In this document: positions 1-64,000 of the stretch, one piece after another
How the letters are laid out: every line of letters starts with the position of its first letter
How positions within the stretch are numbered: the first letter of the stretch is position 1
Origin: Hymenobacter sp. BT18
Lineage (GTDB): Bacteria; Bacteroidota; Bacteroidia; Cytophagales; Hymenobacteraceae
Assembly (NCBI RefSeq): GCF_012273015.1
Contig: NZ_CP050954.1
Coordinates: 2,272,001-2,336,000 of the forward strand
Length of the DNA: 64,000 nt
Reading direction: 5' to 3'
Program-made: the position numbers and the translations under genes
The notes under the pieces: model-generated
The model's input: the letters and a program-made list of their open reading frames with translations, nothing else
Told to the model about the DNA's origin: nothing
The model's database searches: none

Positions 1-411
1 GAACAGCAACGAGGGCGTGGAAAGCAACAGCAGCTGCAGGCGGGGCGGCAAGCGCAGCTGGTGCGCCAGCCAGGCCGAGGCGGCCAGAAACAAGCTGGCA
101 TTCAGGAGGCTCATGCCCAGCAGCCACAGCCCCGAAAGCCGCCACACGTAGGGCAGCATTGGGAAGAAGGCCGCGTTGCTCATTTGCGTCTCGGAATAGA
201 CGTAGCCACTCTCCCGGATCTGGTTGTACCAGATGACGTCCCAGCGAAACAGGGTGTCGTTGGAAGGCAGGTAGCGGATAATGCCGAAAGCGTACAGCGC
301 CGAGGTAAGGCAAGCCAGCAGCAGCACGTGCAGCCCTACCACCCACACGTTGCGGTAGCGGACAATAAAACCAGGAAGCGGCGCTACAGAATCGGGCACG
401 GGACTATACAT
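1..411 (-). CDS. PIG-V-like membrane glycosyltransferase (N-terminal part)
   Basis: This gene runs off the left edge; 137 residues are visible, starting at ATG 411 (an in-frame TAG lies 21 bases upstream of it). The product has a hydrophobic segment at about residues 23-46. A loop follows with an RWDVIWY motif and, further on, NAAFFPMLP. That pair is typical of PIG-V/GPI-mannosyltransferase-II-like bacterial membrane glycosyltransferases, where the Asp after Trp is thought to be catalytic. More membrane helices follow at residues 95-137. Such enzymes use polyprenyl-phosphate sugars on the outer face of the inner membrane, which would fit the DPM-like enzymes encoded at 4411-9268. It follows the lipoprotein gene upstream by 40 bases on the same strand, so the two are probably co-transcribed. 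The family call is by motif only and the sugar is unknown. Confidence 0.6.
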   Translation of the reverse strand, partial: MYSPVPDSVAPLPGFIVRYRNVWVVGLHVLLLACLTSALYAFGIIRYLPSNDTLFRWDVIWYNQIRESGYVYSETQMSNAAFFPMLPYVWRLSGLWLLGMSLLNASLFLAASAWLAHQLRLPPRLQLLLLSTPSLLF

Positions 412-451
412 AAGCGGCAGCCGGGCTGCGTTCTACTCCTCATATAATGGG

Positions 452-1075
452 CTACTGCCACCCTTCCACTTTCAGGTCGTCGAACAGGATGATTTCCCCA
501 TTGGGGTCGGCATGCCACACGTACACTTTCAACTCATCGGAGGCGTTCAGGTCTTCGGGCAGGCGAATGTATTTCTCCACCGATTCCCAGGTCTGGTAGC
601 GCTTCACTTTCTCAGAAAGCTCCAGGCCTTCCCACACATCGGGGCGGCGGCCGTGGCACAACACCTGCACTACCAGCACGGTAGACCGTATGCGCCCGTT
701 GGGCAGGTACACCCAACCGCTCAGGCGCAGCCGGCGCGGCACGGTGGCGCATTTCCCGAGCGTAGTCACGTAGTTCCCGCCATACTCAGCCCCCTGCGGC
801 AGCCGAAAGGAATAATGGCCGGAATGTGCCTGCTCCTTCGTCAGGAAAGGCGGAATGGGGGCACCCCAGGCCTCAAACTGCTCAAAGTCAGCGTCGAGCA
901 GCACGCAGCGCTCCTGCTCCCGAACCTGGCAGGCACTCAACAATATGAGCAGGCTACCCAGGGAGGTTAGTTGACGCAACAGGCGCAATAGGCGCTGGTT
1001 GAAAGCAGGGGCGTCGTTCACGTAAGGATTCAATATAGCAGGTAAGGGTATCGGCGTGGTACTACGCGGGTGCAA
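452..1075 (-). CDS. putative lipoprotein with jelly-roll-like domain
   Basis: The protein has 207 residues. A hydrophobic stretch at about 37-48 ends in LLSAC, a plausible lipobox with Cys49. The 36 residues before it are long for a signal peptide, so a later start is possible, but no ATG is present before the hydrophobic core. The mature part reads as a beta-rich domain (FEQFEAWG at the start, LFDDLKVEGW at the end). This is the pattern of carbohydrate-binding jelly-roll modules that close with an Asp-Asp-hydrophobic motif. The C-terminus of the membrane protein encoded at 5165-7507 has a similar ending (VADDLLIRPL). The gene lies between an ACMS decarboxylase gene upstream and the PIG-V-like gene downstream, all on the minus strand. 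No enzyme motif is seen and the function is unknown. Confidence 0.6.
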   Translation of the reverse strand: MHPRSTTPIPLPAILNPYVNDAPAFNQRLLRLLRQLTSLGSLLILLSACQVREQERCVLLDADFEQFEAWGAPIPPFLTKEQAHSGHYSFRLPQGAEYGGNYVTTLGKCATVPRRLRLSGWVYLPNGRIRSTVLVVQVLCHGRRPDVWEGLELSEKVKRYQTWESVEKYIRLPEDLNASDELKVYVWHADPNGEIILFDDLKVEGWQ

Positions 1076-1124
1076 GCTACTTCCCCCTTTCCTTCCTTCC
1101 TAGCCTACGCCACCACCTCCTGCA

Positions 1125-2159
1125 TTACCGACACAGATGGCCGTGAGCGTGCGAGGCAAAGTGCGTGCTTGGCAAACCCAGCCAGTCCAGGGCGTTCTGG
1201 CCCAGCATCCGGGCCTTTACCTCGTCGGAGAAAGGCATGGCGTTAATCAGCTGCCCGGGCACCTGTTCGCCCAGGGGAAAGGGGTAATCGGTGCCCAGCG
1301 TAATTTTATCGGCGCCCAGGGTTTTCACCAGGTAGTCCAGCATCAGCGGGTCGTGCACCAAGGAATCTACCCAGAACCGGCCCAGGTACTCACGCGGGTT
1401 CACTGGGTTGTCGACGGCGCAGAGGTCGGGGCGCACCTGCCAGCCGTGCTCGATGCGACCAATGGTGCTGGCAAAGGTGCCGCCGCCGTGGGCCACCGCT
1501 ACGCGCAGGCGCGGCAGCCGCTCCAGCACTCCGCCAAACACTAACGAGCAGAGGGCCAGGGTACTTTCGGCGGGCATTCCCACCAGCCAGGGCAACCAGT
1601 ACTTGGGCATTTTCTGCTGGCCCATCATGTCCCAGGGGTGGATGAATACGCAAGCGCCCAGCTCCTCGGCCGCCGCAAACACCTCGAATAGCTGGGGCGC
1701 ATCCAGGTTCCAGTCGTTGATGTGGGAGCCGATCTGCACGCCGGCCAGGCCCAGCTCCTTCACACAGCGCTCCAACTCCCGAACCGCCAGATCAGGGGCC
1801 TGCATAGGTAAAGTGCCCAACCCCACAAAGCGCGTGGGGTAGCGCCGCACCACGTCGGCAATGTGGTCGTTGAGCAGGCAGCTCAGGTCCAGGGTATCGA
1901 GCGGCTTAGCCCAGTAGCTGAACATAACAGGCACGGTGCTGAGCACCTGTACCTGCACGCCCAACTGGTCGTACTCGCGCATCCGCACCTGAGGGTCCCA
2001 GCAGTTGTCCTGAATTTCGCGGAAGAACTTGTCGTCCTGCATCATGCGGGCGCAGCAGGGCTTGTGATGCTCGAGCCGCACGAAGCCGCCATAGCCGTAC
2101 CGCTCCCGCAAGTTGGGCCAGGTTTCGGGCAGAATGTGGGTATGAATATCGATGACCAC
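1125..2159 (-). CDS. 2-amino-3-carboxymuconate-6-semialdehyde decarboxylase (amidohydrolase 2 family)
   Basis: The product (344 residues from GTG 2159) is an amidohydrolase-2 family TIM barrel. It opens with IDIHTH (two metal-binding His), followed by [14 protein letters not shown] and GTDYPFP (His, His and Asp ligands). This set matches zinc-dependent ACMS decarboxylase, which converts the ring-cleavage product of 3-hydroxyanthranilate to 2-aminomuconate semialdehyde. The next-but-one gene upstream encodes the 3-hydroxyanthranilate dioxygenase, which supports that substrate. The reading frame stays open for 15 more codons upstream, but those codons lie in the repeat arm of the GxxExxY unit. 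I therefore place the start at GTG 2159, next to the conserved VIDIHTH. That GTG lies inside the terminal sequence of the inserted unit. The equivalent gene is called nbaD or ACMSD elsewhere. Confidence 0.85.
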
Positions 2160-2802
2160 AGATGTTGACGGATGGGGAGACGGATGAAACAGACCGCGGA
2201 TCAAACGGATGAAAGGATGGATGAAACGGACCGCGGATCAAACGGATATGAGACGGATCAAACGGATGGGGTCGGCGGCAGCTGGAAGCTAGGGGATTGG
2301 CTTATTTTTGAGCAGGCGCTTGTATTCCAGGCGGATAGCTCCAAAGTTCAGGAGCAGCCCTACCTGAATCCGGAAGGCTTCAAGGTAGCCTAATAGCTGT
2401 GCTTGGTGGGCACTGGTAAGAGCCGCAACAGCTTTCAGCTCAACCAACACCCGACTATCTACCAGAAAATCGGCGCGGCGTGCCCCTACTTTCTCGCCCT
2501 GATAATAGACAGACAATTCCACCTCCCGCTCACTAGCAATGCCCTGTTTCTGCAGTTCAATCTGTAATGCCCGCTGATAGATAACCTCCGGAAAACCACT
2601 ACTCATTGTCCGCTGCACGCGCATAGCACACCCGATAATCTGATGCGTAAGCGCATCATAATCCGCCAGATTGATCATGCTAGTGACAAGGTTGTTGCTC
2701 CAACTCTAAAGCGCCTCTTGCTTATCCGTCTCCATCCGTCCTTTCATCCGTTTCATCCACGGTCCGTTCCATCCGTCCTTTCATCCGTCACAATCTGTGG
2801 TC
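2154..2802. mobile_element. repeat-flanked GxxExxY unit between two kynurenine-pathway genes
   Basis: About 649 bases interrupt the expected dioxygenase-decarboxylase gene pair. Both ends carry GACCACAGAT pointing inward (2154-2163 on plus, 2802-2793 on minus). Each is followed by roughly 90-115 bases built from ACGGATGAAA and GGACCGCGGATC-like words, so the arms are imperfect inverted repeats (about 2154-2272 and 2715-2802). The only gene inside codes for a GxxExxY protein. I recall ATCCGT-rich repeats beside GxxExxY genes in other environmental bacteria, but cannot check this here. No transposase is encoded and no target duplication is obvious. Calling it mobile is inference from its placement and symmetry. 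Confidence 0.6.
2289..2678 (-). CDS. GxxExxY family protein, PD-(D/E)xK-like
   Basis: The product is a 129-residue small soluble protein. The family motif G-F-P-E-V-I-Y is at residues 28-34, in a helix that continues YQRALQIEL. It is followed by the strand pair RADFLVDSRVLVELKAV, with Asp70, Glu80 and Lys82. This D-x9-E-x-K spacing is that of the PD-(D/E)xK nuclease fold, so a nuclease-like activity is plausible but unproven. The end, HQAQLLGYLEAFRIQVGLLLNFG, is typical of the family. The biological role of GxxExxY proteins is not established. The gene sits alone between inverted ATCCGT-rich arms, on the same strand as its neighbours, so it may be read through from the dioxygenase gene. Start ATG 2678 fits the family length. 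Confidence 0.85.
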   Translation of the reverse strand: MINLADYDALTHQIIGCAMRVQRTMSSGFPEVIYQRALQIELQKQGIASEREVELSVYYQGEKVGARRADFLVDSRVLVELKAVAALTSAHQAQLLGYLEAFRIQVGLLLNFGAIRLEYKRLLKNKPIP

Positions 2803-3310
2803 TTTCCATGACGGTACAACAGTTCTGGCAGGTGCGCTTTTGCTCATCCTGCCAGAAGCGGTTCATAATAGGCGGCAGCTGGGCCACGATGTCCGTGATT
2901 TCGGCGTACTCCTCGTAGAGCTTGTGTCCGCAGTTTTCGCAGTACCACTGGAAGCCATCCAGCTCACCCGCGGAGCGGTACCGCTCCAGCACGAGGCCTA
3001 CCGTGCCGGCCGGGCGGCGCGGGGAGTGGGGCACGCCGGGCGGCAGCAGAAACATGCTCCCCGCTTTTATCTCGATATCAACCGGCTTGCCGTCTTCGAT
3101 GATCTTCACCACTATGTCACCTTCCAGCTGCAGGAACAACTCTTCGCCTTCGTCTACGTGGTAGTCCTTGCGGGCATTGGGGCCGCCCACCACCATCACA
3201 ATAAAGTCTTTGTTGTCTTTAAATACCTGCTGATTGCCCACCGGGGGCTTCAATAAGTGACGGTGCTCTTCAATCCACTGCTGAAAGTTGAACGGGCGGG
3301 CGACGGGCAT
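2753..3310 (-). CDS. 3-hydroxyanthranilate 3,4-dioxygenase
   Basis: The product (185 residues) is a cupin that opens the aromatic ring of 3-hydroxyanthranilate to give ACMS. The iron site lies in YHVDEGEELFLQLEGD (His and Glu) and PPGVPHSP (His). Arg residues of the SPRR motif bind substrate in the family. The C-terminal part has two CxxC pairs, CENCGHKL and CQNCC, the rubredoxin-like second metal site of bacterial 3-HAO. ATG 3310 starts the expected MPVARPFNFQ end. The last 13 or so residues (after MERPQ) are encoded by the repeat arm of the adjacent GxxExxY unit, which also supplies the TGA stop. The protein therefore carries a short foreign tail (VTDERTDGTDRG). The gene is divergent from the SDR gene at 3466. 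Confidence 0.92.
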   Translation of the reverse strand: MPVARPFNFQQWIEEHRHLLKPPVGNQQVFKDNKDFIVMVVGGPNARKDYHVDEGEELFLQLEGDIVVKIIEDGKPVDIEIKAGSMFLLPPGVPHSPRRPAGTVGLVLERYRSAGELDGFQWYCENCGHKLYEEYAEITDIVAQLPPIMNRFWQDEQKRTCQNCCTVMERPQIVTDERTDGTDRG

Positions 3311-3465
3311 AGCGGCAACGGTAGAGGGTACAACGAGGGGCGGCTACCGGCAGCTACCCCGGCCTGCGGTACGTCCGCTGGCCGGTCTAAGTACGGAATT
3401 GCCCCGGCAATTTTCTGCCTACGGCCTTAAGTTTCTACCTTTCGGTTCGCTTAGCTCTTGTTTCC

Positions 3466-4257
3466 GTGAATCTTTCTCTCACTTCGCAGTATGCCCTGGT
3501 GGGCGGTAGTACCCAAGGCATTGGGCAGGCCGTGGCCGAAGAGCTGGCCCGTCTGGGGGCCACCGTAGTGCTGCTGGCCCGCAACGAAGCCCGGCTGCAG
3601 GAGGTAGCGGCGGCGCTGCCCACGCCCGTCGGCCAGACCCACACCTACCTCGTAGCCGACTACACCCAGCCCGTGCAAGTGCAGCAGCGCGTGGCCGCTT
3701 ACCTGGCCGCCAACCCCGCTGGCATTGATATTCTGGTGAACAACACCGGCGGCCCGGCGGGCGGACCGCTGCTCGAAGCCTCGGTAGATGCGCTGCGGGC
3801 GGCATTTGAGCAACACGTGGTGTGCAACCAGCTGTTGGCGCAGGCCGTGGTACCCGGGATGCAGCAGCGCGGGCGGGGCCGCATCATCAATATTATCAGC
3901 ACCTCCGTGAAGCAGCCTTTGCCGGGGCTGGGCGTGAGCAACACCATTCGGGGGGCCGTGGGCAACTGGGCTAAAACGCTGGCCAATGAGCTGGGCCCGG
4001 CCGGCATTACGGTAAACAACGTGCTGCCCGGCGCTACGCTTACCCAGCGGCATACCTCCCTCATCGAGAAAAAGACTGCCCAAACTGGCCAAACCACCGA
4101 GCAGGTGGAAGCTGGCATGCTGCGACTGATACCGGCCGGGCGGTTCGGGCTGGCTGCTGAAGTAGGCGCTGCCGTGGCGTTTCTGGCTTCCCCGGCGGCT
4201 GCCTACATCAATGGCATCAACGTGCCGGTAGACGGCGGGCGCACCAGTAGTCTGTAA
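3466..4257 (+). CDS. SDR family oxidoreductase
   Basis: The product has 263 residues from GTG 3466. It is a Rossmann-fold short-chain dehydrogenase with the dinucleotide motif GGSTQGIG at about 14-21, the NNTGG motif, and the LPGATLTQRHTSLI region after the active site. The usual YxxxK catalytic pair is absent: the segment after the conserved Ser reads GLGVSNTIRGAV, so SNTIR occupies the Tyr/Lys site. That variant occurs in a known FabG-like subgroup, but it makes an ordinary ketoreductase mechanism doubtful. In other Bacteroidota an SDR of this type often accompanies 3-HAO and ACMSD genes, as here, with a 155-base divergent spacer. The substrate is unknown. Confidence 0.8.
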   Translation: MNLSLTSQYALVGGSTQGIGQAVAEELARLGATVVLLARNEARLQEVAAALPTPVGQTHTYLVADYTQPVQVQQRVAAYLAANPAGIDILVNNTGGPAGGPLLEASVDALRAAFEQHVVCNQLLAQAVVPGMQQRGRGRIINIISTSVKQPLPGLGVSNTIRGAVGNWAKTLANELGPAGITVNNVLPGATLTQRHTSLIEKKTAQTGQTTEQVEAGMLRLIPAGRFGLAAEVGAAVAFLASPAAAYINGINVPVDGGRTSSL

Positions 4258-4410
4258 CTGCCTTTCCGGTAGGCACACCGGTTAGAAAAGTGCTGGGATC
4301 AGCAGGTGCAAATGGGACTTTGCCGGATGCCCGACTGCCGGATCATACAACCGTTCCGCCTCCCAGCGGCTCTAGCCTTACAGCCATTTACTCATTTACT
4401 CGCTCATTCA

Positions 4411-5136
4411 TTGGTTAAGTTCGATACCCTTTCTATAGTCGTCCCGGTGTACAACGAGGCGCGCACCATTCACCAGATTCTGGACCGGCTGCGCGTGCTG
4501 GAGTTGATTCAGGGCATTCGGAAGGAAATTATTCTCGTCAACGACTGCTCGACGGATGCCTCGGCGGAAGCTCTGGCCACTTACGCGGCCCAGTATCCCG
4601 AACTCGACCTGCGTATCCTGCACCACGCTGTAAACCAAGGTAAGGGCGCGGCCCTGCACACCGGCATTCGGGAAGCTACCGGCGACTATGTCATCATCCA
4701 GGACGCCGACCTGGAATACGACCCCGAGGAATACAACATCATGTTCAAGCCTATTTTGAAAGGTTTTGCCGACGTGGTGTTCGGGTCGCGCTTCATGGGC
4801 GGCAACCCCCACCGCATTCTGTTTTTCTGGCACAGCATCGGCAACAAGGTGCTTACCTTCTTGTCCAACATGTTCACCGACCTGAACCTGACGGATATGG
4901 AAACGTGCTACAAACTGTTCCGGCGCGACATTATTCAGGGCCTGGCCCTGGAGGAAAAGCGCTTTGGCTTTGAGCCGGAGGTGACGGCCAAAGTAGCCCG
5001 GATTCCTGGCATCCGCATCTATGAAGTGGGCATCAGCTACTACGGCCGCACCTACGCCGAGGGTAAAAAAATAGGCTGGCGCGACGGGTTCCGGGCCATC
5101 TACTGCATTCTGCGCTACGGACTGCTGGGCAAATAA
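4411..5136 (+). CDS. family 2 glycosyltransferase, dolichol-phosphate-mannose-synthase-like
   Basis: The product is a GT-A fold glycosyltransferase of about 241 residues with no membrane helices. It has SIVVPVYNE at the N-terminus, [17 protein letters not shown], and the metal-binding [11 protein letters not shown]. Enzymes of this group move a sugar from a nucleotide donor to polyprenyl phosphate on the cytoplasmic side. The frame is open back to GTG 4306, but the added 35 residues have no family match and cover an intergenic word (ACTCATTTACTC). I therefore prefer TTG 4411, just before [14 protein letters not shown] 4312 is the alternative. The next gene begins 28 bases downstream on the same strand, suggesting an operon with the genes up to 9268. 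Confidence 0.82.
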
Positions 5137-5164
5137 TCTGCATCGTATTTTAAGCATTACCCGC

Positions 5165-7507
5165 GTGAAGTCCCCCCTGTTTTCGACGGATAAAGGCGTC
5201 CGCGTCCTGCTGTTGGCAGCCAGTGCCCTGGTGCTAGCTTTGAGCTTCGGCCGCGTGGTCTGGCACCCGAACGAGTATTTCTTCGGCAATGCCGGCGACG
5301 CTATCCGGGCCTATTACATCATCCTGTATTATGTCAAGTACAACGTAGGGCTGCGCTTTACGGGCATGAACTACCCCTATGGGGAGCATATCAACTTCCC
5401 TGATATGCAGCCTCTGCTGGCGTACCCGCTCAGCTGGCTCCAGCATCATGGCGTGCCCGTGGAAGGCCACGTTATCGGCATTCTGAACTGCTTTACCCTG
5501 CTGCTGCTCTGGCTCACGCCCCTGATGCTGTTTGCCATTGCGCGCCGCCTGCGACTGCCCCGCCTCTACGCGGCGGCGGTAGCGCTTTGCATTGCCTTTA
5601 TGGCCCCCCAATTGGAGCGCCTGGACTCGCACGGCTCCATGGGCTACACGGTGCTGGTGCCCATGCTGTGGTACCTGCTGCTGCGGATGCAGGCAGCCCC
5701 GCGCCGCTGGCTGTGGCCGGTGCTGTATGGGGTGGTAAGCCTGCTGGGCGGTTTGCTGCACACCTACTTCCTGCTGGTGGGCGCGCTGTTTCTGCTGGCC
5801 TACGCCCTGGTGTGGGCCCTGCAGGAACGGCAGCGGCAGCCCGTGTGGCCCACCGTTATGCGTTGGGCGGTTACGGCCCTGCTCCCGCTGCTGCTGTTTC
5901 GCGGGTGGCTCTGGCTGACGGACCCCCTCACCGACCGGCCCGCAAACCCCTATGGCTTTTTCGTGTACACGGCCAGCCCTTTTACGGTCTTCCTGCCTAC
6001 AGTAAGTCCCCTACGTGAAGCTATTCGCGCTGTTCTGCACACCCCAGAGCCTACCTGGGAAGGCTTTGCCTACGTGGGGCTGGTGGCTACCATCGTGGCG
6101 CTGCTGCTGCTGCTGCGCACGGGGCGTCTGCTTGGGAAAGGGAGGTGGCGGCAGGTGCTACGGCCTATAGCGCCCGTGGCCTTTCGTACCAGCCTGTGGG
6201 CAGCTATTCTGCTGCTACTGCTGTCCATGGCGCTGCCTTTTCGCCTGCCCGGGGGCGAGTGGCTGTTGGAGCGCCTGGGGCCGCTCAAGCAGTTCCGCTC
6301 CCTGGGCCGATTTGCCTGGGTATTCTATTACGTTTTCTCCCTTTACACCGCGTATTTCGGCTACCAGCTGTACCGCTATTTGGCCCAGCATAGGGCCGCG
6401 GGTGTGGGGCGCACCCTCCTCGGGGTGATGCTCCTGTTCTGGGGCTTGGAAGCGGGCATCCAGATTTCCACGAAAGGCCAGCAGATCCAGCAGATGCGCG
6501 GGGTGTCAGACTTTGTATCGGAAACGGGCAGCTACCGGGATAAGCTGCTAAGCGTAGGTCGAAAAGCTGAGGAGTTTCAGGCTATTCTGCCCCTACCCTA
6601 CTTCAACATCGGCACCGACAAGCTCTCCTTCGCCAACAGCGCCAACGCGCAGTATGAAAGCGAAAAGGCTTCCCTAAATACCCAGTTGCCCCTGCTGGCC
6701 AGCCATATGGCCCGGGCTTCGGTAGGCCACACGCTACGGCTGGTGCAGCTGGTCAGCACCAACTTCGTGGATAAGCCACTGGTCCGGGCCCTGCCCTCTC
6801 GCAAGCCGGTACTGCTTGTCACCAGCCACGACGCCCTGCAATACAACGAGCAGCAGCTTGTAAACCGGGCCCGCAAGCTCTACGAAGATGCTTACGCCGT
6901 GCTCTACGAGTTGCCGCTCGACTCCTTGGCCGCGACGGTGCACGCGCGGCAGCTGCGCTTATTTGCCCAGCGGCGGCCCACGCTGCTACCCGGTCCAACG
7001 GGCACCCTGCGCACCACCCGCAAACCCGTTATCCGCGCTTCCTTTGCTGACCGTACAGCTACAAGGGCATTCCTCTCCCCTGGCGCCTTTACCTCGCCCG
7101 ATGGGTTTGCCCAGCTGTACCGGGGCCCGCTTACGAGGTCGGCGGCGGATACGGGGCGCTACGAAGTATCCGTGTGGATAAATGCCCGGACGGGGTACGG
7201 TCTGGGTAACCTGCAGGTGAAGCAGTACAATGCTAAGGGTGAGCAGATTGACCACCAAGTGACGGACACCAGCCACAGCACCGAAATTGTGGGCGACTGG
7301 GTGCGCGCTACCGTGCATCTGCAGGTGCGCGACCCGCAGGCCGAGGTTGAGGTGCTCTACGAAAACCGCGACCTAGTCGCCGACGACCTGCTCATCCGCC
7401 CGCTCGACACCGACGTGTATTTCTACCGGGCTACCGCTCCCACCCGGCAGGTGGTGCTCAACAACTACCCCTTGGGCCCGGAGGCAGCTTCTGGCAGTCG
7501 GCCTTAG
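5165..7507 (+). CDS. large polytopic membrane protein, GT-C-like, with C-terminal beta domain
   Basis: The product has 780 residues from GTG 5165. About ten hydrophobic segments fill residues 10-440. The first loop holds NEYFFGNAGDAIRAYY, with a GDA motif in the place where GT-C glycosyltransferases carry catalytic acids, followed by MNYPYGEHINFPD. The last roughly 330 residues are soluble and end in a beta-rich domain closing with LVADDLLIRPLD, resembling carbohydrate-binding jelly-rolls and the lipoprotein encoded at 452-1075. In its setting between two DPM-like enzymes it is a good candidate for a transferase that adds polyprenyl-linked sugar to an envelope acceptor. No direct family match is recognised, so the activity is inference. 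Confidence 0.6.
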   Translation: MKSPLFSTDKGVRVLLLAASALVLALSFGRVVWHPNEYFFGNAGDAIRAYYIILYYVKYNVGLRFTGMNYPYGEHINFPDMQPLLAYPLSWLQHHGVPVEGHVIGILNCFTLLLLWLTPLMLFAIARRLRLPRLYAAAVALCIAFMAPQLERLDSHGSMGYTVLVPMLWYLLLRMQAAPRRWLWPVLYGVVSLLGGLLHTYFLLVGALFLLAYALVWALQERQRQPVWPTVMRWAVTALLPLLLFRGWLWLTDPLTDRPANPYGFFVYTASPFTVFLPTVSPLREAIRAVLHTPEPTWEGFAYVGLVATIVALLLLLRTGRLLGKGRWRQVLRPIAPVAFRTSLWAAILLLLLSMALPFRLPGGEWLLERLGPLKQFRSLGRFAWVFYYVFSLYTAYFGYQLYRYLAQHRAAGVGRTLLGVMLLFWGLEAGIQISTKGQQIQQMRGVSDFVSETGSYRDKLLSVGRKAEEFQAILPLPYFNIGTDKLSFANSANAQYESEKASLNTQLPLLASHMARASVGHTLRLVQLVSTNFVDKPLVRALPSRKPVLLVTSHDALQYNEQQLVNRARKLYEDAYAVLYELPLDSLAATVHARQLRLFAQRRPTLLPGPTGTLRTTRKPVIRASFADRTATRAFLSPGAFTSPDGFAQLYRGPLTRSAADTGRYEVSVWINARTGYGLGNLQVKQYNAKGEQIDHQVTDTSHSTEIVGDWVRATVHLQVRDPQAEVEVLYENRDLVADDLLIRPLDTDVYFYRATAPTRQVVLNNYPLGPEAASGSRP

Positions 7508-7544
7508 GCGGGCACCGCCCCATTCTTGTATCTTTAGGCCGCTT

Positions 7545-8294
7545 ATGGATATTACTTACGAAGCCCGGTATCATCAGCTGGAAGAGCAGCACTGGTGGTT
7601 TGCGGGCCGGCGACACATCGTATTTGAGCAGATTCAGCAGCTGCAGCTTCCGCCCACGGCCGACATCCTGGAAATCGGGTGCTCGGGCGGCCCCTTGCTG
7701 CTCGCGCTGAAGGCCGCCGGCTACCAGCACCTCACGGGCATCGACGTAAGCGACAAAGCCATTGCGGTAGCCCAAGCCCGCGGCTTTGAGCAGGTGATGG
7801 TGATGGACGGGGCCCGCCTGGATTTCGCCGATAACTCCTTCGATCTGGTGGTGGCCTCCGATGTGCTGGAGCACATTGAAGACGAGGAAGCCGCACTGCG
7901 CGAATGGTGCCGCGTGCTACGGCCTGGCGGCCGCATTATTGTGTTTGTGCCGGCTTACCAGTTTCTGTGGAGCCGCCACGACGAAGTAAACCACCATTTC
8001 CGCCGCTACACCTTGGCGGGCCTGCGCCAGGTGATGCAGCGCACCGGCTGGCAGATAGAGCGGGCCTCCTACTGGAACTTTCTCCTGTTCTTTCCTACCG
8101 CCGTACTGCGCCGCCTGCAGCGCACCCTGCACGCCGCCGGCCTGGCCAGCGCAGGAGCCGGCGACCTGCGGCAGCTGTCAGTCCCGGCTAACAAAGCTTT
8201 GTTTAGCCTGCTGAAAGCTGAGAACCGCTGGCTGCGGAAGCTTAGCTTTCCGCTGGGTGTCAGCACGTTTGCCGTAGCCCGCAAACCCGCCTAA
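7545..8294 (+). CDS. class I SAM-dependent methyltransferase
   Basis: The product (249 residues) is a Rossmann-like methyltransferase. The SAM-binding motif I is ILEIGCSGGPLLLAL at about residues 43-57, followed by an acidic motif II, LTGIDVS. DNSFDLVVASDVLEHIEDEE and LRPGGRIIVFVPAYQFLWSRHDE complete the core. The N-terminal YHQLEEQHWWFAGRR signature is common in methyltransferases encoded beside polyprenyl-phosphate glycosyltransferases. It sits 37 bases after the large membrane protein gene and 26 before the next glycosyltransferase gene. Its substrate is probably a sugar or lipid-linked intermediate of the same pathway, though this is inferred only from position. Confidence 0.85.
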   Translation: MDITYEARYHQLEEQHWWFAGRRHIVFEQIQQLQLPPTADILEIGCSGGPLLLALKAAGYQHLTGIDVSDKAIAVAQARGFEQVMVMDGARLDFADNSFDLVVASDVLEHIEDEEAALREWCRVLRPGGRIIVFVPAYQFLWSRHDEVNHHFRRYTLAGLRQVMQRTGWQIERASYWNFLLFFPTAVLRRLQRTLHAAGLASAGAGDLRQLSVPANKALFSLLKAENRWLRKLSFPLGVSTFAVARKPA

Positions 8295-8320
8295 TCTTCT
8301 CCGACTCTACCTTTCGCGCC

Positions 8321-9268
8321 GTGGATCTGTCCGTCATTATTCCCATCTACAACGAGGAAGTCAACATTCCTACCCTCTACGCGCGCCTGCGCTCGGTGCT
8401 GGACGCCATGCACCTGCGCTGCGAGTATATCTTTATCAACGACGGCTCGCGGGACCGGTCGCTGGAGCTCATTCAGGACCTGGCGGCCCGCGAAACCGAC
8501 GTGCGATACATCAACTTCAGCCGCAACTTTGGGCACCAGATTGCCGTCACGGCGGGCCTCGACTTGTCGACGGGCGAGGCCGTGGTTATCATTGATGCTG
8601 ACTTGCAGGACCCGCCGGAGCTCATTCCGCAGCTCTACCACAAGCTGCAGCAGGGCTTTGAGGTGGTGTACGCCAAGCGCCGGTCCCGGCAAGGAGAAAG
8701 CGCCGCCAAGAAGTTTACCGCCAAGCTGTTCTACCGTATTCTGGCCAGCATCACGCACATTTCCATTCCCGTCGATACCGGCGACTTCCGCATCGTGTCG
8801 CGCAAGGTGGTAGATGCCCTCAAGCAGATGCCGGAGCAGAACAAGTTTATCCGCGGTCAGATTTCGTGGATTGGCTACCGGCAAACCTACGTGGAGTACG
8901 ACCGCGCCGAACGGGCCGGGGGCGAAACCGGCTATACCTACCGCAAGATGATTCGGCTGGCGCTGGATGGCATCACGGGCTTTTCCGACGTGCCCCTGAA
9001 AGTAGCTACCGTCAGCGGCTTTGTGGTCTCGGGGCTGGCGTTTCTGGTCATGCTCTATACGCTGTATGCCCGGTTCGTTGCGGGCGACTACCAACCCGGC
9101 TGGGCTTCGCTGATGGTGAGCATCCTGTTTCTGGGCGGCGTGCAGCTGATTGCCATTGGCATTATTGGGGAATACCTGGCCCGCCTGAGTGCCAACGTGC
9201 GCCGCCGGCCGCTCTACATCATCTCCGACACGAACATTCCCGTGCCGGAACTAACGCGGGTACCGTAA
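8321..9268 (+). CDS. polyprenyl-phosphate glycosyltransferase (GtrB/DPM-like, two C-terminal helices)
   Basis: The product has 315 residues from GTG 8321. The GT-A domain shows SVIIPIYNEE, INDGSRD, FSRNFGHQIAVTAG and the metal-binding IDADLQDPPELI. Two transmembrane helices follow at about residues 225-250 and 262-290, the layout of GtrB-type enzymes that load glucose or a similar sugar onto undecaprenyl phosphate. Together with the helix-free enzyme at 4411 and the methyltransferase it forms a surface-glycosylation block on the plus strand. The donor sugar cannot be read from the sequence. Confidence 0.88.
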   Translation: MDLSVIIPIYNEEVNIPTLYARLRSVLDAMHLRCEYIFINDGSRDRSLELIQDLAARETDVRYINFSRNFGHQIAVTAGLDLSTGEAVVIIDADLQDPPELIPQLYHKLQQGFEVVYAKRRSRQGESAAKKFTAKLFYRILASITHISIPVDTGDFRIVSRKVVDALKQMPEQNKFIRGQISWIGYRQTYVEYDRAERAGGETGYTYRKMIRLALDGITGFSDVPLKVATVSGFVVSGLAFLVMLYTLYARFVAGDYQPGWASLMVSILFLGGVQLIAIGIIGEYLARLSANVRRRPLYIISDTNIPVPELTRVP

Positions 9269-9301
9269 CTTCCGGCTCTTTCAGCCGCCATTTCGCACCG
9301 T

Positions 9302-10744
9302 ATGCTACAGCTCCAGAACTACATCCAGGGTCAGCTGGTGCCGCCGACGGCTGGCCGTTACCTGCCCAACATAGAGCCGGCCACCGGGCAGGTATTCAGC
9401 CAGATTCCTGAATCGGATGCTCAGGATGTGGCCCTGGCCGTGCAGGCTGCGGAGGCCGCCTTGCCCGCGTGGCGGCAGCTACCTGCCGAAGAGCGGGGGC
9501 AGCTGCTGGTGCGCATTTCGGAGCTTATTACCCGCGACCTAGAGCCATTGGCCCAGGCCGAAAGCCAGGACAACGGCAAGCCCGTAAGCCTGGCCCGCAC
9601 CGTGGACATTCCGCGCGCGGCCAGCAACTTCGCCTTTTTCGGCACGGCGGCCCAACATTTCGCCTCCGAAACGCATTTTCAGGAAGGCGTGGCCCTCAAC
9701 TACACGGTGCGGCACCCGCTAGGCGTAGTGGGTTGCATTTCGCCCTGGAACCTGCCGCTGTATCTGTTTACCTGGAAGATTGCGCCGGCCCTGGCGGCGG
9801 GCTGCTGCGTGGTGGCTAAGCCATCGGAAATTACTCCGTACACGGCTTTTCTGCTCAGCAAACTGTGTATCGAGGCCGGGCTGCCGGCGGGGGTACTCAA
9901 CATCGTGCACGGAACGGGGCCCGCAGCCGGGCAGGCCATCATCGAGCACCCGACCATCAAAGCCATCAGCTTTACGGGCGGCACCAAAACCGGGGAGCAT
10001 ATTGCCCGCACGGCCGCGCCCCTGTTCAAGAAGCTTTCCCTGGAGCTGGGTGGCAAAAACCCCAATATCATCTTCGCCGACTGCGACCTGGCCGAGGCCG
10101 TGCGCACCAGCTTGCGTAGCTCCTTTGCCAACCAGGGCCAGATTTGCCTGTGCGGGTCGCGCATTTTTGTGGAGCGGCCCATCTATGAGCAATTTAAGCA
10201 AGAGTTTCTGGCGGGCGTAGCCAGCCTCACCGTCGGCGACCCGCAGGAGGAAGCCAGCCGCCAGGGTGCTTTGGTAAGCGAAGCGCACCTACAGAAAGTC
10301 CTGAGCTATATCGAGCTGGCCCACCAGGAAGGCGGTAGGCTGCTGGCCGGTGGGCAGCGCGTGCAGGTGCCGGGCCGCTGCGCCGGGGGCTACTTCCTGC
10401 AGCCCACCGTATTTGAGGGTCTGGCGCCCGACTGCCGCGTCAACCTGGAGGAAATCTTTGGGCCCGTGGTTACGCTCACTCCATTCGACAGCGAGGAAGA
10501 AGTACTGACCTGGGCCAACGGCACCGAGTACGGCCTGGCCGCCACCATCTGGACGCGCGACCTGAACCGGGCCCACCGTGTGGCCCACGCCCTGCACAGC
10601 GGCATTGTGTGGATAAACACATGGCTGCACCGCGACCTGCGTACGCCCTTCGGCGGCATGAAAAACTCCGGTGTGGGCCGCGAGGGCGGTCTGGAAGCTC
10701 TGCGTTTCTTCACCGAGCCGCAGAGCATAACGGTAAAGCTATAA
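9302..10744 (+). CDS. 2-aminomuconate/2-hydroxymuconate semialdehyde dehydrogenase
   Basis: The product (480 residues) is an NAD-dependent aldehyde dehydrogenase. It has the SPWNLPLYLFTWKIAPAL segment, the FTGGTKTG loop, the general-base Glu in LELGGKNPN, and the nucleophilic Cys in FANQGQICLCGSR. The close spacing of two Cys in that motif and the LYLFTWK variant are typical of the ALDH8/AmnC-NbaE branch. That branch oxidises 2-aminomuconate-6-semialdehyde, which is the product of the decarboxylase encoded at 1125-2159. The enzyme would therefore complete the branch of 3-hydroxyanthranilate breakdown. The gene stands 7 kb from the other two, after the glycosyltransferase block. ATG 9302 agrees with the family length. 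Confidence 0.88.
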   Translation: MLQLQNYIQGQLVPPTAGRYLPNIEPATGQVFSQIPESDAQDVALAVQAAEAALPAWRQLPAEERGQLLVRISELITRDLEPLAQAESQDNGKPVSLARTVDIPRAASNFAFFGTAAQHFASETHFQEGVALNYTVRHPLGVVGCISPWNLPLYLFTWKIAPALAAGCCVVAKPSEITPYTAFLLSKLCIEAGLPAGVLNIVHGTGPAAGQAIIEHPTIKAISFTGGTKTGEHIARTAAPLFKKLSLELGGKNPNIIFADCDLAEAVRTSLRSSFANQGQICLCGSRIFVERPIYEQFKQEFLAGVASLTVGDPQEEASRQGALVSEAHLQKVLSYIELAHQEGGRLLAGGQRVQVPGRCAGGYFLQPTVFEGLAPDCRVNLEEIFGPVVTLTPFDSEEEVLTWANGTEYGLAATIWTRDLNRAHRVAHALHSGIVWINTWLHRDLRTPFGGMKNSGVGREGGLEALRFFTEPQSITVKL

Positions 10745-10911
10745 GACCACGCGGTTTACGAGCCGTTGGACTAGTCCTTGCGCAGACTTCGCCGACGAAA
10801 ACAGGCGTCGGTGAGGCCTACGTGGTTTTAAGAGAGTAGCCAAACCGACCCCGAATCAGGCAGCCCAGCAGAACTGGGTATGCCGTAGGCGGGAGCCCGG
10901 GGCCAAAACAA

Positions 10912-10951
10912 AACGCCCGGCGGTAGCCAAAAGCAGCTACCACCGGGCGTT
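10912..10951. terminator. bidirectional hairpin terminator
   Basis: A 16-base stem (10912-10927 pairing with 10936-10951, one internal mismatch allowed) with an 8-base loop lies between the convergent aldehyde dehydrogenase and DPP IV genes. AAAAC precedes it, giving a short U-rich tail for the minus-strand transcript. The 10745-10911 stretch before it shows no gene. Confidence 0.7.
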
Positions 10952-10975
10952 GGCCGGCCAGTCAGGCCGGGGCCC

Positions 10976-13267
10976 TTACAGGTTCTGCAGCACGAAGTTG
11001 GTCATCTGGCGGTAGAGGTGCAGGCGCGTGTTGCCGCCCCCAATGCCGTGGTTGCGGTTGGGGTAATACAGCGTCTGGAAGTCCTTGTTGGCTTTCACCA
11101 GGGCATCCACAAAGGCAGTGGAGTTTTGAAAGTGCACGTTATCGTCGCCGGTGCCGTGCACCAGCAGCAGCTTGCCGCGCAGCTTGTCGGCGTGCTGCAC
11201 GGGGGAGTTGTCGTCGTAGCCCTGGGGGTTTTCCTGCGGCGTTTTCAGGAACCGCTCGGTGTACACCGTGTCGTAGTAGCGCCAGTTGGTGACGGGGGCC
11301 ACCGAAATGCCCATCTTAAACACGTCAGCGTTTTTGGTGAGGGCCAGGGCCGTCATGTACCCCCCAAAGCTCCAGCCCCAGATGCCAATGCGGCTCTTGT
11401 CAACGTAGGGCAGCTGCCCCAGAAAGCGGGCCGCGGCGGCCTGGTCCTCGGTTTCGAGCTTGCCCAGGTTGGCGTAGGTGCTTTTCTTAAAAGCCGCGCC
11501 CCGGGCCCCAGTGCCCCGGTTATCCACCGACACAATGATGTAGCCCTGCTGAGCCAGCAGCTGGTGCCAGAGGTAGTTGGTGAAGGCTATGCCCCCGCCC
11601 GCGTCGTCCTTCACCGTCTGGGAGCCGGGGCCACCGTACACGTACATCAGCACCGGGTACTTCTTGCTCGGGTCGAAGTTGGCGGGCTTGAGGATGGAAG
11701 CCACCAGCAGCTGGTCGCCACCTACAGCGCCGTTCAGGCCTATTTTCATGAACTCCAGCTTGCTGAGGGTATACTCGCTGAGCTTCTGGCGGAGCTTGGC
11801 GTTGTCTTCCAGTACCTTCACCAGCTTACCATCCTGACCCGTGCGCAAGCTCACCACCTGCGGGTCGCCGGCCTCGGAATGGTAGTTGAGATAGTAGCGG
11901 CAGTCGGGGCTCATGTTCACTACGTCGGTGCCCCGCGTAGCGTCGCTCAGCCGGGTTTTCTCTTTGCCTTTTAGGTTTATACGATATAGATGGCGCTCCA
12001 AAGGCCGGTTTTGGACCAGTCCCATATGGACATCTGAGTAGGTGCCGTGAAGCAGCAAGGCATTTTCGGTACTGGTGTAGTACACGAAACCCTGCTTCTC
12101 GTCAACCCCCTCAATGCTGGTAATTTCCCAGCCACCTTTGGTGAGCTGGCGCACCAGTTTGCCGTTCATATCGTAGAGATAAAGATGGCGGTAGCCGTCC
12201 TTTTCGCTCGTGAACAGGAACTGCTTGCCCCCTGCCAGGTAGCGCAAATCGTCGGTCAGCTCCACGTAGGCCTTGTCGGTATCGGTGAGGACGACGCGGG
12301 TTTTGCCGGTGGCCGCGTCGGCGTGCAGTATTTCCAGCTTGTTTTGGAGGCGGTTGAGGCGGCGGATGCTGAGCAGGTTGGGCGTCTGCGTCCAGCTTAC
12401 CCGCGGCAGGTACTGGTCGGTTTCGGTGCCCACGTCCAGCTTTGTGGTGCGGGCCGCCGCTACGTCGTACACGGCCGCCGTCACCACCGAATTTTTTTCG
12501 CCGGCCTTTGGGTACTTATAGCGGTAGTCGGCGGGGTAGAGCGGGCCCCACTTCTGCATGTTGTACTCCGGCACCTGGCTTTCGTCAAAGCGCAGGTAGG
12601 CCAGCTGGCGGGAGTCGGGCGACCAGCTAAAGGCCTGCGACATGTCAAATTCTTCCTCGTAGACCCAGTCGGCCCCGCCGTTGAGGATGCGGTTTTCGGC
12701 CCCGTCGGTCGTCACAGCCGTTTCCTGCATGGTCGCCAGGTCGGTTACAAACAGGTTGTTGGCCCGCACAAAGGCCACGCGCTTACCATCGGGCGAAAAC
12801 GTGGCGTACAGCTGCTTGCCCGGCGCCTGGCTCAACGGGGTCAGCTTTTTGGTGGCGCGGTCGTACACGAAGAAGTACGACTGGCTGCTACGCCGGTAAA
12901 TTGGCTCGGTATCGGTGCTGAACAGAATTTTCTGCTCGTCGGCGTTGAAGCTGTAGCCATCCACCGGCAAAGGCTGGCTTTGGCCGGGTAGCTTCAGGTC
13001 CTGGGCCGCCACCAAAGTTTGCACGGGCTGGCCGGTGGTCACGTCGTTCTGCACCAGGTTGCCCTGGCTGAGCGAGGAGTAGTAGCGGCCGTCCCGCATC
13101 CAGTTGAAGCCCGGCACTGATTTGGCCGCGAAGGTGCCTTTCTGCCAGATGTCTTCGAGGGTAATGGTTTGTTTTTGCTGGGCTACGGCCGCAGGGGCCA
13201 GAGCAGGCACCAGCGCTGGGCTAGCCGTGGTGAGGAGCACGGCTAAGCCGAGAAGGCGAAAATTCAT
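10976..13267 (-). CDS. S9 family peptidase, dipeptidyl peptidase IV type
   Basis: The product (763 residues) has a signal peptide at about 1-29 ending AVAQQ, so it is exported to the periplasm. An eight-bladed propeller domain covers about 40-500, with WVYEEEF carrying the Glu pair that holds the substrate N-terminus in DPP IV. The alpha/beta-hydrolase domain follows, with the nucleophile in GWSFGGYMT (near residue 632), Asp in GTGDDNVHF (near 707) and His in NRNHGIGGG (near 739). The enzyme removes X-Pro or X-Ala dipeptides from peptides, usual in proteolytic Bacteroidota. It is transcribed alone between a shared terminator and a divergent lipoprotein gene. Confidence 0.95.
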   Translation of the reverse strand: MNFRLLGLAVLLTTASPALVPALAPAAVAQQKQTITLEDIWQKGTFAAKSVPGFNWMRDGRYYSSLSQGNLVQNDVTTGQPVQTLVAAQDLKLPGQSQPLPVDGYSFNADEQKILFSTDTEPIYRRSSQSYFFVYDRATKKLTPLSQAPGKQLYATFSPDGKRVAFVRANNLFVTDLATMQETAVTTDGAENRILNGGADWVYEEEFDMSQAFSWSPDSRQLAYLRFDESQVPEYNMQKWGPLYPADYRYKYPKAGEKNSVVTAAVYDVAAARTTKLDVGTETDQYLPRVSWTQTPNLLSIRRLNRLQNKLEILHADAATGKTRVVLTDTDKAYVELTDDLRYLAGGKQFLFTSEKDGYRHLYLYDMNGKLVRQLTKGGWEITSIEGVDEKQGFVYYTSTENALLLHGTYSDVHMGLVQNRPLERHLYRINLKGKEKTRLSDATRGTDVVNMSPDCRYYLNYHSEAGDPQVVSLRTGQDGKLVKVLEDNAKLRQKLSEYTLSKLEFMKIGLNGAVGGDQLLVASILKPANFDPSKKYPVLMYVYGGPGSQTVKDDAGGGIAFTNYLWHQLLAQQGYIIVSVDNRGTGARGAAFKKSTYANLGKLETEDQAAAARFLGQLPYVDKSRIGIWGWSFGGYMTALALTKNADVFKMGISVAPVTNWRYYDTVYTERFLKTPQENPQGYDDNSPVQHADKLRGKLLLVHGTGDDNVHFQNSTAFVDALVKANKDFQTLYYPNRNHGIGGGNTRLHLYRQMTNFVLQNL

Positions 13268-13304
13268 GCGGTGGGAGGTAAAATGTCGGCGGGAGTAGGC
13301 GCGT

Positions 13305-13312
13305 TAAAGGTA
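13305..13312 (-). promoter_or_regulatory. candidate -7 box for the DPP IV gene
   Basis: TACCTTTA on the minus strand differs by one base from the Bacteroidota consensus TAnnTTTG. It lies about 37 bases before the ATG of the DPP IV gene. No clear -33 TTG was seen at the usual distance. Confidence 0.4.
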
Positions 13313-13410
13313 GCGGGGCGCGTGCCAAAGTCGCACAGGACAACGGGGCGTTGCGCCGACGCGTAAGTTTTCACGGCAGTTTCTCTTCTTCCTGCCACCT
13401 TTGCAGCACT

Positions 13411-14346
13411 ATGCTTAGTCGTTTTTGTTTTTATGGGCTCCTGCTGAGTGGGTTGCTGGCTTCCTGCGCACCCGAGCCGGAATCTGGTCCGCGCATTGAG
13501 TTTATCGGGGCCACGGGCCTTACTTCCAACGACCGGGTGTTGAATACCCCCGGCGACTCCCTGGTGACACGCCTGGTGGCCGATACCCGCGACGGGAAAA
13601 GTGCCTCGCTCAGCCGCTTCACCATCACCGTTGACTATACGCCCTTCGACGCTGATACGGCCCGCAGCAACACCCCAGAAATTCTCTACTTCGACCAATC
13701 CCTGAATGGTAGTGACGCTTTCTACTACCAGCACCGCTTCAGCGCCCGCACGCTTTCGGGGCGGGAGCGGTGGACGTTCAAGATAGTAGACACAGAAGGT
13801 AAAACTTCCAGCCGCGGGTACCTACTCACGGTAAATAATCCAGACTCCCTCCGCACCTACCACCCGTACCAGGTCCCCCTGTTTGCGGCCCGTAATGCCA
13901 CCAGCCGCAGCTCCCTAGCTGCCCGCGACGGATTGGTGTTCCCAGCGTTTCCGCTTAAAGCCAACCCGGGCTTGCAGGCTTCTGTTGATTTAGTCTTGGT
14001 ACCAGCCGCGGGCGGCGCCGTGACCCTGGCCTCACCCACGGATGCCAGCGTACTAGCCGCCGCCGACGCCGTGGGGGCCGGCAGCTGGGTTACACGCAAC
14101 GCCACTGCCTTGAAAACGACTAGCCTCAGCCCCACCCAGTTCGACCAGCTTACCACCAGCGCCCGCATCACCGCTGTATTCGACACAGTTTCTGCTCCCG
14201 CGGTAACGGCTACGGAGGCGCTTAGCAAAGATCAGGTGCTGGCTTTCCGCACGACTAACAACCGCACTGGGCTGCTGCACGTGAAAACCCTGTTCGGCAC
14301 CACCGCCACACCGGCGGCTATCGTGCGGGTGAAAGTCAATGAATAA
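13411..14346 (+). CDS. hypothetical lipoprotein
   Basis: The product has 311 residues from ATG 13411. A hydrophobic leader ends in GLLASC, a lipobox with Cys19, so it is probably anchored to the outer membrane. The mature part begins APEPESGPRIEFIGATGLTSND and contains beta-strand-rich sequence without an enzyme motif. It resembles Bacteroidota surface lipoproteins with immunoglobulin-like folds that accompany outer-membrane proteins, but I recognise no named family. A longer frame from 13351 exists; its extra 20 residues lack a signal and are rejected. A CACCTTTG box at 13396-13403 sits only 7 bases before the ATG. A 30-base-pair hairpin follows the stop codon. Confidence 0.7.
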   Translation: MLSRFCFYGLLLSGLLASCAPEPESGPRIEFIGATGLTSNDRVLNTPGDSLVTRLVADTRDGKSASLSRFTITVDYTPFDADTARSNTPEILYFDQSLNGSDAFYYQHRFSARTLSGRERWTFKIVDTEGKTSSRGYLLTVNNPDSLRTYHPYQVPLFAARNATSRSSLAARDGLVFPAFPLKANPGLQASVDLVLVPAAGGAVTLASPTDASVLAAADAVGAGSWVTRNATALKTTSLSPTQFDQLTTSARITAVFDTVSAPAVTATEALSKDQVLAFRTTNNRTGLLHVKTLFGTTATPAAIVRVKVNE

Positions 14347-14349
14347 AGC

Positions 14350-14411
14350 AGTACACCGACACGAACAGGGCCCACCGGAAATCCGGTGGGCCCTGTTCGT
14401 GTCGGTGTACT
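14350..14411. terminator. very long perfect hairpin, bidirectional terminator
   Basis: Positions 14350-14379 pair perfectly with 14382-14411 (30 base pairs, 2-base loop) between two convergent genes. It begins four bases after the stop codon of the lipoprotein gene. The stem is longer than an ordinary intrinsic terminator needs. Confidence 0.75.
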
Positions 14412-14428
14412 GTACTAAAACGCTTAGA

Positions 14429-15952
14429 TCAGAATAGGAAACCGGCCGTAATCGACGTGGTAAAGCGGCTGCTTTCCAGGTTCACGATGGGCGTGCGGTC
14501 GGTATCAAGATTGCCGGCGGCATCGGAGAAGCTGTAGGGGCTGTAGTACTGGCGGGTGGTGTTGTATACGCCGGCGGCATCCAGGAAAAAGTTCTTCTGG
14601 CGCAGGCCTACCCCACCCGTAATGTAATCCTGGGTACGAGACCCGTTGTCTACCTTGTATGGGTCACCATACCGGGCGAAGCCAGCCCGCAGCCGGAAAA
14701 TGTCCACCCGCGCTTCCCCGCCAATGCGCAGGTTCACGGCCTGCTGGTAGCCGGTCCGCACGGCATCGTTGGCGTAGCTGAAGTCTGTCCCCGCCGTGGT
14801 TCCTTCGTTTTCACTGGTGTTGCTCAGCCGGGCCTGCCCGTAGTTCACGTACTCTACGTCACCGGTCAGGAAGCCAAACTTCCCGATAATCACGGCCAGC
14901 CCACCCGAAGCCCGAAAGGGCGACACCAGCGCGTAGTCGTATTCGCCTTCATTGCCAGCACTGGCCTCGCTGTACGTCTTCCCGTCCACGGTAATGGGCC
15001 GGTCAAACGTCGTGTTCATGGTGGAGCTGTAGCTCTCCGACAGCTGCATGTACGTAGGCGTCTGAATGGAGGCGCCCAGGCGCACGGCATCGGTGGGCTG
15101 GTATATAGCTCCTACCCGCAGGTTTACCCCCGTGCCTCGCACCTTCAAGGTTTCGCGGTATTCCAGCGTGCTAAAGGAAGTGCCTTCAGTGCTCGGGTCA
15201 GCTGGCGAGGGGTCGGTAGCCCCCAGCGTTTTGGTGGAGTTGAAACGCGTACTCAGAATACCTATCGAGCCACCCAGATATAGCTTGTCCCGGTAGCTGG
15301 CCCCGTAGCCAAAGTCAAACTGAGTTTGCGAACCAGTGTTTAGTACCGTCTCCGTCTGCGTGAGCGGACCGGTTTTGTCGTAATCAGCCGGCACGTAGAT
15401 GCCCGCCGCGTCCTTCTCCGTCAGGAAAGCCTCATAGGCCAGATCGTCAAAATCGGTCTGCTGATCTATGCCAGGGTTCCGGTTTAGATAGGAAAGCAGA
15501 TCCTGACTTTCCGCGGGCGTATGCCGGTAATGGAACCGGGAATTCAGGTCGTTTACCCGCGTAATGCTAAACGCCGCAGCGCCTCCGCGCCACGCATTCT
15601 GGTCAGTATCCGGTTTACGGTTGGCAAATACCAGCCCCAGGTTGGCAATGTGCAGACTATTGCGACTATCGGTTGCCGTAACCCCTTCAATCCGACTATC
15701 CGTGTTGCCGATGCCTAACCCCGGCGTGAACGTAAATTCGGAGCTACGGAAAAGACCCAGGCCAGCCGGGTTGGTGGCAACACTGCCGGCATCGGCCCCC
15801 AGAGCTACGCTGGCACCGCCTATACCGAGCGTGCGAGCAGTGCCGACCGGCTGGGTGCGGGAGTAACGGAGGGCATCAACTTCATTTTGGGCAAAGCTGT
15901 GGCTGGCAAGGCCCAAAAGAGCCATGCCCAGCCAATATTTTCGTTGTTTCAT
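14429..15952 (-). CDS. OmpP1/FadL-like outer membrane beta-barrel protein
   Basis: The product has 507 residues from ATG 15952, with a signal peptide ending SHSFAQ. The mature N-terminus, with ALRYSRTQPVGTARTLGIGG and ALGADAGSVATNPAG, is the signature of the FadL/OmpP1/UPF0164 barrels (plug region with NPAG). Repeated aromatic strands follow to a final FTTSITAGFLF, the terminal aromatic expected of an outer-membrane barrel. Such proteins move hydrophobic molecules across the outer membrane. The 15-codon upstream extension has no signal and was dropped. The gene follows the Tyr/Gly-rich lipoprotein gene by 51 bases and is likely in the same operon. Confidence 0.85.
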   Translation of the reverse strand: MKQRKYWLGMALLGLASHSFAQNEVDALRYSRTQPVGTARTLGIGGASVALGADAGSVATNPAGLGLFRSSEFTFTPGLGIGNTDSRIEGVTATDSRNSLHIANLGLVFANRKPDTDQNAWRGGAAAFSITRVNDLNSRFHYRHTPAESQDLLSYLNRNPGIDQQTDFDDLAYEAFLTEKDAAGIYVPADYDKTGPLTQTETVLNTGSQTQFDFGYGASYRDKLYLGGSIGILSTRFNSTKTLGATDPSPADPSTEGTSFSTLEYRETLKVRGTGVNLRVGAIYQPTDAVRLGASIQTPTYMQLSESYSSTMNTTFDRPITVDGKTYSEASAGNEGEYDYALVSPFRASGGLAVIIGKFGFLTGDVEYVNYGQARLSNTSENEGTTAGTDFSYANDAVRTGYQQAVNLRIGGEARVDIFRLRAGFARYGDPYKVDNGSRTQDYITGGVGLRQKNFFLDAAGVYNTTRQYYSPYSFSDAAGNLDTDRTPIVNLESSRFTTSITAGFLF

Positions 15953-16003
15953 AGTGAGGGAGGAAGAGAGGGGAACGGTTTGGGAGTGGGGGCGCACACA
16001 GGG

Positions 16004-17248
16004 TTAGTTGCGGCCCCGGCCCCGGCCGCCACCAGAGTTGCTGGGAGCAGGTGCTGACGAGCGGGAAGGCGTGCTGCTGGGCTCGTAGGAGCGTGAGGGC
16101 CGCTCGTAGGAACGGGCTGGTTGCTCGGTACTAGCCGGTGCTGCTTCCCGGGTACGCGGGCGCCGTGGCTGGTCATCGCCGCTAGCTTCACCCAGGTCAA
16201 GCATCCGGCGACGGGGCCGGGCCTCGGGTTGCTGACTGGGAACATTTTCTGCGGGGCGTGCGCCAGTTGCGTCGGTCGTAGAGGCGGGCACTGCTTCGGT
16301 GGCGCGCTCGGTGCGGGTGGTAGCCGGCGTGCCTTCGTTGAAGCGGGTAGTGGCCTCGGTGCTTCGGCCGCGGGGATTGGCAGCATCCGGACGGCCCCGT
16401 CCGGAGGAAGGCTGCGCGGGTGCTGTGCTACCGCCCACCAGGCCGCCGTTGCCGGGAGGCGTAGTGGGCTGGGAGCCCCGCCCACCCGACGTACTCGTGC
16501 GGGTGCCATCCAGCCGGTCGCGCCCGATACCGGAGCCCGCCGTCACATTGGAGCTACGGTCGCGGCGCGGGCCGTAATTTATGCGGCGGCCCGAGCCACC
16601 ATTGGCCCACCCGCCATTGCCCCAGTTGCCGCCACCGTAGTAGGGGTTGTCGTAGTAGCCATTGTAGTAGCCGTTGTAATACCCGGTGCGGTAGCCCCAG
16701 CCGTAGCCACCCCAGCCACCCCACGGGCGGTAGCCCCAACCCGTACCAATGTTGATGCTCACGTAAGGCCCACCATATCCAAAGCCGTACGGGTCGTAGC
16801 CGTAACGGTAGGCCCAGGGAGAGTAAGCATAGGGGTTATAGCCCCAGGGGTCCCAGGAGTTGGTGTAGGCGTAAGAGTAATAGCTGGGTGCGAAGCTCCA
16901 GTAGCTGGGCTGATGAAAACGCCGGATACGCGCCGCGTAGTCATAATCGTACGCGTCATAGTAGGCATCATCCGTGTACACTGTCGTACCGCTGGATGAA
17001 TACGTACCGCCCTGGTCGTACTGCGTTTCCGGGGAAGAGGCCGGCGCGGTGGTAGACGACTGTTGATCCGCCACATCCGGCTGCCGGTTCTGCACCACAG
17101 CGGTGTAAGCCGGGTTTTCCGTCGTTCGGTCCTTGGAGGAATAGTATACGCCGTCGGTTTCCGTGGAAGTGACGGCCGGAATGCTTGCACAGCCGCCCAA
17201 CGCCAGTAGCGCTACCGCTGATAAGCAGGAAGTAAGATACGTTTTCAT
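16004..17248 (-). CDS. Tyr/Gly-rich low-complexity lipoprotein
   Basis: The product has 414 residues from ATG 17248. The leader MKTYLTSCLSAVALLALGGC ends in a lipobox (Cys20). Residues of about 85-215 are extremely rich in Tyr, Gly, Trp and Pro, with short repeats such as GYYNGYYNGYYDNPYYGG. The remainder is Ser/Thr/Pro/Arg-rich and ends in GGGRGRGRN. The sequence is probably disordered, and no fold family is recognised. Aromatic-rich lipoproteins of this kind are frequent in Cytophagales, and a surface or adhesive role is only a guess. It is upstream of the FadL-like gene on the same strand. The first five codons of the longer frame were not used. Confidence 0.75.
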   Translation of the reverse strand: MKTYLTSCLSAVALLALGGCASIPAVTSTETDGVYYSSKDRTTENPAYTAVVQNRQPDVADQQSSTTAPASSPETQYDQGGTYSSSGTTVYTDDAYYDAYDYDYAARIRRFHQPSYWSFAPSYYSYAYTNSWDPWGYNPYAYSPWAYRYGYDPYGFGYGGPYVSINIGTGWGYRPWGGWGGYGWGYRTGYYNGYYNGYYDNPYYGGGNWGNGGWANGGSGRRINYGPRRDRSSNVTAGSGIGRDRLDGTRTSTSGGRGSQPTTPPGNGGLVGGSTAPAQPSSGRGRPDAANPRGRSTEATTRFNEGTPATTRTERATEAVPASTTDATGARPAENVPSQQPEARPRRRMLDLGEASGDDQPRRPRTREAAPASTEQPARSYERPSRSYEPSSTPSRSSAPAPSNSGGGRGRGRN

Positions 17249-17444
17249 AGTCTGCCTACGCAAAAAGTGAGTGGGTCAAAGAGTAGATGCCCGCCGAATG
17301 GTAACCGTTGCATGCCCAGGCTAGCCAACCGCACATTGCTCCGGTTTAATAACGTAATTTCGCCCCGAAACGGTGCCCTTTTTGGTAGTCAAATCTTGTA
17401 CCAGATTCGGGAACTTTTCCTCCTTATTCAAATATACGCCCAAC

Positions 17445-18920
17445 ATGAGCAAAAGCCTACCGAAGCGGAGCGAAGATTACTCGCTGTGGTACAATGAATT
17501 GGTAAAGCGCGCCGGCCTGGCTGAAAACTCGGCTGTGCGCGGCTGCATGGTGATAAAACCCTATGGCTATGCTATTTGGGAGAAAATGCAGCGTACGCTC
17601 GACGACATGTTCAAGCGCACCGGTCACCAGAATGCCTACTTCCCGCTGTTCGTGCCCAAGAGCCTGTTTGAGGCCGAGGAGAAAAACGCCGAAGGCTTTG
17701 CCAAGGAATGCGCCGTAGTCACGCACTACCGCCTCCAAACCGACCCCGACAAGCCCGGCAAGCTGCGCGTGGACCCCAACGCCAAGCTAGAAGAAGAACT
17801 GGTAGTGCGGCCTACCTCGGAAGCCATTATCTGGAGCACCTACAAAGGCTGGATCCAGAGCTACCGCGACTTGCCTTTGCTCATCAACCAGTGGGCCAAC
17901 GTTGTGCGCTGGGAAATGCGCACCCGCCTGTTTCTGCGCACGGCCGAGTTCCTGTGGCAGGAAGGCCACACGGCGCACGCCACCGCCGAAGAAGCCCTGG
18001 CCGAAACCCGCCAGATGCTGGACGTGTACGCTGAATTCGCCGAAGAGCACCTGGCCCTGCCTGTAGTGAAAGGCGTGAAAACGGAAAATGAGCGGTTTGC
18101 AGGTGCCGTGGAAACCTACTGCATCGAAGGCATGATGCAGGATGGCAAGGCCCTGCAGGCCGGCACCTCCCACTTCCTAGGGCAGAACTTCGCCAAGGCA
18201 TTTGACGTGCAGTTTCAAACCAAGGAAGGCAGCCTGGAACACGTATGGGGCACGAGCTGGGGCGTGAGCACCCGCCTGATGGGCGCGTTGGTCATGGCCC
18301 ACTCCGACGACGAAGGCTTGGTGCTGCCGCCTAAGCTGGCACCCATTCAGGTAGTCATCGTGCCCATCTACAAAACCGGCCAGCTCGACGAGCTGCTGGA
18401 GCGAATCCGTCCTATTCAGCTGGGCCTCATTGCCCGGGGAATTTCCGTCAAGATTGATGACCGCGACACGGAGCGCCCCGGCTACAAGTTTGCCGAATGG
18501 GAGCTGAAAGGCGTGCCCGTACGCCTGGCCGTGGGCATGCGCGACCTGGATGCCGGTACCGTGGAAGTAGCCCGCCGCGACACCAAGGAGAAAATGAACC
18601 TGCCCCTGACCGATATCGTGGCCAGCATCGACCAGCTGCTGCAGGATATCCAGGCCAACATCTACCGTAAAGCCCTGGAGTTCCGCAACACGCACACCAC
18701 CCGCGTGGAGAGCTACGAGGAGTTTAAGCAGGTGCTCGATGGCAAAGGCGGCTTCGTGGTAGCCCACTACGATGGCACCTCTGAAACCGAGGAGCGCATC
18801 AAGGAAGAAACCAAGGCCACCATCCGCTGCCTGGCCTTGAATGAGCCCGATGAAGACGGCGTCTGCATCCTGACGGGCAAGCCCAGCGTACGGCGCGCCT
18901 ACTTCGCCCGAGCATACTAA
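17445..18920 (+). CDS. proS: prolyl-tRNA synthetase (short, type 3)
   Basis: The product (491 residues from ATG 17445) is a class II aminoacyl-tRNA synthetase that charges tRNA-Pro. It has the type 3 architecture without the editing insertion. The N-terminus [36 protein letters not shown], the [17 protein letters not shown] motif 2 area, and [16 protein letters not shown] are all typical. The C-terminal zinc/Tyr-ending domain finishes with [15 protein letters not shown] 24-codon upstream extension is spurious. TAATTTCG at 17355-17362 may be its -7 box. A hairpin terminator follows 50 bases after the stop codon. Confidence 0.96.
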
Positions 18921-18971
18921 CCAACGAATTCACGCGAATTTCGCGGATTTTGTGGTCAGCTTTCAGGAAAA

Positions 18972-19007
18972 AAACGGCGCTGCTTTCCAAGGAAAGCAGC
19001 GCCGTTT
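18972..19007. terminator. hairpin terminator between proS and the DinB-like gene
   Basis: A perfect 17-base-pair stem (18972-18988 with 18991-19007) has a two-base loop. A run of A before it would give U residues in the minus-strand transcript, and TTT ends it on the plus strand. Confidence 0.75.
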
Positions 19008-19024
19008 GCGTTATCAAGCTAGCT

Positions 19025-19609
19025 TCAAATCACCAAGCGTGGGGCCGTTTCGCGCTGGGCAACGTACTGCTGCAAGGCGCGTTGGGCCTGCTGCACGTGG
19101 CGTTCCTGGTGCGCTACCACGAAGAGTAAGGCTTCCCCGACCCGTAACTTCAGCAACCGAAAGAATTCTACCGGTACGCCTTTGCGGTTCAGATCGGCGT
19201 TTTCCGCCTGACGCAGAAGCTCCAGCAACGTTTTCTGGTGCTGCCGAAACTCCGTTAGAACTGCCTTCGGGTTTAGCGCGCTCTGGCTCGGGTTCATGTG
19301 CTTCAGGGTTTTCTGCAGCTTGCGGTTCTCGGGCCGCACCATTTCGTACGACTTGCGCCCAAGCCAGCTGAAGCCTACCTCTGCGTGAGTGGCTGAGCTA
19401 GGTTTCACGGCCAGAGCTTTGCGCAACGCGGGGTTGTAGAAGCGGCTGTAGCGGTTCAGGTGTTCCAGGCACTCCAGCACGCTCCAGCTGGCTGGGGTAG
19501 CCTTAAACTGCAGCGCAGCCGCTGCCCGGGGCTCAAATTCGGTAGATACTAACCGCAGTAAGTCACTAACCTGGGCGCAAAGCTGCTGTAGAAGCTCGGA
19601 AGAAGTCAT
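19025..19609 (-). CDS. DinB superfamily protein
   Basis: The product has 194 residues and is mostly helical. It matches the four-helix DinB/YfiT metal-dependent family: WSVLECLEHLNRYSRFY carries the first His and FVVAHQERHVQQAQRAL carries the second pair. Members include thiol-dependent transferases and many of unknown activity. Its gene follows the Crp-like regulator gene by 90 bases on the same strand, so it may be the regulator's target or co-transcribed with it. Confidence 0.82.
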   Translation of the reverse strand: MTSSELLQQLCAQVSDLLRLVSTEFEPRAAAALQFKATPASWSVLECLEHLNRYSRFYNPALRKALAVKPSSATHAEVGFSWLGRKSYEMVRPENRKLQKTLKHMNPSQSALNPKAVLTEFRQHQKTLLELLRQAENADLNRKGVPVEFFRLLKLRVGEALLFVVAHQERHVQQAQRALQQYVAQRETAPRLVI

Positions 19610-19699
19610 GGTTTAGAAGAGCTGGAATTGGGGAGAAATAACAGCTCAAAAGTCCGCTTCCTGAAAGTGAGAAATCTTGATTTCACGCAAGATTTCTCC

Positions 19700-20296
19700 T
19701 TAGCGCAGGCGGCTCAGCGTCTCGGGCGTCATGCGTAGGTAGGAGGCAATGTACTTACGCGGCACCAGCTGAAACAAGTGCGGGCTCCGGGCCCGTAGCC
19801 GATCCAGGCGGCGCTGGGGCTCGGGTAGCAGCAGGTCTATTTCCCGCTCGATGCGGCCCACCACCGCCCGCTCCATCTCTGTGCGCCAGAAGCGCCCGAT
19901 GTTGGGGTGTCGCTCCACCAAATCCAGCAAGTCGGCGCGGGTAATGGCCAGCAGTTGACTGGCTTTCAGGGTTTGGATACTGTAGGAGGAAGGTCGCCCT
20001 TCCACAAACGAGGGAAAAGAGCAGATCAGGGTGCTGGCGTAGCCAAAGCCCACGCAGATTTCCTCCTGCTGCGTGGGCAGAAAGATGCGCAGTACGCCTT
20101 CGTCGATGAAATACAGGTAATGGTCGGTTTGCCCGGCCTGAATCAGAAAGTCGCCGCGGCGCAGCTGCACCGGGCGCTGCCAGCAGCTAACCAACGCATC
20201 AACATCGGCAGCCAGCAAGCCTGGTACGCGGCCTAACAGCTCACGAAGGCGCTGCGCCGAAGCGCCGGCAGAAGGACGAAGGGTAGAGGCTGTCAT
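19700..20296 (-). CDS. Crp/Fnr family transcriptional regulator
   Basis: The product (198 residues) has an N-terminal cyclic-nucleotide-binding-like barrel: RRGDFLIQAGQTDHYLYFIDEGVLRIF, then FPSFVEGRPSSYSIQTLK. The C-terminal helix-turn-helix is YIASYLRMTPETLSRLR and stops almost at once after the recognition helix. This is common in the Bacteroidota group of these regulators. The ligand need not be cAMP: the residues that bind phosphate in E. coli CRP are not obvious. It is read in the direction of the DinB-like gene. Confidence 0.85.
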   Translation of the reverse strand: MTASTLRPSAGASAQRLRELLGRVPGLLAADVDALVSCWQRPVQLRRGDFLIQAGQTDHYLYFIDEGVLRIFLPTQQEEICVGFGYASTLICSFPSFVEGRPSSYSIQTLKASQLLAITRADLLDLVERHPNIGRFWRTEMERAVVGRIEREIDLLLPEPQRRLDRLRARSPHLFQLVPRKYIASYLRMTPETLSRLR

Positions 20297-20409
20297 AAAT
20301 CAGGCAATAGCGCGGCGGAAGGGTTGCTGCGGTAAAATACGACCGGCAGCGCATTAGCCGGTGCTTTCTGCGTATCTTCCCCTTCCCTACCGCATTTCCC
20401 TTCTCTATC

Positions 20410-20874
20410 ATGGACTGGCTCACGATTGCCCTGCTGTTGTTATTCGGTCTGCTGTTCGTAGCGGCGGAAGTCATTTTTATTCCCGGCACCACCATCGTAG
20501 GTATAGTGGGCCTCGGCCTGCTGATTGCGGGCATCTGGCTGGGCTACCGCGACCTAGGCACGCCCTGGGGGCATTATATGCTGGCAGGCTCGGCCGTGGT
20601 CATCGGCATTCTGGTGTACGTGGGCCTGCGGCCCAGCAACCTTTCCCGCGTGGCCCTCACCAGCGTCAACAGCGCTACCGTGCAGGACATCCGGCGGCCC
20701 GATGTGGCTCCCGGCACCGTAGGGCGTACCCTATCGGCGCTACGCCCGGCCGGTACGGCCCTGTTCCAGGAAGTGCGCCGCGAGGTTGTTACCCGGGGTG
20801 AGTTTGTGCCCGCCGGCGCCGAAATCCGCGTGCTGCGCATCGAACAAAACCGCATTCTGGTAGAAGCAGCGTAG
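20410..20874 (+). CDS. NfeD-like membrane protein
   Basis: The product (154 residues) has three hydrophobic segments at about 5-22, 25-43 and 55-75. A C-terminal OB-fold-like part follows, with VGRTLSALRPAGTALF and GEFVPAGAEIRVLRIEQNRILVE, the hallmark of NfeD C-terminal domains. NfeD-type proteins pair with flotillin-like proteins in the membrane, and the flotillin-like gene floA follows 210 bases downstream. The spacer (20875-21084) holds an imperfect hairpin at about 20889-20956 but no gene. Confidence 0.88.
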   Translation: MDWLTIALLLLFGLLFVAAEVIFIPGTTIVGIVGLGLLIAGIWLGYRDLGTPWGHYMLAGSAVVIGILVYVGLRPSNLSRVALTSVNSATVQDIRRPDVAPGTVGRTLSALRPAGTALFQEVRREVVTRGEFVPAGAEIRVLRIEQNRILVEAA

Positions 20875-21084
20875 GCACGCCTGTCTTTATTGCCGTGCGG
20901 TTCTGTCCTGTTTCTTTGCTCTATAAAGTAGCAGAGCCGAACGGCAAGAATAGCCTTCCCCCGTTTTCGCGGCTGAGTATACACGCCCAGGCTTTCGCCC
21001 AGGGCACAGGTGCTTCATATCTCGTTTTTTAGTTGTTAGTTGCTGCCTCCAATCGGCTACTCCTCCACTTCCAACATCTACTCA

Positions 21085-22086
21085 ATGGACCTTCCCTTTT
21101 TGCCCCTGATTGTGGGGGCCGTGGCCTTGCTGGTGCTGCTGTATTTCTTCCCCATCAGCCTCTGGATTACTGCCCTGTTCTCCGGGGTAAGGGTCAGCCT
21201 GTTTCAGCTGGCATTCATGCGGGTGCGCAAGGTGCCGCCGTCCCTGATTGTGAATTCGTTGATTACCTCTACCAAAGCCGGACTGGAGCTGACCGCCAAC
21301 GACCTGGAAACCCACTACCTGGCCGGCGGCAACATACCCAGTGTTATCAAGGCGCTGATTTCGGCCGATAAAGCCAACATTCCCCTCACCTTCAAGCAGG
21401 CTACGGCCATTGACCTGGCTGGCCGCGACGTATTCGAGGCCGTAACCACCAGTGTAAACCCCAAGGTGATTAATACCCCCAACGTGGCCGCCGTGGCGCA
21501 GGACGGTATTCAGCTGATTGCCAAAGCCCGCATTACGGTACGCGCCAACATCACGCAGCTGGTGGGCGGGGCCGGCGAAGAAACCATTCTGGCCCGCGTG
21601 GGCGAGGGTATTGTCACCAGCATCGGCTCTTCCAAATCGCACAAAGAAGTACTCGAAAACCCCGATAAAATCTCGAAGCTGGTGCTCAGCAAAGGCCTCG
21701 ATGCGGGCACGGCGTTCGAAATCCTCTCCATCGACATTGCCGACATCGACATCGGAGAAAACATCGGGGCCAAGCTGCAGATCGACCAGGCTACTGCCGA
21801 CCTGAAAGTGGCCGAAGCCAAAGCCGAAGAGCGCCGTGCCATGGCCGTGGCCATCGAGCAGGAGAACCGCGCTAAAACCCAAGAAGCCAAAGCCCGCGTG
21901 GTAGAGGCCGAAGCCGAAATCCCCAAAGCCATAGCCGAAGCCTTCCGCAATGGCAACCTGGGCGTGATGGACTACTACAAGATGCGCAACGTACAGGCCG
22001 ACACCGACATGCGCGACTCCATTGCCAACCCCGGCGGCCAGAGCGGCAGCACTCGGCCCGGCCGCGACGAGCAGCGGCTAAGCTAA
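21085..22086 (+). CDS. floA: flotillin-like protein FloA
   Basis: The product has 333 residues from ATG 21085. One N-terminal membrane segment (about 5-28) is followed by the SPFH-type domain with [36 protein letters not shown] and [17 protein letters not shown] coiled-coil region rich in Ala and Glu ([19 protein letters not shown]) comes next. This is the bacterial flotillin that organises membrane microdomains with NfeD-like partners. The fifteen residues before ATG 21085 were rejected because the membrane anchor should be at the N-terminus. The gene ends just before a large nested inverted repeat. Confidence 0.94.
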
Positions 22087-22097
22087 TGTGGTTGAAG

Positions 22098-22333
22098 GTG
22101 CTTCGCTTCGCTAATGTGGAGGATGTGCTGATGGTGGGAATGTGTCACTGCGAGGAGGCACGACGAAGCAATCCGTCCTGAGCAACGCGCGAAGCCCCGA
22201 AATGCGAAAAGCCCTTTTCCGTGCGCACGGAAAAGGGCTTTTCGCATTTCGGGTTTGATGCCTCGCGCAATAACGCTGGCCGATCAGCGCATTCCCCCAT
22301 CAGCACATTCTCCACATTAGCGAAGCGGAGCAC
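22098..22333. repeat. nested inverted repeats between floA and the OmpA-PD40 gene
   Basis: The outer arms 22098-22144 and 22287-22333 are inverted copies with only a few mismatches, built around GCTTCGCTAATGTGGAG and ATGTGCTGATGG. Inside lies the perfect 58-base palindrome 22196-22253. Between the two, CTGCGAGGAGGCA and its partner are also partly complementary. The whole stretch could fold into one long hairpin of about 236 bases. Confidence 0.8.
22196..22253. terminator. 58-base perfect palindrome, likely bidirectional terminator
   Basis: Two 29-base arms (22196-22224 and 22225-22253) are perfectly complementary with no loop bases. They lie between the convergent floA and OmpA-PD40 genes. 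Internal runs of A and T in the stem give it no classical U tail, so termination activity is inferred from position. Confidence 0.6.
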
Positions 22334-22343
22334 ACTAAATCCC

Positions 22344-24395
22344 TTATTTCTTCGTCACGGTAAATTCTACGCGGCGGTTGAGCTTGCGGGTCTCCTCTTG
22401 CTCGTTGCTGGCAATGGGCTGGGTGCCACCGTAGCCCTGCACGGTAATACGGGAGCCGTTGATACCCTTCGAAATCAAGTATTTGCGCACTTCGTTTACC
22501 CGATCAAGGCTGAGTTTCAGGTTCAGGGCCGGGTCGCCTTGGTTATCGGTGTGGCCCTCCAGCTTGATTTCTACCGTGGGGTAGGCCTTCAGGATCTTGA
22601 TCAGGCGCTGCAGCTCGGGATAAGAGTTTTCGCGCAGGTAGTATTTGCTTTGGGCAAAAAAGATGTTGTTGAGCTTGATTTTCTGGCCGACCGCAAATGG
22701 CACCAGAAACAAGTCCTGCGTTATCTCCGAGTAATTTTCCCGGTCCGTCACGTCCAGGTTGGCGCTTTCGGAGAGGTAGTCGCGCGCCTCAGCGCGGTAG
22801 CCGTACTGTACGCCCGAGGGCAGCACAATGGTGTAGGAGCCATCTACCGGGTTGGTTTCGGTGACGCCCAGTTCTTCGCCCGTGAGCAGGTTTTCGTAGT
22901 GAATCACCGACTGAATGGGCTTCTGATTGGAGGCATCCAGCACCTTGCCCCGCACCAGCGTTACGGCCTCGGGCTTGAACTGGGGCGTGAGGCCGATGCG
23001 GAAGATGTCGCGCGAGTTATCGATGCCATTGCGTGATGACACCAGAAAGGCCTCGTCGCCCGCTGCCGACAGCGTGAAGTAGCCGTCGAAGTCGGGTGAG
23101 TTGATGCTGGGGCCCATGTTGCGCGGCGTAGTCCAGTTCGTCCAGGAGTTATCGAGGCGCTTGCTGTAGAAAATGTCGCTCTTACCATAGCCACCCAGGC
23201 CATATGAGGCAAAGTACAGGGTCTTGCCATCGGCCGCCAGGAAGGGAGCAAACTCCGCTTTTTTGGTGTTGATGGTTGGCCCCAGATTCAGCGGGCGAGT
23301 CCAGGATTTGCTGTTCGCCTTCATAAAGCTCACGTAGATATCCTGTTCGCCTTGCCCGTCCTTGCGGTCTACCGCCATTAGCAGCACTTTACCGGAGGTA
23401 GCCAGGTAATAGTCTACGTGCTCGGCATCGTCGTTGTAGAAGTCCTCGATGTCGATTTTCTCGGGTTTAGTCCAGCCCGTTTTCGTGCGCTTGGTAATGC
23501 TGGCACCTTTGGGATTCAGGGTGCCATCAGGGTTGTACACGTTGATGAGCAGGGCCATATTGCCATCGGAGGAAACTGAGGCCAGTCCGTTGGGGCCCGT
23601 GGTATTGATGGGGCTGCTGATGTTCTTGGCTTCGTTCCAGATTTTGGCTCCGGTGGTAGAGCGCGCCAGGGTGCTGTACCATACGTCCTGGGGGTCGTTG
23701 GCCCCCCCCGTATTCCGCGGATCTTCCTGCCGGGCAAAAAACAGGGTACGGCCATCCGGGGATATCACCGGGTGCGTATCCATGTACTTGGAATTCACCT
23801 TGGGCCCTAGGCTCACCATGCTTGAGTCGACCGTCACGGCCTTGGTGTCCTGCTTAAACTCCTGTTTTACCATCAGTTCGGCTACGTCGGCAATACCAAT
23901 GGCGTCGATCTGGTTTACCCCGTTCACCGCCTTGGTGTTCATTGTCACCCCCACTCCAATGGTGCGGTAGTTGCTGGGTGAAAACGTGATAGTCAGCGTC
24001 CGGAAAGCTTCTGGAATAGGGCCCGGGTTGCGGTTCTCGTACACTTGGTGCCGGCCGCCGCGGGTATCGATAAGTTCAATTTTCGTGACGGAGCCCGGGT
24101 TGAAGTTTTCAATCACCGTTACCTGCTTGGCCACCAGGGAGCGGCCAAATTTTACTTCAATGTACTCGGCCGGCCCTTCCTTTTTCGGAATCCAGGCTTC
24201 GTTGCTGATCTGCCCGAGTGGCAGGGCATCCGGCTCGCCCAGCACCTTTTCGGGGGAAAAGGCTTCCTTGCCTTCTGCCTTCTGCGAAGATACATCCACA
24301 AGCTTGCTGGCCCACACGGCGTGCTGAGCCTGCACGGAGGCCACGCCAGCGCCCCAAACAGCAAAAAAGGTCAGGTAGTATTTAAGATGCCGCAT
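22344..24395 (-). CDS. OmpA family protein with PD40 propeller
   Basis: The product has 683 residues from ATG 24395, with a signal peptide ending SVQAQ. It has an N-terminal beta domain with KVLGEPDALP (residues about 45-180). A PD40-type propeller follows: HPVISPDGRTLFFARQ, FAPFLAADGKTLYFAS, GYFTLSAAGDEAFLV. Then come a carboxypeptidase-regulatory-like segment and a C-terminal OmpA domain, with VEIKLEGHTDNQGDPALN and LNRRVEFTVTKK, that binds peptidoglycan. It resembles the envelope-anchoring or gliding-associated proteins common in Bacteroidota (PorE-like layout). The extra 18 codons upstream were rejected because the signal peptide starts at MRHLKYY. Confidence 0.88.
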   Translation of the reverse strand: MRHLKYYLTFFAVWGAGVASVQAQHAVWASKLVDVSSQKAEGKEAFSPEKVLGEPDALPLGQISNEAWIPKKEGPAEYIEVKFGRSLVAKQVTVIENFNPGSVTKIELIDTRGGRHQVYENRNPGPIPEAFRTLTITFSPSNYRTIGVGVTMNTKAVNGVNQIDAIGIADVAELMVKQEFKQDTKAVTVDSSMVSLGPKVNSKYMDTHPVISPDGRTLFFARQEDPRNTGGANDPQDVWYSTLARSTTGAKIWNEAKNISSPINTTGPNGLASVSSDGNMALLINVYNPDGTLNPKGASITKRTKTGWTKPEKIDIEDFYNDDAEHVDYYLATSGKVLLMAVDRKDGQGEQDIYVSFMKANSKSWTRPLNLGPTINTKKAEFAPFLAADGKTLYFASYGLGGYGKSDIFYSKRLDNSWTNWTTPRNMGPSINSPDFDGYFTLSAAGDEAFLVSSRNGIDNSRDIFRIGLTPQFKPEAVTLVRGKVLDASNQKPIQSVIHYENLLTGEELGVTETNPVDGSYTIVLPSGVQYGYRAEARDYLSESANLDVTDRENYSEITQDLFLVPFAVGQKIKLNNIFFAQSKYYLRENSYPELQRLIKILKAYPTVEIKLEGHTDNQGDPALNLKLSLDRVNEVRKYLISKGINGSRITVQGYGGTQPIASNEQEETRKLNRRVEFTVTKK

Positions 24396-24623
24396 ACACG
24401 GAGCAGATAAAGTGAGGCGTAAGCAAAGACATAGTCTGTTGCGGAACAAGAAAGAAGCTACGGACAGATAATACCCCTCAGACGTAGAGCCCCGGTTGGA
24501 TGTTGCACGGTGGTGGTTTCAGCCCAACGCCCGGCAAGGCCAGCCAATGCTTTCATCCAATCATTGAATAGTTCTATACCAGCCGGGCCTTTTTTCAAAG
24601 GTAGGCTAGATACAGAAAAAAAA

Positions 24624-24663
24624 GTGCCAGAACCAACTTCGAACTTGAAGTTGGTTCTGGCAC
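24624..24663 (-). terminator. intrinsic terminator of the lipoprotein gene at 24684
   Basis: A 16-base perfect stem (24624-24639 with 24648-24663) is followed on the minus strand by eight U residues. This is a textbook intrinsic terminator, 20 bases after the stop codon. The rest of 24396-24623 shows nothing else. Confidence 0.9.
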
Positions 24664-24683
24664 CTGCTCTCCCGCGCCAGCCG

Positions 24684-25508
24684 TTATTGCTGAAGCGTGA
24701 ACGTACGGGTAACTGAGTTGAACGGACCGGGAATGAGCGTACCGCTGGCATCCACGAGTTCCAGCTTAATCGTATTCTGCCCGTTGGGCAGGCCTTCCAT
24801 CATGTAAGGCGCCCACTGCTCCAGCATAAACTCCGTGCCATTGATGGTAGCCCGCACCCGGTTGCCCTCGGGCGACAAGGTGGTATTCACCAGGTAGAAA
24901 TCCAGCATTACCTTTTGCGCATCCTTGCCGGTGTAGGTATCCTTGGGCCGGCTGTAGAACAGGTGCGGCGCTTTCAGATCTACATTCAGGGACTTGGCCG
25001 TGGTGCTACCTACATTGATAATGCGCAGGTCGTGCGCGCCGGGGTGCTTCAGACTTTCGTGGTAGGAGCGCGACAGGAACGAAAGCACCACGTGCTGACC
25101 ATCGGCCAGGGGCTTGGTGAACTCCGTGGTGTAGTGGGCCGTGTAGGGCTCATTGTCCACGATGTTGTGGATGTGCTGGCCTTTTTCCGAGTTAGCCATT
25201 TCACCGGCGTGCATGCCACCGGTCATTTTGGTCAGCTGAAAGTTGCTCAGGTCGTAGTCGAAGGCTACCGAACCCGAAGGCACGGTCGAGCCGCTTACGG
25301 GAGACTTCAATTGTAGCAGAGCCTCCGGGTTTTTCGGCGAGTCGGTGAAGGGCGTCAGGCGGATGCCGTTCTTTTCCATGTTCTCGGCCACGGGCGTGTT
25401 CACCTGTTCGGCCGTCGCAGCGCTGTTATCATTCTGCCGACGAGCCGAGTCGCAGGCGCCCAGACCCAGCAATAGGGTGCCACCAAGTAGTAAAGCAGGT
25501 ACTTTCAT
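24684..25508 (-). CDS. hypothetical lipoprotein
   Basis: The product has 274 residues from ATG 25508. The leader MKVPALLLGGTLLLGLGAC is a clean lipoprotein signal (Cys19), and the 72 codons upstream in the same frame are discarded. The mature protein carries a stretch with SGSVAFDYDLSNFQLT and GGMHAGEMANSEKGQHIHNI, with several His and Met. That could bind a metal, and HAGEMANSEKGQHIH is the densest part. A later beta-rich part has APHLFYSRPKDTYTGKDAQK. I recognise no named family. The gene stands alone, divergent from the 2OG oxygenase gene, with a strong terminator. Confidence 0.7.
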   Translation of the reverse strand: MKVPALLLGGTLLLGLGACDSARRQNDNSAATAEQVNTPVAENMEKNGIRLTPFTDSPKNPEALLQLKSPVSGSTVPSGSVAFDYDLSNFQLTKMTGGMHAGEMANSEKGQHIHNIVDNEPYTAHYTTEFTKPLADGQHVVLSFLSRSYHESLKHPGAHDLRIINVGSTTAKSLNVDLKAPHLFYSRPKDTYTGKDAQKVMLDFYLVNTTLSPEGNRVRATINGTEFMLEQWAPYMMEGLPNGQNTIKLELVDASGTLIPGPFNSVTRTFTLQQ

Positions 25509-25650
25509 AGTAGAGAGGTCGAAGTAATGTGGCAAAAAGGGAGTGTGTAGCAGCGTTTTTTTACGGGAACGGGCCCGGTAAGTATGCGCTATTTTTTGAG
25601 TACCTTGCGCAATACGTAAGGTTTGCCCAAAAGTATATTGATTTTTCACT

Positions 25651-26628
25651 ATGGAGGAAAAATTGCTGGAAGAAATTCCATCCCTCGACCTCGCCGACTT
25701 CCGTTCCGGCGACCCGGAGCGCAAAGCCCGCTTTGTACAGCAGCTCGGCGAAGCCTACCAGAACATTGGTTTTGTTGCCCTGAAAAACCACGGCTTGTCT
25801 GATGAGCAGACAGCGAAGCTGTATTCCGACGTGAAGGCGTTCTTTAGCTTGCCCGACGACGTAAAGCAGCAGTACGAGAAGCCCGAACTGGCCGGTCAGC
25901 GCGGCTACGTAAGCAAGGGTAAGGAGCACGCCAAGGGCCGCAACACCGGCGACCTGAAGGAGTTCTACCACGTGGGCCAGGAGGTAGACGATGCCAACGA
26001 CCCCATCAAAGCCGAATACCCCGACAACATCTGGCCTTCGGAAGTAAACAGCTTCCAGGACACCTCGTTGGTGACGTACAAAACCCTGGAAGCGGCCGGC
26101 AAAGACGTACTGCGCGCTATTGCTCTTTACCTGCATTTGCCGGAAAACTACTTCGACGATAAGGTGCGCAACGGCAACAGCATTCTGCGGCCCATCCACT
26201 ACTACCCCATCGAAAATCCCGACAGCGTACCGGCCGATGCAGTACGCGCGGCTGAGCACGGCGACATTAACCTGATTACGCTGCTAATGGGGGCTTCGGC
26301 CGACGGTTTGCAAGTGAAGCGCCGCGACGGGAAATGGATTCCTATCACGGCCCTCCCCGACCAGATTGTGGTGAACGTGGGCGACATGCTGCAGCGCCTT
26401 ACCAACGGCGTGCTCAAGAGCACCATTCACCGCGTGGTAAACCCGCCCCGGGAGAAAATGAACACTTCCCGTTACAGCATTCCTTTCTTTATGCACCCGC
26501 GCTCCGAAATGAGCCTGGCGGCCCTGGAGAGCTGCGTAACGCCGGAAAACCCTAAGCAGCAGGCCGACATTACGGCGGGCGAGTTCCTGAATGAGCGCCT
26601 GATCGAGCTGGGCCTGAAAAAGAAATAA
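25651..26628 (+). CDS. 2-oxoglutarate/Fe(II)-dependent oxygenase (isopenicillin N synthase family)
   Basis: The product (325 residues) is a double-stranded beta-helix oxygenase. The N-terminal FVALKNHGLSDEQ is the DIOX_N motif. The iron ligands are in EHGDINLITLL (His, Asp) and STIHRVVNPP (His). SRYSIPFFMHP supplies the Arg and Ser that bind the 2-oxoglutarate carboxylate. The family acts on many small molecules, and bacterial members outside antibiotic clusters mostly lack known substrates. ATG 25651 fits the family length. The gene ends in a hairpin terminator, so it is probably monocistronic. Confidence 0.9.
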   Translation: MEEKLLEEIPSLDLADFRSGDPERKARFVQQLGEAYQNIGFVALKNHGLSDEQTAKLYSDVKAFFSLPDDVKQQYEKPELAGQRGYVSKGKEHAKGRNTGDLKEFYHVGQEVDDANDPIKAEYPDNIWPSEVNSFQDTSLVTYKTLEAAGKDVLRAIALYLHLPENYFDDKVRNGNSILRPIHYYPIENPDSVPADAVRAAEHGDINLITLLMGASADGLQVKRRDGKWIPITALPDQIVVNVGDMLQRLTNGVLKSTIHRVVNPPREKMNTSRYSIPFFMHPRSEMSLAALESCVTPENPKQQADITAGEFLNERLIELGLKKK

Positions 26629-26653
26629 AGCGCGGCTTTCGTTAGACAGGCCC

Positions 26654-26716
26654 ACCGGTTGTTGTCAGTACCGCCCACAAGTACGGGGGAAGCTGCCAAC
26701 AACCGGTTTTATTTTG
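26654..26716 (+). terminator. intrinsic terminator of the 2OG oxygenase gene
   Basis: An 11-base stem (26654-26664 with 26697-26707) has a 32-base loop and is followed by TTTATTTTG on the plus strand. The next gene begins 50 bases later. Confidence 0.7.
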
Positions 26717-26765
26717 TTAGGTTGCCGGCCCTTCCCTGCCTGACCGGCCACCTCTACCTGTGGTA

Positions 26766-27982
26766 ATGGAAAGCCCACTGCTTACATCTGTGCCTCGTGG
26801 CCGCCGTACCCGCCGGGTGCGCGGCATCATCTTCCTGAAAGATGTAGCCATCCTGGGACTCACCGCCTTTGGGGGCCCGCAGGCACACACCGCCATGATG
26901 CTGCGCTTACTCGTGGACAAGCGCCGCTACCTGACCTCGGCGGAGCTGCTGGAGCTGATGGCCCTGTGCCAGGTACTGCCCGGACCAACGTCCACGCAAA
27001 CCATTACCGCCATCGGGTTTCGGCTGGGTGGGCCCAACCTCGCCTACCTCACCCTGCTGGTCTGGATGCTGCCTGCCGTGATACTCATGACAGTGGCGGG
27101 CCTGTCCATGAGCTACCTCGACAAAGACACCGTGGCGCGCCTCGTGCGCTTCGTGCAGCCGGTAGCGGTGGGCTTCGTGGCCTATTCCGCGTATAAAATT
27201 GCGGAGAAGGTAATTCACACCAAAACGTCGGTGGCGCTGCTGGTGACGTCGGCGCTGGTGGCATATTTCTTCCAGCTACCGTGGGTGTTGCCGCTGCTGC
27301 TGCTGGGCGGCGGCCTGGTTACCACTTTCCGCTATAGCAAGCTACCCCGCATCGAGCACAAGGTGCCCTTGCAGATAGAGTGGTCCAACTTCGTGCTCTG
27401 GCTGGGGGTGTTTCTCACGGCGGCGCTGGTGGGCCAATACACTCGCTTACTGCCGGTGCGGCTATTCGAAAACTTCTACCGCAACGGCTCCTTGGTATTT
27501 GGGGGTGGCCAGGTGCTGGCCCCGCTGTTCTACGCTGAGTTCGTAGAGTTTAAGCATTACTATCGGGGCCAGAGTTTCTCTCGGGCTATGGGCTTACCCA
27601 GGCGCTGCCGGGTCCTAACTTCTCCTTTGCCTCGTACGTGGGGACGCTGGCCATGCGCGAGCATGGCCTGGGCGGGCAGCTGCTGGGGGCCCTGGTAGGA
27701 GCCGTGGGAATTTTCATGCCGGGCACCCTGCTCATCTTCTTTCTGATTCGTTTCTGGGACCAGCTCAAGCAATACCGCATTGTGAAAGCCTCCCTGGAAG
27801 GCATCAACGCGGTATCGGCCGGGCTGGTGGTGGCGGCCACGTTTCTGCTCTACCACCCCCTACCCGACACGCCGATAAACCTGGCGCTGGTGGCCGCTAC
27901 GTTTCTGCTTCTCCTGTGGGAAAAGGTGCCATCCTATGTAATGGTGCTGGCGGCGCTGCTGGCCGGAGCGGTGCTGGCGTAA
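26766..27982 (+). pseudogene. chromate transporter (ChrA family) broken by a single-base frameshift
   Basis: Two frames together give a full-length two-domain CHR transporter of about 405 residues. The first frame holds GLTAFGGPQAHTAMM, ALCQVLPGPTSTQT and GSLVFGGGQVLAPLF, up to FVEFKHYY (about 27560). The second frame then continues EFLSGYGLTQALPGPNFSFA through to the stop codon at 27982. The shift falls at 27570-27575, where a missing base (for example CAGGAG read as CAGAG) would restore the frame. ChrA proteins export chromate, and duplicated PGP motifs mark the two halves. The break is a real mutation or a sequencing error; no slippery heptamer is seen there. GTG 26760 is an alternative start. 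Confidence 0.85.
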
Positions 27983-28047
27983 CCCGAAGTACCCACCCCG
28001 GATTTCGGTTTAAGCTGTTGGGGAAATCAGGTTAATAACATTCACCG

Positions 28048-28132
28048 GTCATCCTGAGCACAGCGAAGGACCTGCTCATGTGAGAACAAGTCGTTCAGAC
28101 GTGAGCAGGTCCTTCGCTGTGCTCAGGATGAC
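28048..28132. repeat. REP-like hairpin, copy 1
   Basis: Thirty-one bases at 28048-28078 pair perfectly with 28102-28132. The outer stem starts GTCATCCTGAGCA and continues AGCGAAGGACC, and the loop contains AGAACAAGTCGTT. Two more copies are at 45368 and 58461. It lies between the convergent chromate-transporter and rmlA genes and could also stop transcription. The rest of 27983-28149 shows nothing else. Confidence 0.8.
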
Positions 28133-28149
28133 GCTTTCAAACAGCTTTA

Positions 28150-29037
28150 TTAGCTCTTCGCGCTTCTGGAGCCTTGCTGTTCGGGCAGGCGTAGCAGGTA
28201 GTCGCCGTAGCCGCTTTTGCGGAGAGGCTCGGCAATCTGGCGCAACTGCTCCCCGGTAATAAAGCCCTGGCGGTAAGCCATTTCCTCAATAGAGCCGATC
28301 TTCAGTCCCTGCCGCTGCTCAATCACGCGCACAAACTCGCCGGCCTGCATCAGGCTTTCAAACGTGCCAGTATCCAGCCAGGCCGTGCCCCGGCCCAGAA
28401 TACCCACTTTCAGCTTGCCGCGCCGCAGGTACTCCTGGTTGATATCGGTTATTTCGTACTCGCCGCGGGCTGAGGGCTTCAGGTTGCGGGCAATGGTTAC
28501 GACCTCGTTGTCGTAGAAGTAGAGGCCCGGCACGGCGTAATTGCTTTTGGGCTGGGCGGGTTTTTCCTCAATGCTTAGGGCGTTGTAGTGCGCATCAAAT
28601 TCCACTACGCCGTACCGCTCGGGGTCATGCACGTGGTAGGCAAATACCACCCCGCCATCTGGGTCGCTGTTTTGCTTGAGCAGCGGCTCCAGGTAAGAGC
28701 CATAGAAGATATTATCGCCCAGGACCAAGGCCACTTTATCGTCGCCAATGAAGTCGGCACCCAGCACAAAGGCCTGCGCCAGCCCATTGGGCACTTCCTG
28801 AATGGTGTACTGGAAGTTACAGCCCAGGCTACGCCCATCGCCCAGCAGCTTCTTGAACTGGGCCTGGTCGTGGGGCGTGGTGATGATGAGGATATCCTTG
28901 ATGCCGGCCATCATCAGAATAGACAGCGGATAATAAATCATCGGCTTGTCGTAGACGGGCATAAGCTGCTTGGACACTGCTAACGTGAGCGGGTGCAGGC
29001 GCGTGCCGGAGCCGCCGGCCAGGATAATTCCTTTCAT
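28150..29037 (-). CDS. rmlA: glucose-1-phosphate thymidylyltransferase
   Basis: The product has 295 residues from ATG 29037. It makes dTDP-glucose from dTTP and glucose 1-phosphate. [20 protein letters not shown] is the nucleotide-binding signature, and [23 protein letters not shown] and [12 protein letters not shown] complete the family pattern. It supplies the substrate of the rmlB product encoded two genes upstream. The genes for the last two steps to dTDP-rhamnose (rmlC, rmlD) are not in this window. It is the last gene of the nucleotide-sugar operon. Confidence 0.95.
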
Positions 29038-29066
29038 CGGTTGAATGGTTAACTTGTTAAAAGGGT

Positions 29067-29124
29067 AAATGGCTGATGATTCAGAAGTAAGTGAACCACC
29101 AGCCATTCGACTATTCAGCCATTT
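29067..29124. repeat. inverted repeat in the rmlA-epimerase spacer
   Basis: AAATGGCTGA (29067-29076) pairs with TCAGCCATTT (29115-29124). The flanking GAATGG and CCATTC words add weaker pairing. It is one of four such repeats in consecutive spacers of this operon. Confidence 0.6.
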
Positions 29125-29130
29125 GGCAAA

Positions 29131-30138
29131 TTAATTTCTTTCGGCAATAAATGCCTGGTGGGTTTTAAACCACTCCAGGGTTTTCTGCAGCCCTTCCCGA
29201 ATGCGGATTTGGGGGTTGTAGCCCAGCAGCGCCTGCGCCTTGCTGATATCCGCGAGGGAGTCGCGAATGTCGCCGGCGCGGTCGGGGCCATACTCGGGGG
29301 TGATATCGGAGCCCGCCTCTTCTTTGAGGATGTTGAACAGGTCGTTGAGCGACGTGCGGTCGGCCACGGCCACGTTGTAGACCTGGTTCACCGCCTCAGG
29401 ATTCTGCGTCAGCGCCGCCTTGATGTTGGCCTGCACACAGTTTTCCACGAAGGTGAAGTCACGCGTCTGCCCGCCGTCGCCGTTCATGCGGGGGCGCTTG
29501 CCTTCCAGCACCGCGTCAATAAAGAGCGGAATTACGGCTGCGTAGGCGCCATTGGGGTCCTGGCGCGGGCCGAAGATGTTGAAGTAGCGCAGCCCGATGA
29601 TTTCCATGCCATAGGTTTTGCCAAACACGTCGGCGTACAGCTCGTTGGCGTACTTGGTCACGGCGTAGGGCGAGAGAGGCTTGCCAATCCGGTCCTCTAC
29701 TTTAGGCAGGGCCTTGTGGTCGCCGTAGGTGGAGGAAGAGGCCGCGTACACGAAGCGCTTCACGCCGGCTTCCTTGGCGCCTACCAGCATGTTCACAAAG
29801 CCGCCCACGTTCACGTCGTTGCTGGTGATGGGGTCGTTGATGGAGCGGGGTACGGAGCCCAGCGCCGCCTGGTGCAGCACCACATCAATGCCCTGGCAGG
29901 CGTCGATACAGGTTTGCCGGTCGCGGATGTCGCCCTCAATCACGCGCAAAGCCGGATTATCGGCAAACAGCTGCACGTTTTTGCGGAAGCCGTTGGAGTA
30001 GTTATCCAGCACGCGTACTTCTTTGGCGCCGTACTTAAGCAGGTATTCTACCAGGTTGGAGCCGATGAAGCCCGCGCCGCCGGTTACCAGAAAAGCGAGA
30101 TTATCGAGTGGCTGGTCGTGAAAAGGGGTTTCGTACAT
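29131..30138 (-). CDS. UDP-N-acetylglucosamine 4-epimerase (WbpP/TviC-like SDR)
   Basis: The product (335 residues) is an extended SDR. It has GGAGFIGSNLVEYLL for NAD, AASSSTYGDH and SPYAVTKYANEL (the YxxxK pair). ALGSVPRSINDPI is the stretch that distinguishes the WbpP/TviC group, which interconverts UDP-GlcNAc with UDP-GalNAc or their uronates. Neighbouring genes for a UDP-sugar 6-dehydrogenase and an N-acetyltransferase suggest its sugars go into an acidic surface polysaccharide. The exact substrate cannot be read from the sequence. Confidence 0.85.
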   Translation of the reverse strand: MYETPFHDQPLDNLAFLVTGGAGFIGSNLVEYLLKYGAKEVRVLDNYSNGFRKNVQLFADNPALRVIEGDIRDRQTCIDACQGIDVVLHQAALGSVPRSINDPITSNDVNVGGFVNMLVGAKEAGVKRFVYAASSSTYGDHKALPKVEDRIGKPLSPYAVTKYANELYADVFGKTYGMEIIGLRYFNIFGPRQDPNGAYAAVIPLFIDAVLEGKRPRMNGDGGQTRDFTFVENCVQANIKAALTQNPEAVNQVYNVAVADRTSLNDLFNILKEEAGSDITPEYGPDRAGDIRDSLADISKAQALLGYNPQIRIREGLQKTLEWFKTHQAFIAERN

Positions 30139-30142
30139 CTTC

Positions 30143-30224
30143 TAATGTGCTAATGTGTTGGAATGTGAGAAATGGGCTGATGCCGCCTAATTAGAGCCTG
30201 GCAGACCAGCTCATTAGCACATTA
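30143..30224. repeat. inverted repeat in the epimerase-rmlB spacer
   Basis: TAATGTGCTAATG (30143-30155) pairs perfectly with CATTAGCACATTA (30212-30224). The right arm includes the stop codon of rmlB. Confidence 0.7.
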
Positions 30225-31277
30225 ACGTGCAGCGTACTGCTTCTGGTAGTAATCCTGGTAGGCGCCGCTGGTCACGTGGTCGAGCCACTCCTGGTTTTCC
30301 AGGTACCAGTCGACGGTTTGCGACAAGCCTTGCTCAAACGTCACGGACGGCTTCCAGCCCAACTCGTTCATGATTTTGCTGGAGTCGATGGCGTAGCGCA
30401 GGTCGTGGCCGGCCCGGTCCGTTACGAACTTGATCAGCTGGCGCGAAGTGCCTTGGGGCTTGCCGGTTTTTTGGTCCAGCGTATCGCACAGCAAATGAAT
30501 CAATTCGATGTTGGCCCATTCGTTTACGCCCCCGATGTTGTAGGTGTCGCCGAGCTTGCCACGGTGAAATACGGCGTCAATAGCCGTAGCGTGGTCCTTC
30601 ACAAACAGCCAGTCGCGCACGTTTTCGCCCTTGCCGTATACCGGAATGGGCTGCCCGTGCTGAATGCGGTGAATGGCCAGTGGAATCAGCTTCTCGGGGA
30701 AGTGGTTGGGGCCGTAGTTGTTGGAGCAGTTGCTTAGCTTCACGGGCAGGCCGTAGGTGTGGTGCCAGGCCCGCACAAAGTGGTCCGACGAAGCCTTCGA
30801 GGCGGAGTAGGGTGAGCGGGGGTCGTAGGCAGTGTCTTCCGTGAACATTTCCGGGCCGAAGTCCAGGGAGCCGTACACTTCATCGGTGCTCACGTGGTAG
30901 AAGGTTTTGCCTTCGTAGCCCAGGGGCTTCCACAGGTTCTTGGCCGCGTTCAGCAGGTGTACCGTGCCCAGTACGTTCGTTTTCACGAAAGCCAGCGGAT
31001 CGGTAATGCTCCGGTCGACGTGGCTTTCGGCCGCTAGGTGAATAACCGCGTCCGGCTCTTCGGTTGCGAAGAGCTGATCAACAAAAGCTTGGTCGGTAAT
31101 ATCCCCTTTCACCAGCCGGTAGTTCGGGGCGTTTTCGATATCCCGCAGGTTTTCGAGGTTACCGGCGTACGTCAGCGCATCCAGGTTTAGAATCTGGTAC
31201 TCCGGGTATTTCGTCACAAACAGGCGCACCACGTGCGAACCAATGAACCCAGCCCCGCCGGTAATGATGATTTTCAT
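30222..31277 (-). CDS. rmlB: dTDP-glucose 4,6-dehydratase
   Basis: The product (351 residues) converts dTDP-glucose to dTDP-4-keto-6-deoxyglucose using bound NAD. GGAGFIGSHVVRLF is the dinucleotide site. HVSTDEVYGSLDFG carries the Thr-Asp-Glu catalytic triad part, and SPYSASKASSDHFVRAW carries Tyr and Lys. SNCSNNYGPNHFPEKLIPL is typical of RmlB. It uses the product of rmlA at the end of the same operon. ATG 31277 is the only sensible start. Confidence 0.96.
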   Translation of the reverse strand: MKIIITGGAGFIGSHVVRLFVTKYPEYQILNLDALTYAGNLENLRDIENAPNYRLVKGDITDQAFVDQLFATEEPDAVIHLAAESHVDRSITDPLAFVKTNVLGTVHLLNAAKNLWKPLGYEGKTFYHVSTDEVYGSLDFGPEMFTEDTAYDPRSPYSASKASSDHFVRAWHHTYGLPVKLSNCSNNYGPNHFPEKLIPLAIHRIQHGQPIPVYGKGENVRDWLFVKDHATAIDAVFHRGKLGDTYNIGGVNEWANIELIHLLCDTLDQKTGKPQGTSRQLIKFVTDRAGHDLRYAIDSSKIMNELGWKPSVTFEQGLSQTVDWYLENQEWLDHVTSGAYQDYYQKQYAAR

Positions 31278-31299
31278 GAGGTAAATGTGCTGATGTGAG

Positions 31300-31373
31300 A
31301 AATGTGGAAAGTGTAGGAAATATGGTAAATGACCTCCTTGTCAATCTTTACCTTTTCCCCGTTTTCCACATTT
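31300..31373. repeat. inverted repeat in the rmlB-galE spacer
   Basis: AAATGTGGAAA (31300-31310) pairs with TTTCCACATTT (31363-31373). The right arm reaches into the stop codon of galE, as in the spacer before it. Confidence 0.65.
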
Positions 31374-32391
31374 ATAAAGTCTGCTGCCACTTCCAGGCGC
31401 TGGCCAGCGCCTCTTCCAGGGTCGATGTTGTCTGGAAGCCCAGCTCTTCGCGGGCTTTGGTTACGTCGGCGTAGATGGCAGGCACGTCGCCGGTGCGGGC
31501 GGCTCCAATCACGTAGTTGAGCTTCTGGCCGGTAGCCTGCTCAAAGGCGTGCACTACTTCCAGCACGGAGTTGCCGCGGCCGGTGCCCACATTGAAGGTT
31601 TCCACGACTGCGCCCGTACCATCGAGCAAACGCTGCACGGCTATGACGTGCGCTTTGGCCAGGTCCACCACGTGTATGTAGTCGCGGATGTTGGTGCCAT
31701 CGGGCGTGTCGTAGGTGTTGCCGTAGATAGTGAGCTTTTCGCGGATGCCAGCGGCCGTTTGCGTTACAAAGGGAATCAGGTTCTGGGGCACGCCCAGGGG
31801 CAGCTCCCCAATCTTCGCCGAAGGATGCGCGCCGATGGGGTTGAAGTAGCGCAGCAGAATGCCCCGCACGGTGCTACCCGGGGCGTGCACCACGTCGGTG
31901 ATGATGTCCTCGCAAATCTTCTTGGTGTTGCCGTAGGGCGAGTTAGCCGGCTTGGTGGGCGTCTGCTCCGTTACGGGCAAGGCATCGGGAATGCCATACA
32001 CGGTGCACGACGACGAAAACACCAAGTTCGGCACGCCAAACTCCTGCATCACGGTCAGCAGGGTGAGCAGGGAGCCCACGTTGTTCTGGTAATAGGCCAG
32101 GGGCTTCTGCACCGATTCGCCCACGGCTTTGAAGGCAGCAAAGTGAATGACGCCCCGCAGACTGCCTTCCTCCGCAAACACGGCGCGTAAGGCCTCCACA
32201 TCGCCGCAGTCAATGCGGTGGCAGGCAATGCGCGTATTCAGAATGGCCTCGATGCCCTGGATAGACGACTCCTGGGAGTTGCTGAAGTCGTCGACAATCA
32301 CGGGCTGAAAACCTGCCTCATACAGCTCTACTACCGCGTGGGAGCCGATGTAGCCCGCGCCGCCGGTTACCAGAATTTTCGTTCGTTCCAT
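31372..32391 (-). CDS. galE: UDP-glucose 4-epimerase
   Basis: The product has 339 residues from ATG 32391; the frame extends three codons to a TTG that is not needed. It interconverts UDP-glucose and UDP-galactose. GGAGYIGSHAVVELY binds NAD, SSSCTVYG and SPYGNTKKICEDI hold the Ser and Tyr-x3-Lys catalytic residues, and ILLRYFNPIGAHPS is the GalE signature. It shares the operon with rmlA, rmlB and the UDP-sugar dehydrogenase, so it supplies hexose for the same surface polymer or for general metabolism. Confidence 0.95.
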   Translation of the reverse strand: MERTKILVTGGAGYIGSHAVVELYEAGFQPVIVDDFSNSQESSIQGIEAILNTRIACHRIDCGDVEALRAVFAEEGSLRGVIHFAAFKAVGESVQKPLAYYQNNVGSLLTLLTVMQEFGVPNLVFSSSCTVYGIPDALPVTEQTPTKPANSPYGNTKKICEDIITDVVHAPGSTVRGILLRYFNPIGAHPSAKIGELPLGVPQNLIPFVTQTAAGIREKLTIYGNTYDTPDGTNIRDYIHVVDLAKAHVIAVQRLLDGTGAVVETFNVGTGRGNSVLEVVHAFEQATGQKLNYVIGAARTGDVPAIYADVTKAREELGFQTTSTLEEALASAWKWQQTL

Positions 32392-32398
32392 TTCTGAC

Positions 32399-32477
32399 AA
32401 TGAGTAAATGAGTAAATGGGTGAATGAGTGAATGACGTTCCGATTCGCTCATTCACCCATTCACTCATTCACTCATT
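32399..32477. repeat. long inverted repeat in the galE-dehydrogenase spacer
   Basis: The arms 32399-32430 and 32446-32477 match at about 29 of 32 positions when one is reverse-complemented. They consist of GAGTGAATG/GAGTAAATG-type words. The hairpin fills nearly the whole 88-base spacer. Confidence 0.8.
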
Positions 32478-32479
32478 GA

Positions 32480-33775
32480 TTAAAGGCTCCAGTAAGCCAG
32501 CTCCTGAATTTTGTTGCGGAACAGGCCTTTGATGTCAACTACCACGGCCGGCTGGTTGGTGATGGACTTGAAGTAGGCCTCATCCAGCTGGGTGTAAGGT
32601 GTATGGCTCACGGCCACGACAATACCGTCATAGTCGTTCCGGATTTCACTTTCGGGCGTGAGCCGGAAACCGTACTCGTGGTGCAGCTCGTCACTATCAG
32701 CGTGGGGGTCGATGATGTCCACGTTCACGGAGAAGTTCTTGAGCTCCTGAATCACGTCGGCCACCTTGGAGTTGCGGATGTCTTCCACGTTCTCCTTGAA
32801 GGTAGCGCCCATCACCAGCACCCGGCTTTTGGCCACGTCCTTGCCCTGCTTGATCATCGTCTGCACCGTTTTGCGCGCGATGTAAGCACCCATGTTATCG
32901 TTGGTGGTGCGGCCGCTTAAAATCACCTTGGCATCGTAGCCCAGCTCCTTGGCCTTGTAGGTGAGGTAGTAGGGGTCTACGCCAATGCAGTGCCCGCCTA
33001 CCAGGCCCGGGGAGAACTTCAGGAAGTTCCACTTGGTACCAGCGGCTTCCAGCACTTCGTAGGTGTTGATGTTCATGCGGTCGAAAATCATCGACAGCTC
33101 GTTCATCAACGCAATGTTCACGTCGCGCTGGGTGTTTTCGATGATCTTGGCGGCCTCCGCCACTTTGATGGACGAAGCGCGGTGCACGCCGGCCTTCACC
33201 ACCAACTCGTAGGTTTTGGCAATTTCCTCCAGCGACTCAGCATCGCAGCCCGACACCACCTTCACGATGCTGCTGAGCGTGTGCTCTTTGTCGCCGGGGT
33301 TGATGCGCTCGGGCGAGTAACCTACCTTGAAATCCTCGGGGAACTTCAGGCCCGACAGCTCTTCCATCACTGGAATGCAGTCTTCTTCGGTGCAGCCGGG
33401 GTACACGGTGCTTTCGAACACCACGTAGTCGCCCTTCTTCAGCACTTTGCCTACCGAGCGCGAGGCGCCCAGCAGGGGCTTCAGGTCGGGCATGGCGTGC
33501 TCATCGATGGGCGTAGGCACGGCCACCACGAAGAAAGTGGCTTCGCGCAACACGTCCAGCGAGTCGGTGAAGGTGATATCGCAGCCTTCGAAGTCTTTGG
33601 CTTCCAGCTCCCCGCTTGGGTCGATGTTGTTGCGCATCAGCTCCACTCGCTTGGCATTGATGTCGAACCCAATGACGCTGATTTTGCGCGCAAACTCGAG
33701 GGCAATAGGCAGGCCTACATACCCGAGGCCGATGACGGCCAGCTTGGCCTGTTTTTGAAGAAGTTGCTCGTACAC
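32480..33775 (-). CDS. nucleotide sugar dehydrogenase (WbpA/TviB-like UDP-HexNAc 6-dehydrogenase)
   Basis: The product (431 residues from GTG 33775) oxidises C6 of a UDP-sugar to the uronic acid in two NAD-dependent steps. GLGYVGLPIALEFARK binds NAD, STVYPGCTEEDCIPVME fits the family, and the catalytic Cys is in FSPGLVGGHCIGVDPYYL. The EERINPGDKEHT-like stretch (YSPERINPGDKEH) marks the TviB/WbpA branch acting on UDP-GlcNAc or UDP-GalNAc. The frame extends 26 codons upstream into the acetyltransferase gene; I choose GTG 33775, 12 bases after that gene. With the WbpD-like gene it fits a diacetylated or aminated uronate pathway. Confidence 0.88.
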   Translation of the reverse strand: MYEQLLQKQAKLAVIGLGYVGLPIALEFARKISVIGFDINAKRVELMRNNIDPSGELEAKDFEGCDITFTDSLDVLREATFFVVAVPTPIDEHAMPDLKPLLGASRSVGKVLKKGDYVVFESTVYPGCTEEDCIPVMEELSGLKFPEDFKVGYSPERINPGDKEHTLSSIVKVVSGCDAESLEEIAKTYELVVKAGVHRASSIKVAEAAKIIENTQRDVNIALMNELSMIFDRMNINTYEVLEAAGTKWNFLKFSPGLVGGHCIGVDPYYLTYKAKELGYDAKVILSGRTTNDNMGAYIARKTVQTMIKQGKDVAKSRVLVMGATFKENVEDIRNSKVADVIQELKNFSVNVDIIDPHADSDELHHEYGFRLTPESEIRNDYDGIVVAVSHTPYTQLDEAYFKSITNQPAVVVDIKGLFRNKIQELAYWSL

Positions 33776-33786
33776 GATATCGGAAC

Positions 33787-34428
33787 TTAGAAACTTGAAA
33801 ACTTGGTAGAACCCGAGTGGTCGGCAGCGCTTTGCCCGGGGCTGATACGGCAAACCCGGCCGTCGGTTAACTCATACTGTTCCTGGCTTTCGGGGCAGGT
33901 GGCCCGGCCCGTGGCGTCAAAGGTAAGCCGGTGACCGTAGGCACTCAACCATCCCCGCTGCCGGGCCGGATTGCCGTACACCAGGGCGTAGGGCAGCACG
34001 TCTTTCGTGACCACGGAGCCCGCGCCCACAAAGGCGTACTCACCTAGGCTGATGCCGCACACCAGCGTACTGTTGGCCCCGATGCTGACGCCCTTCCCCA
34101 GCCGCGTAGGCAGGTAGTGGCCTTCGCCCCGGCGGGGCACGGCGGAACGCGGGTTCAGCACGTTGGTAAACACCACGGAAGGCCCCAGAAATACGTCGTC
34201 CTCGCACTCGACCCCGCTGTAAAGGCTCACGTTGTTTTGCACCTTCACGTTGCGGCCCAGCTTCACGCCATCGGCCACAAACACGTTCTGACCCAGGCTG
34301 CAGGCTTCTCCCAGCTCGGCGCCCGCGCTGACGTGGGTGAAATGCCAGATCCGACAACCGTCGCCAATGCGGCAGCCCTCATCGAGGACGGCGGTGGCGT
34401 GGGCGTAGTAACCGGAAACATCGGGCAT
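33787..34428 (-). CDS. WbpD/WlbB-like N-acetyltransferase (left-handed beta-helix)
   Basis: The product (213 residues) shows hexapeptide repeats through about residues 10-150: VLDEGCRIGDGCRIWHFTHV, LGEACSLGQNVFV, GISLGEYAFVGAGSVVT. LVYGNPARQRGWLSAYG is the conserved end of the catalytic domain, followed by the small Cys-containing tail GRATCPESQEQYEL seen in WbpD/WlbB enzymes. These acetylate UDP-2-acetamido-3-amino-2,3-dideoxyglucuronate. It is the first gene of the operon with a good -7 box at 34461. The oxidase (WbpB) and aminotransferase (WbpE) partners are not in the window. Confidence 0.85.
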   Translation of the reverse strand: MPDVSGYYAHATAVLDEGCRIGDGCRIWHFTHVSAGAELGEACSLGQNVFVADGVKLGRNVKVQNNVSLYSGVECEDDVFLGPSVVFTNVLNPRSAVPRRGEGHYLPTRLGKGVSIGANSTLVCGISLGEYAFVGAGSVVTKDVLPYALVYGNPARQRGWLSAYGHRLTFDATGRATCPESQEQYELTDGRVCRISPGQSAADHSGSTKFSSF

Positions 34429-34460
34429 ATAGGAGAAACGGCGAATAGAATTTGAGCCCG

Positions 34461-34468
34461 CAAAGGTA
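34461..34468 (-). promoter_or_regulatory. -7 box of the nucleotide-sugar operon
   Basis: TACCTTTG on the minus strand matches the Bacteroidota consensus TAnnTTTG exactly. It lies 32 bases before the acetyltransferase ATG at 34428. No convincing -33 TTG was seen. The remainder of 34469-34594 shows nothing else. Confidence 0.6.
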
Positions 34469-34594
34469 AGAACTTTGACGCTTTAAGACTTTAGATAAGT
34501 ATGCGTTTCCTACCAAGCCCGACAGCTACAGATTTCCGGGCCTGGTTTCAAGCAGATGAAAAGTGCATGAGAAGCCCGCTCGGCGGCTCATTTA

Positions 34595-35455
34595 TTAGCC
34601 CGGCCAAGTAGCCTTCACCATGCGTTCCTTATCGAATATATCGACCTGGGCTGCCGCATCGGCATACCCTAACTGCTGCAGGAGGGCTACCGTGTCGCGG
34701 GCAAACTGCTCGTTGATTTCAAAGTAGATGCGGCCACCCGCGCGGAGCAAGGCGGTTCCCAGCTGAGCAATACGTCGGTAGAAAAGCAGTGGGTCGTGGT
34801 CGGGCACAAACAAGGCAGTGGCGGGCTCATACGCTAGCACGTTGGGCCGCATCAGGGGCCGCTCGTTTTCCAGTACGTAAGGCGGGTTGCTGACCAGCAC
34901 GTCCAGCGGCCCGGCCAATGTCGGCTCGACGGTCAGGATATCCAGTTGCTGAAAATCCACGGCTACCTTATACTTGTGGGCGTTGCGCCGGGCCACGTCC
35001 AGGGCCTCAGCGGAAATATCAACGGCCGTGAGGCAGCTTCCCGGCAGAGCCTGCGCCAGGGCCAGCGGAATGCACCCCGAGCCCGTGCCTACATCCAGGA
35101 CGTACAGGCCGACGCGGCCGCGCTGTTCCTGAGCAATAAGCGCAACCAGCTCCTCTGTTTCGGGGCGCGGAATGAGCGTGGCCGGGGTAACTTCCAGCTC
35201 CAGGCCCGCAAAGTGAGCCACGCCCAGCACGTACTGCAGTGGCTCGTGGCGGAGCAGGCGCTCCTGCAGGGCCGGCAGGGCCGCCAGCAACGCCTCGGGG
35301 GCCGCGTCCTGACTGCGCATGTGCCGTTGCAGCGGGGTGAGGCCTAGTTGGTGCTCCACCAGCTGGCTGGCTATGGCGCTGGCCTCGTCGGGGGGGTATA
35401 CGGCCTGCAGCGCGGTGGCGAGGTCAGTGGTGAGCTGGCGGAGCGTGGTAGGCAT
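34595..35455 (-). CDS. prmC: peptide chain release factor N5-glutamine methyltransferase
   Basis: The product (286 residues from ATG 35455) methylates the Gln of the GGQ motif of release factors using SAM. VLDVGTGSGCIPLALA is the SAM site and VSNPPYVLENE carries the NPPY motif that holds the glutamine. PLQYVLGVAHFAGLELEVT and TLIPRPETEELVALI are conserved in PrmC. The 19-codon extension upstream is rejected. A perfect TACCTTTG box ends 5 bases before the ATG, so the mRNA may be leaderless. It is divergent from ribD with a spacer of 68 bases. Confidence 0.94.
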   Translation of the reverse strand: MPTTLRQLTTDLATALQAVYPPDEASAIASQLVEHQLGLTPLQRHMRSQDAAPEALLAALPALQERLLRHEPLQYVLGVAHFAGLELEVTPATLIPRPETEELVALIAQEQRGRVGLYVLDVGTGSGCIPLALAQALPGSCLTAVDISAEALDVARRNAHKYKVAVDFQQLDILTVEPTLAGPLDVLVSNPPYVLENERPLMRPNVLAYEPATALFVPDHDPLLFYRRIAQLGTALLRAGGRIYFEINEQFARDTVALLQQLGYADAAAQVDIFDKERMVKATWPG

Positions 35456-35459
35456 GGGG

Positions 35460-35467
35460 CAAAGGTA
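35460..35467 (-). promoter_or_regulatory. -7 box of prmC, suggesting a leaderless start
   Basis: TACCTTTG on the minus strand is an exact match to TAnnTTTG, with only four bases (CCCC) between its end and the ATG of prmC. A transcription start a few bases downstream would fall at or beside the start codon. Confidence 0.6.
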
Positions 35468-35523
35468 GCAGCCGAAACCGCCGCGCCGCGTATCTTCACC
35501 GTCCCAACCCACGCCGCCCTGCT

Positions 35524-36564
35524 ATGCCCTTTTCTGATTTCGATGAGCTGATGATGCGCCGGGCACTGGACCTGGCCCGACTGGGCGCTGGCTACACGCG
35601 CCCCAACCCCCTAGTGGGGTGCGTCATCACCCATGCCGGACGCATTATCGGGGAAGGCTGGCACCGGCAGTACGGGGGTGCCCACGCCGAAGTCAACGCG
35701 GTGGCATCCGTCACGGAAAAGCATTTGCTACCCCAGAGCCGGGTGTACGTCACGCTGGAGCCGTGCGCTCATTTCGGCAAAACCCCGCCCTGCGCCGACC
35801 TGCTGGTGGAAAAGCGCGTGGCCGAGGTGGTAGTCTGCAACCTCGACCCCAACCCACTAGTGGCCGGCCAGGGCCTGCAGAAGCTGCGCGACGCTGGCAT
35901 ACCAGTAGAAACAGGCCTCCTGGAGCAGGCCGGCCGCCGCCTGAACCGGCGCTTCTTCACCTTTCAGGAGCAGCACCGGCCCTACGTAGTGCTGAAGTGG
36001 GCCGAAACCGCCGACGGCTACCTGGCCGGTCCTTATTACCAGCCCGTGCCCATCAGTGGGGAACTGGCCCGGCTGGCCGTACACCAGTGGCGGGCGGAGG
36101 AACACGCCATCCTGGTGGGCACGCGCACGGCCCTGCACGACAACCCACGCCTGAACGTGCGGGAGTGGCCAGGGCAGGACCCCATTCGCCTGGTTATCGA
36201 CAAAAACCTGAGTTTGCCGCCCACGCATAACCTGTTCGACGGCAGTCAGCCCACGGTAGTGTACACCTACCGCCACCGGGCCACCACCGACAATGTAGGC
36301 TACGTTACGCTTTCGGAGGCCGAGGATTTGTTTCCCCAGATTCTGGCCAACCTCCACCAGCGGCAGGTGCAGTCGGTGTTGGTGGAAGGCGGGCCTACGG
36401 TGCTCAACTCCCTGCTTAAAGATGGGCTTTGGGACGAAATTCGCATCATCCGCAGTCCCAAGCACCTGGGGGGCGGGGTAGCAGCTCCCCATCTAGGCCT
36501 CACGGGCTTGCAGGAGCAGTTTGCGCTGGGCGACGACCAGGTGTTTATTTACCGGAAAGGGTAA
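35524..36564 (+). CDS. ribD: bifunctional riboflavin deaminase/reductase RibD
   Basis: The product (346 residues) performs two riboflavin steps. The N-terminal deaminase (about 1-145) has the zinc motif HAEVNAV and PCAHFGKTPPCADLL. The C-terminal NADPH reductase (about 150-346) has VLKWAETADGYLAG, HQWRAEEHAILVGTRTAL and SVLVEGGPTVLNSLL. ATG 35524 is right before the conserved DELMMRRALDLARLG. It is divergent from prmC, and the GAF-domain gene follows 79 bases downstream. Confidence 0.95.
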   Translation: MPFSDFDELMMRRALDLARLGAGYTRPNPLVGCVITHAGRIIGEGWHRQYGGAHAEVNAVASVTEKHLLPQSRVYVTLEPCAHFGKTPPCADLLVEKRVAEVVVCNLDPNPLVAGQGLQKLRDAGIPVETGLLEQAGRRLNRRFFTFQEQHRPYVVLKWAETADGYLAGPYYQPVPISGELARLAVHQWRAEEHAILVGTRTALHDNPRLNVREWPGQDPIRLVIDKNLSLPPTHNLFDGSQPTVVYTYRHRATTDNVGYVTLSEAEDLFPQILANLHQRQVQSVLVEGGPTVLNSLLKDGLWDEIRIIRSPKHLGGGVAAPHLGLTGLQEQFALGDDQVFIYRKG

Positions 36565-36643
36565 TGACGTTGCGGAACGCTCTGGTCGCACTGCCACGCT
36601 TCGTCACAGCCACCATTTCATTTTAACCTTCATTTTACTCCTC

Positions 36644-37126
36644 ATGGCAGAAGAACTGCACCTCGATACTACGCTTACCAAAGCCGAGCAATACCGGCAG
36701 CTCCTGCCCCAGATAGAAGCCCTAACGACCGGCGAGCCGGATCTGGTAGCTAACCTGGCCAATACCGTGGCTGCCCTGCGGCAGGCCTTCAACTTTTTCT
36801 GGGTAGGCTTTTACCTGGTGAAAGGCGACGAACTGGTGCTGGGGCCATTTCAGGGGCCTATAGCCTGCACCCGCATCCGGCACGGCAAGGGCGTGTGCGG
36901 CGGCAGTTGGGCCCAGGCCGTTACCCTGCTGGTGCCCGATGTAGAGCAGTTTCCCGGACACATTGCCTGCAGCTCCGAGTCTAAGTCCGAAATTGTGGTG
37001 CCGGTGCTGAAAGACGGGCAGGTGGTAGCCGTGCTGGACGTCGACAGCGACCAACTCGACGACTTCGACCAAGATGATCAGCAGGCGCTGGAGCAGCTTA
37101 TGCAGCTGGCCGCCCGCTGGTTTTAG
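36644..37126 (+). CDS. msrC: free methionine-(R)-sulfoxide reductase (GAF domain)
   Basis: The product (160 residues from ATG 36644) is a single GAF domain. FFWVGFYLVKGDELVLGPFQG, CTRIRHGKGVCGGSWAQ and HIACSSESKSEIVVPV carry the three Cys conserved in fRMsr enzymes, which reduce free methionine-R-sulfoxide with a thiol relay. DVDSDQLDDFDQDDQQAL ends the domain as expected. The frame from 36521 overlaps ribD and was rejected. It may be read with ribD. Confidence 0.92.
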   Translation: MAEELHLDTTLTKAEQYRQLLPQIEALTTGEPDLVANLANTVAALRQAFNFFWVGFYLVKGDELVLGPFQGPIACTRIRHGKGVCGGSWAQAVTLLVPDVEQFPGHIACSSESKSEIVVPVLKDGQVVAVLDVDSDQLDDFDQDDQQALEQLMQLAARWF

Positions 37127-37206
37127 CGGCGACAGGCACCAGCTTCTTTCGGCTCACGCAGACCTTCTATTTTTCTCAAGTCTCTTTTTGCAAGCATCCT
37201 TCTGCT

Positions 37207-37893
37207 ATGAATAAGCCTTTTTATTGCTTGGGCGACTGGCGCCGCAACGTGGTGCTGATGGCCGCGGCGGCCAGCCTGGGCCTGGGCGTGCTGCCCGCCT
37301 GCTCCTCCGACAACCGCGCCGACACCGAAGCAGCCACCGGCGACTGGAGCGGCGAAACCTACAGCCAGGGCGTCATCACGGAAATGACCGAGGTAAAGCC
37401 CGGGGAGTGGAAAATCACGGCCGAGCAGCCCGCCGGCAAAGAGGAAGTAGCCGCTATTCTCCACCATTTCGACGGAAAAGTGGATACCCTGCAGGGGGCG
37501 GCCCTACAAAAGCAGATGCAGGACTACAGCCGCCAGTACCCCGAAAACCGGGTAGCTGGCACCGGCATGATGGACGTGCTCATGTGGAGCGGCATCGGGT
37601 ACATGGCCGGGCGCTTTCTCACCCCTAACCCGGGCTACTATGCCAACCCCGGCCTGTTCCAGCGCAACACGGGGTGGCGCCAGGGTATTACCCGGGAACG
37701 TGAAAACGAGGGTCGGGGCTTTTTCGGCCGAGGCTTCACGGGGGCCCGCAGTTCCCGCTCGGCTGGCGTGCAGGAAAGTCCCACATTCCGGCGCTCGGCC
37801 TACCGCACCGGCACCTTCCGCAACTCGGCCCCACGCATGAGCCGGAGCAGTGGCTTCGGCAGCCGCAGCAGTGGCCGGGGCTGGGGTGGGTAG
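37207..37893 (+). CDS. UPF0323-like lipoprotein
   Basis: The product (228 residues) has an N-terminal leader that ends LGVLPACSSDN (lipobox Cys32). A compact part follows: GEWKITAEQPAGKEEVAAILHH and GTGMMDVLMWSGIGYMAGRF, with a glycine-rich membrane-like stretch. The tail is Gly/Ser/Arg-rich with repeated RSSGFGSRSSG-like words. I assign it to UPF0323, whose members are often encoded before a glutathionylspermidine-synthase-like ATP-grasp gene, as here (next gene at 38000). The assignment rests on these features and not on a search, and the function is unknown. Confidence 0.65.
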   Translation: MNKPFYCLGDWRRNVVLMAAAASLGLGVLPACSSDNRADTEAATGDWSGETYSQGVITEMTEVKPGEWKITAEQPAGKEEVAAILHHFDGKVDTLQGAALQKQMQDYSRQYPENRVAGTGMMDVLMWSGIGYMAGRFLTPNPGYYANPGLFQRNTGWRQGITRERENEGRGFFGRGFTGARSSRSAGVQESPTFRRSAYRTGTFRNSAPRMSRSSGFGSRSSGRGWGG

Positions 37894-37900
37894 TTTTTTG

Positions 37901-37951
37901 AATGTGCTGAGGTGCTAATGGCTGTTTTCTTACTTAGCACCTCAGCACATT
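37901..37951. repeat. inverted repeat with tandem CAGCACATT words
   Basis: Eighteen bases at 37901-37918 pair perfectly with 37934-37951. Further AGCACATT-type words continue to about 37990. The element fills the spacer between the UPF0323-like gene and the ATP-grasp gene and uses the same words as the repeats near 22098 and 30143. Confidence 0.8.
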
Positions 37952-37999
37952 CTAACACATCAGCACATTAAGCACATCACCTTAGCACATTCAACTATA

Positions 38000-39175
38000 A
38001 TGATATCCTTACTGCCACTTTCCGGTGACGTGACGCCGGCCGTGCGGGCGCTGGGCTGGGACTGGGCCGTGGAAGATGCCTGCGCGGCCTACGTGGCCCG
38101 CGAAGCCGTGCAGGTGCCCGAAGCTGAGGCCGAAGCCCTGCTGGAGGCTACCGACACGCTCTACGAAATGCTGGTTCAGGCTATTCCCGACCCTATCCCC
38201 GACGACCTGCTGCAGCTACTGGCCATTCCCGCCAACCTGTGGGCCGCCGTGCGCCACTCCTGGAACGACGAGCGGCACTGGCACCTCTACGGCCGCTTCG
38301 ACCTAGCCCAGACGCCCGACGGCATCAAGCTCCTGGAGTTCAACGCCGATACGGCCACCAGCCTGCCCGAAACAGCTGTGGTGCAGTGGGCCAGTTTGGT
38401 AGCTGCCGGCCAGGCCGATGAAGAGCGCCAGGCCAACGGCTTGTTTGAGGGCTTGCAAAGCCAGTTGGAAGAGTGGCGCCACCTCAACCCCGACCTCGAC
38501 CCTACCCTGCTGCTAGTACATTTGCCCGACAGTGCCGAGGACGAAGCCAATTGCGCCATCTTGGCCGAAGCGGCGCGGGCGGCGGGCTTTACCACGGTGC
38601 ACGTGTGCTCCGTCGATGCTATGCAGGTGTCGGTAGCCGGGGAAGAGCGGGGCGTTTGGGCCCAGGTGGGACCGGAGCAGTGGCAGCGGTTTGGCTTTCT
38701 GTTCAAGCTGGTGCCCTGGGAAATCCTGGTTGAGGAAGAACCAGAGCTAACGGCCGACCTCACCCATCTGCTGCTCACCCGCGACGTTATCATTGCCAAC
38801 CCCGCCTATTCATTGCTGTTCCAAAGCAAGGGTCTGCTGGCTTGGCTGTGGAAGGTGTTTCCGCACCACCCGCTGCTACTGGAAGCTTCGCTGCAGCCCT
38901 TGGCCGGCCACTACGTGAGCAAGCCACTGCTGGGCCGCGAGGGCCAGAATGTGGTAGAGGTGCAGCCCAATGGCCAGCCCGGCGCCTCCAGCGAAGGCGA
39001 GTTCGGCGAGCAGCCCCAAGTGTACCAGCGGTGGGCCGAGCTACCCCAGGACGCACAGCAGCGCCGCTACCAGGCCGGTGTGTTCTGGGCCGGTGAGGCC
39101 TGTGCCCTCGGCTTCCGCCGCGACGCGAGCTTCATCACTAACCTCTCGGAGTTTGTACCACACCTACTGACGTAA
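38000..39175 (+). CDS. glutathionylspermidine synthase family ATP-grasp protein
   Basis: The product (391 residues) matches the C-terminal synthetase domain of glutathionylspermidine synthase, as in YgiC/YjfC. GRFDLAQTPDGIKLLEFNAD, FLFKLVPWEILVEEEPEL, LLFQSKGLLAWLWKVFPHHP, YVSKPLLGREGQNV and FWAGEACALGFRRDAS are all in the expected order. It lacks the N-terminal amidase. Such enzymes ligate an amine to a carboxylate via acyl phosphate; the real substrate of bacterial stand-alone members is unsettled. The preceding UPF0323-like gene is a usual partner. Confidence 0.9.
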   Translation: MISLLPLSGDVTPAVRALGWDWAVEDACAAYVAREAVQVPEAEAEALLEATDTLYEMLVQAIPDPIPDDLLQLLAIPANLWAAVRHSWNDERHWHLYGRFDLAQTPDGIKLLEFNADTATSLPETAVVQWASLVAAGQADEERQANGLFEGLQSQLEEWRHLNPDLDPTLLLVHLPDSAEDEANCAILAEAARAAGFTTVHVCSVDAMQVSVAGEERGVWAQVGPEQWQRFGFLFKLVPWEILVEEEPELTADLTHLLLTRDVIIANPAYSLLFQSKGLLAWLWKVFPHHPLLLEASLQPLAGHYVSKPLLGREGQNVVEVQPNGQPGASSEGEFGEQPQVYQRWAELPQDAQQRRYQAGVFWAGEACALGFRRDASFITNLSEFVPHLLT

Positions 39176-39181
39176 CCATCT

Positions 39182-39189
39182 TACTTTTG
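39182..39189 (+). promoter_or_regulatory. -7 box of the DHFR-like gene
   Basis: TACTTTTG matches TAnnTTTG exactly and ends 11 bases before ATG 39201. It lies in the 25 bases between the ATP-grasp gene and the DHFR-like gene. Confidence 0.5.
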
Positions 39190-39200
39190 CTTTTTCTGTC

Positions 39201-39719
39201 ATGCGCAAGGTCGTATTCTACATTGCTGCCAGCCTCGACGGGTACATAGCGTTGCCCGATGGGTCGGTTGACTGGCTGCCCGCGCCCCCACCTGGCGAAG
39301 ACTATGGCTACGCCGATTTCCTGGCTACCGTAGACGCCACGCTGCAAGGCCGCACCACCTATGAGCAGGTGCTTACCTTCGGCGAGTGGCCCTACCCCAC
39401 GCTCACCAACTACGTATTCAGCCGGCAGCTCGCGCAAAGCCCGGTTCCTTCGGTTCAGCTTGTAGCCGACGATCCTGTGCAGTACGTAACGGCGCTCAAG
39501 CAGCACCCGGGCGGTACCATCTGGCTTATTGGCGGCAGTTCCCTGGCTGCCCCGCTGCTGGCAGCCGGGCTAGTAGATGAGCTCATGCTGTTTGTGGTGC
39601 CCCAGGTGTTGGGCGCGGGCATTCCGCTCTGGCAGCCGGGCCTCCGCCTTCAACCTAAAACACTGCTACACACGCGCACCTGGCCCGATGGCATGGTCTT
39701 GCTGCACTACCAACTCTAG
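39201..39719 (+). CDS. dihydrofolate reductase family protein (RibD C-terminal type)
   Basis: The product (172 residues) has the RibD_C/YyaP fold. VVFYIAASLDGYIA opens it, with TLQGRTTYEQV and the NADPH-binding IWLIGGSSLAAPLLAAGL. VDELMLFVVPQVLGAGIPLW is the conserved end. Members of this group are usually annotated as dihydrofolate-reductase-like; few have known substrates. The gene stands between the ATP-grasp gene and a strong hairpin terminator shared with psd. Confidence 0.88.
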   Translation: MRKVVFYIAASLDGYIALPDGSVDWLPAPPPGEDYGYADFLATVDATLQGRTTYEQVLTFGEWPYPTLTNYVFSRQLAQSPVPSVQLVADDPVQYVTALKQHPGGTIWLIGGSSLAAPLLAAGLVDELMLFVVPQVLGAGIPLWQPGLRLQPKTLLHTRTWPDGMVLLHYQL

Positions 39720-39728
39720 CGGGCCCTG

Positions 39729-39780
39729 CTTTAAAACAACCCGGCCACTCCTTAGTAGGAGTGGCCGGGTTGTTTTAAAG
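39729..39780. terminator. perfect bidirectional hairpin terminator
   Basis: A perfect 24-base-pair stem (39729-39752 with 39757-39780) has a TAGT loop, with A/T runs at the stem base giving U tails in both directions. It lies between the convergent DHFR-like and psd genes. Confidence 0.88.
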
Positions 39781-39793
39781 CCTATCTGAAAGC

Positions 39794-40474
39794 TTAGAAC
39801 AAGCTGGGGGCGTTGGTTTTCAGTTGGGCGATAATGGTTTGCCCGCCTTTTACCTTTTCGCCGATCTGTACTTTCACCTCGGTATCCAGAGGAACGAAAA
39901 TATCCACGCGGGAGCCAAACTTGATAAAGCCGAACTCTTCGCCCTGGCTTACTTCATCACCCTCATTCACGTACCACACAATACGGCGGGCCATAGCGCC
40001 GGCAATCTGCCGGAACAGCACAAACGGACCGGCTTCCGATTCTACCACCACCGTGGTCCGCTCATTCTTGGTACTGCTTTTGGGGTGCCAGGCTACGAGG
40101 TAATTGCCGGGGTGGTACTTGAAATAGCGCACGATGCCCGAAATAGGATTGCGGGTGATGTGCACGTTGATGGGCGACATGAAGATGCTGATCTGCTTGC
40201 GCACGTCGTCGAAATACTCGGGCTCGTGCACGTCCTCAATCACCACCACTTTCCCATCTGCCGGCGCTATCACCAGATCTTCGTGGGTAAACAGCCGCCG
40301 GGCCGGACTGCGGAAAAACTGCAGCAGGATCAAAAACACCAGCACGGAGATGACGGCGAATACCTTGTTGAATCCGTCGTTTTGCGCGTTGTAGCGGAAT
40401 AGCAGCAGATTCACGGCCAGCAAAGCCAGCAGGGTAAAGAACAGAATACGTCGTCCTTCTTTATGGATCTTCAT
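39794..40474 (-). CDS. psd: phosphatidylserine decarboxylase family protein
   Basis: The product (226 residues) makes phosphatidylethanolamine from phosphatidylserine. Two hydrophobic stretches at about 10-26 and 38-53 anchor it to the inner membrane. APADGKVVVIEDV, ISIFMSPINVHITRNPISG and YHPGNYLVAWHPKSS are conserved. The self-cleavage site is Gly187-Ser188 in KFGSRVDIFVP; cleavage there would give the pyruvoyl group on the small subunit. Size and motif fit the short archaeal/Bacteroidota type. It is transcribed alone. Confidence 0.94.
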   Translation of the reverse strand: MKIHKEGRRILFFTLLALLAVNLLLFRYNAQNDGFNKVFAVISVLVFLILLQFFRSPARRLFTHEDLVIAPADGKVVVIEDVHEPEYFDDVRKQISIFMSPINVHITRNPISGIVRYFKYHPGNYLVAWHPKSSTKNERTTVVVESEAGPFVLFRQIAGAMARRIVWYVNEGDEVSQGEEFGFIKFGSRVDIFVPLDTEVKVQIGEKVKGGQTIIAQLKTNAPSLF

Positions 40475-40600
40475 AGAGCGTTGATTTGCGCCGGGCCCGC
40501 TTCGTGCGGCGCGTCGGTCGTCAATTCAGGAAACGGGGCAAGTCCTGCCGAGGTTGGGTGTACGGGGTAATTCCGGGTTTAGCTTACCGCAGCGTACAAA

Positions 40601-40630
40601 TATAGCCCGAGCCATGGGGCCCGGGCTATA
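40601..40630 (-). terminator. hairpin downstream of gdhA
   Basis: TATAGCCCG (40601-40609) pairs with CGGGCTATA (40622-40630). It lies 30 bases after the gdhA stop codon and has only a weak U tail on the minus strand. Confidence 0.55.
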
Positions 40631-40660
40631 CACAAAGAAATTTATCGGTACCGGAGCTGC

Positions 40661-41950
40661 TTAGAAGCCGCCGCGGTACTTGTAGGTCTGGGCTACTTTG
40701 TCAATGGCTACTACGTAGGCAGCAATGCGCATCGGAATCTTATACTTCTGGCTGGTCTGGTACACCTTCTCGAAGGCGTCAGACATGATCCGGTCGGCCC
40801 GCTCGGTTACCATTTCTTCCGTCCACTTGAAGCCCTGGCGGTTTTGCACCCATTCGAAATAGGATACCGTTACCCCACCCGAGTTAGCCAGAATATCAGG
40901 CACCACCATGATACCCTTCTCATTGATGATAGGGTCGGCCGAAGCTGAGGTAGGCCCGTTGGCGCCTTCTACAATCAGGCGGGCCTTGATGTCGTGGGCA
41001 TTGTGCTCCGTAATTACGTCTTCCACGGCGGCGGGCACCAGCACGTCTACGTCGGCCAGCAGCAGGTCGTCGGCGTTTTCCATCAGCGTGGCGCCGGTGT
41101 AGCCATCAAGCCGGCCTTTGTGGGCATTCTTGTAGGCAATGGCCTCGTCGATGTTGATGCCTTTATCGTTCCAGTAGGCCCCGCTCACGTCGGATACCGC
41201 CTTTATTTTCACGCCCTGCTCGCAGAGCAGCTTAGCCGCCCAGGAGCCTACGTTACCGAAGCCCTGCACAGCGGCCGAAGCCGTTTTAGGGTCCATGCCC
41301 AGCTTCTTCATGGCGGCCAGCGCCGATACCATCACGCCGCGGCCGGTAGCCTCGGTGCGGCCCAAAGAGCCCCCCATTACCAGGGGTTTGCCCGTCACCA
41401 CGGCGGGCGAGGTAGCGCCTACCGTTTTGGAGAATTCGTCCATCAGCCACGCCATTTCACGCGGACCGGTGCCCATGTCGGGAGCCGGAATGTCGCGGTC
41501 GGGGCCAAAGACGTCTTTCATCGCCAGGGTATAGCCCCGCGTCATTCGTTCAATTTCCCCCGCACTCATGGTGGTTGGGTCGCAGATGATGCCGCCCTTC
41601 GCACCGCCGTAGGGAATGTCTACCACGGCGCACTTCCACGTCATCCAGGCCGCCAGGGCCTTCACCTCGTCGAGGTGTACGTTTTTATCGTAGCGGATAC
41701 CGCCTTTCGAGGGGCCCAGAATGGTGTTGTGCACCACACGGTAGCCTTCAAATACGCGCACCTTGCCGTTGTCCATCGTCACAGGAATGTGCACGATTAC
41801 CTGCTTGTCGGGTGCTTTCAGGACGTTGTAGGTTTCTTCGTCGAGGCCCAGGATTTCCGTGGCCACGTTGAAGCGCGACATCATGGATTCCAGCGGGTTT
41901 TCGGCATCGACGCGGGGGGCGGGTTCTTTGTACACCGTGGTGGCAGCCAT
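40661..41950 (-). CDS. gdhA: glutamate dehydrogenase (Glu/Leu/Phe/Val family)
   Basis: The product (429 residues from ATG 41950) carries out reversible oxidative deamination of glutamate. GPSKGGIRY and PYGGAKGGI contain the catalytic and substrate-binding Lys residues, FGPDRDIPAPDMGTG carries the catalytic Asp, and VQGFGNVGSWAA is the nucleotide-binding motif. LANSGGVTVSYFEWVQNRQG is the family's conserved C-terminal part. The 26 codons upstream in frame are rejected. A TACCTTTG box is 94 bases upstream. A second, more divergent family member is encoded at 62034. Confidence 0.94.
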   Translation of the reverse strand: MAATTVYKEPAPRVDAENPLESMMSRFNVATEILGLDEETYNVLKAPDKQVIVHIPVTMDNGKVRVFEGYRVVHNTILGPSKGGIRYDKNVHLDEVKALAAWMTWKCAVVDIPYGGAKGGIICDPTTMSAGEIERMTRGYTLAMKDVFGPDRDIPAPDMGTGPREMAWLMDEFSKTVGATSPAVVTGKPLVMGGSLGRTEATGRGVMVSALAAMKKLGMDPKTASAAVQGFGNVGSWAAKLLCEQGVKIKAVSDVSGAYWNDKGINIDEAIAYKNAHKGRLDGYTGATLMENADDLLLADVDVLVPAAVEDVITEHNAHDIKARLIVEGANGPTSASADPIINEKGIMVVPDILANSGGVTVSYFEWVQNRQGFKWTEEMVTERADRIMSDAFEKVYQTSQKYKIPMRIAAYVVAIDKVAQTYKYRGGF

Positions 41951-42043
41951 ACGGGTAAGAAATAAGGGTGAGGGTGGGTAGAAATGGCGCTGCAGCGGCA
42001 AGGGTGGAAGTTTGCCCGGCAACGCCAACGGAATTTAAGACGC

Positions 42044-42051
42044 CAAAGGTA
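42044..42051 (-). promoter_or_regulatory. -7 box of gdhA
   Basis: TACCTTTG on the minus strand matches TAnnTTTG exactly, 94 bases before the gdhA ATG. This implies a leader of about 85 bases in which no riboswitch structure was recognised. Confidence 0.5.
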
Positions 42052-42158
42052 GCAGTTTATGCCATACGCGGACCGCTACCGCTTGGATGTGACGCCCGCC
42101 GCTTTTGCCCGGTATCCAGCTATGCCGAAGCCGCCTCAGTAACTACGGCCGCGCCTTG

Positions 42159-43061
42159 CTACCCCAGCAGCAACTGCAGCAAAGCCAGCACCGGCAGAAT
42201 AAACAGGAAGGCGTCGAACCGGTCGAGCAGGCCGCCGTGGCCGGGCAGGATGCGGCCGGAGTCTTTTACGCCCACGCTACGCTTAAGCATGGACTCGGCC
42301 AAATCACCAATGGGCCCAAACACAGCCACCACGCCGGCAACGATCAGCCGGTAGGTAAGTGGCAACTCGGGCAATAGGTAGCCCAATGCCCAGCCCGTAG
42401 CTAGGGTAATGAGGAAGCCGCCCACGGCCCCTTCCCAGGTTTTGCCGGGCGAAATCTTAGGCGCCAGCTTGTGCCGGCCGAAGGTTTTGCCCGCTGCGTA
42501 CGCCCCAATGTCCGACGACCAGACCAGGAACAGCAGCGCGAAAATGCGGCGGTAGTCGTAGCCGTGCGCATCGAAGGCCAGCACGCTCAGCAGGCTCATG
42601 GGTAGGCTCACGTACAACAGCCCCAGCAAGGCCACGCCCACGTTGGCAAACGGGGCCAGCTGCTGATTTTCCCGCGGCCAGGCAAACATTTCCCGCAAAA
42701 TGAGAATGGTGGGGAGCAAAAGCCCAATGCCGTACAGCACACCTTTTGCAATGGGCAACGCATCAAACCAAACTTCAGCGGCACCTACCGGATGTAGCGC
42801 GCTAGTCCGCTCAACCCCAGCATAGTGGTAAACACTATTTATGTAATGAATGGCCCCAAAAAGCCCCAGGCTTAAGGCTCCGCCCAGCAGCGCGGCCGGC
42901 TTGTAGTTGGCCTCCCGCATCATGCGGTAGAACTCCCACAGCATCCGCATCTGCACCAAGCCGAAAAACAAGGCAAACGTCCAGGCGCTGTACCAGATGC
43001 AGAACAGCAGCACGATGGCGCCCAGCACCCCGTAGAGCAGGCGCTGCGCCAAGTTAGACAT
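42159..43061 (-). CDS. cdsA: phosphatidate cytidylyltransferase
   Basis: The product (300 residues from ATG 43061) makes CDP-diacylglycerol, the precursor of phospholipids including those processed by Psd. Six or more hydrophobic helices span the protein. The signature is in VFGPIGDLAESMLKRSVGVKD followed by DSGRILPGHGGLLDRFDAF, with the conserved Ser-x8-K and DR residues. The 17 codons before ATG 43061 begin with TTG and are Pro/Ala-rich, so they were left out. It follows the CPBP protease gene by 92 bases on the same strand. Confidence 0.94.
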   Translation of the reverse strand: MSNLAQRLLYGVLGAIVLLFCIWYSAWTFALFFGLVQMRMLWEFYRMMREANYKPAALLGGALSLGLFGAIHYINSVYHYAGVERTSALHPVGAAEVWFDALPIAKGVLYGIGLLLPTILILREMFAWPRENQQLAPFANVGVALLGLLYVSLPMSLLSVLAFDAHGYDYRRIFALLFLVWSSDIGAYAAGKTFGRHKLAPKISPGKTWEGAVGGFLITLATGWALGYLLPELPLTYRLIVAGVVAVFGPIGDLAESMLKRSVGVKDSGRILPGHGGLLDRFDAFLFILPVLALLQLLLG

Positions 43062-43153
43062 GGGCTTTTTCTCGGAAGCAGCAGAAGGGGCGGGAGCGGG
43101 AGAGTCGGGCAAGCGGGAGCGAGGTGTAAAGGCGGAAACAGAAAAAGCAGGCG

Positions 43154-44203
43154 CTACAGCGGTGCCTGGGGCTGGGGCGCAGGCTCAACCCCGTGGCTGG
43201 TGAGGGTGTGGCCCGTGGGAGGCACGCTGCCACCCACCAGCACGCCCGCGCCCGTGAGCGTGTGGCTCACCACGGGCGCCCCGGTATAGCCAAACTTCTG
43301 GTAGGCCAGCCGCAGCAAGCCCAACGTGAGCACGGCCGAGAGCAGCATCCAGGGCCAGGGCAAAGCTTGCGTCGAGTCGGGGTCCAGCGTGGCGCTCAGG
43401 GTGCCGCGTTGCTGGGCGTAGAGGAGCAGAATCTGCACGGCGTTCTGGGCAAAGTGCGCGGCCATGGGCACCAGAATATTGCCGCTCCAGGCGAAGAGGT
43501 AGCCCAGTACCACGCCCAGCACCAGGCGCGGCACAAAGCCAAAGAACTGCATGTGAATGGCACTGAACAGAAAGGCCGCCAGCCAAACGCCCGCGTGGTA
43601 GGAGCCGAACAAGCGGGTAATCTGCTTTTGCACCACGCCTCGGAACACCAGCTCCTCACTGATGGCCGGCACCACGGCAATAACCAGCAGGCCCACTAGC
43701 AGCCGGCCCGTGGAGGTGAACTGGGTGAGGTACTGCGTCAGATCCTGGGCCTGGGTTTCCTTGTCGCGGGCCCACACCTCAAACTCGTGCATGAACGCGG
43801 GGAACTGCGCATTGGCGTTCCAGGCAATCAGCCCCGACATGGCCGGCAGGCTTAGCACAATGATGGCGGCTGCCAACAGCAGCCACCAGGCGGGCACCGG
43901 ACGGCGCGGCGCGAAGTAGCTGGCCCAGCTACGCCCCTGAATGGACGCCAGGGCCAGCGCGGCCCCGGCAAAGCCCACAAACAGCAGTAGGACCTGTGAC
44001 AACATCATCATACTCCAGCCGTGGGGGCTTAATTGTGGGTTTCGGAGTAGGGCTTCAAACTCCTGCATACTCCGAACCCCAAAAAAGGCAACACCGGCCA
44101 GTAACATAAAAAAATACCCTAGGCACACGGCCGCCAGCATCAACCCCACCAGCAGCAGCAGGGCAAGCAAGGGGTGTAGCCGGCTGGAAACGAAACCTTT
44201 CAT
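43154..44203 (-). CDS. CPBP family intramembrane metalloprotease
   Basis: The product (349 residues from ATG 44203) has about eight membrane helices. AISEELVFRGVVQKQI carries the EExxxR motif, FSAIHMQFFGFVPR carries the first metal-binding His, and MAAHFAQN the second. These are the marks of the CAAX-protease/bacteriocin-processing (CPBP, Abi) family. In bacteria members process lipid-linked or small proteins, and some act in immunity to bacteriocins; the target here is unknown. The extended N-terminus of the longer frame was rejected. It is upstream of cdsA. Confidence 0.9.
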   Translation of the reverse strand: MKGFVSSRLHPLLALLLLVGLMLAAVCLGYFFMLLAGVAFFGVRSMQEFEALLRNPQLSPHGWSMMMLSQVLLLFVGFAGAALALASIQGRSWASYFAPRRPVPAWWLLLAAAIIVLSLPAMSGLIAWNANAQFPAFMHEFEVWARDKETQAQDLTQYLTQFTSTGRLLVGLLVIAVVPAISEELVFRGVVQKQITRLFGSYHAGVWLAAFLFSAIHMQFFGFVPRLVLGVVLGYLFAWSGNILVPMAAHFAQNAVQILLLYAQQRGTLSATLDPDSTQALPWPWMLLSAVLTLGLLRLAYQKFGYTGAPVVSHTLTGAGVLVGGSVPPTGHTLTSHGVEPAPQPQAPL

Positions 44204-44322
44204 ATGTGTTCGGGGTCTTGGAGGCTTAGGATTCTGGGGACCGGGATGCCGTGCAACGTCTTTACGCAAGAACGTCAGCCAAGACCCAAAGCGCCCAAGA
44301 CCCTAAGACCCTGATATAGTCG

Positions 44323-44330
44323 TAAATTTG
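44323..44330 (+). promoter_or_regulatory. -7 box of dusB
   Basis: TAAATTTG matches TAnnTTTG exactly and ends 24 bases before GTG 44355. Confidence 0.55.
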
Positions 44331-44354
44331 CGCAAAATACTAGAATAGCCTGCC

Positions 44355-45344
44355 GTGGTACACATCCGCAACATTGCCCTGCCCGATTTCCCGCTTTTGC
44401 TCGCCCCCATGGAGGACGTGTCGGACCCCCCATTTCGGGCTGTGTGCAAGCAGGGCGGCGCCGATTTGATGTACACCGAATTCATTTCCTCGGAAGGCTT
44501 GATTCGGGCCGCGGCCAAAAGCCGGCAGAAGCTCGATGTGTTCGACTATGAGCGGCCCATCGGCATTCAGCTGTTCGGCTCCGATGTGGACACCATGGGC
44601 GAGTGCGCCCGCATCAGCACCGAGGCCGGCCCTGACCTTATCGACATCAACTACGGCTGCCCGGTGAAGCAGGTGGCCTGCCGCGGCGCCGGCGCGGCCC
44701 TGCTGCGCGACATTCCCAAGATGGTGCAGATGACGGAGGCCGTGGTGAAAGCCACCCACCTGCCCGTGACGGTAAAAACCCGCCTGGGCTGGGATGAGAC
44801 GACCAAAAACGTGGAGGAAGTAGCTGAACGTCTGCAGGATATCGGCATTGAGGCCCTCACGGTGCACGGCCGCACCCGCGTGCAGATGTACAAGGGCGAG
44901 GCCGACTGGCGCCTGATTGCGGCCATCAAGAACAACCCCCGCATCCGGATTCCCATCTTCGGTAACGGCGACATCGACTCGCCCCAGAAAGCCGTGGAGT
45001 ACAAGAACCGCTACGGCGTGGATGGCGTCATGATTGGGCGCGCCGCCATTGGCTACCCTTGGATTTTCCGGGAAGTAAAGCACTACGTCGCTACCGGCGA
45101 GCTGCTGCCCCCGCCCACCGTGGAAGAGCGGGTGCAGGCCTGCCGCTTTCACTTCGACAAGAGCCTGGAATGGAAGGGCCCACGGGCCGGTGTGTTTGAG
45201 ATGCGCCGCCACTACGCTCAGTACTTCCGCGGCTTGGAAGGTGCCCGCCAGTGGCGCACCCGCTTGGTGGAAAGCAACGACCCCACGGAAATCCACGCCA
45301 TCATGGACGAAATCATTGCCGCCGAGCCGGAGCTGGTGGGGTAA
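44355..45344 (+). CDS. dusB: tRNA-dihydrouridine synthase
   Basis: The product (329 residues from GTG 44355) is a flavin TIM-barrel enzyme that reduces uridine to dihydrouridine in tRNA. LLLAPMEDVSDPPFRAVC binds FMN. IDINYGCPVKQVACRGAGAALLRD carries the catalytic Cys, and LTVHGRTRVQMYKGEADW and NGDIDSPQKAV are conserved. The short C-terminal helical domain ends at the stop codon. DusB-type assignment follows from the motif order; DusA or DusC cannot be excluded from the sequence alone. Confidence 0.92.
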   Translation: MVHIRNIALPDFPLLLAPMEDVSDPPFRAVCKQGGADLMYTEFISSEGLIRAAAKSRQKLDVFDYERPIGIQLFGSDVDTMGECARISTEAGPDLIDINYGCPVKQVACRGAGAALLRDIPKMVQMTEAVVKATHLPVTVKTRLGWDETTKNVEEVAERLQDIGIEALTVHGRTRVQMYKGEADWRLIAAIKNNPRIRIPIFGNGDIDSPQKAVEYKNRYGVDGVMIGRAAIGYPWIFREVKHYVATGELLPPPTVEERVQACRFHFDKSLEWKGPRAGVFEMRRHYAQYFRGLEGARQWRTRLVESNDPTEIHAIMDEIIAAEPELVG

Positions 45345-45367
45345 CCTTAAAGTCTCTTTATCCATTT

Positions 45368-45454
45368 GTCATCCTGAGCAAAGCGAAGGACCTTATCGCG
45401 TTAGAACAATTTGTGTTCAGGCGTAATGAGGTCCTTCGCTCTGCTCAGGATGAC
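45368..45454. repeat. REP-like hairpin, copy 2
   Basis: Starts GTCATCCTGAGCA and ends TGCTCAGGATGAC. Its outer stem of about 27 bases is shared with the copies at 28048 and 58461, and the loop begins TAGAACAA. It lies between dusB and the exporter gene, which starts 34 bases after it. Confidence 0.78.
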
Positions 45455-45488
45455 AGGCGTTTTGTCTCTCCTGCTTTCTACTGCCGCT

Positions 45489-46451
45489 ATGCCTATTGAT
45501 ACCCCCGCGCCGGCCGTTTCCGTTGCGCCCGAAAATACGCCCGTAGCCTCTCCCCCACCCCACCGCGTGCCGGCCTCGGCCTGGGGGCTGCTTATCTTAT
45601 TGGCCGGTATCTGGAGCACGTCCTTTATCCTCATGAAAAAAGGCTTGGTAGTGTTTTCGGCCCTGGAGCTGGGCGCCACCCGCGTGACGGTAGCTGCCCT
45701 TATTCTGCTGCCGTTTGCCCTGCGCCACGTGCGGCAAGTGGAGCGCAGTCGGTTCAAGTGGCTGCTGCTGAGCGGCGTAATTGGCACGCTATTACCGGCC
45801 TTCCTGTTTGCCTACGCCGAAACCAAAATGGCCTCGGGCCTGGCTGGTGTGCTCAATGCCCTCACCGTGGCTTTCACTTTGCTAATGGGCGCCCTGTTTT
45901 TCGGGCAGCGCATAACGGGGCTGCGGCTGGCGGGTATTGGGGTGGGCTTTCTGGGTACCGTCGTGCTTATTGCGCTGGGCGGCAGTGGGGGCACGGCCAC
46001 ACCCACCGGTGAGGGCAACGCCTGGTACGGCCTCTACATCGTGCTGGCTACAGTGGGCTACGGCGTGAGCATCAACATGATCAAGCACCACTTCCACGGC
46101 ATTCCGGCGGTGGCTGTCACGGCGCTACTGCTCATGCTCATCGGGGGCCCGGCGGTGCTGTACCTGCTGCTGGGCACCCAGTTCCTGTACAAGCTCCAGC
46201 ACGTGCCAGGCGCCTGGACGGCCTTCGGCTACATCGCCCTGCTGGCCACCATGAGCACTGCCGTGGCTATGATCTTATTCAACAAGCTCATTCAGCAGTC
46301 TACGGCCCTGTTTGCTTCGTCCAACACCTACTTGGTGCCCATTATGGCGCTGGCCTGGGGGGTGCTTGATGGCGAAACCATCAACGGCTGGCACCTGCTG
46401 GGCATGGCCATTATCCTGCTCAGCGTATTCATCATCAACCGAGCGAAGTGA
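45489..46451 (+). CDS. EamA/DMT family transporter
   Basis: The product (320 residues from ATG 45489) has ten membrane segments. They are arranged as two EamA repeats (about 30-165 and 180-320), with LLILLAGIWSTSFILMKKGL and ETKMASGLAGVLNALTVAFT at the repeat signatures. DMT proteins export amino acids or metabolites. The earlier start at 45411 would begin inside the REP-like hairpin and is rejected. The substrate cannot be inferred. Confidence 0.88.
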   Translation: MPIDTPAPAVSVAPENTPVASPPPHRVPASAWGLLILLAGIWSTSFILMKKGLVVFSALELGATRVTVAALILLPFALRHVRQVERSRFKWLLLSGVIGTLLPAFLFAYAETKMASGLAGVLNALTVAFTLLMGALFFGQRITGLRLAGIGVGFLGTVVLIALGGSGGTATPTGEGNAWYGLYIVLATVGYGVSINMIKHHFHGIPAVAVTALLLMLIGGPAVLYLLLGTQFLYKLQHVPGAWTAFGYIALLATMSTAVAMILFNKLIQQSTALFASSNTYLVPIMALAWGVLDGETINGWHLLGMAIILLSVFIINRAK

Positions 46452-46526
46452 GAATCGGAGAGTAATGAAGAATGAGTACGCGGCTTGGCTTGGCGCGGGC
46501 TGTACCAATTTCTCTTTCTTCATTCC

Positions 46527-47528
46527 CTAAAACCCCACCAACAAGCTGAACTGCGTCCATTTATGGGAGCGGGCTCCTGCAAACTCCGGGGAAATCCAGA
46601 AGGCGGAGGTTTCCAGCCGCACACCGGCGTAGCCCAAGCCTAGGGTACCGGTGCCAATGGCCACCGTGCGGCTGATGGCTTGGGCAGGCAGCTCGTAGGG
46701 GTTATCACGGCGGAGCAGGCCACCTTGCAGGGTAGCATCATAGCCTACGACGCGGCCTTCAAGACGCGCTTCAGTGTATAGCTGAACGCGGCGCAGCTGC
46801 TGACGATTTGCGCGGCTGCTCACGCCCAGGTTCGCGAAATAAGGATTGAGCAAGCCTACACGAAGGCGGGCATCGGCGCCAGCATAGGTACGCAGGGTAC
46901 CTATGCTGGCGGTGGCACCACCGATGAGCTCCACAGCCCGGCCTACATGAGCCAGCCGTCCTTCGAGGCGACCCATATAGCCCAGCACCAGGTCGTTTTG
47001 AATCTGGTAATCCCAGCCGCGCGGCGTGGGAGCACCTAGCCATTTGTGCAGCTTGGTTTGAAATCCTTTGGCTCCAACAGCTGGCCCAATCACGCCCAAT
47101 TGCAGCCCGGTAGTCAGGCGCAGGTGGCGGGTGGGCCGGTTGAGAGTTCGAAAGAAATCGGCGTAGAGGTAAGAAGCGTAGGGCCGGTCGCCCACCCGAA
47201 TAAAGGCATCCTGAATGCGCAGGGGCGTGAATCCATCGTAGTGCACCCGCAAACCGAAATACTCGGTGCCCTTGGCCCGCCCCAGACGCAGCAGGTGGTG
47301 GGTGGGCAACCGGGCCAGGGCGGGGTGTACCAAGGTGCCCGTCATGCCCTGGGTGAAGTAGTAGTCCGTGCGGAAATAGGCGTCGTTGGCGAAGGTGTAG
47401 CCGATGAGCCGGTCGGAGCCGAGGCGCAGGGAATCGGGAGGAACCGGAGCAGCCCGGGTCACAGCGTTTACCGGGCCCAAACCCAGCAGGCTGACTGCCG
47501 CTGCCCCCAGTAATTGAACGTTTAGCAT
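46527..47528 (-). CDS. lipid A deacylase LpxR family protein
   Basis: The product (333 residues) has a signal peptide (about 1-22, ending GPVNA). The first strand motif FANDAYFRTDYYFTQGM corresponds to the NDxF...TDxxYTxG region of LpxR. GDRPYASYLYADFF matches the other conserved region. The remainder is a series of beta strands ending in a terminal Phe, typical of an outer-membrane barrel. LpxR removes the 3'-acyloxyacyl chain of lipid A; activity here is inferred from the family. It follows the RAYT-like and helicase-nuclease genes on the same strand. Confidence 0.82.
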   Translation of the reverse strand: MLNVQLLGAAAVSLLGLGPVNAVTRAAPVPPDSLRLGSDRLIGYTFANDAYFRTDYYFTQGMTGTLVHPALARLPTHHLLRLGRAKGTEYFGLRVHYDGFTPLRIQDAFIRVGDRPYASYLYADFFRTLNRPTRHLRLTTGLQLGVIGPAVGAKGFQTKLHKWLGAPTPRGWDYQIQNDLVLGYMGRLEGRLAHVGRAVELIGGATASIGTLRTYAGADARLRVGLLNPYFANLGVSSRANRQQLRRVQLYTEARLEGRVVGYDATLQGGLLRRDNPYELPAQAISRTVAIGTGTLGLGYAGVRLETSAFWISPEFAGARSHKWTQFSLLVGF

Positions 47529-47593
47529 CAGCCGTACATACGCGGTGCCTGGGGGTAGCGGGTTGGCGGGTGCCTTCTACTAGCCGCCTGTGC

Positions 47594-48190
47594 TTACAGC
47601 GCGGCATCATACACGTAGGGCCAGTTGTGGCAGCGGGCCGGCAAGTGGAGGCGCGTGGGGTGAGCCAGCAAGTACTGCCGGATGCGGGCCAGCTCAAGGC
47701 CGTTCAGCACGGGCAGCACGTGGAAGCCCGTTTGCCAGAAATCGGCTTCGGGCGGAAGCTGGCCGCGCAGCAGGCGGCGGGCCTGGGCAGTGGTGCGCTG
47801 GTGCAGCAGCTCCAGGGCTTTGTAGAGGGACAGGTTCGAGCTGGCCGGCAGATGCAGCACCGCATGGACGTGGTTGGTGGTTTGCACCATGCACGGCACC
47901 CGCAGGCCCTGCTCCTCCAGCATCAGCATCTCCCCGGCCACGGCTTCGGCAATTTTCTCCTTTTCCAGGTAGATGCCGCCCACTGTGGCTGCATCCAGAA
48001 GCGCGTCGAAGTCGGCGAAGAAGCGTTTGTCGGCGCGGCGGGTGGTAGCCTGAGCGGCTTCGGGGGTGGCAGCCGTGCGGGCGGCTTCCTGGGCGGCTAT
48101 GCGCTGCTGCTGCAACTCACGGCCGGCGCGGGCCGGAATGGAGCCAGCCAGGCGCAGGGTAAGCAGGATGGTTTCGCCGGGTGGAAGCAT
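47594..48190 (-). CDS. RAYT-like Y1/HUH family protein
   Basis: The product has 198 residues from ATG 48190. TLRLAGSIPARAGREL is the N-terminal motif of REP-associated tyrosine transposases. His107 and His109 in QTTNHVHAVLHLP make the HUH metal site. FWQTGFHVLPVLNG and IRQYLLAHPTR match the conserved C-terminal part. The WQ-x-x motif has Phe/His where homologues often carry Tyr, so the nucleophile is uncertain and the protein may be inactive. RAYTs are domesticated single-copy transposases that act on REP sequences; three REP-like hairpins are in this window, none directly adjacent. The gene lies 101 bases after the helicase-nuclease gene. Confidence 0.82.
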   Translation of the reverse strand: MLPPGETILLTLRLAGSIPARAGRELQQQRIAAQEAARTAATPEAAQATTRRADKRFFADFDALLDAATVGGIYLEKEKIAEAVAGEMLMLEEQGLRVPCMVQTTNHVHAVLHLPASSNLSLYKALELLHQRTTAQARRLLRGQLPPEADFWQTGFHVLPVLNGLELARIRQYLLAHPTRLHLPARCHNWPYVYDAAL

Positions 48191-48291
48191 AATTTTGTCG
48201 GCTATGGAGGGCGCAGCAGATTTTAAATAGGAGGCTCGTGTGTAGCCCCGTTCAGGGGCAGAATTCACCTGCAGATTTAGGGCAATGAAAG

Positions 48292-51200
48292 TCAGTTTTC
48301 GAAGAGCGGTGGAAAGGTCAAGGGCAACTGGCGGGGCGGGGTCTCGGCTGCCAGCGAAACCGTGGGTGGTGCCTGCAGTAAATCTGGGAATGCCACGTAA
48401 CGACGAGCCAGAACGTGGCTGCTAGGGGCACTCCCTTTCGTTGTGGGCCTTATTCCCAGCTCAGCCAAGTGCAGCAGCAGGCTCTGTTCCGTTTCTGACC
48501 GCCAACGCACCCAGGCAGAGGCAAAACAGCGCCAAAAGCGCCAGCCAGCCCGCTCTAGCACCCGCTGCCGCCGTAAGTCATCGAACCACCGGTCAGGACC
48601 ATGGTATTGGTCTCCGTCGCACTCCACGGCCAGCCGCTGGTCGTTTTCACCTTCGACTACCAAGTCGATACGGTATTGTCCTACCCTCACCTGAGGCTGT
48701 ACCCGGTAGCCCCGCTCCGTCAGGAAATCATACACCTCCCGCTCAAACTCCGATTCACACTGCGTGCGCAAACTGCCTACCTGATGCTCGTCCTGGGTAT
48801 AGGGACTCACAAAATGAGCCAGCAGCTTACGCCGCAGCTGGTCAGCGGGGCTCAGGTCCTCAACGTCTACGCTCCGTACCAGGTACATTCGGTCCCGGGC
48901 CCGTGATGCGGCCACGTTGAAGCGCCGCTCGTCGTCTTTATGCCCCAGCGCCTTCGGCTTCCCCGACACCACCAACGACAGAAATATAATATCGCGCTCC
49001 TTGCCCTGAAAGGTGTGTGCGTCGCCGCAGGCCACTTGGTGATGCAACATGGCTTCCAAACCAATTTCTCGTTCCAGCTCCACCCAGATCAGTTGCGCCT
49101 GCTTGTCGGCCAGCAGCGAAATCACCCCGATGGAGCGCCCGGCAAACAACGGGTCTGCTACCAGCGCTTTAATTTCGGCCACGATAAAGCGCGCCTCAGC
49201 CGGGTTGGTGTCGCCCGTTCGTATTCCATCCTCCACCAACACGTCTACCAGAGGCGGATCCAGTCGCTCGGAAGCCTTTGGCAGCCGCAAGGGATTCAGC
49301 CTGTGCTCATAAAACTCGCGCTTGGAATACTCGATAATTGGACCAACGCACCGGAAATGCTCCCGCAACGGCAGCTGCGAGTCGGAGAAAACCACCTGAA
49401 ACAGCTGGTAAATAGAATGACTGGGCGAAAGCTGCGGCCGGTACAAGCTCGGCTGCGTGTTCAGGAACCGGTTCATGAGCTCGTTTTCCTTTTCCTGGGT
49501 AAGCCCGCTGAAGCCGGGCCCCACCTGCTTATCGTCGCCCACGATGAGTACTTTGCGCGCCCGTAGCAGTGCGGGCAGTGCCAGGAGGTTCGACTGCGAG
49601 GCCTCATCGATAATTACCAGGTCGAAGGCCCCCAATTCGGCTGGCAGGGACTCAGACACCCGGTAGTGCGGCATAATCCAACAGGGAATTGCGGCGTTGG
49701 CAACCAGAGCGGCGGCCCGTGCGTCGTGCCGATAGCGTACGCTCTTGCCGGTTCCCTTCCCTATTTTCACAACGGCATTACGGTAGGCTTGTAAGGCACT
49801 GCGTACCTCGGGGGTGGCATTCAGCGCCAGTTGCAGCCAGGTTTTCTGCTCTATGATTTCATGGTAAGCACGTGCTAGCTTCGCTTCCGTTCGCTCACGG
49901 TCGGCAGCCAGCTGTTGAAGCTCCGCGCGGGCATCCAGGGCGCAAAGGTGGTTATTGAGCCGGCGCAGCCGCCAACGTCGCTGCCAGTCAGCGGGCAGGA
50001 GGGCATCGGTAGGGCCGGTGGCGGGCTGTTCGCGTAGCTGGGTGGCCCACCGGGGCGCCCCGGAGCAGGCAATACGCTCGGTAACTACTGTAACCGTGTC
50101 CAGCCACTCGCGCAACTCGTGTACGCGCCGCAGCTCCTGCGCAAGCGTGGCCCATTGCTCCCTTAGCTCAGCATCGGTAATAGCGGGCTGGCCCAGAATC
50201 GTATTAAAAAAATGCCGTAATGCTTCACTAATGGGACCAGAGGCACCCTGCAAGGCCTGGGTATACTGCTCGCGTTCAGTCCAAGCTGCTTCGGAATGCA
50301 GCCGCAACTGGTGTTGCTGGAGTAGCTCAGCCGCCGCAGCCAGCGTGGCCGGCAGTAGCTTTGCAGCCCGCGCTGGCGGCCACGTAGGCAACAGCCGCTG
50401 CAGGGTTTCCCGCAGGCTAGCTTCAGCCGCCTGAATGGCGCCTAGCTCCTCGTATCTTTCGTAGTATCGAAGTGCCTCTTGCAAGGCAGGCACGGGCTCG
50501 GCCGTGGTCAGTGGTGGCAGCGCCAGCTCAGCGGCCAGCGTATTCCAGCGGATAACCAACTCATGTAAGTGTCGCAAAAGCAGCAGAAATTGCTCCACAT
50601 GCTCCCAATCGGCCGACGTGGCAGGAGCGCCCGTAAGTATTTTTATTTCTGCCAGACGCTGTTTTTGCGTGGTTTTACCAAACCAGCCAGTCAGCCCAAA
50701 GGGTCGAAAGCCCTGCGCCAGGTTGCCTACGGCGGCTAGCAATTCTTCGTCAAGTTCGGCCTGATAAGGCAGGCGCACCGGGCGGGCTACAAAAGCCTGC
50801 CGCTTGGCCACCGCGGTCCGCAGGTCCTGACCTAACTCCTCCAATAATTCATAGAAGTCACCGTGCTGCGCGTCACTAAGCCGTTGCCATTGAACGGCAA
50901 GCCACGGCAGCGCAGCCGTAACCTCTAGCTGGTGCTGCACCTGCGTTATCTGGGCCAGGGCCTCCGTTACCTGCTCCAGCGGGTTGGAGCCCACCGACAG
51001 CGGAGGCAGGGCACCGGAGGCCACCGCCGCTTGTAGCGCTAGGGAGCGGCAAAGCTCGTGGTGAGTACGCAATAGCTCAGGAATTTCTGGTAGCTGCGCC
51101 AGCTCAGGCAGCTGCGCCATGCGGTACGGCAAATCGGCTCCTACCTTACACCGTGCGGCGCGCAAAGCCGTTATGTGTGTGTCATCAAATTGTGGACGGA

Positions 51201-52941
51201 AGGCGGGCGTGCACTGCAGATCATCCGGCAGCCACTCAGCCACATCCAGTGCTGCCACCACTTCCCGGGCCGCTTCCCGGGCCTCCACCGGTTCGCCATC
51301 CAGTTCCAACGCCTGCAAATTCTGCTGTCCCCAGTACCCAATACGCCGATCAATGTAAGCCAACTGACTGTGGCAGGCATCCAGTTGCGTAACAAGGTCC
51401 TCAACGCGGCGGTTTGTAGCGGCAGGGTCCAGACGCTGAACCTCCTCGGCGATGCGCTGCACCGCGTGTTCAAATTGCTTCAGGCCCTCCCGCTCACTGG
51501 TTAGCAGGCTGATGGTCAGGGGCTGTACGGTGACCGGCAGCTTGTCACGTAGCACGGCCAGCGCAGGGTCCTTCATGGAGGTGACGAGTACCCGCCGGCC
51601 CAGTGCCAGGTAGTGGCAGATGACGTTGGCTATAGTATGTGTCTTGCCTGTACCCGGTGGTCCTTGTACCACCACACCCGGAGCATGCTCCAAGAGCTGC
51701 ACGATGCGTACCTGCTCATCGTTGAATGGCAACGGAAAGTACAGCTCCTGGACACTGCTGCCCGGGGCCGGCTCACCCACCAGGGATAAACCGCGGAAAG
51801 AGGGCAGCACGTTATGGGTGTGGTAAGTGGCTGGGTTCCGCACTAGTGCAGCTACTGCAGCGGGCAGCTCAGCCGCCGGCCGCTCCACCTGGGCATGTAA
51901 GGCATCAAGGTCCTGCAACAAGACGTTATTGCTACGGGGACGGGCATACAGTACCCAGGTATCAGTAACCTGAAGTTGGGGTGTAGCCCGGGGCAGCAAC
52001 CGGGCGGCATTAGGCGCATCATCGGGCAGGTAACGCCCTTGGGCGTCAAGGACTGCCGCCGCCAGTCGGAGCACGGCTTCGTAGCTGGAGGGCTCCGCAG
52101 GCGACAGATAAGGCTCGTTTTCCAACAGTGGGCGGCTACCTTGCTCCAACTGGGCAAGTCCCGCCACATCCAGCGCCACGTACGCATCCAGCTCCAGCCG
52201 GCTTGGCAGCTGCCGCGGGCGAACTTCCAGCGCCATATCGTCGGGATTTAGCGTCAGTTCTACCAGACGTGTCAGAAGAGGGTAGCGCACTTCTGACATG
52301 CCTGTTTGCCAGACGGTTACACCCATCCCCCATACTAGTTCCAGAGCGGTTTCACTCAGGCCACCTTCGAGCTGCTGCTTGAGCGCATAAAGGCGCGAGT
52401 ACCAGTTTATGGTACGGCGACGTTGGGTTTCGGATAGCGCCCAGGGCTGCCACTGCTGCTTTGTGTACTGACTCAGCGCCGACTCAAGAAGAGGTGCTGC
52501 CGCCAAACGCCTGATGGACACCGGCACCAAGGGGTCGTAGCCGACGGCGGTGGCGGCTTCGGGGGGCAGTAAACCAAGCCGCAGAGCTGTTTGAGCGGAT
52601 AGTTCGTTTTTTAGCTGAGGTGGCCGGCTTGGGTCGTTGTGCAGTTCCGTGAGGGTTGCCAGCTGAAGATCGGCAATCGGGGGCGGGGCCTGTTCTTTCA
52701 GCCGTTCCACCCGTAACCAAACCTCCGCGTTCGGGCTGATTCCGGAAGCTAAGCCCGGGCCCTTCGTATTGAGCCATACCCCGGGAAGTCCGTCGAGCTG
52801 TGCCTCCAACACGTGAAAAGGATGGTGCGTTACATCGGCTACCGGAACCGTCCGTAATCGTACGCTTTCTTTGGTATAGGCCAATAGAGCCAGGAGCCGC
52901 TCCCGCTCAACAGACCGGCCGGAAGATGAAGAGGATAGCAT
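48292..52941 (-). CDS. SF1 helicase with C-terminal PD-(D/E)xK nuclease domain
   Basis: The product has 1549 residues. The N-terminal 400 residues have no recognised fold. GPPGTGKTHTIANVICHYLA (Walker A, near residue 427) begins the helicase. About 670 residues of helical insertion follow. FDLVIIDEASQSNLLALP (DEAS box, near 1108), ALLRARKVLIVGDDKQVGP, GDAHTFQGKERDIIFLS and FNVAASRARDRMYLV (motif VI, near 1340) complete a Upf1/DNA2-like SF1 core. Near residues 1420-1460, VGQYRIDLVVEGE and RLAVECDGDQYHG carry the D-x(n)-E-x-D of a Vsr/DUF559-like nuclease. Such helicase-nucleases occur in defence islands and in DNA repair. The role here is unknown. The start is at ATG 52941. Confidence 0.88.
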   Translation of the reverse strand: MLSSSSSGRSVERERLLALLAYTKESVRLRTVPVADVTHHPFHVLEAQLDGLPGVWLNTKGPGLASGISPNAEVWLRVERLKEQAPPPIADLQLATLTELHNDPSRPPQLKNELSAQTALRLGLLPPEAATAVGYDPLVPVSIRRLAAAPLLESALSQYTKQQWQPWALSETQRRRTINWYSRLYALKQQLEGGLSETALELVWGMGVTVWQTGMSEVRYPLLTRLVELTLNPDDMALEVRPRQLPSRLELDAYVALDVAGLAQLEQGSRPLLENEPYLSPAEPSSYEAVLRLAAAVLDAQGRYLPDDAPNAARLLPRATPQLQVTDTWVLYARPRSNNVLLQDLDALHAQVERPAAELPAAVAALVRNPATYHTHNVLPSFRGLSLVGEPAPGSSVQELYFPLPFNDEQVRIVQLLEHAPGVVVQGPPGTGKTHTIANVICHYLALGRRVLVTSMKDPALAVLRDKLPVTVQPLTISLLTSEREGLKQFEHAVQRIAEEVQRLDPAATNRRVEDLVTQLDACHSQLAYIDRRIGYWGQQNLQALELDGEPVEAREAAREVVAALDVAEWLPDDLQCTPAFRPQFDDTHITALRAARCKVGADLPYRMAQLPELAQLPEIPELLRTHHELCRSLALQAAVASGALPPLSVGSNPLEQVTEALAQITQVQHQLEVTAALPWLAVQWQRLSDAQHGDFYELLEELGQDLRTAVAKRQAFVARPVRLPYQAELDEELLAAVGNLAQGFRPFGLTGWFGKTTQKQRLAEIKILTGAPATSADWEHVEQFLLLLRHLHELVIRWNTLAAELALPPLTTAEPVPALQEALRYYERYEELGAIQAAEASLRETLQRLLPTWPPARAAKLLPATLAAAAELLQQHQLRLHSEAAWTEREQYTQALQGASGPISEALRHFFNTILGQPAITDAELREQWATLAQELRRVHELREWLDTVTVVTERIACSGAPRWATQLREQPATGPTDALLPADWQRRWRLRRLNNHLCALDARAELQQLAADRERTEAKLARAYHEIIEQKTWLQLALNATPEVRSALQAYRNAVVKIGKGTGKSVRYRHDARAAALVANAAIPCWIMPHYRVSESLPAELGAFDLVIIDEASQSNLLALPALLRARKVLIVGDDKQVGPGFSGLTQEKENELMNRFLNTQPSLYRPQLSPSHSIYQLFQVVFSDSQLPLREHFRCVGPIIEYSKREFYEHRLNPLRLPKASERLDPPLVDVLVEDGIRTGDTNPAEARFIVAEIKALVADPLFAGRSIGVISLLADKQAQLIWVELEREIGLEAMLHHQVACGDAHTFQGKERDIIFLSLVVSGKPKALGHKDDERRFNVAASRARDRMYLVRSVDVEDLSPADQLRRKLLAHFVSPYTQDEHQVGSLRTQCESEFEREVYDFLTERGYRVQPQVRVGQYRIDLVVEGENDQRLAVECDGDQYHGPDRWFDDLRRQRVLERAGWRFWRCFASAWVRWRSETEQSLLLHLAELGIRPTTKGSAPSSHVLARRYVAFPDLLQAPPTVSLAAETPPRQLPLTFPPLFEN

Positions 52942-52948
52942 AAAAAAA

Positions 52949-52984
52949 CCGTCCGGCTCTTACGCAAGTGTAGAAGCCGGACGG
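52949..52984 (-). terminator. intrinsic terminator of the amino-acid permease gene
   Basis: CCGTCCGGCT (52949-52958) pairs with AGCCGGACGG (52975-52984) and is followed on the minus strand by seven U residues. The tail ends exactly at the first base of the helicase start codon. Confidence 0.88.
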
Positions 52985-53013
52985 GTTCAAGATAATCTAA
53001 AATCTGTTTCGGC

Positions 53014-54792
53014 TTAGCTAGCCACCGGGCGGTTTTTCAAACCCAGCTTGGAGTGTTTGTAGCCGTAGTTGAAGTACAAGGCCAGCCCGATAATCAACCA
53101 GCCGAAGAACAGCAGCCAGTTGTTGATGCCCAGCTGCGTCATCAGGTAGAGGTTGGTGAGCAAGCCCAGCGTGGGCAGCAAGCTCAGCTTCTTGCGGAAC
53201 GACAGCCAAGCCAGCGCCAGGCAGAACACGATGAACACCAGCATAGGAATATAGTGACGGAACTCCTCGTAGCCCCCGTCGCCGCGCACGGCGCTGCCAA
53301 ACTCGCGCAGGCCGGCTTGGTTGTAGGCAAACAGCAGGCCCAGCCCGATGAGCATGATGAGCGGCGTCAGGAATTGCCCGTTGATGTAGGGTACCTTGAA
53401 GCGAGCATCGGAGCGGCCGTAGGGGTCGATGATGAGGATGCCGCCGCACACCAGCGCAAAGGCAAACAAGGTGCCGATGCTGGTCAGGTCAATTACCAGG
53501 TCCATGTTCAACAGCATGGCCGGCACGCCCACGAAAAAGCCCGTGACGATGGTGCTGAACGAGGGCGTGTGGAAGCGCGGGTGCACCTTCGCAAATACCG
53601 GGGGCAGCAGCCCGTCCCGGCTCATGGTCATCCAGATGCGGGGCTGCCCGATCTGGAACACCAGCAGCACCGAGGCCATGGCGAAGATGGCACTCACGGC
53701 TACTACGCCGGCCAGCCAGTTGAGGCCTACTTTCTGGAACACGAAGGCCAGCGGGTCGCCCACGCCCAGCTCCGTGTAGCTCACCATGCCGGTGAGTACC
53801 AGCGTGATGATGACGTAGAGCACGGTGCAGATAATGAGGGCGTAAATCATGGCCCGGGGCAGGTCGCGCTGGGGGTTTTTGCATTCCTCGGCCGTGGTGC
53901 TGATGGCGTCGAAGCCGATGTAAGCGAAAAACACTGCCGACACGCCCTTGAGTACGCCGCCGATGCCGTTGGGGGCAAACGGGCTCCAGTTGGCCGGGTT
54001 CACGTAGAACACGCCCACCCCGATAACGGTGGCTACCACAATCAGCTTGAGCAACACCAGCAGGTTGGAGGCGTTTTTGGATTCCTTGATGCCGATGTAC
54101 ACCACCGCCGTAATGAGCAGGGTGATGAGGCCAGCAGGCAGGTCGATAACCAAGCGAAGGCCGCCGAACAGCTCCGGGGCGGTGCTCCAGGCACGGTAGC
54201 CCACCATCTGCGCCGACTCGGCCGCGGGCAGGGGCTGGCCGGCCTGCATCAGCGCCAGCACTTCGTTGTAGTACTTGTGGGCGCTCTGCATGCCCATCGT
54301 AAGCCAAACAGGCACATTCACGCCTATCCCCGAGAGTAGCCCGGTAAAGTAATCAGACCAGGATATGGCCACCACGATGTTGCCAACGGCGTACTCCATG
54401 ATCAGCGCCCAGCCGATAATCCAGGCAGCCAGCTCCCCGAAGGAGGCGTAGGCGTAGGTATAGGCCGAGCCCGAAACCGGAATGGTGGCCGCAAACTGCG
54501 CGTAGCACAAAGCCGAAAATGCGCAGGCTATGGCCGTGAACACAAACAGCAGCGACACGGCCGGGCCGCCGTCGTGGGAGGCATTGCCAATGGTGCTGAA
54601 GATGCCCGCCCCGATAACGGCGGCAATGCCCAGGGAGGTCAGGTCGCGCACGGTGAGGTGGCGGGCCAGGCCATGCTCGCCGGGGTGGGAGCCGTGCAGG
54701 TCCTCATCAGCCGGCGGGTTGGACAGCAGATCCGTGAGGGATTTGCGGCGGAACAGGCCGCTGGTACGCGTGGGAAGAAGCGGAGTAGACAA
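53014..54792 (-). CDS. APC family amino acid permease
   Basis: The product (592 residues) has about 13 membrane segments. The first, SLGIAAVIGAGIFSTIGNAS, contains the GAGIF motif that binds the amino-acid carboxyl group. FAYIGFDAISTTAEECKNPQ is the typical second signature, with its Glu-Glu and basic residues. Size and signature fit the cationic-amino-acid-transporter branch (CAT-like), in which a long C-terminal tail is usual. Substrate cannot be fixed from the sequence. It is divergent from the Cys-module genes and convergent with none. A clear intrinsic terminator follows. Confidence 0.9.
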   Translation of the reverse strand: MSTPLLPTRTSGLFRRKSLTDLLSNPPADEDLHGSHPGEHGLARHLTVRDLTSLGIAAVIGAGIFSTIGNASHDGGPAVSLLFVFTAIACAFSALCYAQFAATIPVSGSAYTYAYASFGELAAWIIGWALIMEYAVGNIVVAISWSDYFTGLLSGIGVNVPVWLTMGMQSAHKYYNEVLALMQAGQPLPAAESAQMVGYRAWSTAPELFGGLRLVIDLPAGLITLLITAVVYIGIKESKNASNLLVLLKLIVVATVIGVGVFYVNPANWSPFAPNGIGGVLKGVSAVFFAYIGFDAISTTAEECKNPQRDLPRAMIYALIICTVLYVIITLVLTGMVSYTELGVGDPLAFVFQKVGLNWLAGVVAVSAIFAMASVLLVFQIGQPRIWMTMSRDGLLPPVFAKVHPRFHTPSFSTIVTGFFVGVPAMLLNMDLVIDLTSIGTLFAFALVCGGILIIDPYGRSDARFKVPYINGQFLTPLIMLIGLGLLFAYNQAGLREFGSAVRGDGGYEEFRHYIPMLVFIVFCLALAWLSFRKKLSLLPTLGLLTNLYLMTQLGINNWLLFFGWLIIGLALYFNYGYKHSKLGLKNRPVAS

Positions 54793-54981
54793 TGTGGGTG
54801 TAGGGGCTGGTAGATGGGGTGAGGGAATTTCAGGCCCAAAAGATAGAGAATAATGCGGCGGGGCGCGGTATTCGGCGCCCTACCGACGAACAGGCCACCG
54901 ATTTTTCCGGGGAAATGCCAGGATGCCGGTATGGAATCCGGCTGGCGGGCGCATCAACAAATAAACCTCGCCTTGCTATCT

Positions 54982-55770
54982 ATGCCGGCCCGCCCTACTC
55001 TCACCGTTCCTTCACCCTGCCACGAAAGCTGGGCCGCCATGACACCCGACAATCAAGGACGCCATTGTGCCGCTTGCAATAAAGTGGTGGTCGACTTTAC
55101 CCGCATGAGCGACGCGGAACTACTGGCTTTTCTACACCGGCAGCCAAGCACAAGCTGTGGCCGATTTACTTCGCAGCAACTCAACCGCCCCTTGATGATG
55201 CCAGCAGCGCCCACGCCGTGGCGGCTGTGGCTGGCGGCCGTTGCGCTGGCGCTGGGGTTGAGCGAGGTTGTAGCAAGTAGTGCTCGAGCACAAGCGCCAG
55301 CTTCACAGCTGGGGCAGCAGCCAGAGCCGGAGGGACAAGCGGCTGGCCTTTCGTCATTGCCATCCATTTCCTGTAAGCAGTCAACGAAGCTGGCTGCTAC
55401 AGCTGTGCTATTTCACGGACGGGTAATAGCACCCGACACCAAAAAGGGCATCCTGGGGGTTACGGTTACGGTAGTGGGCCCCGGCATGAGCACATCAACA
55501 CAAGCAGACGGCTCCTTTACCCTCCTGATTCCGGAAGACCAATTAACCCATAAGCGTAAAATCACACTGCGCTATTCCTTCGTTGGGTTTGTCAGTCGGG
55601 AGCAGCGGGTTCGAGTCAATGGCTCCTCCGTCGAGCTTGCACCCGTGCTACTACACTACGAAACTATCCTGCTAGGCGGTATAGCATTTCTACCCGCCTC
55701 AGATAGTTGGTACCGCCCTGCCAGGGTGGTTCAACAAGCCCGACTTGCCTGGCATACGATTGTCGGTTAA
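54982..55770 (+). CDS. Cys-module/CarboxypepD_reg-like membrane protein, paralogue 1
   Basis: The product has 262 residues from ATG 54982. The N-terminal 62 residues hold Cys13, Cys29, Cys32 and Cys59 in a C-x15-C-x2-C-x26-C pattern with W17, GRHCAAC and VVDFTRMSDAELL. This looks like a zinc ribbon on the cytoplasmic side. A membrane segment follows at about 73-98. The outer part has a beta-sandwich resembling a carboxypeptidase regulatory domain (VIAPDTKKGILGVTVTVVG, DGSFTLLIPEDQL). The tail WYRPARVVQQARLAWHTIVG is Trp-rich. Upstream codons to 54853 are not needed. I recognise no name for this layout. Confidence 0.75.
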   Translation: MPARPTLTVPSPCHESWAAMTPDNQGRHCAACNKVVVDFTRMSDAELLAFLHRQPSTSCGRFTSQQLNRPLMMPAAPTPWRLWLAAVALALGLSEVVASSARAQAPASQLGQQPEPEGQAAGLSSLPSISCKQSTKLAATAVLFHGRVIAPDTKKGILGVTVTVVGPGMSTSTQADGSFTLLIPEDQLTHKRKITLRYSFVGFVSREQRVRVNGSSVELAPVLLHYETILLGGIAFLPASDSWYRPARVVQQARLAWHTIVG

Positions 55771-55827
55771 TTCAGCCTTGCAGCAACCTAACAACTACCC
55801 TTATAACTCTATCATCAATAGATTTTT

Positions 55828-56541
55828 ATGTTCACAATTCCTACCCCCTGCGGCGAGTCCTGGTCGGCCATGGCGCTGACAGCTGCCGGCCGTTTCTGCG
55901 GGAGTTGCCAGCACGAAGTAGTTGATTTCACCCGCATGACGGATGCGGAGCTGCTGGCGTTTCTGCAGGGGCAAACCAGTGGCTGCGGGCGGTTTCGGGC
56001 AGATCAGGTGCGACCAACGCTTCGCCAGCACCGGCGGGCTTGGCACCTTTGGGCGGCAGCGGTGGCTTGGGTGGGCAGCGTGCTGGTTGTTCCGCGTCCG
56101 GCGTTTAGCCAGCAAGCTGTTCAGGTTTCACCGTCGTGGCAGCCGGTAGCGTCGGTTCAGCCGAAACGCTTAATACACCCGGAACATGACGCACGTATTC
56201 TGCGAGGGGCGGTGGTCGACTCGCTACGTAACCCGTTGCCGTGCGTAACCGTGCTACTGAAAGGTACGCTGGTGGGAACCTTGACCGATGATACCGGACA
56301 GTTTGAACTGGCTCTGCCTGAGAGTTCATCAGCGGTAGAATATATAACTGTCACCTATATCGGCTACCAACCGCAGAGCTTACCTGCTACGCAATTTCTG
56401 CAGGCCGATGCCGTTGTCATACTCTATGCGGATTGGGTAATCATGAAGGATTCGACGGTAACCGGCGGCTACTGCGCCTTCCCTCATTGGTATACACCAC
56501 GCGGGGTGTGGTGGCGGGTTACCCAACTATTCCGCCGCTAA
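55828..56541 (+). CDS. Cys-module/CarboxypepD_reg-like membrane protein, paralogue 2
   Basis: The product has 237 residues. The four Cys are at 8, 24, 27 and 53 (C-x15-C-x2-C-x25-C), with GRFCGSC, VVDFTRMTDAELLAFL and CGRFRADQV matching paralogue 1 almost residue for residue. One membrane segment follows at about 69-95, then a periplasmic domain with VVDSLRNPLPCVTVLLKG and DDTGQFELALPES. The C-terminal tail HWYTPRGVWWRVTQLFRR resembles that of paralogue 1. The gene starts 57 bases after paralogue 1 and ends 25 before paralogue 3, so the three are probably one transcript. Confidence 0.78.
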   Translation: MFTIPTPCGESWSAMALTAAGRFCGSCQHEVVDFTRMTDAELLAFLQGQTSGCGRFRADQVRPTLRQHRRAWHLWAAAVAWVGSVLVVPRPAFSQQAVQVSPSWQPVASVQPKRLIHPEHDARILRGAVVDSLRNPLPCVTVLLKGTLVGTLTDDTGQFELALPESSSAVEYITVTYIGYQPQSLPATQFLQADAVVILYADWVIMKDSTVTGGYCAFPHWYTPRGVWWRVTQLFRR

Positions 56542-56566
56542 GACTCTGCTAGCTCTTTCCTAACTT

Positions 56567-57331
56567 ATGCTTACTATCAATATCCCCTGCGCCCAGCCCT
56601 GGGCAGGTATGACCCCAATTGCTGGTGGCCGCCATTGCGCCGCCTGCGAGAAGACGGTGGTTGATTTCACCCGGTTGACCGATGAACAACTACTGGCAGC
56701 CCTGCACCAGCCGGAAAAGGTATGCGGCCGGTTTCGGCCAGATCAGGTGCAGGCCCCGGCCTTGCCTGCTAGCCGCGCAGCCCGGAACTGGACACAATGG
56801 GTGGCCGCGGCAGCTATAACACTCAGCAGTTGCGGTACGCCCGACGCCCTGCCCCTACAGCTCCGGACTTCGCCCGTTACGGTTGACGGCAACTATGTGC
56901 TAGTGAAGGGCAAGGTGGTAGACAAAACAGACGGCCGCCCGCTACCCGATGCGCTGATCATCAGCTTAGCCGATACCTCCTTTCGCACCACATCCGATTC
57001 CACGGGGCACTTCACGCTGAAGCTACCGCAGCAGCTGCGCGACTCCCTGTTGTATGCGGTTGGCCACACTTCACCACAGGGGTATACCCAAGGCTACATC
57101 GGCCGGCGGCTGCGCCCGGAGCAAACGGCCGAGATACGGTTGCGCCCGGATCCTAACGCCGGGGTATTGGGCGAGCCAGCCCCAGTGACGCTGGAAGCCG
57201 GCGAAATGCGCTACCCCCTGCGCCTGCTGGCTCCCCCGCCCCCACCACCCCGCTTGTCTACCGTTCAATTCCCGGCGGCTGAAAGCGCCGGACCTACCGA
57301 AGACTCTGTCGAAGTATTTGAGGCTCCCTAG
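56567..57331 (+). CDS. Cys-module/CarboxypepD_reg-like membrane protein, paralogue 3
   Basis: The product has 254 residues. Cys8, Cys24, Cys27 and Cys53 share exactly the spacing of paralogue 2, with GRHCAACEKTVVDFTRLTDEQ and CGRFRPDQVQ. The following hydrophobic stretch ends ITLSSC, which looks like a lipobox, but a signal peptide would have to lie 65 residues in. It could equally be a plain membrane segment. The outer part has VVDKTDGRPLPDALIISLAD and DSTGHFTLKLPQQ. The C-terminus is Pro-rich (LLAPPPPPPRLS) and lacks the Trp-rich tail of the other two. Confidence 0.75.
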   Translation: MLTINIPCAQPWAGMTPIAGGRHCAACEKTVVDFTRLTDEQLLAALHQPEKVCGRFRPDQVQAPALPASRAARNWTQWVAAAAITLSSCGTPDALPLQLRTSPVTVDGNYVLVKGKVVDKTDGRPLPDALIISLADTSFRTTSDSTGHFTLKLPQQLRDSLLYAVGHTSPQGYTQGYIGRRLRPEQTAEIRLRPDPNAGVLGEPAPVTLEAGEMRYPLRLLAPPPPPPRLSTVQFPAAESAGPTEDSVEVFEAP

Positions 57332-57378
57332 CTGCTTATCCCAAACCTTTCCCGCTCCAAAATCCTTATTCCAGCAGT

Positions 57379-58446
57379 ATGAAACACCTGCTGCTGGCTT
57401 CCCTGCTATTCTTAGGCACCCTCTCGGGCTGCGTCCTCAAGCCTACCAACAAGTTCGACGTGTTCACGGAGCGGGCCCAGCTGCCCCAGGAGGAAGCCGT
57501 ACATGCGCGCAACTCTCTGGAATGGTGGTATTTTACCGGCCACCTGCGCGACAAAGCCACCGGCGAAACCTTCGGGGTGGAGTACGTTTTCTTCCACTTC
57601 AACCTCACCGGCAAGCAGGACTGGCAGATGGTGAACTTTGCCCTCACCGACCCCAAAACCCAGCAGTTCCGCTACGACTACAAGGTGGAGAAGCTCCCCA
57701 CGCTGCTGGCCCCCACCCTGCCCCTGGCCCTGAGCATGACCAAGCAAAACCAGCAATGGACGCTTTCCGGGCAGGAAGGCCGCTACCAGCTGCAGGCCCG
57801 CATGGCCCAGCACCCCGGTCAGGCCATCAACCTCAGCACCACGCCCAGCAAACCCATTCTACTACACGGCGGCACCGGCTACGAAAACTACGGCGACGTG
57901 GCCCGCGCCGGCTACTACAGCTACCCCCGCCTCCAGGCCACCGGCACCATCGAGGTCGATGGCAAAACCCACGAGGTGGAGGGCGAACTGTGGTACGACC
58001 GGCAGTGGAACTGCAACTCCGTCACCAACAAGGGCATTGGCTGGGACTGGTTCAGCATCCAGCTCGACGAGCCCCGGGAAGAGCTGATGGCCTACCACCT
58101 GTTCGACAAGAAAACCGGCAAAGCCGTGGATGGTGGCTCCCACTTCGGCCCCCAGGGCCAGAACACTCATCTGGCCGGCACCGACTTCCAGCTCGAAACC
58201 CTGGAGTACTGGACCAGCCCTACCACCCGACGGCGCTACCCCAGCAAGTGGCGCCTGCGCGTGCCCAGCCAGGGCTACGACCTCACCATCACCCCCGTCA
58301 TGGCCGATCAGGAGCTGACGCTCCGGCTGTTTGCGGGCATCGGCATGAGCTACTGGGAGGGCATGTGCCGCGTGGAAGGCACCCACCACGGCCGTCCCGT
58401 CACCGGCAACAGCTATGTTGAAATTACCAACCGGGGGAAGGAGTGA
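57379..58446 (+). CDS. AttH/CrtC-like lipocalin-domain lipoprotein
   Basis: The product has 355 residues. The leader ends LGTLSGC (lipobox Cys18). EWWYFTGHLRDKATGETFG, YSYPRLQATGTIEVDGK and VEGELWYDRQWNCN are the signature strands of the AttH/CrtC (carotenoid 1,2-hydratase-like) family of two joined lipocalin domains. Some members hydrate carotenoids, but most are unassigned and this one is secreted. It follows the Cys-module genes by 47 bases on the same strand and ends 14 bases before a REP-like hairpin. Confidence 0.85.
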   Translation: MKHLLLASLLFLGTLSGCVLKPTNKFDVFTERAQLPQEEAVHARNSLEWWYFTGHLRDKATGETFGVEYVFFHFNLTGKQDWQMVNFALTDPKTQQFRYDYKVEKLPTLLAPTLPLALSMTKQNQQWTLSGQEGRYQLQARMAQHPGQAINLSTTPSKPILLHGGTGYENYGDVARAGYYSYPRLQATGTIEVDGKTHEVEGELWYDRQWNCNSVTNKGIGWDWFSIQLDEPREELMAYHLFDKKTGKAVDGGSHFGPQGQNTHLAGTDFQLETLEYWTSPTTRRRYPSKWRLRVPSQGYDLTITPVMADQELTLRLFAGIGMSYWEGMCRVEGTHHGRPVTGNSYVEITNRGKE

Positions 58447-58460
58447 AGTTTTATAGAACT

Positions 58461-58545
58461 GTCATCCTGAGCAAAGCGAAGGACCATATCCCGGTAGAAC
58501 AAGTCGTTTACACGGGATAAGGTCCTTCGCTTTGCTCAGGATGAC
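58461..58545. repeat. REP-like hairpin, copy 3
   Basis: The outer stem starts GTCATCCTGAGCA and ends TGCTCAGGATGAC, as in the copies at 28048 and 45368. The inner stem reads ATCCCG/CGGGAT, different in sequence from the other copies but still paired. The loop holds TAGAACAAGTCGTT. It lies between convergent genes. Confidence 0.8.
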
Positions 58546-58569
58546 AGTTGCTTTTGTCTACTCTCTCAT

Positions 58570-59793
58570 TTACTCATTGAGTATCAGCCGGAAGGTGGTG
58601 CCACGGCCTACTTCACTCCACTTCACGAAGAGCTTGCCCTCGTGGTAGTTCTCGATAATGCGCTTAGCCAAGGCCAGTCCCAGCCCCCAGCCGCGCTTTT
58701 TGGTGGTATAGCCCGGCAGGAATACCCGGTCTACTTTGCTTTTGGGAATGCCTTTGCCGGTGTCGGTAATATCAATGGCAATCTGGTGCTTGCTGCGCAC
58801 GGGACGGCGCAGGTGCAGCGTGATGCTGCCCTTGCCGTTCATGGCATCCACGGCATTCTTGCAGATGTTCTCAATCACCCAGTCAAAGAGCGGTACGTTT
58901 ACCTGGGCTGTGGTGCCCGGCAGCAGGTCGTCCTGAATGGTAAACACCACTTTCCGCGACAACCGGCTTTGCAGGTACTCGATGGCGTTGCGGGTGGTGG
59001 TGGCAATGTCTTCAGGCTTCAGAATGGGGACCGAGCCGATGTTACTGAACCGCTCCGTAATAATCTGCAGCCGCCGGATATCCTTGCTGAGTTCCTCCAC
59101 AATGGGCTCATCCTTGAACCGCTCACTCTCAGCCAGGTAGCTCTGCCAGGCCATCAATGACGACAGCGGCGTACCCAACTGGTGGGCCGTTTCCTTGGCC
59201 AAGCCCACCCACACGCGGTTTTGCTCGGCCCGCCGCGAGTAGCTGAACGCGAAGTAGGCTATGACGCTCAGGCAGGTAATCACGGCCAGCTGCACCAGCG
59301 GGTAGGTGCGCAGTTGCCCCAGCAGCACCGAGTCGCGGTAGTAGATATAGTTGCGCAGGCCGGCGCCCAGTTCCACCACAATGGGCGGGTGCAGCTGCTT
59401 CATCTCCTCCACTTCCTCCCGCAGAAAGGCAATGCGCTTTTCTTCCGACAGCCGCGCCGGAATCGTCAGGTTGCGGGCATCCAAGGGGTTGCCGTCCCCA
59501 TCGGTCAGGATAACGGGAATGGTTTTGTTGGCGTCGATGATTTCATTGGAGACGAAGTTGGTGTTGGCATCGTCTACCTCCGAGCTGATCATGAAGCGCA
59601 GGGTGCGGGCGTAGAGGTCAATTTGCTGCTGCTCCCGCTCCGAAAGGCGCTGCACCAGCAGGTTGGTATAAATCACCGTAATGGCCCCGATAAACAGCGC
59701 CACGCCCACAATGACGAGCTTAATGCGGGACTTCTGGTCGTAGATGGGCAGAGAGGGCACGGGCAGAGACGAGAGGTGTGGCCGCCAGCCCAA
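58570..59793 (-). CDS. sensor histidine kinase
   Basis: The product has 407 residues from TTG 59793; GTG 59760 is another possible start, since no ATG precedes the first membrane segment. Two membrane segments (about 25-50 and 180-200) enclose a periplasmic part. KETAHQLGTPLSSLMAWQSYL is the phospho-acceptor box. IENICKNAVDAMNGKG, ITDTGKGIPKSKVDRVF and GWGLGLALAKRIIENYH are the N, G1 and G2 boxes of the ATPase domain. No response-regulator gene is adjacent, so its partner must be elsewhere. It is divergent from hemA. Confidence 0.9.
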   Translation of the reverse strand: MGWRPHLSSLPVPSLPIYDQKSRIKLVIVGVALFIGAITVIYTNLLVQRLSEREQQQIDLYARTLRFMISSEVDDANTNFVSNEIIDANKTIPVILTDGDGNPLDARNLTIPARLSEEKRIAFLREEVEEMKQLHPPIVVELGAGLRNYIYYRDSVLLGQLRTYPLVQLAVITCLSVIAYFAFSYSRRAEQNRVWVGLAKETAHQLGTPLSSLMAWQSYLAESERFKDEPIVEELSKDIRRLQIITERFSNIGSVPILKPEDIATTTRNAIEYLQSRLSRKVVFTIQDDLLPGTTAQVNVPLFDWVIENICKNAVDAMNGKGSITLHLRRPVRSKHQIAIDITDTGKGIPKSKVDRVFLPGYTTKKRGWGLGLALAKRIIENYHEGKLFVKWSEVGRGTTFRLILNE

Positions 59794-59877
59794 GGCACGG
59801 CGGCGTGAGGTAGGGGTACGAAAGTACGGGCTTCGTGGGCACAGCCCGGTGGTTTTTTGACTTTTTACGAACGCCCA

Positions 59878-59901
59878 GGCATCCCATAATGATGGGATGC
59901 C
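59878..59901. repeat. short inverted repeat in the kinase-hemA spacer
   Basis: GGCATCCCAT and ATGGGATGCC form a 10-base stem with an AATG loop in the divergent spacer. It could be an operator. The rest of 59794-60068 shows only the hemA -7 box. Confidence 0.5.
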
Positions 59902-60032
59902 GAGTAGGGAAATGCATGATTTTTATCATCCTTTTCCAGCGCAGAGGCCTTTTTCAGCGAATTAGGCTTCATCAGTGCTTCCCCCGAACCCCTTAGGTGG
60001 ATTGGCTGTTAGCATACTACTTAATTGTACCG

Positions 60033-60040
60033 TAATTTTG
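60033..60040 (+). promoter_or_regulatory. -7 box of hemA
   Basis: TAATTTTG matches TAnnTTTG exactly, 28 bases before the hemA ATG. TTAG at 60009-60012 is a weak -33 candidate at 20 bases distance. Confidence 0.55.
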
Positions 60041-60068
60041 CCGCCTACCATACGCACTAATCCGCGCT

Positions 60069-61346
60069 ATGCTCCACCCGTTCAAGGCCATTAGTCTTTC
60101 CTTCAAAAAAACGCCGCTCGCCATCCGCGAGCTGATTGCGTTGGACGAAACGGCCTGCCGCCATTTTCTGCACACCCTGCACCACGACCTGGGCCTTTCC
60201 GACCTGCTCGTGCTGAGTACCTGCAACCGCACGGAGGTCTACTACGCGTCTGAGCGCGACCATAGCCCCGCCATCATTGAGGCGCTGGCCCAGCTCAAAG
60301 GTCTCACCGATACCGACATCACGGAGTACTACCCCTACTTCGATCTGCTGAACACCTACGAAGAGGCCGTGCAGCATCTGTTTGAGGTAGCCATGGGCCT
60401 CGATGCCCAGGTAGTCGGCGACCTGCAGATCAGCAACCAGGTAAAGATGGCCTACCAGTGGTCGGCCGATGCCGATGCGGCCGGACCTTTCCTGCACCGC
60501 TTGCTGCACACCGTGTTCTTCACCAACAAGCGCGTGCAGCAGGAAACCTCCTTCCGCGACGGCGCCGCTTCTACCGCCTATGCGGCCCTGGAGCTGGTAG
60601 AGGAACTGACCGCCGACGTAGCCAACCCGCGCGTGCTCGTGGTAGGTCTCGGCGAAATCGGGGCGGATGTGTGCCGCCACCTCGGCGACAGCAAGGTGTT
60701 CCAGAACGTGACCATCTGCAACCGCACGCGCAGCAAGGCCGATGCCCTGGCCCAGGAGTGCGGCCTGCAGGTGCTCGACTTCGAGCGACTGGTAGAAGGC
60801 CTAAAGGATGCCGACGTCATCATCAGCAGCATAGCCCGCGACGAACCGTTCTTTACCCGGGAGCTGGTAGAGCGCCTGGAAGTGCTGAGCTACAAGTTTT
60901 TCATTGATCTTTCCGTCCCGCGCAGCATTGCCTCCGAGGTAGAGCAGGTACCCGGGGTGCTGGTATACAACATCGACGCTATTCAGAGCAAGGCCTCGGC
61001 CGCCCTGGAGCAGCGCTTGGCCGCCGTGCCGCACGTGCGGACCATCATTGCCGAAAGCATTGCCGGCCTCGCCGACTGGGCTAAGGACATGCTCGTCTCC
61101 CCGCTGATCCAGCGGATGAAAGCCGGGCTGGAGCAGTTGCGCCAGGAAGAGCTGGACCGCCACCAGAAGAAGCTCTCCGCAGAGGAAGCCAAGCGCCTCG
61201 ACGACATCACCCGCAACCTCATGCAGAAGGTACTGAAGCAGCGGGTATTGCAGCTCAAAGCCGTGTGCCGCCGCGAAGATGCCGAGCAGCTTATCGATGT
61301 GCTGTCGGAGCTGTTCGATCTGGAAAAGCAGCCCACTTCCGCCTAA
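60069..61346 (+). CDS. hemA: glutamyl-tRNA reductase
   Basis: The product (425 residues) reduces glutamyl-tRNA to glutamate-1-semialdehyde, the first step of C5 tetrapyrrole synthesis. LSTCNRTEVYY carries the nucleophilic Cys52. GLDAQVVGDLQISNQVKMAY matches the conserved GExQILxQVK segment but has D in place of E and S in place of the following L. VLVVGLGEIGADVCRHL binds NADPH. The C-terminal helical domain ends with DVLSELFDLEKQ. The coding sequence is complete and followed by a perfect hairpin terminator. Confidence 0.95.
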   Translation: MLHPFKAISLSFKKTPLAIRELIALDETACRHFLHTLHHDLGLSDLLVLSTCNRTEVYYASERDHSPAIIEALAQLKGLTDTDITEYYPYFDLLNTYEEAVQHLFEVAMGLDAQVVGDLQISNQVKMAYQWSADADAAGPFLHRLLHTVFFTNKRVQQETSFRDGAASTAYAALELVEELTADVANPRVLVVGLGEIGADVCRHLGDSKVFQNVTICNRTRSKADALAQECGLQVLDFERLVEGLKDADVIISSIARDEPFFTRELVERLEVLSYKFFIDLSVPRSIASEVEQVPGVLVYNIDAIQSKASAALEQRLAAVPHVRTIIAESIAGLADWAKDMLVSPLIQRMKAGLEQLRQEELDRHQKKLSAEEAKRLDDITRNLMQKVLKQRVLQLKAVCRREDAEQLIDVLSELFDLEKQPTSA

Positions 61347-61366
61347 GCGTCCCTACTGTACACGAG

Positions 61367-61404
61367 CACGCCCCGTTTCTGCCAGCTGGCAGAAACGGGG
61401 CGTG
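61367..61404 (+). terminator. intrinsic terminator of hemA
   Basis: A perfect 19-base-pair palindrome (61367-61404) starts 21 bases after the hemA stop codon. It is followed by TTTGTTTG on the plus strand. Confidence 0.85.
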
Positions 61405-61423
61405 TTTGTTTGTGGCCACAAAA

Positions 61424-61443
61424 AAGCCGCTTCGAAAGCGGCT
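61424..61443 (-). terminator. intrinsic terminator of the ArsR-type gene
   Basis: AAGCCGC (61424-61430) pairs with GCGGCTT (61437-61443), and the minus strand continues with a run of U residues. It lies 30 bases after the regulator's stop codon. Confidence 0.85.
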
Positions 61444-61473
61444 TCTCTGCGGTAGGCAGCCAAGCTACCCGGC

Positions 61474-61782
61474 TTACATCGTATCGCAACACTCTTCGAG
61501 CGAGTCGATAACGTCCAGCAGTTTAGGAATTGAGAGGGAGTAGTAGATCTTGGTGCCGACCTTGAAGGAGGACAGAATCCCCCGGTCTTTCAACGTGATA
61601 AGATGCTGGGAGGCAATAGCCTGCGGCAAATCCAGGTTGCGGTATATCTCCGTAACGGTGAGTTTGTCTTCTTTACCCAGCAGATCGACGATGGCGAGAC
61701 GCTTGGGGTGCGCTAGCACCTTCAGCATCGCGGCAGCTTTATCTACTTTCTTCGATTCGACGCGAGAAAGCAATGGTTTCAT
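61474..61782 (-). CDS. ArsR-type winged-helix regulator
   Basis: The product has 102 residues from ATG 61782. The winged helix-turn-helix covers most of it: MLKVLAHPKRLAIVDLLGKE, LTVTEIYRNLDLPQAIASQH (recognition helix) and LKDRGILSSFKVGTKIYYSL (wing). It has the ELCVCE-like metal site replaced: there is no Cys in the recognition helix. Two Cys stand at the C-terminus, in LEECCDTM, and could sense a metal or redox change. The longer frame from 61848 was cut because its leader has no homologous part. It is divergent from the dehydrogenase gene at 62034. Confidence 0.85.
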   Translation of the reverse strand: MKPLLSRVESKKVDKAAAMLKVLAHPKRLAIVDLLGKEDKLTVTEIYRNLDLPQAIASQHLITLKDRGILSSFKVGTKIYYSLSIPKLLDVIDSLEECCDTM

Positions 61783-61986
61783 ATAAAATGACGGTGTGAA
61801 AAGGCGGGGGGAGTTGAGTATGGTTAATACGCTATACACCACCCCCAAAGTTCCGATTATCCAATGTTATGCCTGAAAGATTTCCTCTGACCTGCTCAAA
61901 AAGCAGCTTTACGAATGACAAATAGCGACTAGGGGCGTTAAAATATCCAAAAATATTCAGAATCGGCGGCCTTTGCGGGGCGTGCT

Positions 61987-61994
61987 TACCTTTG
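61987..61994 (+). promoter_or_regulatory. -7 box of the second Glu/Leu-type dehydrogenase gene
   Basis: TACCTTTG matches TAnnTTTG exactly, 39 bases before ATG 62034. The divergent ArsR-type regulator gene starts at 61782 on the other side of the spacer. Confidence 0.6.
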
Positions 61995-62033
61995 CGCGCA
62001 ATTCTACTCCACCCACCCTACCCCCTGCTGCCC

Positions 62034-63260
62034 ATGCGCGACCTGTTAGCCAAGTTCGAAAACAAGCGCCCGGAAATCGTTTTTGAATGGAAAGATGCCG
62101 AAACCGAAGCCGAAGGCTGGGTCGTCATCAACTCCCTGCGGGGCGGGGCGGCCGGCGGCGGCACGCGCATGCGTAAAGGGCTGGACAAGCGCGAGGTAGA
62201 GAGCCTGGCCAAAACGATGGAAGTGAAGTTTACCGTTTCGGGGCCGGCCATTGGCGGGGCCAAGTCGGGCATCAACTTCGACCCGCAGGACCCGCGCAAA
62301 CGCGGCGTGCTGGAGCGTTGGTACCGCGCCGTGATTCCGCTGCTGAAAAGCTACTACGGCACCGGCGGCGACCTGAACGTGGACGAAATTCACGACGTGA
62401 TTCCGATTACGGAGGACTATGGCCTCTGGCATCCGCAGGAAGGCGTAGTAAACGGCCACTACCGCGCCACCGAGCCCCAGAAGATTCAGAAGGTAGGCCA
62501 GCTGCGCCAGGGCGTCATCAAGGTGGTGGAGAACGAGGAGTTCACCCCCGACCGCCGCCGCCGCTACACCGTGGCCGACCTGATTACGGGCTACGGTGTG
62601 GCCGAGGCCGTGCGCCACTACTACGAGCTGTGGGGCGGAGAGCTGGCCGGCAAGCGCGCCATCATCCAGGGGTGGGGCAACGTGGGGGCCGCGGCAGCTT
62701 ATTACTTAGCGCAGCAGGGCGTGCGCATCACCGGCATCATCGACCGGGCCGGCGGGCTGCTCAAGCCCGAGGGCTTCTCGTTTGAGGAAATCCGGGCGCT
62801 GTTTCTGCGCCGCGAAGGCAACGCCCTCACGGCCGAAAACCTGCTCTCCTTCGAGGAAATCAACCAGCAGATCTGGACCAGCGGGGCCGAAATCTTCATT
62901 CCGGCGGCGTCCTCGCGCCTCGTGGCGCAGGGCCAGGTAGAGCAGCTGATTGCGGCCGGCCTGGAGGTCATTAGCTGCGGGGCTAACGTCCCGTTCCAGG
63001 ACCCGGAAATCTTCTTCGGCCCCACCGGCGAGTACGCCGACCAGCACGTGTCGGTCATCCCCGATTTTATTGCCAACTGTGGTATGGCTCGGGTGTTTGC
63101 CTACCTGATGGAAACCAACGCCGAAATCACCGACGAGGCTATTTTCAGCGACACCTCACACATCATCCGCACGGCCCTGGCCCGCACCCGCCAGCAGGGT
63201 GAGCAGCGTACCGGTCTGGCCATGAAATCCTTCGAGCTGGCTTTGCGGCAATTAGTATAA
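62034..63260 (+). CDS. Glu/Leu/Phe/Val dehydrogenase family protein (second copy)
   Basis: The product has 408 residues from ATG 62034. GGAAGGGTRMRKG and GPAIGGAKSGINFD carry the substrate Lys residues, GGDLNVDEIHDVIP stands at the catalytic Asp site, and IIQGWGNVGAAAAYYLAQ is the nucleotide-binding motif. IANCGMARVFAYLME is the altered form of the family's C-terminal LANSGG segment. It differs strongly from the gdhA product at 40661 and is not a duplicate of it. The substrate could be glutamate or a branched or aromatic amino acid. The 14 codons upstream of 62034 lie over the -7 box and were rejected. Confidence 0.88.
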   Translation: MRDLLAKFENKRPEIVFEWKDAETEAEGWVVINSLRGGAAGGGTRMRKGLDKREVESLAKTMEVKFTVSGPAIGGAKSGINFDPQDPRKRGVLERWYRAVIPLLKSYYGTGGDLNVDEIHDVIPITEDYGLWHPQEGVVNGHYRATEPQKIQKVGQLRQGVIKVVENEEFTPDRRRRYTVADLITGYGVAEAVRHYYELWGGELAGKRAIIQGWGNVGAAAAYYLAQQGVRITGIIDRAGGLLKPEGFSFEEIRALFLRREGNALTAENLLSFEEINQQIWTSGAEIFIPAASSRLVAQGQVEQLIAAGLEVISCGANVPFQDPEIFFGPTGEYADQHVSVIPDFIANCGMARVFAYLMETNAEITDEAIFSDTSHIIRTALARTRQQGEQRTGLAMKSFELALRQLV

Positions 63261-63262
63261 CA

Positions 63263-63350
63263 GGGAGTTAGGATTTTAAAGGCTTGGGTGGCGTTTAACT
63301 AACCGTTGTTCAGTAGAACGCCAACCAAATCCCTAAAATCCTGAGTTCCC
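63263..63350. repeat. imperfect inverted repeat after the second dehydrogenase gene
   Basis: GGGAGTTAGGATTTTA near 63263 pairs imperfectly with the sequence ending CTGAGTTCCC at 63350. GGCGTT and AACGCC pair closer to the loop. The whole hairpin of 88 bases fills the spacer before the channel gene. Confidence 0.65.
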
Positions 63351-63362
63351 AATACCCTAACC

Positions 63363-64000
63363 ATGACTTTCCAGGAAATTCTGCGGATTCGGTTTCTCGG
63401 CAACGACGTAGCGGCGTATTTGTGGTGCGCGGGCATTCTGCTGTTTGGCTACATCTTCAAAACGCTGCTTTCCCGCCTGCTCTCCAAGCTGGTATTCCGG
63501 GCCATTCGCAAGCGTACCGAGGGCGTATCGGAACAGCAGTTTCAGGCTTTGCTCATTCAGCCGCTGTCCATCGTTATCTTCCTGATTACGGCTTACTTCG
63601 CCTTTCAGGTACTCGATTACCCGGTGCGCAGCTCCGAACTGACGCGCAACGAGCCGTGGCCGCAGGTGGCGCTGTTTCGGCTGTTTCAGCTGGCCGTGTT
63701 CATGGGCATTGGCTGGATTGGACTACGCCTGATTGATTTTCTGGTGCTGGTATTTCAGCGCCGCGCCGAAGCCACCCCGTCGCGCCTCAACAACCAGCTG
63801 ATTCCCTTCGCCAAAGACCTACTGAAGGTGCTGGTGCTCACGCTCACGTTTCTGGTGATGCTGAGCCGGGTGTTTGGCGTCAACGTCACGGCGCTTATCG
63901 GGGGTTTGGGCATAGGCGGCCTGGCGGTGGCCTTTGCCGCCAAGGAAAGCCTCGAAAACCTGATTGCCTCCTTCACCATCTTCCTCGACCGGCCCTTTGC
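63363..64000 (+). CDS. MscS family mechanosensitive channel (N-terminal part)
   Basis: The gene runs off the right edge; about 212 residues are visible from ATG 63363. Several membrane segments (about 17-35, 70-90, 110-135, 155-180) precede the pore helix. That helix shows the MscS signature: LIGGLGIGGLAVAFAAKESL, with alternating Gly and Ala, then ENLIASFTIFLDRPF at the start of the beta domain. MscS channels release solutes on hypo-osmotic shock. The cytoplasmic domain is not in the window. Confidence 0.88.
   Translation, partial: MTFQEILRIRFLGNDVAAYLWCAGILLFGYIFKTLLSRLLSKLVFRAIRKRTEGVSEQQFQALLIQPLSIVIFLITAYFAFQVLDYPVRSSELTRNEPWPQVALFRLFQLAVFMGIGWIGLRLIDFLVLVFQRRAEATPSRLNNQLIPFAKDLLKVLVLTLTFLVMLSRVFGVNVTALIGGLGIGGLAVAFAAKESLENLIASFTIFLDRPF

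Follow-up and report, generated by a model that had tools for sequence, protein, structure and literature searches.

A small gene enclosed by inverted arms between two metabolic genes

The window analyzed here is a stretch of 64,000 nucleotides from Hymenobacter sp. BT18 (contig NZ_CP050954.1, positions 2,272,001 to 2,336,000), numbered from its first letter. Positions 2154 to 2802 form a 649-base cassette with GACCACAGAT inverted at both termini and paired arms on either side of a single GxxExxY gene, as the original prediction had described. The features of the locus are the following.

2154-2802, no strand: whole arm-gene-arm cassette, with inverted arms; equivalent boundaries are found in inter-site pairs of relatives
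2154-2272, plus strand: left arm, with CAGAT/CGGAT units at 2159-2267; pairing with the right arm involves its first 70 nt
2733-2802, minus strand: right arm, the reverse complement of the left one; units reach about 2724
2154-2163, plus strand: outer terminus GACCACAGAT
2793-2802, minus strand: outer terminus GACCACAGAT, inverted
2289-2678, minus strand: GxxExxY gene of the GFxExxY type, PDDEXK_3 (PF13366), with E31, D70, E80, K82, Q94 and Y98
2753-3310, minus strand: upstream neighbour, 3-hydroxyanthranilate 3,4-dioxygenase gene, whose frame ends within the right arm
1125-2159, minus strand: downstream neighbour, Amidohydro_2 gene; possible GTG start (inferred) at 2159-2157 in the arm end

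The GxxExxY gene and both neighbours are carried by the minus strand and share the same reading direction. According to the ORF list, the dioxygenase frame enters the right arm by about 50 nt before its stop codon, and a GTG located in the end of the left arm is a possible start of the downstream gene, which was profile-scanned as ORF 1125-2204. Judging by its position, we take this Amidohydro_2 gene to be that of aminocarboxymuconate semialdehyde decarboxylase. In many of the relatives that were read, the dioxygenase and Amidohydro_2 genes lie side by side, in agreement with the proposal that the cassette separates normally neighbouring genes.

The paired arms (2154-2223 and 2733-2802) are 70 nt long each, show 84% complementarity and are spaced by 509 nt. 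Strict alignment matched 59 of 70 columns and gave a score of 37, the maximum being 14 for 303 random placements in related loci. Arms of about 100 bases, rich in ATCCGT, had been predicted; inverted arms are indeed present, but regular pairing is restricted to about 70 nt, beyond which CGGAT units extend to about 2267 in the left arm and about 2724 in the right one.

PF13366 was the sole Pfam match among the scanned ORFs of at least 60 amino acids in the cassette, three other overlapping ORFs matching no family. Neither a transposase of the DDE, HUH (Y1 RAYT included), serine or tyrosine type nor a site-specific recombinase gene was detected by Pfam among these ORFs, so that the view of a unit with one recognisable gene and no transposase holds. 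Rfam returned no match, intron families and rRNA included, between positions 1900 and 3100 of the window.

GxxExxY is a predicted nuclease of the PD-(D/E)XK type

The 129-amino-acid GxxExxY protein matched TIGR04256 with 133.1 bits (cut-off 35) and PF13366 with 131.4 bits (cut-off 22). In a 30-row alignment across phyla, E31, Y34, D70, E80, K82 and Q94 were invariant and Y98 nearly so, which together with the profile scores supports the D70-E80-K82 pattern noticed initially. A sequence search for a solved GxxExxY structure found none. The AlphaFold2 model (pLDDT 92.4) had as best fold neighbour 4ic1 (SSO0001), presumably a Cas4 protein (Foldseek E 1e-4; Z 9.8, rmsd 2.7 over 93 residues), and weaker matches were obtained with restriction enzymes, lambda exonuclease and Hjc. 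QxxxY, a motif of the RecB branch of PD-(D/E)XK nucleases, is seen here at positions 94-98. The modelled fold, the D-ExK residues and QxxxY together place GxxExxY in the RecB/Cas4/lambda-exonuclease branch, with a predicted nuclease activity.

Median dN/dS values were 0.06-0.13 in four groups of loci sharing a site, and none of the 70 pairs (dS 0.05-1.5) exceeded 0.5, indicating that the protein is under purifying selection. ExK was missing in 3 of the 112 genus cores as read, among them a truncated reading (L117), and locus L138 has a K at the position of E80. In the second copy of the genome (L001, C1:1064753-1065091), VLVVLKAL replaces VELK and the catalytic E80 is lost; despite this loss, its arms are near-perfect, with 101 of 104 columns matched.

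Inverted arms surround most GxxExxY genes in Hymenobacter

The GxxExxY family was present in 82 of 120 Hymenobacter genomes, a patchy distribution. Arms were scored as the best alignment between the upstream flank and the reverse complement of the downstream flank, with a threshold of 16; this strict scoring replaced a lenient scheme, which extended into the coding flanks. The 112 genus loci studied are among the best-scoring GxxExxY matches listed, 21 further Hymenobacter loci being left out. Inverted arms reaching the threshold were found around 108 of these 112 genes, as compared to none of 303 random placements (maximum 14) and none of 112 reversed controls (maximum 15). The one other GxxExxY gene of this genome, located 1.2 Mb from the focal one, likewise lies within inverted arms. 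The search for further copies suggested by the original prediction was therefore productive, both in this genome and genus-wide.

For genus loci above the control maximum, the median cassette is 495 bp long. Median distances are 12 nt between the start codon and the inner boundary of the upstream arm, and 5 nt between the stop codon and the other arm. The arms are tandem arrays with a period of 9-10 nt, in which the unit sequence varies between elements. Their ends are not of fixed sequence: arms differ widely from one element to another, yet remain self-complementary within each.

This genome also contains at least 11 palindromes of the type ACCACRGAT...ATCYGTGGT, too short to carry the GxxExxY gene, with no occurrence of the reversed-pattern control. 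Three gene-less palindromes (L016, C1:816-1067; L029, 1290407-1290665; L033, 2392963-2393255) have an internal terminator-like hairpin, and a palindrome of the TGTCATCCTGAGC...GCTCAGGATGACA type is nested in them, which gives the impression that one repeat inserted into another.

Similar arms occur in about ten phyla

Outside the genus, the sample consisted of 2 viral contigs and 57 loci from genomes, after removal of two loci (L199 and L252) located too close to contig ends. The arm threshold was reached by 31 of these 59 GxxExxY loci and by 1 of 131 controls; 28 of 59 did not reach it, and neither did 12 of 28 loci from other Bacteroidota. By record title, the armed loci span about ten phyla and include Bacteroidota, Cyanobacteria, Chloroflexota, Acidobacteriota, Planctomycetota, Lentisphaerae, Nitrospinota, Myxococcota and Zetaproteobacteria, as well as Geomonas, Trichlorobacter and one of the two viral contigs. 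Among the plasmid loci (5 of 8 records examined), typical arms above threshold were found in Sphingomonas only (score 18), where the GxxExxY cassette (L349, 1470-1935) splits a fabD-fabG pair; the loci of Persicobacter, Fusobacteria and Treponema plasmids scored 9-11, below threshold. The score of 88 obtained for a Gemmatirosa plasmid (L348) was set aside as a local tandem palindrome, not typical arms. At this locus, GGACTGAAGAAGGACTGAAGAAGG-type tandem palindromes flank the GxxExxY gene on both sides.

Protein type and arm type go together: GFxExxY proteins are associated with GGATT-type arms and GLLExxY proteins with CGCAGAG-type arms. A k-mer score trained on the genus matched the two in 107 of 107 leave-one-out cases within the genus and in 49 of 57 loci outside it, failing in 8. 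Since this score also gave a 'B' call to most regions 400-500 nt beyond the arms, whichever the protein type, we placed more weight on an orientation-controlled count of units, in which, out of 56 GL-type loci from outside the genus, 46 had the motif pointing inward and 6 had it pointing outward. Arm typing by regular expressions was abandoned, as it put 16 GL-type loci on the wrong side while their arms, by eye, are mostly of the CGCAGAG type. Two loci from Acidobacteria and Planctomycetota (L228 and L232) carry the usual units in outward orientation, with CTCTGCG upstream of the gene. The match between protein and arms could reflect co-inheritance rather than recognition. Arm identity between orthologous cassettes was 0.67-0.74 in the three largest site groups, which denotes a rapid drift; the retention of a unit consensus across phyla therefore suggests a constraint.

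Cassettes are found at unrelated sites, and sites are found empty

Grouping the genus loci by both 1-kb flanks gave 27 sites, 15 of them with at least two members. Copies at different sites shared up to 88% protein identity. Of 10 inter-site pairs chosen for comparison, 6 had homology bounded by the outer ends of the arms, usually to within 6 nt and never off by more than 17, and no match between their 1-kb flanks. The remaining four comprise three pairs that match mainly over the gene and one pair with a common upstream flank. One inter-site comparison opposes a cassette located between beta-lactamase-type and AMP-binding genes (L143) to one located between amylase and short-chain dehydrogenase (SDR) genes (L149).

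The amylase/SDR site was followed in relatives, 12 of 26 loci being parsed (30 at the start), with 6 filled and 6 empty. Genomes G039, G016 and G005 are filled, and G015, G014, G046, G037 and G023 are empty; their SDR flanks are 83-92% identical to that of G039. An 88-bp spacer is kept in these five empty genomes and absent from the three filled ones. The arms of G005 differ from those of G039 and G016.

At the dioxygenase site, the focal cassette was recovered in none of the 29 relatives read, and by-eye comparison placed no listed GxxExxY match of other genomes within about 3 kb of the dioxygenase gene. Empty sites, looked for on the strength of the original prediction, thus exist, and the cassette is not a fixed feature of this position in all relatives, the finding that would have spoken against that prediction. 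Gene-less inverted short-unit arrays (GTGAATGTGAGG... and GGTGAGGTGG...) were noticed by eye beside the dioxygenase gene at L164, L176 and L179. Elsewhere in this genome, a gene-less palindrome (C1:451276) occupies the site where the relative G030 carries the gene.

Target duplication showed no excess over shuffled flanks in 105 related elements (mean 0.87 versus 0.94). Recent within-genome amplification was not found among 64 same-genome pairs, whose protein identity was about 70% at most, and the nearest protein was at the same site for 83 of 100 loci. Movement therefore appears to be slow, with much vertical transmission. The proposed 'minimal self-propagating unit' stands in part: inter-site copies bounded by the arm ends speak for mobility, but self-propagation is the weaker term because close copies are lacking within one genome. 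Some apparent insertions might instead reflect spread through homologous recombination of the flanking genes. On these comparisons, the mobility of the cassette is well supported.

The cassette fills the gap between genes and can invert

Neighbour strands were called by a GC3 heuristic and gene families were checked at four sites. Relative to the GxxExxY gene, the neighbours were (+,+) at 80 of the 112 loci, (+,-) at 27, (-,-) at 2, (+,unread) at 2 and (unread,-) at 1. The upstream neighbour was thus co-directional with the gene in 109 of 112 cases, and divergent neighbours were seen at none of the 112. Counted by the majority of their members, 14 sites are convergent, 12 co-directional and 1 partly unread. 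The median distance from the upstream stop codon to the arm is 3 nt, and that from the arm to the downstream start codon is 11 nt (75 co-directional loci each), indicating that the cassette, which replaces the spacer, fills the stop-to-start gap. Given this orientation and the fit to the gap, GxxExxY expression probably relies on transcripts that read through from the upstream gene.

Both gene orientations were observed at 6 of 15 shared sites, with no conflicting pairs; these sites include that of the genome's second copy and not that of the focal cassette. Neighbours are convergent in all members of the L101 and L001 groups, and of the L125/L126 site as far as read, so that either orientation of the gene has a co-directional upstream gene. 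Each of the remaining three sites has a single antisense member, namely L052, L136 and, probably, L141, which was read on one side only. Comparison between loci thus indicates that the whole cassette relocates, that it can lose its gene or be absent, and that the segment inverts.

In the largest site group, 219 non-consensus cells were common to both arms versus 136 present in one arm only, whereas shuffling of partner arms gave a mean of 46 shared cells and a maximum of 74. The same tendency was found in four further groups, the smallest of which ties with its shuffled maximum (24 and 24). These counts indicate concerted evolution of the paired arms within an element.

An unrelated gene family shares this architecture

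Four-helix-bundle (TIGR02436) genes, presumably of the S23p family encoded by rRNA intervening sequences (IVS), are enclosed by inverted arms above the control maximum at 44 of 47 loci in the genus. Inverted arms of 7-bp units are found, among others, at L265-L294, L295 and L296; the 7-nt period gives a match of 0.72 at lag 7 and of 0.74 at lags 14 and 21. Two gene gaps, the dioxygenase site and the junction of two CoA-transferase genes, hold a GxxExxY cassette in some species and a four-helix-bundle cassette in others, both flanks matching at 75-86%, in pieces. By eye, relatives G031 and G092 have a gene-less 7-mer palindrome at the dioxygenase site.

In the published description of the Coxiella IVS (PMC4990558), the terminal stem is 28 bp long, tandem heptamers precede the S23p ORF, and the element is termed selfish. 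Like the focal cassette, 23S rRNA IVS are built on a short unit, with one small ORF, complementary termini and tandem short units beside the ORF. Unlike them, the focal cassette lies in a gap between protein genes and not in a 23S rRNA gene, its ORF belongs to the unrelated PF13366 nuclease family and not to S23p/four-helix-bundle proteins, GxxExxY units are 9-10 bp instead of 7 bp, and no sign of RNA-level selection was found. No rRNA match was obtained in 20 distant GxxExxY loci. Of the systems compared, 23S rRNA IVS are the closest in architecture to GxxExxY cassettes.

What could account for the cassette

We regard as probable that the focal cassette is a member of a widespread, gap-filling and mobile arm-GxxExxY-arm family, whose nuclease probably acts on its own arms. 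In the mechanism that we consider the most likely, the Cas4/RecB-like protein would recognise the arrays of about 10-bp units, or the hairpin or cruciform that they may form, and would cut or resect DNA at the arms. Recombinational repair would then install a copy of the cassette in a new gap or at a homologous locus, where it would occupy the space from stop to next start, replace the spacer and leave no target duplication. Recombination between the arms may account for both inversion and concerted evolution.

Alternatively, the cassette might act at the RNA level in the manner of an IVS, the arms pairing in the read-through transcript and RNase III or the protein cutting the stem, so that the element would be tolerated through excision from the mRNA. 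The plan shared with the Coxiella IVS (28-bp stem, small ORF and tandem heptamers, PMC4990558), the 7-bp-unit inverted arms around four-helix-bundle genes of the genus and the orientation of GxxExxY with its upstream gene are all in line with such a possibility. Transcripts selected for folding should show more G.U than A.C mismatches on the transcribed strand. The arm mismatches on the gene-sense strand showed no such excess, with 88 G.U versus 144 A.C overall, a reverse bias. Neither was it found when the inner 18 nt were dropped (45 versus 59 at co-directional and 12 versus 16 at convergent sites), nor in the arms of four-helix-bundle cassettes (35 versus 43). Selection for an RNA hairpin is therefore not supported by these counts, which favour an action at the DNA level; moreover, inversion and inter-site moves require DNA events. 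We consider the RNA-level explanation unlikely.

Less likely still, the arms could be the ends used by another element's transposase, with GxxExxY as cargo, as in a MITE. The gene-less ACCACRGAT...ATCYGTGGT palindromes, at least 11 in this genome against none in the control, speak for such a passenger; the 105 elements without target duplication above chance, arms that vary widely between elements while staying self-complementary, purifying selection on GxxExxY and the presence of the same gene family in such arms across about ten phyla argue against it. Finally, GxxExxY might be an immobile, vertically inherited host gene with conserved palindromic flanks serving in regulation or termination, to which the nearest neighbours at the same site (83 of 100) and the terminator-like hairpins of some elements would correspond. 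This explanation is contradicted by the arm-bounded inter-site copies with unrelated flanks, unless those pairs are misread, and it is difficult to reconcile with empty and gene-less sites, with unrelated four-helix-bundle cassettes in the same two gaps and with a patchy presence in 82 of 120 genomes, which makes it highly improbable.

Relation to known elements and significance

The mobile arm-GxxExxY-arm cassette that we favour resembles several known systems. In the REP/RAYT 'REPtrons', RAYT is a Y1 HUH transposase. As in these, a single-gene unit lies between palindromic repeats and gene-less repeats occur elsewhere in the genome, but the only recognisable gene of the GxxExxY cassette is of the PD-(D/E)XK type instead of Y1 HUH, and its arms are long arrays of tandem units with an element-specific sequence. 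Inverted ends, intergenic placement and gene-less relatives recall MITEs and IS elements, from which GxxExxY cassettes differ in that no transposase, target duplication or fixed end sequence was found and the spacer is replaced. Homing endonucleases of the PD-(D/E)XK fold are likewise small selfish nuclease genes at recurrent sites; unlike them, GxxExxY has inverted arms, occupies several unrelated sites and matches no intron family. The Rpn nucleases, which are mobile PD-(D/E)XK gene families suspected of promoting recombination, belong to a different Pfam family, and we know of no GxxExxY-like arms associated with them. Invertible segments with a dedicated recombinase also show both orientations at one site, as do 6 of 15 sites here, the focal cassette not being among them, whereas no site-specific recombinase gene is present in the focal cassette.

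Literature searches, mostly of papers outside subscription journals, found no description of GxxExxY cassettes, and the arm-GxxExxY-arm cassette appears to be a minimal mobile element of a kind not described before. More tentatively, and with somewhat less than even confidence, we suggest that it represents a categorically new class, in which a Cas4/RecB-like nuclease encoded by the sole gene would recognise arms of about 10-bp units, insert from stop to start without duplication, replace the spacer, keep its arms alike and flip, the four-helix-bundle cassettes and 23S IVS being the counterparts with 7-bp units. If so, one principle, that of short-unit inverted-arm cassettes, would span unrelated proteins, and rRNA intervening sequences would be one special landing site of such cassettes. 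This would also provide a context for the still unexplained intervening sequences of 23S rRNA; the protein family that they encode is found here in the same kind of cassette. The system is also compact enough for asking how a nuclease of about 130 residues could mobilise DNA in the absence of a transposase. Many genomes have GxxExxY genes annotated without a known role, and their arms suggest a testable one: such genes may belong to tiny mobile cassettes by which intergenic spacers are rewritten and which may provide the adjacent genes with new stops and starts.
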